Source of the DNA: an uncultured Marinicella sp.
Lineage (GTDB): Bacteria; Pseudomonadota; Gammaproteobacteria; Xanthomonadales; Marinicellaceae
DNA: 34,187 nucleotides
NCBI GenBank assembly: GCA_937942365.1
Contig: CALDFB010000155.1
Location: 1 to 34,187, forward strand
Direction: 5' to 3'
In this document: piece by piece, positions 1 through 34,187 of the stretch
Layout: each line of letters starts with the position of its first letter
Position numbering within the stretch: position 1 is the first letter of the stretch
Made by a program: the position numbers and the translations under genes
The notes under the pieces: generated by a model
Seen by the model: the letters and a program-made list of their open reading frames with translations, nothing else
Told to the model about the DNA's origin: nothing
Databases searched by the model: none

Positions 1-1
1 G

Positions 2-1312
2 TCATTAATCATTGAAGAAGTCTTAACCAAATTGTCGAAAAAAGGGGCCACAGATGCTGAGGTGGTTTATTCTTCGGGTTCAGGTGTATCTGTCAGTTGT
101 CGTCAAGGCGAATTGGATACGATTGAAAATAATCAAGATCAGTCTCTGATAATTACGGCTTATAAAAACCAAGCCAAAGGATCGGCTTCGACTGCAGTTG
201 TGGATCAAGCCAACATTGATTTAACGATTGAAAAAGCATTAACTATAGCCGGATTGACTGAAGCCGATGATGCAGCTGGTTTGGCAGATAAATCATTGTA
301 TTGTACAGATTTTAAAGACTTGGGAATCTATCAACTACAAACTCAAAATGCCGACGACTTAGTGGAAATGGCGCTGCAAGCCAATCAAGGGGCGGAGGAT
401 TTTGCACGGTCTAACGGCAAGGCACTTATTGTTGATGAGGCTAATGTGCAGATCGGTGAGGGCAGCAGTATCTACGCAAATAGCCAAGGGTTTTATGGTG
501 AAAAAAAAAGCAGTAATGCTTCTGCCAGTGTTGTTGTTATTGCCGAGCAGGGTAGTTCAATGGAACGGGAATATTGGTGGGAAGCAGCACGAGACAGCAC
601 AAAACTTCCCAAGCTAGAAAGTATAGGTGAGTTGGCAGCCCAAAGAACCATGTCACGGTTAGGCTCTAGAAAAATCAAATCCACCAAAGCGCCAGTGTTA
701 TTTGATCCATCCATGGCCAAATCTTTACTCAGTCATTTGTTATCAGCCATCAGTGGCAGTGCCTTGTACCAAGAGGCCAGTTTTCTTAAAGATGATTTGC
801 ATAATAAAATATTACCTGATTGGTTTAATTTGGACGAAAACCCATTTTTGCAAGGTGGTTTTGCCAGTCGAAATTTTGACAGTAATGGTGTTCAAACACG
901 TCAACGAAGTCTCATTGATGAAGGCGTTTTGATGGGTTTTTTATTGTCAGTTTATTCGGCTAAAAGATTGGGCTTGGAGACTACGGGTAATGCTGGTGGT
1001 GCGCATAATCTGTCAGTACGGTCTAATCAACAATTAGATTCAAATTTAATCAAAACCATGGGTAAAGGACTGTACGTGACTTCGTTGATGGGGCAGGGTG
1101 TGAATGCGGTAACTGGTGATTATTCTCGAGGTGCTTCTGGTTTTTGGGTGGATAATGGGGAAATCCAGTTTCCTGTCAGTGAACTGACCATAGCTGGTCA
1201 GTTAAAAGACATGTATCAATCTTTAGTCGCTGTGGGTTCAGATGTTGATCAGCGCAGTAAAATTTTTACTGGCTCTTGGTTATTGGAAGAAATGACCATA
1301 GCTGGTGATTAA
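2..1312 (+). CDS. pmbA: TldE/PmbA-family metalloprotease subunit, 5' end truncated by the window
   Basis: The frame stays open upstream of the listed start (SLIIEEVLTKLSKKGATDAEVVYSSG...). C-terminal half is PmbA-like: GGFASRNFDSNGVQTRQRSLIDEGVLMGFLLSVYSAKRLGLETTGNAGGAHNL...GASGFWVDNGEIQFPVSELTIAGQLKDM. Confidence 0.93.
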   Translation, partial: SLIIEEVLTKLSKKGATDAEVVYSSGSGVSVSCRQGELDTIENNQDQSLIITAYKNQAKGSASTAVVDQANIDLTIEKALTIAGLTEADDAAGLADKSLYCTDFKDLGIYQLQTQNADDLVEMALQANQGAEDFARSNGKALIVDEANVQIGEGSSIYANSQGFYGEKKSSNASASVVVIAEQGSSMEREYWWEAARDSTKLPKLESIGELAAQRTMSRLGSRKIKSTKAPVLFDPSMAKSLLSHLLSAISGSALYQEASFLKDDLHNKILPDWFNLDENPFLQGGFASRNFDSNGVQTRQRSLIDEGVLMGFLLSVYSAKRLGLETTGNAGGAHNLSVRSNQQLDSNLIKTMGKGLYVTSLMGQGVNAVTGDYSRGASGFWVDNGEIQFPVSELTIAGQLKDMYQSLVAVGSDVDQRSKIFTGSWLLEEMTIAGD

Positions 1313-2696
1313 TCATGTCACTACCAAACTATATAAAATGAATGCTGAACTTGGTGCTGAATTTAGTTTTACTCCTTGGCACTTCGATGCCAACAGTGGC
1401 GAACTCAAATTAACTTATTCAGATTCAAAGTTTGGTGAATTTGAAGAGTTGTTCCAATTTCCTCAACCTGACGTGACGCGTTACCATCGGTTTCAGTCAT
1501 CAATTGATGCAGCCATTGACTGCTTACATTGGATGGCGGGCGTCAGTTATTATAAAACAGCTTTAGCCAAGCGAATCTGTTTTGGCCAGAATATAACCAG
1601 GCCAAAGCCGAATCAGTTACAAGCACAATGGTTGAGCAAAACTTGGCAACATGGTTTGGCTGAGTTGGCATTTAATAATCAGCTACCTTGGCTAGCGCAT
1701 ATCAAGTTCGAAGCTGAACTCAGGCAAGAAGGAAAAGCAAGTAAAACCATTGCTTTATCACCTCAGTCGCTGGTTGCAATTGGTGGTGGAAAAGATTCTT
1801 TGGTCAGCATTGAAGCGATCAAGGCAATGGGTGAACAGGCCAGTTTATTTATGGTTGGCCAATCAAAATTTATTGAATCAGTAAGCAAAAAAACTGGTTT
1901 GCCCTTATTGCAAGTGGGCAGAAAAGTAGATTCTAAATTAAAGCTGGTGAACGATCAAGGAGCCTTCAACGGCCATGTACCAATTACTGCCATCAATGCT
2001 TGTGTAGCTGTGGTGGCTGCATTATTGTATGATTTTGACAGTGTGGTTTTTTCAAACGAGCGTTCAGCTGATGTTGGTAATGTGAAATTAGACAGTGGTC
2101 AATGGGTCAATCATCAATACTCTAAGTCATTGCCTTATGAATATATGTGGCAACAGGTTATATCTCAGTGCCTTGTGTCAGATTTACATTGTTTTTCGCT
2201 ATTAAGACCATTTTCCGAATTGGCTATAGTGAAAAAATTTTCCAGTCACAACAATTATTTTCCTCATTTTTCCAGTTGCAACCGAAACTTTCATCTGTCT
2301 GGATCAAAAAATCAAACGCATCACTGGTGTGGTAGTTGCCCAAAATGTGCTTTTGTTTTTTTATGTTTGGCACCCTATCTCAGCAAAAAAGAATTATTGA
2401 GTATATTTAACAAAAACTTATTCTCAGATAAGGCATTGAACGGGTTGTTTGAGTCTTTATTAGGTATAACGGGACTCAAGCCATTTGAATGTGTGGGAGA
2501 ACAACAAGAATGCCGCCTGGCCTTACAGTTATTGGAGGGTCATCCACAGTGGCAGGGTCAAAAGAATATTCAACATTGGTTAAAAGTACTTCCACATTTG
2601 GATGAAGTTCAGATAGATGAAATCATGCAGGCCAGCCAAGAACATTTGATCCCCTTAAAACGTAACTTTCAACTGGTTCTCTCAGATGCAACTTAA
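1305..2696 (+). CDS. murL: UDP-N-acetyl-alpha-D-muramoyl-L-alanyl-L-glutamate epimerase, MurL-like (start GTG 1305 or ATG 1338)
   Basis: MurL-like motifs VAIGGGKDSLVSIEA, VVFSNERSADVGNV, HHWCGSCPKCAFVFLCLAPYL. Directly followed by a MurD-like ligase. Confidence 0.85.
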   Translation: MINHVTTKLYKMNAELGAEFSFTPWHFDANSGELKLTYSDSKFGEFEELFQFPQPDVTRYHRFQSSIDAAIDCLHWMAGVSYYKTALAKRICFGQNITRPKPNQLQAQWLSKTWQHGLAELAFNNQLPWLAHIKFEAELRQEGKASKTIALSPQSLVAIGGGKDSLVSIEAIKAMGEQASLFMVGQSKFIESVSKKTGLPLLQVGRKVDSKLKLVNDQGAFNGHVPITAINACVAVVAALLYDFDSVVFSNERSADVGNVKLDSGQWVNHQYSKSLPYEYMWQQVISQCLVSDLHCFSLLRPFSELAIVKKFSSHNNYFPHFSSCNRNFHLSGSKNQTHHWCGSCPKCAFVFLCLAPYLSKKELLSIFNKNLFSDKALNGLFESLLGITGLKPFECVGEQQECRLALQLLEGHPQWQGQKNIQHWLKVLPHLDEVQIDEIMQASQEHLIPLKRNFQLVLSDAT

Positions 2697-4023
2697 CAAA
2701 CTTCGTCAACTCAATGTGGCTGTATGGGGGTTTGGTGTGGAAGGAAGGGCCAGTTGTGAATATTTGAATTATCGTTGTCCAGATGTGAAGTTAACTGTGT
2801 TATGCCCCGACAACGAAGTTATTGAGGAAGTCAGCGCGGGTATGTACTCAGAATTGGTATTTAACCACCAAAATATTGATCATCATTTGCTGAGTCAATT
2901 TGATGTAGTGATTAAGTCTCCTGGTATCACGCCTTACCAAAATGCCGTTAAGAAGGCCAGTTGTGAATTCATCAGTTCAACAGCATTGTGGTTCAGTAAT
3001 GAGCGAGAGAGTAATCCTGCTCAAATTATTGCTGTAACAGGTACTAAAGGAAAAAGTACCAGTTGTGCCATGCTAACTGAAGTTTTAAAGGCAATGGATT
3101 ATGAAGTTCAGTTGGTGGGAAATTTTGGCGTACCATTGATTCAATGTACTGAACCATGTGATTTTTTGGTTTTGGAAACATCAAGTTACCAAGCTCAAGA
3201 TGGTCGCATAAAAGCAGATGTTGCTGTGCTGTTGAATTTATTCAGTGAGCACTTGGATTGGCATGGTTCAGAACAACAGTATCATCTGGATAAGTGGCAG
3301 TTGATCAAGGAAGCCAAACAGGTGATACTTAATGCCAAAGATACCAATACGCAGAAGTTGTTGGTTGACGACTCGCTTCATAATGACAATCAGTTGATCA
3401 ATTATTTTGAGGATATACAAGGCTTTTATGAACTTGATGAGGTTTTGATGTATCAGGACAAAGCATTGTTATCTCAATATGGCTGGCAGCTTAAAGGTGC
3501 GCACAATTTGAAAAACGCAGCGTCAGTATGTTCTGTTTTAATCACATTGGGTCTAGATATCAAAGTGGGTTTGAATGCCATAAAACAGTTCAAAGCACTG
3601 CCCCACCGATTGGAAACTGTGGCAAAAATCAAAGGCGTTACCTATATTAACGACAGTATCTCATCAACACCACATGCCACAATTGCTGCAATGAATACGC
3701 TAGATGCAAGCCGGACTATTCTGTTACTCGGTGGTTTTGATCGTGGTGTGGATTGGCAGTGGTGGGTTGAAGACATCGCTACTCATCCGCCTAAAATCAT
3801 CATTTGTAGTGGTCAAAATGGTAAAAATATTCACAGACTAATCTTGAATCATAAAATAAAAACACAATGTATATACGATTGCAGACTTGAAAAAGCTGTG
3901 GCACTGGCAAAACAACAAGCTCAACCAGGTGATGTGGTACTTTTATCACCGGGTGCTCCCAGTTTTGATGCATTTGAAAACTACCAACACAGAGGTCAAC
4001 AATTCATTCGATGGATAAATTAA
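2686..4023 (+). CDS. murD2: Mur ligase, MurD2-type (UDP-MurNAc-L-Ala--L-Glu ligase)
   Basis: Mur ligase ATP motif VTGTKGKSTSCAML, ETSSYQ, GAHNLKNAASV, LPHRLETVAKIKGVTYINDSISSTPHATIAAM. Paired with MurL. Confidence 0.83.
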   Translation: MQLNKLRQLNVAVWGFGVEGRASCEYLNYRCPDVKLTVLCPDNEVIEEVSAGMYSELVFNHQNIDHHLLSQFDVVIKSPGITPYQNAVKKASCEFISSTALWFSNERESNPAQIIAVTGTKGKSTSCAMLTEVLKAMDYEVQLVGNFGVPLIQCTEPCDFLVLETSSYQAQDGRIKADVAVLLNLFSEHLDWHGSEQQYHLDKWQLIKEAKQVILNAKDTNTQKLLVDDSLHNDNQLINYFEDIQGFYELDEVLMYQDKALLSQYGWQLKGAHNLKNAASVCSVLITLGLDIKVGLNAIKQFKALPHRLETVAKIKGVTYINDSISSTPHATIAAMNTLDASRTILLLGGFDRGVDWQWWVEDIATHPPKIIICSGQNGKNIHRLILNHKIKTQCIYDCRLEKAVALAKQQAQPGDVVLLSPGAPSFDAFENYQHRGQQFIRWIN

Positions 4024-4847
4024 TAATTACCACAGCCATGTTGTTTATGGTTATTTTAAGCAGTCATTCAAATGACACGGTGTCCGATGTTGATGAAGGT
4101 GTAAAAATACCAGCTGCGTTATTGAAGCAGGTGGAAGCCGGACATGCTGAAAGTGCATTTTTTATTGCCAATGCATTTGCAGATGGCGTGATGGGTATTG
4201 AGCAGAACTTGGACAAAGCCAAAGAATGGTTTTTAAAATCTGCACAAATGGGCTATGTGCATGGTATGTTCGAGATAGGTAAATTATTGTACCAAGATGA
4301 AAATTTTGCAGAAGCTCAAAACTGGTTCAACAAAGCAGCAGAAGCAGGTCATGGAGAATCCTTTTATAGGTTATCAATTTATCATATATATCAAGTTGGA
4401 GAGCACGATTTTGATTGCAACAAAGCATATGAGCTATTAAAGCAAGCAGAACTTCGAGATGTAAAGGCGGCTTTTAATGACCATGCTTGGATGCTGTCTA
4501 CTTTACCGGATGATGCGTGCCGAAATGGTCAAAAGGCTTGGAAGATTTTTGCCGATTTACAGGGTTTATACGCCGCTATGGAACCCATTCCTTGGGCTTA
4601 TCTAGACACCAAAGCCGCTGTCTTAGCAGAGATCTCAGATTTCAATGAAGCCATAGAAGTTCAATCTTGGATTGTGGAAGACTTTTGTGGTATTGACTTT
4701 GAAGAACAGGGTGCTGCTTTCAAAAAATCAGTTGATCAATTCACTGAGAAGTTCAGTGAGAGTGATGATCGGTTATGTTTTGGTGCCATTCAAAGGTTAC
4801 AAAGTTATGTGAATCGGAAGCCCTGGCGAGAAAAGCCCAAGTTTTGA
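4011..4847 (+). CDS. Secreted Sel1-like repeat protein
   Basis: N-terminal hydrophobic segment, then Sel1/TPR-like repeats (AKEWFLKSAQMGYVHGMFEIGKLLYQDENFAEAQNWFNKAAEAGHGESFYRLS). Confidence 0.72.
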   Translation: MDKLIITTAMLFMVILSSHSNDTVSDVDEGVKIPAALLKQVEAGHAESAFFIANAFADGVMGIEQNLDKAKEWFLKSAQMGYVHGMFEIGKLLYQDENFAEAQNWFNKAAEAGHGESFYRLSIYHIYQVGEHDFDCNKAYELLKQAELRDVKAAFNDHAWMLSTLPDDACRNGQKAWKIFADLQGLYAAMEPIPWAYLDTKAAVLAEISDFNEAIEVQSWIVEDFCGIDFEEQGAAFKKSVDQFTEKFSESDDRLCFGAIQRLQSYVNRKPWREKPKF

Positions 4848-4913
4848 TTTTAATATTTTATAAAAGTTCAGAGCCCTCTTCATCCAACAGGATGAATTGA
4901 CTCAGGAGATACT

Positions 4914-5225
4914 ATGCAAACTGAAGAGCCAGCAGAAGAAGGCTTGACGCCGAAACAATGTTTTACAAATGAATTGGCTGAAATCAGCTTCCAAGAATTG
5001 CAAAAATATTTTGCTAAAGGCATACTAATCAAAGTAGCCGATCAATTGGACATCATTGACGTTGCACTACAAATCCATGCGGATAATACCAGTCAAATTC
5101 AAAAGTGGATGGATGATCAAGACATTGAACGTGTGCATGATGATCATGCGCAATTTTGGGTGAACAATCGCAGTGTATTGAAGGCAGTAACAGTGGCACC
5201 TTGGGTGTTAGTTCAAAACATTTGA
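4914..5225 (+). CDS. DUF2288-like protein
   Basis: NELAEISFQELQKYFAKGILIKVADQLDIIDVALQIHADNTSQIQKWM...VTVAPWVLVQ resembles the DUF2288 pattern from memory. Confidence 0.65.
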   Translation: MQTEEPAEEGLTPKQCFTNELAEISFQELQKYFAKGILIKVADQLDIIDVALQIHADNTSQIQKWMDDQDIERVHDDHAQFWVNNRSVLKAVTVAPWVLVQNI

Positions 5226-5260
5226 CTGAGTTAATAAATTATATGAGAGGATAGCTAAAT

Positions 5261-5704
5261 ATGGATCAATTATTAAATATGGTGATGGCAGGAGTGGTTG
5301 GACTGGTAATTGGCGGATTGTTTATGTACTTTTTTTCATCCAGCAAAAAATCAGAAACATCTGTCAAAGCAGTTGAAAGTAAATTAGAAAACTATCAACA
5401 AGACGTAGAAGCGCATTTTGCCAAAACGGCCGACTTGATCGATAATTTAACGGGCAGTTATCAGGAAGTGTTCGAGCATTTATCAGCATCTGCAGAAAAG
5501 CTGCTCACCAAAGAACAAATAAAGAATCAACTGATGAATCGTAAATCCAGAGAAGTCACTATCAAATACCTCAAACACGCCGATTCTTCAGCTACACAGG
5601 CAGAAGAGGCAGTGGATAATTCATCTGAGGAGGCGATCGAGGATTCATCTTCAGAAACCACAAACGATCCAGCGGAAAACTTCATTGAAAACCCCAAGGA
5701 TTAA
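5261..5704 (+). CDS. zapG: YhcB/ZapG-like (DUF1043) membrane-anchored coiled-coil protein
   Basis: N-terminal TM (MVMAGVVGLVIGGLFMYFF), coiled coil with QDVEAHFAKTADLIDNLTGSYQEVFEHLSASAEKL, acidic C-terminus. Confidence 0.82.
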   Translation: MDQLLNMVMAGVVGLVIGGLFMYFFSSSKKSETSVKAVESKLENYQQDVEAHFAKTADLIDNLTGSYQEVFEHLSASAEKLLTKEQIKNQLMNRKSREVTIKYLKHADSSATQAEEAVDNSSEEAIEDSSSETTNDPAENFIENPKD

Positions 5705-5727
5705 TTAAAATCCGAGGGGCGTTTTTT
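5692..5727 (+). terminator. Rho-independent terminator overlapping the end of the zapG-like CDS
   Basis: CCCC-AA-GGATT / AATCC-GA-GGGG hairpin followed by CGTTTTTT. Confidence 0.6.
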
Positions 5728-5743
5728 AAATCAAGTTAAATGG

Positions 5744-5998
5744 TCAGTTAAGCAATATTTCTGCACGATTTTTCTCAACCGTTTTGAGACCAATTCCTTT
5801 TACCTCGGTCAATTGTTCAACTGTCTCAAAAGGACCGTTTTCCAGCCTGTATGCAACGATAGCCTTGGCTTTGGACAAACCTATGCCCTTGAGTTCATCA
5901 GCAATTTCTACTGCTTCAGCTTGGTTGATGTTAACAGCGGCAAAGGCTGACTGAGCTAAAAGAACAGCCGTAACCATCAAAGTTTTTAAAAATTTCAT
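5744..5998 (-). CDS. ComEA-family helix-hairpin-helix protein, secreted
   Basis: Signal peptide plus VNINQAEAVEIADELKGIGLSKAKAIVAYRLENGPFETVEQLTEVKGIGLKTVEKNR. Confidence 0.88.
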   Translation of the reverse strand: MKFLKTLMVTAVLLAQSAFAAVNINQAEAVEIADELKGIGLSKAKAIVAYRLENGPFETVEQLTEVKGIGLKTVEKNRAEILLN

Positions 5999-6234
5999 AT
6001 ACTTCTCCTTAGTAAATTAATAAATAAGCTTGAAGATGAATAAGCTCCATAGCTATCCACTTCAGGTCTGTATTTTGCATGAGGCTAGAAATCTAAAAAA
6101 TAGAAAAATTCTGAAAACTGGGTAAGGTTTTTGAATATATATTAGAGTATTCTTATTATATCTGTAGGAATTAATCTAATTATTCTCTATAATATTTACA
6201 AGAAATTAATAAGTGTACTTTGACCATAATATCC

Positions 6235-8106
6235 ATGAATAATCTTGTTTTGCAGTTATCTCTGTTTTCTTTTCTTTGGGCAGGCTCAGTTTTGGCTGGT
6301 GGAACCATTGATTTCACTCCACATGGCACACAACCAGGATTGAATTTTAATTTAGACTCACCAACAGACTGTCGCAGTTGTCATAATGGTGGTAATGTAA
6401 ATGATGACGAAATTAATATGCCTTATGCTACGTGGATAGGTTCCATGAAAGCCAATGCTACACGAGATCCTCTATTTTGGGCTGCATTAGATGTGGCCAA
6501 TAATGACATTCCGGGGGTAGGAGACTTTTGTTTAAAGTGCCACACGCCTCAAGGTTGGTTCAATGGCAATGTAGTCAAGCCAACAATTGATGGAGAGCCA
6601 TTGGTTGATGGGGCCAACGGTTGTGAGTTGAATGGTGACCATGTCAGTCAAGAAAGTAAATTAAGTGATTATGGTGGCGTAAATTGTCACTTTTGTCATC
6701 GCATTGATGAAACAGGCCCGAATGGAGAACAGCTTGCTGTAGAAAATGGTGATGTTTGGGTTGATGATGAAAGCTGTGATAATGGAGGTTTCGGCCCATG
6801 TCGTAAAGGTCCTTATAAATATGAAGATTTAAACACCCCGCCTCATGCTTGGAAATTTTCAAGTTTCTTGGGGTCTTCAAAATTTTGCGGTAGTTGTCAT
6901 GACATTTCTTCACCAACCATTGAACAAAATGGTGTGTTGACTGTAGCCAGAAAGTTCTGGAATGATGGTGTTGAGACAGACATTGCTATGCCCATTGAAA
7001 GAACTTATTCAGAATGGAAAGATTCATACTTTGCTGATTTGATATTCCGTGATCCATTCAACGACTTGACCACAACTGACGCTCCAGTAATAGCTAAAGG
7101 TGAAAACTGTCAAACCTGTCATATGCCCCAGTCAGAAAGTGATGAGGCCAGAGCATGTGTATTTGACTCATTGGATGGTGATGGTAATGGCCGCAGAAAA
7201 GGGGATTTGGCTACACATCAGTTTGCAGGTGGAAATACATGGATGCCACAAGTTATCAAAGCCGTTTACGGTGATGCATTAGAGGCCAATGATCCGGGTC
7301 CTGGTCGAAAAGCAGCTTTGGATTTAACTACTTCATATGCGATGGATATGCTACAAAACAAAAGTGCCTTGATTGAAGCCAGCGTAACCAATCAATCCAA
7401 CGATCAACTTGATTTGGATGTTAAAGTGACCAATTTAAGTGCCCACAAATTACCCACCAGTTATGCTGAAGGAAGGCGAATGTGGTTACATGTTCAGGTA
7501 CAAAACTCTGTTGGAGAAGTTTTTTGGGAAAGTGGTGCATACGATGTCAACACAGCTGTTCTTACCGAAGATTCACAAGTAAAAATATATGAAGCATTAC
7601 AAGGTATTTGGAATGCTGATCCAGATGGTGACGTAAATACCAATGATGGTACATGTGAGGTAAACGATGACAATGGTAATAAAATGTTCCATTTTGTGCT
7701 GAACAATTGTATCGCCAAAGACAATCGCATTCCTCCACTTGGTTTCAGAGGTGCAGGTAATATAGAGATGCAACCAGTTGGCATCACTTATCCACCTCAT
7801 CCTACCAATCCAGATCAAGTGGTTAACTTTGATGTGACACAATACCAAATTCCAATAACAGGTCAAACAGGCCCGTTTGATGTGACTGCGACCTTAAAAT
7901 ATCAAGTTGCCAGTAAAGCTTATATTGAATTTTTAGATCGAGAAGCGAAGGTCAATAATTTTGAAACAGAAAATGAAATGTGTGATCGGACTTGGACCGT
8001 AGGCCCTGCGGATCAAACCAGAGGCGCATTCATGAAAAGCTTGTGGGAAACTTACAACCGATCTGCGCCCGTTGATATGGTCATGGATTTTGTGGAAGTG
8101 AACTGA
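6235..8106 (+). CDS. Secreted multiheme c-type cytochrome (five CxxCH)
   Basis: ATG at 6235 (track start TTG 6220), signal peptide NLVLQLSLFSFLWAGSVLA. Heme motifs CRSCH, CLKCH, CHFCH, CGSCH, CQTCH. Confidence 0.85.
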   Translation: MNNLVLQLSLFSFLWAGSVLAGGTIDFTPHGTQPGLNFNLDSPTDCRSCHNGGNVNDDEINMPYATWIGSMKANATRDPLFWAALDVANNDIPGVGDFCLKCHTPQGWFNGNVVKPTIDGEPLVDGANGCELNGDHVSQESKLSDYGGVNCHFCHRIDETGPNGEQLAVENGDVWVDDESCDNGGFGPCRKGPYKYEDLNTPPHAWKFSSFLGSSKFCGSCHDISSPTIEQNGVLTVARKFWNDGVETDIAMPIERTYSEWKDSYFADLIFRDPFNDLTTTDAPVIAKGENCQTCHMPQSESDEARACVFDSLDGDGNGRRKGDLATHQFAGGNTWMPQVIKAVYGDALEANDPGPGRKAALDLTTSYAMDMLQNKSALIEASVTNQSNDQLDLDVKVTNLSAHKLPTSYAEGRRMWLHVQVQNSVGEVFWESGAYDVNTAVLTEDSQVKIYEALQGIWNADPDGDVNTNDGTCEVNDDNGNKMFHFVLNNCIAKDNRIPPLGFRGAGNIEMQPVGITYPPHPTNPDQVVNFDVTQYQIPITGQTGPFDVTATLKYQVASKAYIEFLDREAKVNNFETENEMCDRTWTVGPADQTRGAFMKSLWETYNRSAPVDMVMDFVEVN

Positions 8107-8109
8107 ATA

Positions 8110-8688
8110 ATGAAACAATTTTATATAATACTTTTTTGGGTTAATAGTGGATTTGCAGTTGAGTTTTTACCTCACAGTCAAGCAGACTTACCTGCGCCAG
8201 CTTTACAAATTTCTTATGCTGGTAGCGAGTTTGAAGAAGTTCTGGTGAACGAATGGAAAGATGTTGTCATGATTGATGGAATAAAAAGACAATTTTTATA
8301 TCAACAAGGCTATAACTATAAGAAAAAAGAAGGATTCAGTAGAACGGTCAATTCAGATGGTTCTGTATATCACCAGAAATATTCCGTAGATCATAGCACC
8401 ATGGTTTCTCAAGAAGAAATGATGGTGGCGTTTGAGGTTTTTAAAAATAACCCTGAAGTGAAAAATATTTTGTCAAAAGAAACCCTGCCTATCAGTCTGT
8501 ATGGAGGTTTCTCTTTCAATGATAAAAAAAAGGACGAGCCATGTTACAAGGGGAATCGTTGTGTTCATATCATGGCATCTAGTGAGAGCAATTCATTGAT
8601 TGTTAACTCAATTGTTAAGTTAAATGATAAGACAGTTCCGTATCCTGTGTTTGATATGAAAGAATTAAAAAAAAGAGATGAAAAATGA
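8110..8688 (+). CDS. Secreted protein with resemblance to the copper amine oxidase N3 domain
   Basis: Signal-like N-terminus. MVSQEEMMVAFEVFKNNPEVKNIL resembles the CuAO N3 pattern (TPEEF..aEa..kadPeVqaaL...), with a C-terminal IVKLNDKTVPYPVFD strand region. Overlaps the next ORF by ATGA. Confidence 0.5.
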   Translation: MKQFYIILFWVNSGFAVEFLPHSQADLPAPALQISYAGSEFEEVLVNEWKDVVMIDGIKRQFLYQQGYNYKKKEGFSRTVNSDGSVYHQKYSVDHSTMVSQEEMMVAFEVFKNNPEVKNILSKETLPISLYGGFSFNDKKKDEPCYKGNRCVHIMASSESNSLIVNSIVKLNDKTVPYPVFDMKELKKRDEK

Positions 8689-9884
8689 AAAGATTGTTGA
8701 TGTTGATGTTGATTTTATTAGTTAAGTTTGAGTATTCAGAAGCCATGAGTAATGTGACTTGTGTAGGAGATGAAACATATGTTGCCTGGCCTGATTCAAC
8801 TAACCCTGTATGGGAAATGTGTTATCTATCCCCTAATAACAGTTCTTATGCTGAAGGTTCGGGTTTAGAAATTAGGTATGTACACTTCAACGGTTACTTG
8901 GCTATTGAAAGATCACACACTCCTTTGGTTTTTGCAAATTACACCAATGGTACATGTTACAGGGACTGGAAAGATGAAAATTCAAGTTTTATCGCTGCCA
9001 GTGGGGTGGATAACCCCACTCAGTCAGCAATAACAACTTGTGATGCATCAACAGACCCAAGCACCCCCGTTTTTAATTGCCCTTTTGGATTGATGGGCGA
9101 TTGTGTCACAGGCGTTCAGGTTGAAAAGTATGATGATCGTTTGGTCTTAACGACGAATTTTTCTGCCGCTTGGTATAAATACACGGGTCGCTATATTTTT
9201 CATGCAGATGGTAGAATCCAACCAAGATTTGGGTATGCAAACAATAATGGTACGCTACAAAATGTTGAGCATTGGCATCACAGTTATTGGCGCATTAATT
9301 TCGATATTGATGGCATGTTAAATGATAAAGTGTATGTAACTGATCAAGCAGGTGAAATTGAGCAAACCACTGAGTTTTCAGACTTTAGAGAATTGTTTAA
9401 TGCCACCAATGATACCAGCACTTATGCAGATGAGGTGACTTGGTTGATTAAAGACTCAATTACCGATCGTGGTTATAGAGTAGTTGCGGGACAAGGCGGT
9501 GTATCTGCAAATGGTGGTATTGATGATTATGATGTTATAGCTGACGAGAGTGGGGCTGGTTTTCATGAAATAGATGTTATGGCATCTAGATATAAGTTAT
9601 TTTCTAATGGAATGCCTGAATATGGTGATGTCAGTACATCTAGTTTAAGTGATTGTCGAATGCGTCATGAAAACATAATTGGTATTCCAGGTAGTGGCAG
9701 TAATGAACCAGAAAGTTTAGTAGGAGAAGATGTGGTTTTTTGGTATCGTGGAGCAGTTAATGATGTACCAGTCAGCCAAGGTGGCGCCGCATTGCTATGC
9801 AAAACTTCTGGGCCAACCTTTTACCCTGTTGGAGATTGGGGACTTGTCGATTCAGATTTGATATTTGAAAGTGGCTTTGAATAA
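8685..9884 (+). CDS. Secreted copper amine oxidase catalytic-domain-like protein with C-terminal IFESGFE
   Basis: RLVLTTNFSAAWYKYTGRYIFHADGRI aligns by eye with CuAO RLVvsf.atvgNYeYgfyWyFYQDGtI. HWHHSYWRINFDIDG resembles the HxH copper-ligand region. EDVVFWYRGAVNDVP resembles EDLVLWvt.G.hHIP. Confidence 0.55.
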   Translation: MKRLLMLMLILLVKFEYSEAMSNVTCVGDETYVAWPDSTNPVWEMCYLSPNNSSYAEGSGLEIRYVHFNGYLAIERSHTPLVFANYTNGTCYRDWKDENSSFIAASGVDNPTQSAITTCDASTDPSTPVFNCPFGLMGDCVTGVQVEKYDDRLVLTTNFSAAWYKYTGRYIFHADGRIQPRFGYANNNGTLQNVEHWHHSYWRINFDIDGMLNDKVYVTDQAGEIEQTTEFSDFRELFNATNDTSTYADEVTWLIKDSITDRGYRVVAGQGGVSANGGIDDYDVIADESGAGFHEIDVMASRYKLFSNGMPEYGDVSTSSLSDCRMRHENIIGIPGSGSNEPESLVGEDVVFWYRGAVNDVPVSQGGAALLCKTSGPTFYPVGDWGLVDSDLIFESGFE

Positions 9885-9905
9885 GTCAATTCAATACATT
9901 CTTGT

Positions 9906-9936
9906 AAAAGCCCTTATATCAGAGGGCTTTTTTTTT
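9906..9936 (+). terminator. Rho-independent terminator
   Basis: AAAGCCCT-tatatcag-AGGGCTTT followed by Ts, right after the 8685-9884 CDS. Confidence 0.9.
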
Positions 9937-9963
9937 GCCTGAAATAATTGATATGATATATAC

Positions 9964-10788
9964 ATGATATTTAATACCCATCAATTCAAAGCACCACTGG
10001 TTAACTACATTGAATCCATGTTTCATTTTAATGGATTTATGCCGGATCATTCCATAGAGCGAGTTGTCCCTACTGGTCATGTGTTTATTATTTTTGAATT
10101 AGATGGTATGAAACGCAACACTTTTGATAACGAAACGCTGAAGCCTTTAGCAGATTTCGAAAAAGTATGGGTTTCTGGTGTGCATAAAAACTATTTGTCA
10201 ATTTCTGCACACGATGATTCTGAGATGTTTGTTATTCAATTCAAACCTCATGGTGCTTTTCCATTTGTTCATCAGTTCATTGGAGAATTGAATGATGTTG
10301 TGATTCCAGCCGAAGAAGTATTTGGACAAGAAATACTTGAATTACACCAAATAATTAAAACTGCGTCCACTTCAGAAGAAAAATTTTCTAAAGGTGAGAC
10401 TTGGTTGATTGAGCGCTTCGATCAAACAATGGTCCCTACAGATGCTTTGGTTGATTTATTGTCAGAATTAGATAAACAGCCAGTGGTTAAATATCAGGAA
10501 GTCATTGATGGATATCCACATACACAGAAGCATTTAATCGATCAATTTAAAAAATACATAGGCCTTACACCTAAGTATTACCAAAGAATGCGTCGTTTCA
10601 ATGGGATTTTACAACACATACAAAACAAACAATACTTGAACTGGCCTGATGTGGCTTTAGAGTGTGGTTATACAGATCAGTCACACTTCATCAAAGAATT
10701 TCGTCATTTTTCTGGTTTCAATCCAACCGAGTTTTTCCAGCATGACTATCAAAATGAAGAACCTAACTTTTTTCCAATAGACAAGTAA
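9964..10788 (+). CDS. AraC-family transcriptional regulator
   Basis: C-terminal HTH (KHLIDQFKKYIGLTPKYYQRMRRFNGIL...WPDVALECGYTDQSHFIKEFRHFSGFNPTEF). Confidence 0.9.
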   Translation: MIFNTHQFKAPLVNYIESMFHFNGFMPDHSIERVVPTGHVFIIFELDGMKRNTFDNETLKPLADFEKVWVSGVHKNYLSISAHDDSEMFVIQFKPHGAFPFVHQFIGELNDVVIPAEEVFGQEILELHQIIKTASTSEEKFSKGETWLIERFDQTMVPTDALVDLLSELDKQPVVKYQEVIDGYPHTQKHLIDQFKKYIGLTPKYYQRMRRFNGILQHIQNKQYLNWPDVALECGYTDQSHFIKEFRHFSGFNPTEFFQHDYQNEEPNFFPIDK

Positions 10789-10863
10789 TTGCCTGCCAGG
10801 TTAATTTTTTACTATAAGTGCTGAGTTAATTTTAATACATTGATGTTTTTTTAATTGGATCAG

Positions 10864-11280
10864 ATGATGGATTTAGTGATGTCATTCAGTCAGCTTAATT
10901 GGCTGGCAGTTATAGCGGCTACAGTGGTCGGTTTTTTCTTTCTGGGCGGATTATGGTATGGGCCTTTATTCGGAAAGGCCTGGATGAGTGGTTTTGGTTT
11001 TTCAGAGGCAGATCTAGCTAAGCGAAATATGGTAAAAGTATTCGGTTTGTCTTTCTTGTTGGCTTTTATTGCAGCATTTAATTTGGCCATGTTTATTGGG
11101 GCTGAAGCAGGCTTGGTGGTTGGCGTTTTAGCAGGGTTTTTTGCTGGATTTGGTTGGGTAGCCACATTTTTGGGTATACTTTATTTATTTGAAAAAAGGT
11201 CGTTAAAAATATTTGTAATCAATGCAGGTTATTGTGTGTTGTCCTTAACATTGATGGGAGCTATTTTAGGGATCATGTAA
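10864..11280 (+). CDS. DUF1761-like integral membrane protein
   Basis: Multiple TM segments with FFLGGLWYGPLFGKAWMSGFGFSEADL. ATG at 10864 preferred over TTG 10855. Confidence 0.75.
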   Translation: MMDLVMSFSQLNWLAVIAATVVGFFFLGGLWYGPLFGKAWMSGFGFSEADLAKRNMVKVFGLSFLLAFIAAFNLAMFIGAEAGLVVGVLAGFFAGFGWVATFLGILYLFEKRSLKIFVINAGYCVLSLTLMGAILGIM

Positions 11281-11323
11281 AGTCACAGCGAATTGATTGA
11301 AATGAGATGAATGAGGTTGGAAA

Positions 11324-11854
11324 ATGGAAAAAGGTTTAAAAGAAAAAACAGGTAAAGATTTAAAGCATTGGATCAAAGTGGTTAAGCAGTCAGGTTTAGA
11401 CAAACATAAGGGGATGATTGATTTCCTGAAAACAGTACATGGTTTTACCTATGGTTATGCAAATTTTGTGGCTCATAAAACCAGAGAGTCTGATGCTGCA
11501 TCACATGATGCTGAAGATTTGGTCAAAGAACAATATAGAGGTAAAGAAGGTCTTAAGCCCATTTATGAAAAACTATTGACAGAAATTCTGACATTGGGCG
11601 ATGACATCACTGTCACACCTAAAAAGACAGCTGTTAGTTTTATCCGTAAACATCAGTTTGTTTTGATTAAGCCAGCCACTAAAACAAGAATCGATTTGGG
11701 GCTAAAATTAAAAAATAAAGCCAGTAAAGGAAGGTTGGGTGATTCAGGGCCGTTTGGAAGTATGTGTACTCACCGTATACAGATCAAAGACATTACTGAA
11801 GTTGATGATGAATTGATGAGTTGGATTAACGAGGCTTATCAGAAATCGGTTTAA
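11324..11854 (+). CDS. DUF4287/DUF5655-domain protein
   Basis: KTGKDLKHWIKVVKQSGLDKHKGMIDFLKTVHGFTYGYANFVAHKT followed by a DUF5655-like region (VSFIRKHQFVLIKPATKTRIDLGLKL). Confidence 0.78.
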   Translation: MEKGLKEKTGKDLKHWIKVVKQSGLDKHKGMIDFLKTVHGFTYGYANFVAHKTRESDAASHDAEDLVKEQYRGKEGLKPIYEKLLTEILTLGDDITVTPKKTAVSFIRKHQFVLIKPATKTRIDLGLKLKNKASKGRLGDSGPFGSMCTHRIQIKDITEVDDELMSWINEAYQKSV

Positions 11855-11878
11855 AGTGTACTTTGGGTTTGAAAAAAT

Positions 11879-11954
11879 TGGTGGACACGACTGGGATTGA
11901 ACCAGTGACCCCCTCGATGTCAACGAGGTGCTCTCCCGCTGAGCTACGCGTCCA
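11879..11954 (-). tRNA. tRNA-Val(GAC)
   Basis: Reverse complement TGGACGCGTAGCTCAGCGGGAGAGCACCTCGTTGACATCGAGGGGGTCACTGGTTCAATCCCAGTCGTGTCCACCA. Cloverleaf stems pair, anticodon GAC, encoded CCA. Confidence 0.95.
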
Positions 11955-11971
11955 CTTGAACTTCATTGAAT

Positions 11972-12000
11972 AAAAAAACAAAGCCCTGATCAGGGCTTCG
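11972..12000 (-). terminator. Terminator of the sigma/anti-sigma/PDZ operon
   Basis: On the minus strand GAAGCCCTGATCAGGGCTTTGTTTTTTTA, downstream of the PDZ gene. Confidence 0.75.
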
Positions 12001-12077
12001 TTCATTCAAGATGGCGTATTCTATCAAAATAAAGAATACAAAGGCAATGCCTAAGTTATAGAAGTTAAATTCTGTAC

Positions 12078-13361
12078 TTAAGATTCTAAATAAATGGTTT
12101 CTTTTTCACGGATGATTTCTATTTCAAATGACTCATCAAATTTGAAACCAGACATTATTTTCACCACATCTTTGGGTGAGTTGACATCCTCGCCATTGAT
12201 GGCTTGAATCACGTCACCGTCTTTTAAACCCAGTTTGTTATTTTGATCAACCTCTAAAACCAGGACTCCTTCAGTGGTTCCAAAGTATTTGCCTAATGAT
12301 TCAGTTACTGTAGAAAAGTGGTGGTTTTTTCCTAGCCATTGATTCATTTTGCTGCCAGAAAAAAAGTAGGCATCTGCATCACCAGTGGTCACAACTCTGA
12401 TATCTTGTTCACCAAAGCCATCAATCATTTTTCCGAGGTGTTCAACGTCTACGTGAAGACCTTCAAACATTTCATTCATGCCATTGGAGTTGAAAGTGAA
12501 TTGATCTCCTGATTTTGAAAACCAATTATTGTCGGTGTTCATGTGCATGATAACGTCAGGACTGTTGACCATTCTGGCCTCAACCCCTAGCACCAGTTCA
12601 TTGTCACCGCGCTTGATTGCTATATCGCTGATGTCACCCACTTCCTTATCAAAGCCAATGAATTCTGTTAAACCAAGACCTCCTTTGGCGGTACTTTGTC
12701 CATCTATTGATACGATCAAATCACCTTTGGTTAAACCTGCATCGGCAGCGCCACTGTCAGGCACCACAGAGACTATTTTCCAGCCATCATCTTCTACGGA
12801 TGCCATGAATCCTAAGCGAGGCTTGTCTTCGTGGATACGAGAGAATTGACTGTCCAGTTTGATGACTTTTCTGTGCATGTCAGCATCCACATCAATGCCA
12901 TGCTTTTCCATGATGTCGTCTATCAGTGAATTGATGTCGGTATTTGCCTCAACATCAAACATTTCTTCTATGGTTTCAGTTTCACCGTTTTCAGATTTGA
13001 TCAGTGTAACGGTCGCTTTACCGTTGTTCACGTTAAGGTTTACATTGTTGTTCTTTTGTAACCAAATCTTGTCTTTGCCATAATGATCAATATTGATATG
13101 ATCTGTATCTTCGTCGATCCCGTGTTTGTCTAGAATATCTTGGACAATAGCATCGATATCACCTTCATCTGTGACAGTAAACGTTTCTTTAAAGGTTTTG
13201 ACGTTGCCATCGGCTAACTTGACTATAGTAACTTTACCTTCATTGTCTTCAACATTGACCTTGATTTTTGTTGCTGATTTTTCAGCCAAGCCATTGGCGC
13301 TAAAGGCCATGAGGCTGGTTAACATCAAAGTTGATATTGTGTTTTTAAAATTGAATTTCAT
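12078..13361 (-). CDS. Secreted protein with a duplicated N-terminal domain and two PDZ domains
   Basis: MKFNFKNTISTLMLTSLMAFSANGLA signal peptide (start 13361 preferred over 13490). PDZ-like LGFMASVEDDGWKIVSVVPDSGAADAGLTKGDLIVSIDGQ and VLVLEVDQNNKLGLKDGDVIQAINGEDV. Confidence 0.83.
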   Translation of the reverse strand: MKFNFKNTISTLMLTSLMAFSANGLAEKSATKIKVNVEDNEGKVTIVKLADGNVKTFKETFTVTDEGDIDAIVQDILDKHGIDEDTDHINIDHYGKDKIWLQKNNNVNLNVNNGKATVTLIKSENGETETIEEMFDVEANTDINSLIDDIMEKHGIDVDADMHRKVIKLDSQFSRIHEDKPRLGFMASVEDDGWKIVSVVPDSGAADAGLTKGDLIVSIDGQSTAKGGLGLTEFIGFDKEVGDISDIAIKRGDNELVLGVEARMVNSPDVIMHMNTDNNWFSKSGDQFTFNSNGMNEMFEGLHVDVEHLGKMIDGFGEQDIRVVTTGDADAYFFSGSKMNQWLGKNHHFSTVTESLGKYFGTTEGVLVLEVDQNNKLGLKDGDVIQAINGEDVNSPKDVVKIMSGFKFDESFEIEIIREKETIYLES

Positions 13362-13380
13362 GTATTCACCTGTATTAAAT

Positions 13381-13866
13381 TTAAATAACTTGTTTTGGGG
13401 CTTGTGGTTTATATTTTTTATGTAATGCCACAAGGTCGTCGAGAATTTCGAGCTTGGCATGCAGCAACTCGAGTTTTTGGTCGGTTTCATCGGTTTGCGC
13501 GATATTTAGATCCAATTGGTCCAACCAGTTTTCCATAGAAATCATTTTTTCCAAGATGGGTGAGCCCGGTTCTGAGTGGTTAATCACTTCGTTACGGACT
13601 ACATACTCAATCATGGCAATCTTTTCAGTCAATAATTCTAATTGTGCTGATTGATTGATATTTGAATGGTTGTTGTTGAAATGAGGTGATTGCCACAACA
13701 TGATGGCAGCCAGAATGGTTGCAGCGATTGCAGGAATTCGAAAACTTTGTTTTCTTCTGTGCTGATGGACTTGATCCATGATGGCATCAAAACCGTCATT
13801 TTTCGGTTCTACTTGCGGTTGCTGATTCAAGTATTCATGCACAGATTGGTCACAGGCTTTTTTCAT
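13381..13866 (-). CDS. Single-TM putative anti-sigma factor
   Basis: Central TM (IPAIAATILAAIMLW), overlaps the ECF sigma gene, C-terminal coiled coil. Confidence 0.6.
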   Translation of the reverse strand: MKKACDQSVHEYLNQQPQVEPKNDGFDAIMDQVHQHRRKQSFRIPAIAATILAAIMLWQSPHFNNNHSNINQSAQLELLTEKIAMIEYVVRNEVINHSEPGSPILEKMISMENWLDQLDLNIAQTDETDQKLELLHAKLEILDDLVALHKKYKPQAPKQVI

Positions 13867-14401
13867 GATGTACCTCTTGATTTTGGAGCCACTTGGATAA
13901 CAGTTGCTTACTTCTGGCTAGTTGTGATTTAGAAAAACTGGCAGACATTTTATAGAGGTCCGCAATCTCAACATGGGTCATTCCTTCGACTTCATAAAGC
14001 CATAACACTGAACGTGATAGTGGTGGTAATTTGGCCAACATTAAATTCAAATCGTGCTGATAATCATATTCAATTTTTTGTTTATGATCTGTTTGCTCTT
14101 GGGATTCGATGGTTAATTGTTGGTGATTTTTTTTGATTTGATCCAGGCATTGGTTCACAACAATCCTTCGCAACCAAAACCCAAAAGCTGATTTGCCAGA
14201 CCATTGGGTGATTTTCTGAAATGCTATGATGAAACTATTTTGCATCACATCTTGCGCATCATCTATATTTTGTAACATGCGAAATGCTAAATTATATACA
14301 GGTGTTGAAAAGGTGTCATAAACATGACGACAAGCTTGTTGTTGACCCCTTAAGACCTGTTTTTTTGTGATGTCAGTAATGTTTTGATTAAAGTAGCTCA
14401 A
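13850..14401 (-). CDS. ECF-type RNA polymerase sigma-70 factor
   Basis: Region 2 (VYNLAFRMLQNIDDAQDVMQNSFIIAFQKI) and region 4 (LPPLSRSVLWLYEVEGMTHVEIADLYKMSASFSKSQLARSKQLL). Confidence 0.92.
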   Translation of the reverse strand: MSYFNQNITDITKKQVLRGQQQACRHVYDTFSTPVYNLAFRMLQNIDDAQDVMQNSFIIAFQKITQWSGKSAFGFWLRRIVVNQCLDQIKKNHQQLTIESQEQTDHKQKIEYDYQHDLNLMLAKLPPLSRSVLWLYEVEGMTHVEIADLYKMSASFSKSQLARSKQLLSKWLQNQEVHHEKSL

Positions 14402-14472
14402 AATATTTCGTTGCCAAATTTATTTTAATATACCTAATAAGACGCCAATTTAGGGCAAAGGGTCGCAGTTAA

Positions 14473-15549
14473 TTATAAATATTGCTGAAATTGTTCGATA
14501 AAATGTTTGGTGTCAAAGATTTCTGCTCTGGCCTCGCAATTTTTGCGCATAGCGACCAAGCGGTTATTTTCTATCCGAGAAACGGTGTCGATGAGGTTAT
14601 TAATCAAGTTGTTGTTATCAATATAGAATCCTGTTTCTTGATCAACCACAGATTCCAGTAAGCCACCATGATCTGAACATAACACTGGTTTGCCAGCTGA
14701 CATGGATTCAACAGGTGACATGCCAAAATCTTCATCAACAGGGAGGTAAATGGTGGCCAAACAATGACCTAATAAATCAAGCAGTTCTTTTTCATTGAGC
14801 CAACCTGTAAAACTGATATTGGGACTGTTTGAAGCCAGTTTTTTTAATTCAGTTGTCATCTGTCCACCGGATGCCACCACCAGTTTTTTCTCAGGCATCT
14901 GTTTGAAAGCTTTGATAATGGCATCTATTCTCTTGAGCTGATCATGCCTGGCTAAAGATAAATAATAATCTCCTGAGCCTTTCCACTTAAAATATTGGGT
15001 ATCACAGGGTGGGTATATGACATCGGCATCAATCCCCAGAGCTTTATGAATACGATCTTTAACATAGTTAGAATTGGTTAATATGACATCCATTGTTTTA
15101 ACGGCAGTTTCATATTGGGGTTTAAACCAACTGACCAACGCATTAAATAAGGGTCGTTTGAAGACATTAAGCTCAGCTGCATAGTACTCACATTTATCAT
15201 AGACAAAACGAGGTGGGGTGTGACAATAAAATATGTTTTTAGCATTGGGGTATTGGTTAACTGCTAATGGACTGGCCACACCACTGTATATGACGTGCTG
15301 ATAATGATTGTGTTTAGGCTGGTGTTTTTTAAATGCGCGTGCCAAACGCCAGGTTTTGATGCCGTGAATTGTACTGAGGGCATCAAGGTCGTGGACCTGA
15401 CCAGGTAAATGACTCAAGTCGAATGTATCATCACCAATATGTGCTGTGAGTAAATCTGCGCCTGTACCTTGGCATAAGGTTTGTATTAAGCGCTCGCCGC
15501 CACCTTTGATTTGGAAAAGATCGTGTATAACTTGAGTGGTGTTTGTCAT
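14473..15549 (-). CDS. Glycosyltransferase family 4-like protein
   Basis: GGGERLIQTL near the N-terminus, YYLSLARHDQLKRIDAIIKAFKQMPEKKLVV, DEDFGMSPVESMSAGKPVLCSDHGGLLE. Confidence 0.9.
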   Translation of the reverse strand: MTNTTQVIHDLFQIKGGGERLIQTLCQGTGADLLTAHIGDDTFDLSHLPGQVHDLDALSTIHGIKTWRLARAFKKHQPKHNHYQHVIYSGVASPLAVNQYPNAKNIFYCHTPPRFVYDKCEYYAAELNVFKRPLFNALVSWFKPQYETAVKTMDVILTNSNYVKDRIHKALGIDADVIYPPCDTQYFKWKGSGDYYLSLARHDQLKRIDAIIKAFKQMPEKKLVVASGGQMTTELKKLASNSPNISFTGWLNEKELLDLLGHCLATIYLPVDEDFGMSPVESMSAGKPVLCSDHGGLLESVVDQETGFYIDNNNLINNLIDTVSRIENNRLVAMRKNCEARAEIFDTKHFIEQFQQYL

Positions 15550-15639
15550 TGATGGGTAGTGAAAAAATTAAAAAAAAACACCACATAAGGGCGCAGTTGA
15601 TATATAACGTGTCCTCTATTTTAATTCATTATACTGTTC

Positions 15640-16320
15640 ATGAAGACACTTATTGTGATTCCTGCTTTTAACGAAGCGGAAAATCTCAAGCATTTAATTC
15701 CGCAGTTGTTAGATAAGGTTAGCCATGATGTTATTGTGGTTAATGATGCCAGCACAGATCAGACCGCCGAAGTGGTTGCTGATTTTGGCTTAAAATGTTT
15801 GACCTTACCATTGCAATTAGGGGCATGGGGTGCAACTCAGACTGGAATTAGGTATGCAGAAAAGTCAGGGTTTGGGCAAGTAATCACTATGGATGCTGAC
15901 GGCCAGCATTTGCCTCAAGAAGTAAATTCTTTGATGGATTTATATGAAAACACCCAAACCAATGTAGTGATTGGTACTTTTCCATCAAGGCTCAGTTACT
16001 TAAAAAAACTGGCTTGGAATTTTTTTAAACTACTTACACACATTAAAATAGAAGACTTAACTTCAGGATTTCGATTGTATGATAAAAAAGCCATCAAGGT
16101 TTTATCCTCTCGACAAGCCAGCATGTTAGATTATCAAGACGTAGGAGTCTTGTTGTTACTTTTAGGGGCAGGATTAACTATTAAGGAAGTTCCTGTTAAA
16201 ATGCATGATCGCAGTGACGGTAAATCTCGAGTATTCAGTTCCTGGTTAGTGGTTCTGAAGTATATGGTACAAACCACCACATTATGTATTGCCAATATGG
16301 GGAAGCGGACAGCTAAATGA
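15640..16320 (+). CDS. Glycosyltransferase family 2 (DPM1-like)
   Basis: VIPAFNEAENLKHLIPQL, VVNDASTDQTAEV, MDADGQHLPQEV, DLTSGFRLYDKKAI. Confidence 0.92.
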   Translation: MKTLIVIPAFNEAENLKHLIPQLLDKVSHDVIVVNDASTDQTAEVVADFGLKCLTLPLQLGAWGATQTGIRYAEKSGFGQVITMDADGQHLPQEVNSLMDLYENTQTNVVIGTFPSRLSYLKKLAWNFFKLLTHIKIEDLTSGFRLYDKKAIKVLSSRQASMLDYQDVGVLLLLLGAGLTIKEVPVKMHDRSDGKSRVFSSWLVVLKYMVQTTTLCIANMGKRTAK

Positions 16321-16664
16321 CAAACATTACAATTCTCATCATCGGTGCATTGTTGTCGATCAGTATTTTATATCTGGTTCGCAAAGGAAAGATGCATGGT
16401 CCATATGCTACTTGGTGGCTTTTAGTGGCTTTGTGCGCAATTGTATTGTCAATATTTCCTAAAATAATTGATTGGGCAGCAGCACAAGTGGGCATCACAT
16501 ATCCGCCAACACTGTTATTGGTTTTGTCGGTCAGCTTAATTTTAATCAGAATGCTTACCATGGATATGGCGCTGACAAAAAAAGAACGCAAGATAAGACG
16601 TTTGACCCAAAAAATGGCCATGTTAGAAGAAGGTCAAAATAATCAGCAGGATAAGTCTGACTAA
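16317..16664 (+). CDS. DUF2304-like membrane protein
   Basis: Hydrophobic N-terminal segments, polar coiled C-terminus, overlaps the GT2 gene by 4 bp. Confidence 0.75.
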   Translation: MTNITILIIGALLSISILYLVRKGKMHGPYATWWLLVALCAIVLSIFPKIIDWAAAQVGITYPPTLLLVLSVSLILIRMLTMDMALTKKERKIRRLTQKMAMLEEGQNNQQDKSD

Positions 16665-16685
16665 TCAGTAGCCAATCAGGCATTT

Positions 16686-17855
16686 ATGAATATATTACAT
16701 ATAGGCAAATTTTATCCACCTTATTATGGTGGTATGGAAAATTACTTATGTGATTTGGCGGAAGCTCAAGCGGTTCAAGGGCATAGAGTAGTTGTTTGGG
16801 TGCATAATCATGAATGGCGCGGCTTAACATCTTATACCAATGTGTCACGTGTGAGACGTGTGAAATTGATCAGGCAAAAATCACTTAAGCCTTTGTTTTT
16901 TACCCCAATCATGTTAGGTTTTAAACGCCAGATGAAACGCATTATTGCTGAGGAAAAACCTGATCTGATACATTTGCATTGGCCTAACCCAAGTTTATTT
17001 AAGTTGTTATTGAATCGACCAGCACGGCAAATTCCATGGGTGATCAGTTGGCACTCTGATATGGTTACCAGTTATAGTTCTTATGTACTTAAGCTGGTTT
17101 ATTTGTTGATTAAGCCATTTGAATCTATGTTGGTTAAGCATGGTCGTAGCTTACTGGTTTCAACCCAAGCCTATGCTGATTATTCAAAACAACTTCGCCA
17201 ACATACTGAAAAAACGCATGTAATCCCATTGGGAATTTCTACTCAGCATATCGATGAGTTAAAGACAAACCCTGAGTCAAAAAATTATTTCAGAGCCACA
17301 GAACATTGGCAAGTGAATCAATTCAAGTTATTTCATTTGGGTCGCCTGACATTTTATAAAAATCAAAAATTTTTAATCAATGCCATGAGAAACCTGCCTA
17401 AGGCTCAACTATTGATTGCAGGCAAAGGGCAATTACAAGACCAATTGAACAAGCAAATCATTGAGTTGGATTTGTCCAGCCAAGTAAAATTGTTAGGTGG
17501 TGTTGATATTGAGCAAGCCCATGCACTATTTGACAGTTGTGATATCTTTTGTATGGCTTCACATGATCGTGCTGAATCTTTTGGGGTGGTGTTGTTAGAA
17601 GCCATGTATCATAATAAGGTCATCTTAGTGCCTGATACAGCTGGATCAGGAATGAGTTGGTTAGCGGATAATTATCCCAAAGGTTTTGTTTATAAAAATA
17701 AAGATTGTGATGATTTCGTTGCAAAAGTGGAATTTATCCGACAAAATTTTAATGAAATCATGTCTGAACCAAGCGAGTTCGGTTTTCAGATGAAACACAT
17801 AGTTGAATCTGTGGGGCAGCATTACCAGACAGTTTTAAGCGGAGAGAAACAGTGA
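16686..17855 (+). CDS. Glycosyltransferase family 4
   Basis: HIGKFYPPYYGGMENYLCDLAEAQAVQGHRV, FKLFHLGRLTFYKNQKFLINAM, HDRAESFGVVLLEAMYHNKVILVPDTAGSG. Confidence 0.93.
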   Translation: MNILHIGKFYPPYYGGMENYLCDLAEAQAVQGHRVVVWVHNHEWRGLTSYTNVSRVRRVKLIRQKSLKPLFFTPIMLGFKRQMKRIIAEEKPDLIHLHWPNPSLFKLLLNRPARQIPWVISWHSDMVTSYSSYVLKLVYLLIKPFESMLVKHGRSLLVSTQAYADYSKQLRQHTEKTHVIPLGISTQHIDELKTNPESKNYFRATEHWQVNQFKLFHLGRLTFYKNQKFLINAMRNLPKAQLLIAGKGQLQDQLNKQIIELDLSSQVKLLGGVDIEQAHALFDSCDIFCMASHDRAESFGVVLLEAMYHNKVILVPDTAGSGMSWLADNYPKGFVYKNKDCDDFVAKVEFIRQNFNEIMSEPSEFGFQMKHIVESVGQHYQTVLSGEKQ

Positions 17856-19594
17856 ATAACTTTTTAAAATTAAATATATGTATGTTAATGGTGTTAAGTT
17901 TGCTGGCTTGTGAAAGTCAACAAGAGAGTGATCAATCGCCGGTCACAAAGCAAACAGTTGAAAGTGATGTGGCTAAGCAGCCATCTGTTAAGCCAAGTCA
18001 AGATGAAATGTATTATCAAAAAGACCCTTTGCGAGAACCCATTAAAAAAAATCATGAACACTTACTCAATAAATACGCTACATTTAGATTGACCAGTGAT
18101 TTATCACATTTAACAGAAAATCAAAGAAAGATGTTAGGAATTCTGGTTGACGCAGCTGAGATTATGGATGAGTTGTTTTGGTTGCAAAGTTACGGTCCTA
18201 AGAAGCCTTTTTTGGATGGAATAAAGAACCAAAGGTTGCGTAAGTTTGCCGACATCAACTATGGCCCTTGGGATCGTTTAGATGGTGATAAGCCATTTCT
18301 AGAAGGCTATGAATCTAAGTTTTTAGGTGCTAACTTCTATCCCAAGGACTTAGATAAAGCTGATTTTGAGGCTAAGGCCAGTGCGGGAATGAAAGATTTA
18401 TATACTCAGGTTTTTCGTGATAAGCAGGGTGGGCTTTCTTATGCGCCATTTCATCATCTTTACGAGCGACAATTAAAGCAGGCTTCTGCTTTATTGAATC
18501 AAGCTGCAGCGTTGGCAGAAGATGCTGGGTTTGAAAAATATTTAAAATTACGTGCACAAGCATTGTTAAATGATGAGTTCAAGGCGTCTGACTTGGCTTG
18601 GATGGATATGAAGAACAATCAAATTGAATTGGTGATTGGACCAATTGAAACTTATGAAGATCAATTGTTTGGTTATAAAGCAGCTTATGAAGCTTACGTT
18701 TTGATTAAAGATTTAGCCTGGAGTGAGAAATTGGCTAAATTCGCCGCTTTTTTACCGCAATTACAAAAAGAGTTACCTGTTGCAGATGCATTTAAAACCG
18801 AAACCCCTGGAACTGATTCAGACCTGAATGCTTATGATGCGATTTATTATGCAGGTCACTCCAATGCAGGAAGTAAAACCATTGCCATTAATTTGCCCAA
18901 TGACGAAAGTGTGCAATTGGAAAAGGGTACACGTCGCCTACAACTTAAAAATGTTATGCAGGCTAAATTTGAAAAAATCTTACTGCCTATTGCCAATGAA
19001 CTGGTTACACCGAATCAGCGTAAACATGTCACATTCAATGCTTTTTTTGCCAATACCATGTTTCATGAGGTGGCACATGGTTTAGGTGTTAAAAACACCA
19101 TTAACGACAAAGGTACAGTGAGAACAGCATTGAAAGAACTGGCCTCACCAATTGAAGAAGGTAAAGCCGATATCTTAGGTTTGTACATGGTTGAGAAATT
19201 GCATCACATGGGAGAGTTAGAAGAGGGTGAAATGATGGATTATTACACCACCTTTATGGCAGGTATTTTCCGTTCGGTTAGATTTGGTTCAAGTTCTGCT
19301 CATGGGGTAGCTAATCTGCTTAGGTTCAATTATTTTTCAGAAGCTGGTGCATTCAGTTACGATGAAAAGACCGGGCAATATACGGTTGATGCACAAAAAA
19401 TGTCAACGGCTGTGGCTTCATTGTCGCAAAAAATCTTAACCTATCAGGCCACAGGTGATTACAACGGGGTTAAAGAATGGTTCAACGATAAGGGACAAAT
19501 CAATGAACAACTGGCGCACTCTTTGAAACGTGTCAATGAAACAGTTATACCTGTTGATGTAGTTTTTGAACAGGGTATGAAATATTTAAATTAG
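17852..19594 (+). CDS. Lipoprotein, dipeptidyl-peptidase III-like (M49-type) zinc hydrolase
   Basis: Lipobox LSLLAC. Zinc motifs FHEVAHGLG and EEGKADILGLY in the order expected for M49-like peptidases. Confidence 0.75.
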   Translation: MNNFLKLNICMLMVLSLLACESQQESDQSPVTKQTVESDVAKQPSVKPSQDEMYYQKDPLREPIKKNHEHLLNKYATFRLTSDLSHLTENQRKMLGILVDAAEIMDELFWLQSYGPKKPFLDGIKNQRLRKFADINYGPWDRLDGDKPFLEGYESKFLGANFYPKDLDKADFEAKASAGMKDLYTQVFRDKQGGLSYAPFHHLYERQLKQASALLNQAAALAEDAGFEKYLKLRAQALLNDEFKASDLAWMDMKNNQIELVIGPIETYEDQLFGYKAAYEAYVLIKDLAWSEKLAKFAAFLPQLQKELPVADAFKTETPGTDSDLNAYDAIYYAGHSNAGSKTIAINLPNDESVQLEKGTRRLQLKNVMQAKFEKILLPIANELVTPNQRKHVTFNAFFANTMFHEVAHGLGVKNTINDKGTVRTALKELASPIEEGKADILGLYMVEKLHHMGELEEGEMMDYYTTFMAGIFRSVRFGSSSAHGVANLLRFNYFSEAGAFSYDEKTGQYTVDAQKMSTAVASLSQKILTYQATGDYNGVKEWFNDKGQINEQLAHSLKRVNETVIPVDVVFEQGMKYLN

Positions 19595-19607
19595 ATCAAA
19601 CCATTTA

Positions 19608-19652
19608 ATAAAACCAGAAGGCCTGAGGTTATTTATGATTTTAAGGCCCTTT
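19608..19652. terminator. Possible bidirectional terminator between convergent genes
   Basis: AAGGCCT...AGGCC(C)TTTTT imperfect inverted repeat between CDS ends 19594(+) and 19641(-). Confidence 0.4.
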
Positions 19653-21050
19653 TTGTTCAGGGTGAAAGTGCTCTACTTTTATTAACATGTTAAACAGAAG
19701 AAATAGGTAACAAGGTGTTAATTGTAAAATCAGTCGATTGATGGCGGTTAAATCTAAGGCCCATTTGCTGGCCTCGGTAAAATAAAACAAAAACAAAAAA
19801 CACAACAAAGCAGAGATGAAAAATGTTTGAGCGACTTTATAGGCTTGGTCATGACGCTGGGTCAAAAATGTCACCATCAAAAATGGCAAGCCCAGCCAAA
19901 TGATCGACCAGTTGTTTTGCCATAAAAAACTGGTCAGCAGTTGATCTGTGATGTTTTGAAACTGAATGGGTGTATCTATTAGATTGAAAATAACAATCCT
20001 TTGTTGATTGATCACCAGGTCGCCAAATGGAAAATGAAAGTTGATGACATTTGAAGCAAACAGGAAAGCGAAAATTAGCGTAAAAGCAGTAATCCAATAT
20101 TTTTTTTTGTGTTGCCATAAATTGACCAAAACGTAGGCTACTGCAAATAACAGTAACCATATCCAGCCCTCTAGTTTAAGCATAGGTAAAATAAATAAAT
20201 AGCAAATCAGTGCAATACCTGTGTCAATTCGTTTTGATTCTTTACAGTCTACCAATGTGAGTAAAAGCAACATGATGTACATGGCCATCCAAATGTCTGC
20301 ATACCCCTGAATCATCAAATGGTTGTTGATCATTGGCGTTGTAAATAAAGCGATCATAGCAAAGGCTTGTAAGTATGTTGTGCCATTGTTCTTCGCAAGC
20401 CTTTGTACCATTAACATTGAAATTAGGGTAAAAGCAAATAAATTAACCACATAAGTAATGGCAAAGCCGTCGTTGCTTAGCAACATGGGTAAATAGTAAA
20501 TCAGAGATAGGCCATCAGGGTAGTTGGCAGCATGGTTATAAATGGATTGATGGTTTAATAACCACTCATCCCAATCATGAATGTCGGTATTCAAACCATG
20601 TAGTACCCATTGCTGGGCTCGCCCTTCCCAGACTGCCCAAGAATCCCAAGCTATATTAGGTAGCATGTGACCATTCCAATAAATTAATAATGCACAAGCA
20701 CAAGCCAGACTGAATAGCGCAGTTGGTGGGCTGAGCCATTTGAAAGATAGTTGTGAACTGATCGAGCTAGCATGCCAAGCGATTAATAAAATGGCTGCAA
20801 CTAGAATCAAAATAATGATAATCAATATCGTTATAACTGACCAGTTAAATAACTGTAAGGTATTGAACAAAAGAACATGGAAAAATACCCCCTGAAAAAA
20901 TGCATGGCTTACAAATTCTGTTTTAGTCTCAAGGATCCATTTGTTTTTGATCAGGAGGTTAACAGTTTGCCTAAAACCAGCTCCCAGAACCAAAAAATAA
21001 ATAATGTAAGCCAATCCAAGTAATACAATCATTTTTTTCTCAATAAACAA
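19641..21050 (-). CDS. Polytopic membrane protein (GT-C-like glycosyltransferase candidate)
   Basis: Roughly a dozen hydrophobic segments, with luminal-loop-type sequence WDSWAVWEGRAQQWVLHG. Sits in the glycosyltransferase neighbourhood. Confidence 0.6.
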   Translation of the reverse strand: MFIEKKMIVLLGLAYIIYFLVLGAGFRQTVNLLIKNKWILETKTEFVSHAFFQGVFFHVLLFNTLQLFNWSVITILIIIILILVAAILLIAWHASSISSQLSFKWLSPPTALFSLACACALLIYWNGHMLPNIAWDSWAVWEGRAQQWVLHGLNTDIHDWDEWLLNHQSIYNHAANYPDGLSLIYYLPMLLSNDGFAITYVVNLFAFTLISMLMVQRLAKNNGTTYLQAFAMIALFTTPMINNHLMIQGYADIWMAMYIMLLLLTLVDCKESKRIDTGIALICYLFILPMLKLEGWIWLLLFAVAYVLVNLWQHKKKYWITAFTLIFAFLFASNVINFHFPFGDLVINQQRIVIFNLIDTPIQFQNITDQLLTSFLWQNNWSIIWLGLPFLMVTFLTQRHDQAYKVAQTFFISALLCFLFLFYFTEASKWALDLTAINRLILQLTPCYLFLLFNMLIKVEHFHPEQKGP

Positions 21051-22189
21051 AAGTCTTCATCAACGTGTAAAACCTCAACTGAATTATCGAGCCAATCGAA
21101 TCTTGCCGGGTAATTACAGTACCTGACTTGTTGTTTCACAGCAATAAAGATAAATTCTTTATCACGAGAGCTGTTTAACGGGTTTTCTTTGTCAAAATGT
21201 ATGGCTAAATTAAAGTGTCTTAAGTGGTGTTTAAGTCTGAGTTTGAAAAAGCTGTTGCTACCCACCAATACGTAACGAGAAATGGTGGGAAATTGTTTTG
21301 AAAGTTGATTGAGCTGAGCTGTGATAAGGTCAGCCAACCTCAGACTGTCTTGATCTACAGCATTGATGAGCTTTTGTTCATTTGAAAAAGCGTGTTTGAT
21401 TTGGTCATGCTGTTTCAAGCGAGACGATACGAAGAAAAAACTGCTGAACATCCATGCCATGAAAAATGTCAGCAGTAAATGTTTGCCATCAATTTTAAAA
21501 AGCAAAAACATCAAAGTTGATATGATGACCCAACTGCCTAGCCTGTAAATCAAGCTTTTTAAGTGTAAGTTGCTGCTGTTGGTATAGCCATTGATGGCAC
21601 TCAGCTTTAAAGGAGTGAAGTGATTCCAATGACTGAGGTTGGTTGCCATTTGGCTTTGATTTTCAAGTCGACCAAGGTGAATTGATTTGAATGAAATCTG
21701 ATCTTGAAAACTATGATTGATTCCTAACTCTGGTAAGGAGTTAATCATCAAATGAAGGTCTTCAATTTCATCTACGTTTTTAGTTTGAAAGTCAATTGGG
21801 TTGATTGAATGGGTGTTTTGGTTAAGTGTTCGTTGATAAACATGGTCTTTGACACGCCAGTTTAATGTGATTTGAATGTTTTGTTTGTAGATGTAATCGG
21901 TAATGATTAAGGCATCAAAATGAGTCAGGTCGTGAGGTAATTTTTCAGTGTTGATGTTTAATCGTAGCTGGCCTGGAACAGCGGCATGATAGTGGTTATC
22001 GCTGTAAAAAAAGAATTTAGGTTCAACCTTTAAGTAGGGGATCAAAGGCAGTGAGTTATTTGATTTGTCATAACTGTTAGTCCCGGAGTAAACTAAACAG
22101 ATCGCAAGAGCAAGCATTGATAACAGCCAGTAAATTGTTGACTTTCTGTCCAAAATTGTAACTATTCCTCTAAATAAGTTGTCAGGCAC
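21029..22189 (-). CDS. Membrane protein of unknown function
   Basis: TM near the N-terminus and in the middle. Overlaps the downstream membrane ORF by 22 bp. Confidence 0.6.
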   Translation of the reverse strand: MPDNLFRGIVTILDRKSTIYWLLSMLALAICLVYSGTNSYDKSNNSLPLIPYLKVEPKFFFYSDNHYHAAVPGQLRLNINTEKLPHDLTHFDALIITDYIYKQNIQITLNWRVKDHVYQRTLNQNTHSINPIDFQTKNVDEIEDLHLMINSLPELGINHSFQDQISFKSIHLGRLENQSQMATNLSHWNHFTPLKLSAINGYTNSSNLHLKSLIYRLGSWVIISTLMFLLFKIDGKHLLLTFFMAWMFSSFFFVSSRLKQHDQIKHAFSNEQKLINAVDQDSLRLADLITAQLNQLSKQFPTISRYVLVGSNSFFKLRLKHHLRHFNLAIHFDKENPLNSSRDKEFIFIAVKQQVRYCNYPARFDWLDNSVEVLHVDEDFCLLRKK

Positions 22190-22367
22190 ATTATAAATAA
22201 ATTTTATAATAGATAGTTTTTTTTAGCACTCGTTTTTGATTGGGTGTTTTGATAAGTTATTTAGATGGCTGTCCTAAATAGTGACTTACCTCAATATTTT
22301 ATTAATTAGCATTGATATTGTGCTGATAATAAAGCTACAATCTTTTCGTGTATTCTAATTTATTTAC

Positions 22368-23138
22368 ATGTATTTAGTCATAGAAAACAATAAAAAATCA
22401 TTTTCTTTCCCTGCCAATGGTACTTTGGTAGTGGGCAACGATGCTGATTGTGATGTACAAATTAATCATCCTAAAATTTGGGGGCGACACTTCGTTATCA
22501 CACAAAACAGCTACGGTTGTGTGTTGAGGGTGTTTCAAGACTCTGTTTTGGTTAATGGTCAAGCCATAACAGAAAAATGTATATTGGATACTGGCGATGT
22601 CTTACAAGTGGGTGAGCTTTCATTCAGATTGCTAGATGACAGCTACATTCCCAAAGATTCTTATCTGAATTACACCAATGTAAAGATTAAGAGTAACCCA
22701 AACGTTTCTTCCGTTTATGGTATCAGAAGTTTCTCAGCAGAAAATATGGGTGAATTTGTTATTGATGATTTTCATCATCCTGATGGATGGCATGTTTTTC
22801 GTAAAGAAAATGAATTACATTTTATTGACAGCAAGCACACCACTTTTCTTAATGGTTTGCAGATAGCCCAAGCAAATCTGAGTAATGGTGATGTGATATC
22901 GAGTGAAAAATACAAGTATAAAGTTGAATTACCAGGTACTTCTGGTTTTTCTAAATTTAGCCCATCCCATCCAAGAAATGTTCTACTCAGTGAGTCAATG
23001 GATAGCGGTAATACTCAGGCAGACGAGAGAAGTGGTGAGTTAGGTGCTGGTTTTTTTAAGAATAACCTATGGTGGTTAACCTTGCTGGTGGGTTTGAGTG
23101 TGCTAACACTTCTGATATTGAATAATCCCAGCACATGA
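22368..23138 (+). CDS. Tandem FHA-domain protein with C-terminal TM
   Basis: GTLVVGNDADCDVQINHPKIWGRHFVITQN...VLVNGQAITEKCILDTGDVLQVGELSFRLL, then FVIDDFHHPDGWHVFRKENELHFIDSKHTTFLNGLQIAQANLSNGDVI. TM LWWLTLLVGLSVLTLLIL. Confidence 0.82.
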   Translation: MYLVIENNKKSFSFPANGTLVVGNDADCDVQINHPKIWGRHFVITQNSYGCVLRVFQDSVLVNGQAITEKCILDTGDVLQVGELSFRLLDDSYIPKDSYLNYTNVKIKSNPNVSSVYGIRSFSAENMGEFVIDDFHHPDGWHVFRKENELHFIDSKHTTFLNGLQIAQANLSNGDVISSEKYKYKVELPGTSGFSKFSPSHPRNVLLSESMDSGNTQADERSGELGAGFFKNNLWWLTLLVGLSVLTLLILNNPST

Positions 23139-23190
23139 GGTCTGTTTCTGCACGGCCACTAAATTGCTTTCAATTCTCTTGAGAATTAGG

Positions 23191-23219
23191 TTGACCAATT
23201 AAATTAATTTAAGTAAAAT
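23191..23219 (+). promoter_or_regulatory. Putative sigma70 promoter for rplU-rpmA-(obgE)
   Basis: TTGACC (23191-23196), 17-nt spacer, TAAAAT (23214-23219), about 40 nt before rplU ATG 23259. Confidence 0.65.
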
Positions 23220-23258
23220 CCCCGCTCTTTTTAAGAACAACCGAATTGGAGCAGTTTC

Positions 23259-23567
23259 ATGCACGCAGTTGTAGCTACAGGTGGCAAACAATACAGAATC
23301 AAAGAAGGCGATGTCATTAAAGTTGAATCGTTGAAAGTTGAAGCTGGTGATAAAATTAAATTAGATCAAGTTTTGATGGTTTCTGATGGAGAAAATATCG
23401 AAATAGGAAAACCTTTGTTAGATGGGAAGACTGTTTCAGCAGAAGTTTTATCCAATGGTCGCCACAAAAAAGTAAGAATCATAAAATTCAAAAGACGTAA
23501 GCACCACATGAAGCAAATGGGTCATCGTCAGAATTTTACTGAATTGAAAATCACTAAAATAGGATAA
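23259..23567 (+). CDS. rplU: 50S ribosomal protein L21
   Basis: [25 protein letters not shown]...[28 protein letters not shown]. Confidence 0.98.
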
Positions 23568-23581
23568 AGAGGTAAAACGTC

Positions 23582-23842
23582 ATGGCTCATAAGAAAGCAG
23601 CAGGTAGTACTAATAATGGTCGCGATTCAAATCCTAATTACCTAGGTGTAAAAATGTATGGTGGTCAATCAGCCATTGCTGGAAATATTTTAGTTCGTCA
23701 AAGAGGAACTAAAGTACACGCAGGTGAAAATGTAGGTATGGGTAAAGACCATACTTTATTTGCATTAAAAGACGGTGTAGTTAAATTCGTTAAGAAAGGG
23801 AAAAAATACCGTCAGTACGTTACCATAGAAACACAAAGTTAA
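23582..23842 (+). CDS. rpmA: 50S ribosomal protein L27
   Basis: [62 protein letters not shown]. Confidence 0.98.
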
Positions 23843-23879
23843 ATAACAGTAAAACAGTTTTTAACAAAATTGATTAATC

Positions 23880-23907
23880 AAAGCTCACTTTTAAGTGGGC
23901 TTTTTTT
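23880..23907 (+). terminator. Terminator/attenuator after rpmA
   Basis: AAGCTCACTT-tt-AAGTGGGCTT hairpin (one G-U pair) plus a T run. Confidence 0.75.
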
Positions 23908-23930
23908 ATAGACAAGATTATAGTTAGCCC

Positions 23931-24959
23931 ATGAAATTTGTAGATGAAGTAAAGATAACAGTTAAAGCGGGTAATGGTGGCAGTGGTTCTGCCAGTTTCA
24001 GACGCGAAAAATTCGTAGCTTATGGAGGTCCTGATGGCGGTGATGGAGGGCATGGTGGATCAGTTATCTTGCAAGGTGACCAAGGTTTGAATACTTTGGT
24101 AGATTTCAGGCATAAAAAACGTTTTGATGCGCCCAATGGCCAGTCAGGAAAAGGTCGACAAATGTATGGCAAGGGTGGTGATGACTTTATCATTAAAGTA
24201 CCCACAGGTACTGAAGTATACGATTTGGAAACAGATCAAAAATTAGGTGATATAACAGCCCATAAACAACAGTTGGTGATAGCTAAAGGCGGTAAAGGTG
24301 GGTTGGGAAATATGCACTTTAAGAGTTCAGTTAATCGCGCCCCGAAACAATTCACTTCAGGAGAACAAGGTCAGCTTCGTGAAATTAAACTTGAGTTGAA
24401 AGTTTTGGCGGATGTGGGCTTGTTAGGTTTTCCTAATGCCGGGAAATCAACTTTTGTCAATGCGGTATCTAAAGCCAGACCCAAAATTGCCGACTATCCA
24501 TTCACTACTTTGTATCCAGCTTTGGGTGTTGTACCGATTGATGCAGATACCAGCTTCGTCGTTGCAGACATACCGGGTATCATTGAAGGTGCGGCAGAAG
24601 GTGCTGGTTTGGGGATTCAATTTTTAAAGCATTTACAAAGAACGGGTTTGTTGTTGCATATGATTGAGTTACCAGCCTACGAAGGGGCTTCAGACCCGGT
24701 TACTCAATTTGAGCAATTATCAGAAGAATTGGTGAAATTTTCTGAGCAATTAGAAGAGAAACAGCGCTGGTTAGTATTCACAAAGGCTGATGTGACCACA
24801 GAAACTGAAGCGAAAGAATGGGCAGCCGGTTATGCCAAATCAATCGATTGGCAAGGCAAGTACTATTTAATTTCATCAATCACAAAATTTGGTCTGAATG
24901 AATTATTGAAAGACATTGCAAGTTACTTGTTTGCCGAGGAAGATGAGTGGCTCAAGTAA
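23931..24959 (+). CDS. obgE: Obg-family GTPase
   Basis: Glycine-rich Obg fold plus G motifs GFPNAGKSTFVNAV, DIPGIIEGAAEGAGLGIQFLKHLQRT, FTKADV. Confidence 0.97.
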   Translation: MKFVDEVKITVKAGNGGSGSASFRREKFVAYGGPDGGDGGHGGSVILQGDQGLNTLVDFRHKKRFDAPNGQSGKGRQMYGKGGDDFIIKVPTGTEVYDLETDQKLGDITAHKQQLVIAKGGKGGLGNMHFKSSVNRAPKQFTSGEQGQLREIKLELKVLADVGLLGFPNAGKSTFVNAVSKARPKIADYPFTTLYPALGVVPIDADTSFVVADIPGIIEGAAEGAGLGIQFLKHLQRTGLLLHMIELPAYEGASDPVTQFEQLSEELVKFSEQLEEKQRWLVFTKADVTTETEAKEWAAGYAKSIDWQGKYYLISSITKFGLNELLKDIASYLFAEEDEWLK

Positions 24960-25869
24960 TCGAGTTTTTAAATTGCTCAGCTTCAGCAATCAACCATTGC
25001 CTGATCATTTGTAGCTTTTGATCGTCTTGAGTATCTTCGGGGTAAACCAGATAGTAGGACATTTGGCCTTTGATTTTTATGTCAAAAGGGGCGGTCAAAA
25101 GACCACGATTGATGTCATCTTGAACCAGGGGAGTTCTGCCTAACGCAAACCCTTGGTGGTTTTCTACCGCCTCTAACATCGTAACCATATGACTGAAACG
25201 TGTTCCTCTCAAGTCCGGTTTAGTTTGAACTCCTGCTGCTGCAAACCAATCATGCCAACCTTCTGAATTAAAGTCTTCATGACATAAATTGGCACGTAAT
25301 AACCGTTCAGGAGTTAATTTACCTTCGTATGATTCATATAACTGTTTGGAACAAATAGGAAAAACTTCTTCCTCTAAAAATAATTCACATTTGAGTCCAG
25401 GGTAACTGGGGTTCGCAGTATATCGTATAGCAACATCACAATCATCTTTCTTAAAATCAGTTAACCACTCAAATGCAGATATTCTGACATCAAGATTTTT
25501 GTTTTGCTGTTGAAAACGCCAAATTCTTTTAGATAACCACTTGGTAGCAAAAGAAGGCAATAAAGATATATTCAAGGTTCCTGTGGTATCACGGCTTTTT
25601 AATTGTCTGGTCGCTTTTTCGATGCCTTCCAAGGCACTTCTGATAGAAACCAAATACAAGCGGCCTTCAAATGTCAGTTTCAGTGATCTGTTGAAGCGTT
25701 CAAATAATTGCACACCGGTAAATTCTTCTAAATTCTTAATTTGGTGACTGATGGCAGCTTGTGTAACATGCAGTTCTTTAGCGGCCAAAGTAAAACTCAA
25801 TAATCGAGCAGATGCTTCAAAAGCCTTGATAGATCTAAGTGGCGGTATATTTTTGTACTTTTTTGACAT
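24952..25869 (-). CDS. LysR-family regulator, GcvA-like
   Basis: PPLRSIKAFEASARLLSFTLAAKELHVTQAAISHQIKNLEEFTGVQLFERFNRSLKLT. Overlaps obgE tail-to-tail by 8 bp. Confidence 0.93.
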   Translation of the reverse strand: MSKKYKNIPPLRSIKAFEASARLLSFTLAAKELHVTQAAISHQIKNLEEFTGVQLFERFNRSLKLTFEGRLYLVSIRSALEGIEKATRQLKSRDTTGTLNISLLPSFATKWLSKRIWRFQQQNKNLDVRISAFEWLTDFKKDDCDVAIRYTANPSYPGLKCELFLEEEVFPICSKQLYESYEGKLTPERLLRANLCHEDFNSEGWHDWFAAAGVQTKPDLRGTRFSHMVTMLEAVENHQGFALGRTPLVQDDINRGLLTAPFDIKIKGQMSYYLVYPEDTQDDQKLQMIRQWLIAEAEQFKNSIT

Positions 25870-26117
25870 TAATTATATGTGAATATATTTCACATTAGTA
25901 TAATTTAGCCGATACATTAAAACAATTAGCTTGATATGGAGGCTTTATTCAGTAAAATTGCGCGCATTGAATGGGTAGTGTCACTGTTGGTACTTTATTA
26001 AGCATTAATGATAATAATTTGAACTTTATGTTTGAATTAGCATCAAAGCATATATAAACATGATACTTGCTTAATTCCTTCACGTTTCATTCATCTTTGT
26101 TCAGTAAGATGGGATTT

Positions 26118-26260
26118 AACAATTTTCATTGTTCATTTGAAATCGCAAGATTTCATGTGTGTTTCAGACTCAGGTTTGGGACATGCGAAAACAGCTGAGG
26201 TTTTCCTCCCTCTTCCTCAGCGTTATACTTCAGGCGTCATACATTTGACGCCTTTTTTTT
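26118..26260 (+). ncRNA. Candidate structured small RNA (5' end undetermined)
   Basis: Four hairpins: AACAAT-TTTC-ATTGTT (26118-26133), GAAATC-GCAA-GATTTC (26139-26154), GCTGAGG-(14 nt)-CCTCAGC (26194-26221), AGGCGTCA-TACATT-TGACGCCT (26232-26253) followed by Ts. No + strand ORF upstream ends here. Confidence 0.55.
26232..26260 (+). terminator. Rho-independent terminator with no upstream CDS on its strand
   Basis: AGGCGTCA-TACATT-TGACGCCT followed by a T tract. Confidence 0.88.
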
Positions 26261-26320
26261 GCTTGATTCCAAGATTGTTATTCTACATAATAAGTTGATT
26301 CTGATTATGGTAGGTGTATT

Positions 26321-27025
26321 TTGAGCCAATTTATTGAAGTTCATGAAGGTGTGTTAAGTACAGAGTTTTGTCAACAATGTATCACCAAGTTTGAGCAAAG
26401 TAATGAACAACATAAGGGCAGGACTGGTCATGGTGTAGACCCAATTAAAAAAAACAGTTTTGATATAACCATCAGCCATTCTGAGCATTGGTCCTCTGAA
26501 ATGAGCCATTTACAACAGGTGGTATTACAAGGATTGATTCAGTACGTTAGGAAGTATCCATTTACCTTGGTTGGTTCAATTGCACTCCAAGTTCAAACGC
26601 CAGATGGTGTTGAGCAAATTTCATATGTAGACGTCCCGACATTAAGTGATGAAGCTTTGGGGCGGTTAATTCAAACTGTGTTTCGGTTGGGTTCAATAAA
26701 CATACAAAAATATAATCAAAATGAAGGTGGCTACTTTTATTACCACTCAGAAATATACCCGCACCCTAATGACCCACATAATGATGCTTTGCACCGTAAA
26801 TTATTATGGATGTTTTACCTCAACGATGTTGAGGAAGGTGGGGAGACTGATTTTTATCATCAACAAATATCTGTCAAACCAAGGCAGGGCAGTTTGGTTA
26901 TTGCCCCAGCAGGCTTTACCCATACTCACCGTGGCAACATGCCTAAGTCGAACGACAAATATATTTTCACCTCATGGGTGTTGTATCAAAGGGCTGTTCA
27001 ACTATATGGGCAGCCAAGTAACTAG
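26321..27025 (+). CDS. 2OG-Fe(II) oxygenase-like protein
   Basis: YYHSEIYP, LLWMFYLNDVEEGGETDFYHQQISVKPRQGSLVIAPAGFTHTHRG...KYIFTSWVLYQ. TTG start. Confidence 0.8.
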   Translation: MSQFIEVHEGVLSTEFCQQCITKFEQSNEQHKGRTGHGVDPIKKNSFDITISHSEHWSSEMSHLQQVVLQGLIQYVRKYPFTLVGSIALQVQTPDGVEQISYVDVPTLSDEALGRLIQTVFRLGSINIQKYNQNEGGYFYYHSEIYPHPNDPHNDALHRKLLWMFYLNDVEEGGETDFYHQQISVKPRQGSLVIAPAGFTHTHRGNMPKSNDKYIFTSWVLYQRAVQLYGQPSN

Positions 27026-27088
27026 TTTCAGTAATTTGGGAACACTGTCTAATCAGTTATAAATATCCCAATAAATCATAAAAAGGGT

Positions 27089-27116
27089 TTGCAGTTTGGT
27101 CACGGACGGGTATAAT
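27089..27116 (+). promoter_or_regulatory. Putative sigma70 promoter of rpmJ
   Basis: TTGCAG (27089-27094), 16-nt spacer, perfect TATAAT (27111-27116), about 31 nt before the ATG. Confidence 0.7.
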
Positions 27117-27146
27117 TCCCAATCTTTTTTAAGTCAGCGGTAAATT

Positions 27147-27272
27147 ATGAAAGTTTTATCATCTTTGAAATCAGCCAAGACTCGTTCCAGAGACTGTAAA
27201 GTGGTTCGTCGCCGTGGTAAAGTATTTGTGATTTGTAAATCAAATCCAAAATTGAAAGCACGTCAAAGATAA
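27147..27272 (+). CDS. rpmJ: 50S ribosomal protein L36, YkgO/type B-like (absent from the ORF track)
   Basis: My translation: [41 protein letters not shown], 41 aa, promoter upstream and terminator downstream. Confidence 0.93.
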
Positions 27273-27326
27273 ACCGCTCAGTAAGAAACTGCTCATCAAG
27301 GCAGGCATTTGGACTGATTCATGAAG

Positions 27327-27352
27327 ATACCCTCAGATGAGGGTATTTTTTT
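27327..27352 (+). terminator. Rho-independent terminator after rpmJ
   Basis: ATACCCTC-AGAT-GAGGGTAT followed by TTTTTT. Confidence 0.88.
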
Positions 27353-27354
27353 GT

Positions 27355-27738
27355 TCAAATTTTAAGACCTTCAATTATCATTAAGCAGACGACCTGACGA
27401 TTTTCACTCAACAAAACATTGAATGTTCTGGCGGCGGCCTGATTATTCAATACTTCTAGACCAATACGTTGTTTAACCAATGGTTGTAGTATTTCTGTAT
27501 TTGGAAAAACAATGTCTTGTCCTGTTCCAAGTATGATGACCTCTGGTTCATATTCACACAGTTGCTTAATCAAGGCTTCTGTCATTTGATCGGCAGCGTT
27601 GATAGGGCAGGTGATCAGTTCGCTATTGGAAGGAATGATGATCGATTGTTTGTGAACTGTTTGACCAATGGTGCATTGATCAGTACTTGTTTGAGTAATT
27701 AAGTTTGGGTTACTGGTGCGATTTTCAGATAAGTCCAT
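27355..27738 (-). CDS. Mth938-like (DUF498) domain protein
   Basis: LCEYEPEVIILGTGQDIVFPNTEILQPLVKQRIGLEVLNNQAAARTFNVLLSENRQVVCLMI. Confidence 0.85.
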   Translation of the reverse strand: MDLSENRTSNPNLITQTSTDQCTIGQTVHKQSIIIPSNSELITCPINAADQMTEALIKQLCEYEPEVIILGTGQDIVFPNTEILQPLVKQRIGLEVLNNQAAARTFNVLLSENRQVVCLMIIEGLKI

Positions 27739-27769
27739 AAGTATACTGATGAATGATTAGTTAGAAATA

Positions 27770-28105
27770 TTACTTAGGCAATTCGTAAATTGGTTTTTTG
27801 GGATTGGCACGATAAATAGTTAAGGTTTGACCAATTGACTGAATTTTAATGGCGCCTGTTGTTGTCAAAATTATGTGTGAGTGTTGTTCTCTGGTTTCAC
27901 GATCTGTTCGCAACTTAACTTTAACTAACTCATGCTGGTCTAAACAAATGTCTAATTCGATCATGATGTTTTCAGTGAGCCCTTTATCGGCTACTGTTAC
28001 CACTGGTTTGGTGTCATGAGCGAGGCCGCGCAGGTATTTTTGTGCGTTTTTACTGATCGGTTTTTGAACTTTATTGTTGGATTTATTTAGGGCTTTGTCT
28101 GACAT
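27770..28105 (-). CDS. yhbY: YhbY-family CRM-domain RNA-binding protein
   Basis: QKYLRGLAHDTKPVVTVADKGLTENIMIELDICLDQHELVKVKLRTDRETR. Divergent from rlmE. Confidence 0.88.
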   Translation of the reverse strand: MSDKALNKSNNKVQKPISKNAQKYLRGLAHDTKPVVTVADKGLTENIMIELDICLDQHELVKVKLRTDRETREQHSHIILTTTGAIKIQSIGQTLTIYRANPKKPIYELPK

Positions 28106-28211
28106 TCAATGATAAAATTTTAATTTAAAGCGGTATTTTATCAGTAATTAAAGGAGAACATAGGTAATTCATGTTTTCTATAAGAATTAATAAAATAACA
28201 GAGAGATAAAC

Positions 28212-28829
28212 ATGGCCAGAAGTAAAAGTTCCAATCAATGGTTGCGAGAACATTTTGATGATCAATTTGTAAAAAAATCTCAAGAGTCAGGTTATCGAGC
28301 CAGATCTGCCTATAAATTGGAAGAAATAGCAGAAAAGTTTCAGATATTTGATCGAGTTTCAGCTGTGGTCGATTTGGGTGCAGCGCCGGGTGGTTGGTGT
28401 CAGGTCGTTCAAGCCAAATCTCCTGAAACAGAGTACATAGTTGGTTTGGACTTATTACCCATAGAGCCAATACAAGGTGTGCACCTGATTGAAGGTGACT
28501 TTACTTCCGATGATGTTTATGTTGATTTGTTGGCTTTACTTGGAGCGCGAAAAATAGACCTTGTTTTATCAGACATGGCCCCCAATTTAAGTGGTATGAG
28601 TGCCATTGATCAGCCACGGTGTATGCTTTTGGCTGAAATGGCGCTTGAATTTTGTCAGCAAGCTTTGCAACCTGGAGGTGCACATGTTGTCAAATTATTT
28701 CAAGGTGAAGGTTTTGATCAACACATCAAAGCTTTGCGCCAGTCATTTAATAAAGTGGTGATTTATAAACCGAAATCATCACGCCCAAGGTCTAAAGAGG
28801 TTTTTGCCGTGGCTTTGGGGTTTAGGTAA
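28212..28829 (+). CDS. rlmE: 23S rRNA (uridine-2'-O)-methyltransferase
   Basis: SSNQWLREHFDDQFVKKSQESGYRARSAYKLEEI, VVDLGAAPGGWCQV, DLVLSDMAPNLSG, SKEVFAVALGFR. Confidence 0.96.
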   Translation: MARSKSSNQWLREHFDDQFVKKSQESGYRARSAYKLEEIAEKFQIFDRVSAVVDLGAAPGGWCQVVQAKSPETEYIVGLDLLPIEPIQGVHLIEGDFTSDDVYVDLLALLGARKIDLVLSDMAPNLSGMSAIDQPRCMLLAEMALEFCQQALQPGGAHVVKLFQGEGFDQHIKALRQSFNKVVIYKPKSSRPRSKEVFAVALGFR

Positions 28830-28873
28830 ATTGTCAAACAAGGCAAGTATTAAAAAATAACAGAGGCTAAATT

Positions 28874-30808
28874 TTGAATAACATAGCAAAGAATATTTTA
28901 TTATGGGTGGTGGTTTTGATGGTGCTGATGAGCGTTTTTGGCAGCATGGTGCAACCACCACAAAAACAAGGTGAAGTCGTCTATTCAGAATTCATCAAAA
29001 TGGTACAAAGCGGCCAAATCAGCAGTGTTGAGATTGATGAGGAAACCACTGAACATCGATTATTAACAGCAAGAACTAAAGGCGGTGAGACCATCACTGT
29101 TCAAGGTGGCGATGATCCTTATTTAATTAATGACTTGTTATTGAACAATGTGGCGCATGGCTACAAGCCTCCAACCAAAGAAAGTTTCGGCTGGCGCATT
29201 TTTGAAGTCATTTTTCCTATCTTGTTATTTATCGGCTTGTTCTTTCTGATCATGCGACACATGCAAGGTGGTGGTGGTAAAGGTGGAGCCATGAGCTTTG
29301 GACGCTCAAAAGCTAAGTTGATGACCGAAGATCAAAATAAAGTCACTTTTGCAGACATGGCTGGCGCAGAAGAGGCTAAAGAGGAAGTGGCTGAAGTGGT
29401 TGAGTTTCTCAGGGATCCCACCAAGTTTCAAAAGTTAGGCGGACACATACCAAAAGGCATATTGATGGTGGGCTCTCCAGGCACAGGTAAAACTCTGCTG
29501 GCAAGAGCGATAGCAGGTGAGGCCAAGGTTCCATTTTTTACGATTTCAGGTTCAGATTTTGTGGAAATGTTTGTGGGCGTAGGAGCATCTCGGGTCAGAG
29601 ATATGTTTGAACAGGCCAAAAAGAATTCACCGTGTATTATTTTTATCGATGAAATTGATGCTGTTGGACGCCAACGTGGCGCAGGTATGGGTGGTGGTCA
29701 TGATGAGCGTGAACAAACTTTAAATCAATTATTGGTTGAAATGGATGGTTTTGATGGTAACGAAGGTGTGATCGTTATTGCCGCTACCAACAGACCTGAT
29801 GTCCTTGATTCAGCCCTGTTAAGGCCTGGTCGATTTGATCGTCAAGTTGTGGTTCCTTTGCCAGATATTTTAGGTCGCGAAGCGATCTTAAAAGTTCATA
29901 TGAAGAAAGTACCGTTGTCAGATGATGTTAAGCCCAGAGATATTGCCAGAGGGACGCCCGGATTTTCTGGTGCAGATTTAGCTAATTTAGTTAATGAAGC
30001 TGCTTTGTTTGCAGCAAGAGTTGATGCCAAAGAGGTCAATATGGATTGTTTTGAGAAAGCACGAGATAAAATTTGGATGGGTGCTGAGAGAAAATCAATG
30101 GTGATGGATGAGCATGACAGAAAAGTCACGGCTTACCATGAAGCTGGGCATACAATTGTCGGCTATAAGTCACCTGAACATAATCAAATTTATAAAGTAA
30201 CCATAATACCACGAGGTAGAGCTTTGGGTGTTACTATGTCCTTACCTGAAAAAGACGAAGTGTCTGTGAGTAAACGTAAATTGAACTCCCAGATTGCAAT
30301 GGCCTATGGAGGTCGAATTGCGGAAGAATTGCTCGGTGGTGAGGATGCCATTTCAACAGGTGCATCAAGTGATATTCAACAAGCTACTAATATTGCCAGG
30401 AACATGGTAACCAAATGGGGTTTTGGTGAAGGACTGGGGCCTTTATTGTATTCTGAAGATGAAGGTGAGGTATTTCTAGGTCGACAAGTGACACAACACA
30501 AAAATGTATCTGATGCGACTGCTAAATTGATCGATGATGCAATCAAGAAAATCATTGATACTAATTATGAAAAAGCACGCCAAATTTTAACCGAAAATAT
30601 GGATAAGTTGCATATCATGTCTGAAGCGTTATTGAAATATGAAACGTTGAACGCGGATCAAATCACCGAAATTATGGAAGGTAAAGAATTAACCCCTCCA
30701 GAAAACTGGGATGAAGAAGATCGTGATGACAAGCCAAAATCAAGCACGAAGAAAAAATCTAAACAGTCCGAAGATACTATAATCGGCGGAGAAGCTACAG
30801 AGTCTTGA
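28874..30808 (+). CDS. ftsH: ATP-dependent zinc metalloprotease FtsH (TTG start)
   Basis: AAA+ [44 protein letters not shown], protease motif HEAGHTIVG. Confidence 0.98.
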
Positions 30809-30813
30809 GGTTC

Positions 30814-31632
30814 ATGGTTAAAGATTTTAGAATTATGGGGGTCCTGAATGTGACCCCCGATTCATTTTCAGATGGTGGTAAATTCAACAACTTAGATGCG
30901 GCGTTAAGACAAGTCAAAACGATGGTTGATGCTGGGGCTGACGTGATTGATGTCGGTGGTGAATCGACCAGACCAGGTGCCGATTCGGTTGACGTTGACG
31001 AAGAAATCAGCCGTGTTATTCCAGTAATCAATACCATCAAAACAAGCTATCCCGATCTGATGATCTCTATAGACACCAGTAAAGCTGAAGTCATGGACGC
31101 GGCCGTTTTAGCAGGTGCAAGTATGATCAATGATGTCAATGCACTAGAAGCTGAGGGGGCGGTTGAAGTGGCTGTACGGCATGGTGTTAAAGTATGCTTG
31201 ATGCATAAGAAGGGTTCTCCTCAAGATATGCAAGATGACCCAGAGTATGATGATGTGGTCCAGCAAGTTCTGGATTACTTTGATCAAAGGGTTGAAGCTT
31301 GTTTGTCATTTGGAATGAATACAGATAACATCATTTTAGACCCAGGTATCGGTTTTGGTAAAACCTTGTCGCATAATTTGCAATTGATTCAAAACACCGC
31401 AACTTTGAAACAAATGGGGTTTCCAGTATTGATAGGCGTATCAAGAAAATCAATGTTTGCTGAACTGTTAAATCGTGCTGTTGATCAGCGAATGGCAGGT
31501 TCGCTGGCAGTGGCGCAGTTTGCTTATCTACAAGGCGCTGATTATTTCAGGGTTCATGATGTGGCTGAAACGGTTGATGCTTTAACCGTCAGTCAAGCTT
31601 TGATTGGAACTCAAACAGAGGAAATTCAATGA
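30814..31632 (+). CDS. folP: Dihydropteroate synthase
   Basis: GVLNVTPDSFSDGGKF, DVGGESTRPGAD, ILDPGIGFGKTLSHNL. ATG at 30814 preferred over TTG 30805. Confidence 0.97.
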   Translation: MVKDFRIMGVLNVTPDSFSDGGKFNNLDAALRQVKTMVDAGADVIDVGGESTRPGADSVDVDEEISRVIPVINTIKTSYPDLMISIDTSKAEVMDAAVLAGASMINDVNALEAEGAVEVAVRHGVKVCLMHKKGSPQDMQDDPEYDDVVQQVLDYFDQRVEACLSFGMNTDNIILDPGIGFGKTLSHNLQLIQNTATLKQMGFPVLIGVSRKSMFAELLNRAVDQRMAGSLAVAQFAYLQGADYFRVHDVAETVDALTVSQALIGTQTEEIQ

Positions 31633-32966
31633 GTAAACAATATTTTGGAACCGATGGTATCCGTGGCAAAGTCGGCGGCAGTTTAATGACGGCCGAATTT
31701 GCTTTGCGGTTGGGTTATGCAGCTGGTAAAGTTTTGGGTGCTGCAATGCCCAATAAAACCATAGTCATAGGTAAAGACACCCGTGTTTCAGGATATATGC
31801 TTGAATCTGCATTGGAAGCAGGTTTGTCATCGGCCGGGGTCAATATCATATTATTTGGTCCTATGCCAACCCCAGCGGTGGCCTGGTTGACCAAAACACT
31901 ACATGCCAGTGCAGGCATAGTCATCAGTGCTTCGCACAACCCTTATTATGACAATGGCATTAAATTCTTTAATCATAATGGCAATAAGCTCAATGATGAA
32001 CAAGAACTGGCAATTGAAGCGCTTTTAGATGAGCCCATGACCATGGTTGAGTCTGCTGACTTAGGTAAGGCGAAACGTCTCAATGATGTGGCTGGACGTT
32101 ATATTGAATTTTGTAAAAGGGCGGCAAATCGTCAACTACTGGCGGGTAAAAAAATTGTACTTGATTGTGCCAATGGCGCCAGTTATCACATTGCACCACA
32201 GGTTTTTGAGGAATTAGGTGCTGATATCACAGTTATTGGTAATAAACCTGATGGTTTTAATATCAATCAAGACTGCGGTTCTACTGAGGTATCTGTACTC
32301 AGTGAGAAAGTCGTTGAAACCAAAGCTGAATTAGGGATCGCTTTGGATGGTGATGGTGATCGCGTGGTAATGGTTGACCACACGGGTAATGAAGTCAATG
32401 GAGATCAGTTGATTTTTATGGTAGCCAAACACCTACACCAAAAGAATCAATTGGAAGGTGGTGTAGTGGGAACATTGATGTCAAATCAAGGAATGGAGTC
32501 AGGGCTTAACCAACTGGGTATTGATTTTATTCGTGCTGATGTGGGTGACAGGTATGTGCATCAGGAGTTAAGCAAGAACAATTGGATCTTAGGTGGTGAG
32601 TCATCCGGCCATATTTTAAATTTAAGTTTAGCGGGCACTGGCGATGGCATCATCAGTGCTTTAATGGTTTTGGAAGTACTGATGGAAACTGGCAAAACAT
32701 TGAAAGACTTGGCTGCTGAAATGCAATTGTATCCACAAGTGATGATCAATGTTAAAACTGAGTCCCCTAAACAATTGGCGCAAAATTCAGAACTGACAGC
32801 ACAAGCACAAAAAATTGATGAAAATCTGGGTTTAGATGGCAGGGTTTTGATCAGACCATCGGGTACTGAACCTAAACTGAGGGTAATGGTCGAAGCCAAG
32901 AATGCGACACTGGCACATTCTCATGCACAAGATTTAGCAGACTTGGCGCAAAAACTAACTGGATAA
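31629..32966 (+). CDS. glmM: Phosphoglucosamine mutase
   Basis: YFGTDGIRGKVG, active-site ISASHNPYYDNGIKFF, DGDGDRVVMVD, RPSGTEPKLRVMVEA. Confidence 0.98.
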   Translation: MSKQYFGTDGIRGKVGGSLMTAEFALRLGYAAGKVLGAAMPNKTIVIGKDTRVSGYMLESALEAGLSSAGVNIILFGPMPTPAVAWLTKTLHASAGIVISASHNPYYDNGIKFFNHNGNKLNDEQELAIEALLDEPMTMVESADLGKAKRLNDVAGRYIEFCKRAANRQLLAGKKIVLDCANGASYHIAPQVFEELGADITVIGNKPDGFNINQDCGSTEVSVLSEKVVETKAELGIALDGDGDRVVMVDHTGNEVNGDQLIFMVAKHLHQKNQLEGGVVGTLMSNQGMESGLNQLGIDFIRADVGDRYVHQELSKNNWILGGESSGHILNLSLAGTGDGIISALMVLEVLMETGKTLKDLAAEMQLYPQVMINVKTESPKQLAQNSELTAQAQKIDENLGLDGRVLIRPSGTEPKLRVMVEAKNATLAHSHAQDLADLAQKLTG

Positions 32967-32982
32967 AACAGGCTGGTCACTC

Positions 32983-33456
32983 ATGAAACTTCAAATCAAA
33001 TTCATCTCTATGATGCTGCTATTTTTAACCCAATTAACTGGTATCAAGACAGTGATGGCTGCAGAAGAAACATCGGTATTTGATTTCCCAGAAGCCGCTG
33101 ACTTATGGATGAGGGCCGCGCCGCCCAACGCCAAAATGTTGGCAGCATATATCACGGTAGTCAATAACTCGCAGAACCAGATGAAATTAACGGGTGCTTT
33201 TGCCCCTGATTTTGGTATGGCAGAAATTCATAAGACAGTTGAAATTGATGGCATGCTAAAAATGCGGGAACAAAAAGAATTGATCATTTCAGCCCAATCT
33301 AGCTTAGTGATGAAACCGGGTGGACTGCATATCATGCTCATGATGCCCAAGAAGAAATTCAAAGTTGGTGATCAAACACGTATTTGCTTGGTTTACCGAA
33401 ATGCAGCGGGTGAAGAGTATGTTCAACACCTTGATTTCCCTGTTTTGAAGAAGTGA
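32983..33456 (+). CDS. Periplasmic copper chaperone, PCuAC family
   Basis: Signal peptide and Cu-ligand pattern AEIHKTVEIDGMLKMRE...MKPGGLHIMLM. Confidence 0.9.
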   Translation: MKLQIKFISMMLLFLTQLTGIKTVMAAEETSVFDFPEAADLWMRAAPPNAKMLAAYITVVNNSQNQMKLTGAFAPDFGMAEIHKTVEIDGMLKMREQKELIISAQSSLVMKPGGLHIMLMMPKKKFKVGDQTRICLVYRNAAGEEYVQHLDFPVLKK

Positions 33457-33497
33457 ATTCTATCAATAATCTCAAGTAAATAAATGCCATAAGAATC

Positions 33498-34187
33498 ATG
33501 AAAAAGTCTGATTTCAACTTCACTTTGCCTGATGAATTGATTGCCCAATACCCCCTGGCAGAGCGCAGTCAGTCCAGGCTACTTAAATTAGATAGAAAAA
33601 ATGGTCTGACCACAGATTTACAATTCAAAGATGTCTTGGATGAATTCAATGCAGGTGATTTGTTGGTGTTTAATAACACCAAAGTCATTCCAGCTCGTTT
33701 ATTGGGCCAAAAGTCTACCGGTGGTAAAGTCGAAGTATTCATTGAAAGGGTGTTGAATGGCAGCCAAGCCAAAGCACTATTGAAATCTAATAAGTCAGTA
33801 CAGTTAGGAGCGGAAATTTATTTCAACGGCCAACCGAAATTAATCATAACGGCTAAACAAGGTATGTTTTATTTGGTTGAAACCCTTCGAGACCACTCTG
33901 CAAAGGTTCAATCTTTGAGTCTGTTGATGGAGACCCATGGTCAGATGCCATTACCGCCTTACATTACGCGTGATACCGAATCACAAGATGACCAAAGATA
34001 CCAAACTGTATATGCAGATGATGAACAGCCAGGTGCAGTGGCCGCTCCTACAGCTGGATTGCATTTTGATGATGAGGTGCTAAAAGCCATAAAAGCCAAA
34101 GGTGTGAATTCTGCTTATGTGACTTTGCATGTGGGTGCAGGCACTTTTCAACCAGTTAAAACAGATGAAATCGAGTCGCACCAAATG
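33498..34187 (+). CDS. queA: S-adenosylmethionine:tRNA ribosyltransferase-isomerase, 3' end truncated by the window
   Basis: ATG at 33498: MKKSDFNFTLPDELIAQYPLAERSQSRLLKL...LLVFNNTKVIPARL...GAVAAPTAGLHFDDEVL...VTLHVGAGTFQPVKTDEIESHQM. Frame open to the last base. Confidence 0.96.
   Translation, partial: MKKSDFNFTLPDELIAQYPLAERSQSRLLKLDRKNGLTTDLQFKDVLDEFNAGDLLVFNNTKVIPARLLGQKSTGGKVEVFIERVLNGSQAKALLKSNKSVQLGAEIYFNGQPKLIITAKQGMFYLVETLRDHSAKVQSLSLLMETHGQMPLPPYITRDTESQDDQRYQTVYADDEQPGAVAAPTAGLHFDDEVLKAIKAKGVNSAYVTLHVGAGTFQPVKTDEIESHQM

Follow-up and report, generated by a model that had tools for sequence, protein, structure and literature searches.

A Split Copper Amine Oxidase-Like Gene Pair behind a Pentaheme Cytochrome c Gene in Marinicella and Other Lysobacterales

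In a stretch of 34,187 nucleotides from an uncultured Marinicella sp. (the window), we found a module of three neighboring genes coding for a secreted pentaheme c-type cytochrome, a small exported protein resembling the D2 and D3 domains of copper amine oxidases (CuAOs), and an exported protein resembling the CuAO catalytic domain (D4). Classical CuAOs are single-chain enzymes with three histidine ligands, which use copper and oxygen to form their quinone by themselves. We estimate a probability of about one half that the module is an exported, CuAO-derived dehydrogenase which passes electrons to the cytochrome.

Organization of the Locus

All three genes are encoded on the forward strand. The cytochrome gene (6220–8106, with a probable ATG start at 6235) contains five CxxCH heme motifs (CRSCH, CLKCH, CHFCH, CGSCH, and CQTCH) and ends 3 bases upstream of the gene for the small protein (8110–8688; 192 amino acids). 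The latter shares a 4-base ATGA overlap (8685–8688) with the catalytic-type gene (8685–9884; 399 amino acids), and both products begin with a hydrophobic, signal-like N-terminus. A previous sequence-only reading of this DNA had described the two overlapping ORFs, their signal-like N-termini, and several motifs in each; all were found exactly as described, the motifs in the same order. That reading mentioned neither the five-heme gene upstream, nor the loss of the third copper histidine, nor the FESGFE tail at the C-terminus.

Downstream of the catalytic-type gene lies a stem resembling an intrinsic terminator, followed by a T run (9906–9931, forward strand), which we presume to mark the operon end. 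The stem lends weak support to such an end, with two terminator-like sites observed in the region and 2.9 expected by chance. Given the 3-base gap, the ATGA overlap, and this stem, the three genes look like one transcription unit. Farther along, on the reverse strand, ORFs annotated by eye as a sigma-factor-like protein, a small putative membrane regulator, and a two-PDZ-like exported protein stand in a row (12078–14401) which is kept across Marinicella.

The Small Protein Resembles D2 and D3 of CuAOs

The smaller ORF had been read as an N3-like half of a CuAO, and both its predicted structure and profile–profile comparison with controls point to CuAO D2/D3. The AlphaFold2 (AF2) model of the protein has a pLDDT of 92. 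When this model was compared with the PDB using Foldseek, the first eight matches were all Arthrobacter CuAO structures with a probability of 1.00 (TM 0.53–0.56 over about 156 of 192 residues, E-value 1e-3 to 7e-3), and the probability dropped to 0.12 at the ninth. Using hhalign against D2/D3 of six classical CuAOs, the small family scored 43.2 in one direction and 47.0 in the other; none of 60 column shuffles scored above 21.6, and the reversed profile gave 11.5. The score against the D2/D3 genes of related split operons was 58.8 (shuffles ≤19.4).

In the hhalign register, the second half of the small protein falls on D3 and the preceding strands fall on the second half of D2, whose helix is absent. 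The D3-like part (residues about 97–179; 8398–8646, forward strand) was delimited by alignment to D3 of E. coli AmO and comprises helices and strands in the AF2 secondary structure. On this basis, the small protein models as the C-terminal part (sheet) of D2 together with D3. An assignment as mainly N2-like was ruled out, as hhalign places the helical half on D3.

The relation to CuAOs is visible by fold and profile–profile comparison only. None of 26 small-family members matched the Pfam families of CuAO D2/D3 (PF02727/PF02728), a search of the PDB with the small-family profile found no CuAO, and PDB sequence searches with either the small or the catalytic-type protein gave nothing useful. 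In Rhodanobacteraceae-type relatives, the small protein starts with a lipobox-like LxxC, resembling a lipoprotein signal.

The Catalytic-Type Protein Resembles D4 of CuAOs

The larger ORF, previously read as catalytic-domain-like, is matched by the Pfam family PF01179 (Cu_amine_oxid) with an E-value of 6e-4 and 19.3 bits, which is below the gathering score of 27 bits; the same family matches 19 of 29 family members, with a best E-value of 6e-7. Three places of E. coli AmO line up with the family profile, namely the TPQ strand, the HxH motif, and the strand of the third ligand; the overall E-value is only 0.35. The AF2 model is of moderate quality (pLDDT 80) and superposes loosely on CuAO structures (rmsd about 9 Å). 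Nevertheless, the top 50 Foldseek matches of this model were all CuAOs (best E-value 4e-13), so that CuAO structures ranked first for each half.

The gap between the catalytic-type protein and classical CuAOs is closed by two distant relatives. One is a fused single-chain protein of 555 amino acids (L112; 986–2653, reverse strand, genome G371), whose profile alignment with the catalytic-type family has an E-value of 1e-34. The other is a stand-alone catalytic protein of another family (L113), which aligns at 4e-14; this three-histidine split relative is itself matched by PF01179 at 2e-44. The catalytic-type protein models as the CuAO catalytic domain D4, which has the super-beta-sandwich fold. 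As for the minimal two-gene CuAO-like architecture that had been proposed, both halves are CuAO-like, but the arrangement needs amending in that the D2 helix is lost and the small protein corresponds to D3 plus the D2 sheet.

The catalytic-type protein ends with FESGFE-stop (9864–9884, forward strand). The pattern FxxGFE-stop is recurrent in the genome (47 places in G000, compared with one for a backwards-pattern control) and also ends most catalytic-type relatives and other secreted proteins (L182 and L184). It resembles a C-terminal tag for sorting or anchoring that is specific to the lineage. On contig C123 of G000, four FxxGFE-tailed ORF ends are spaced by about 2.8 kb (17863–26275), which suggests a tandem array of similar secreted proteins. 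In a group of relatives (L032–L038), one or two Big_9/cadherin-like domains, in a region which holds repeated VTQPxNGxV motifs, are inserted between the catalytic domain and the GFE tail.

Active-Site Residues

Active-site positions were assigned with E. coli AmO as the reference within the alignment, and the numbering lands exactly on known residues; the roles given for these positions are those of the CuAO family. Five residues are invariant in all 52 sequences: Tyr86 (8940–8942; equivalent to Tyr369, which hydrogen-bonds TPQ), Asp94 (8964–8966; equivalent to the catalytic base Asp383), Tyr164 (aligned to the TPQ precursor Tyr466), and His196 and His198 (His196-Trp-His198, 9270–9278; equivalent to the copper ligands His524 and His526). 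The third copper ligand, His689, is replaced by Asp360 (9762–9764) in each of the 51 sequences covering the site, and one further row has a gap. The residue before the tyrosine, Asn465 in E. coli AmO, is Trp163 in 52 of 52 sequences (Trp163-Tyr164, 9171–9176), and the consensus Asp/Glu after the tyrosine is replaced by Lys, Met, Gln, Leu, or Phe. Two additional histidines, His78 and His294, are invariant in the module family and are not conserved in classical enzymes.

The roles of active-site residues in CuAOs have in part been described, together with the TPQ consensus Asn-Tyr-Asp/Glu (PMC3382800). A change of the Asn to Ala in HPAO-1 left only 5–10% of TPQ (PMC3382800). Considering this precedent and the altered Asn position, ordinary TPQ biogenesis may fail in the module protein.

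The pattern of invariant residues argues against decay, which is disfavored because true pseudo-paralogues of a related operon lose the tyrosine and HxH. The protein has the D4 fold, the TPQ-precursor tyrosine, the catalytic-base aspartate, and the TPQ hydrogen-bonding tyrosine of CuAOs; it has two of the three histidine ligands and lacks the TPQ consensus, a single polypeptide, and a PF01179 match at the gathering score. The earlier CuAO identification is thus borne out for the fold, but to label the protein a copper amine oxidase would be an overstatement, since all members have Asp for the third histidine and depart from the TPQ consensus. The module is best filed as a CuAO homologue which, by definition, is no copper amine oxidase, yet judging from its residues it looks like a working redox enzyme.

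Distribution, Gene Order, and Selection

Among 200 relatives searched, the catalytic-type protein was matched in 32 genomes, including two with only a fragment or a distant classical-type match. Hosts named in a scan of the collection are Marinicella, Dokdonella, Tahibacter, Pseudofulvimonas, and other Lysobacterales. After de-duplication of the loci from Marinicella and Lysobacterales, the small gene was found directly upstream of the catalytic-type gene in 52 of 54 cases, by which a frameshift or an assembly error as the cause of the split is ruled out; the search for split and fused homologs also yielded one fused relative, L112. In a phylogenetic tree, all module sequences form one group with L112 as its neighbor (support 100/100). 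Sequence identity within the module family goes down to about 40%.

The order cytochrome–small–catalytic is kept in 43 of 47 de-duplicated loci. Two of the four exceptions (L076 and L094) are truncated contigs; in L058, the sole cytochrome is a divergent one at the opposite side, and in L061, the small gene is missing and little is left of the catalytic gene. Tandem small–catalytic pairs are present in six loci. Comparison of neighborhoods across families revealed no neighbor outside the module that is common to all of them, and no relatives were found in viral contigs. The dN/dS ratios against the nearest relative are 0.04 for the cytochrome, 0.08 for the small gene, and 0.09 for the catalytic gene; both the small and the catalytic genes are under purifying selection.

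Full-text literature searches (subscription papers and preprints being outside their scope) turned up no account of CuAOs that are split, that are accompanied by a multiheme cytochrome or by MauG, or that are pseudoenzymes. The claim that the architecture is undescribed agrees with these searches, although the split itself is not unique, as another gammaproteobacterial family has it as well.

The Pentaheme Cytochrome

Of 29 genomes in which the catalytic gene is substantial, 28 gave a strong cytochrome match, compared with 47 of 200 relatives overall (hypergeometric P about 1e-20, with kinship ignored), and the small–catalytic pair almost never occurs without the cytochrome. Many Marinicella and relatives (L170–L180) have the cytochrome but neither gene of the pair; in several Marinicella genomes this pair-less cytochrome sits at the syntenic place between the same neighbors. 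Since it often occurs without the pair, the cytochrome has another job.

The CCP_MauG profile gave 21.1 bits on the cytochrome, under the cut-off of 25.6, and there are five CxxCH motifs rather than two hemes; by profile and heme number, it does not appear to be a MauG or di-heme cytochrome c peroxidase. None of the Pfam matches of the three genes belonged to the subunit families of MADH or QHNDH. Distant five-heme cytochromes of the same family (L192, L195, L201, and L202) adjoin large ORFs of about 750–770 amino acids, which are possibly an alternative partner.

Possible Function of the Module

As the pair almost always lies behind the five-heme cytochrome gene, its electrons probably go to the hemes and not simply to oxygen. 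We propose that the small D2/D3-like and the D4-like proteins assemble after export into a CuAO-like unit. Its buried site would contain Tyr86, Asp94 as the base, Tyr164 as the precursor of the cofactor, and His196 and His198 for metal binding, the third histidine being replaced by Asp360. Either by itself or jointly with the adjacent invariant Trp163, Tyr164 might be converted to an oxidized tyrosine-type cofactor at this 2-His/1-Asp metal site. The enzyme could then oxidize a small substrate, most simply an amine. It would be a dehydrogenase in that its electrons would pass to the product of the pentaheme gene immediately before the pair, and not to O2 alone. Counted against the dehydrogenase reading are the lost third histidine, the changed Asn-Tyr-Asp/Glu consensus, the pair-less cytochromes, and the loose superposition of a moderate model. 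More tentatively, the module may represent a new class of two-subunit dehydrogenases with a quinone or radical cofactor, built on the fold of CuAOs. In this reading, the metal site would be His/His/Asp, Trp and Tyr would form the environment of the cofactor, and a partner multiheme cytochrome, not copper and O2 alone, would mature or re-oxidize the enzyme.

The invariant change of His to Asp, together with the invariant His78 and His294, suggests a changed metal site, and the protein might instead be a non-quinone metalloenzyme or a metal-binding protein, in which the CuAO fold holds iron or copper at a 2-His/1-carboxylate site, the tyrosine acts unmodified or as a radical or ligand, and the cytochrome gives or takes electrons. 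We regard this as rather unlikely, considering that the catalytic-base Asp and both active-site tyrosines, which are known for TPQ chemistry, are invariant too. If the protein were an ordinary amine oxidase apart from its split, with the metal bound by two His and one Asp, autocatalytic TPQ, and reduction of O2 to H2O2, the cytochrome would be a mere co-transcribed neighbor or peroxide handler. The invariance of the catalytic base, the TPQ tyrosine, the hydrogen-bonding tyrosine, and two copper histidines would fit such an enzyme, as would the three histidines kept by a sister split family, but we give it a still smaller chance because no member has retained the third copper ligand or the TPQ consensus, the pair is very closely associated with the cytochrome, and a heme gene is also found beside the parallel split clusters. 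Least probable is a pseudoenzyme scaffold, a dead CuAO fold to which the cytochrome would bind in the envelope or outside the cell: a parallel split operon does contain a clear pseudo-catalytic paralogue (Tyr to Arg, HxH lost) and, in some relatives, Big_9/cadherin-like domains precede the C-terminal tail, but, unlike in true pseudo-paralogues, five active-site residues are the same in 100% of the module family, whose sequences range down to about 40% identity.

A conserved split family with a changed ligand, a changed pre-tyrosine residue, and a cytochrome would be a test of the need for copper and oxygen in quinone biogenesis. As a CuAO-derived dehydrogenase, the module would also show a route from an oxidase fold to a respiratory dehydrogenase. 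The related split operons, in which the copper sites are intact and a MauG-like gene is found, form a natural comparison series.

Comparison with Known and Related Systems

The module and classical CuAOs (E. coli TynA/AmO and Arthrobacter AGAO) share the folds of both halves, the domain order, the TPQ-precursor tyrosine, and the equivalents of Tyr369, Asp383, His524, and His526. The module differs in having two genes instead of one, in the loss of the D2 helix and of a stretch between the TPQ strand and HxH, in the changes of His689 to Asp and Asn465 to Trp, and in its pentaheme cytochrome neighbor.

The fused protein L112 is the closest sequence outside the module family and has the same Trp-Tyr-x-Tyr motif and HHHH. 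Unlike the module, it is one chain, keeps the third copper histidine, and has no cytochrome on its 8 kb read. Profile comparison gave no match between its N-terminal part and the small protein, so L112 alone is no proof that the small protein is a detached N-terminus.

Parallel split operons are present in the gammaproteobacterial families f85 and f156, with genes for a D2/D3 protein (220–240 amino acids), a pseudo-catalytic protein, and a catalytic protein. The catalytic gene has Ala-Tyr-Asn/Tyr/Ala, HxH, and the third copper histidine, whereas the pseudo-catalytic gene shows Tyr to Arg and a lost HxH in the f85 copies. A search of the relatives of the first f85 genome detected such catalytic genes in 27 f85 genomes. 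Split operons were located at L113 (6363–12324), L135, L136, L141, and L114, with several copies per f85 genome. These clusters resemble the module in having a separate D2/D3 gene upstream of the catalytic gene(s) and, in the f85 clusters sampled, a c-type heme gene. They differ in their three copper histidines, Ala-Tyr-Asn/Tyr motif, tandem pseudo-catalytic gene, and full D2; the f85 examples inspected have a MauG/CCP-type di-heme gene close by, where the module has the pentaheme cytochrome. The parallel split indicates that detachment of D2/D3 is a recurrent or old state, and the heme genes in both split branches make a c-type heme protein a common companion of the two.

In the flavin amine oxidase family, dehydrogenases that use a cytochrome are predicted by a cytochrome c gene next to that of the enzyme (PMC12224317), and an adjacent exported cytochrome c gene, one mark of the cytochrome-coupled dehydrogenase class, is present in the module. 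Within this flavin family, NicA2/Pnao with CycN combine an exported enzyme of an "oxidase" family with an adjacent cytochrome c gene, although their fold and cofactor are unrelated, their cytochrome is of another kind, and the likeness is one of analogy only. Functionally, the flavin amine oxidases with their cytochrome c gene are the closest precedent for the electron path proposed here.
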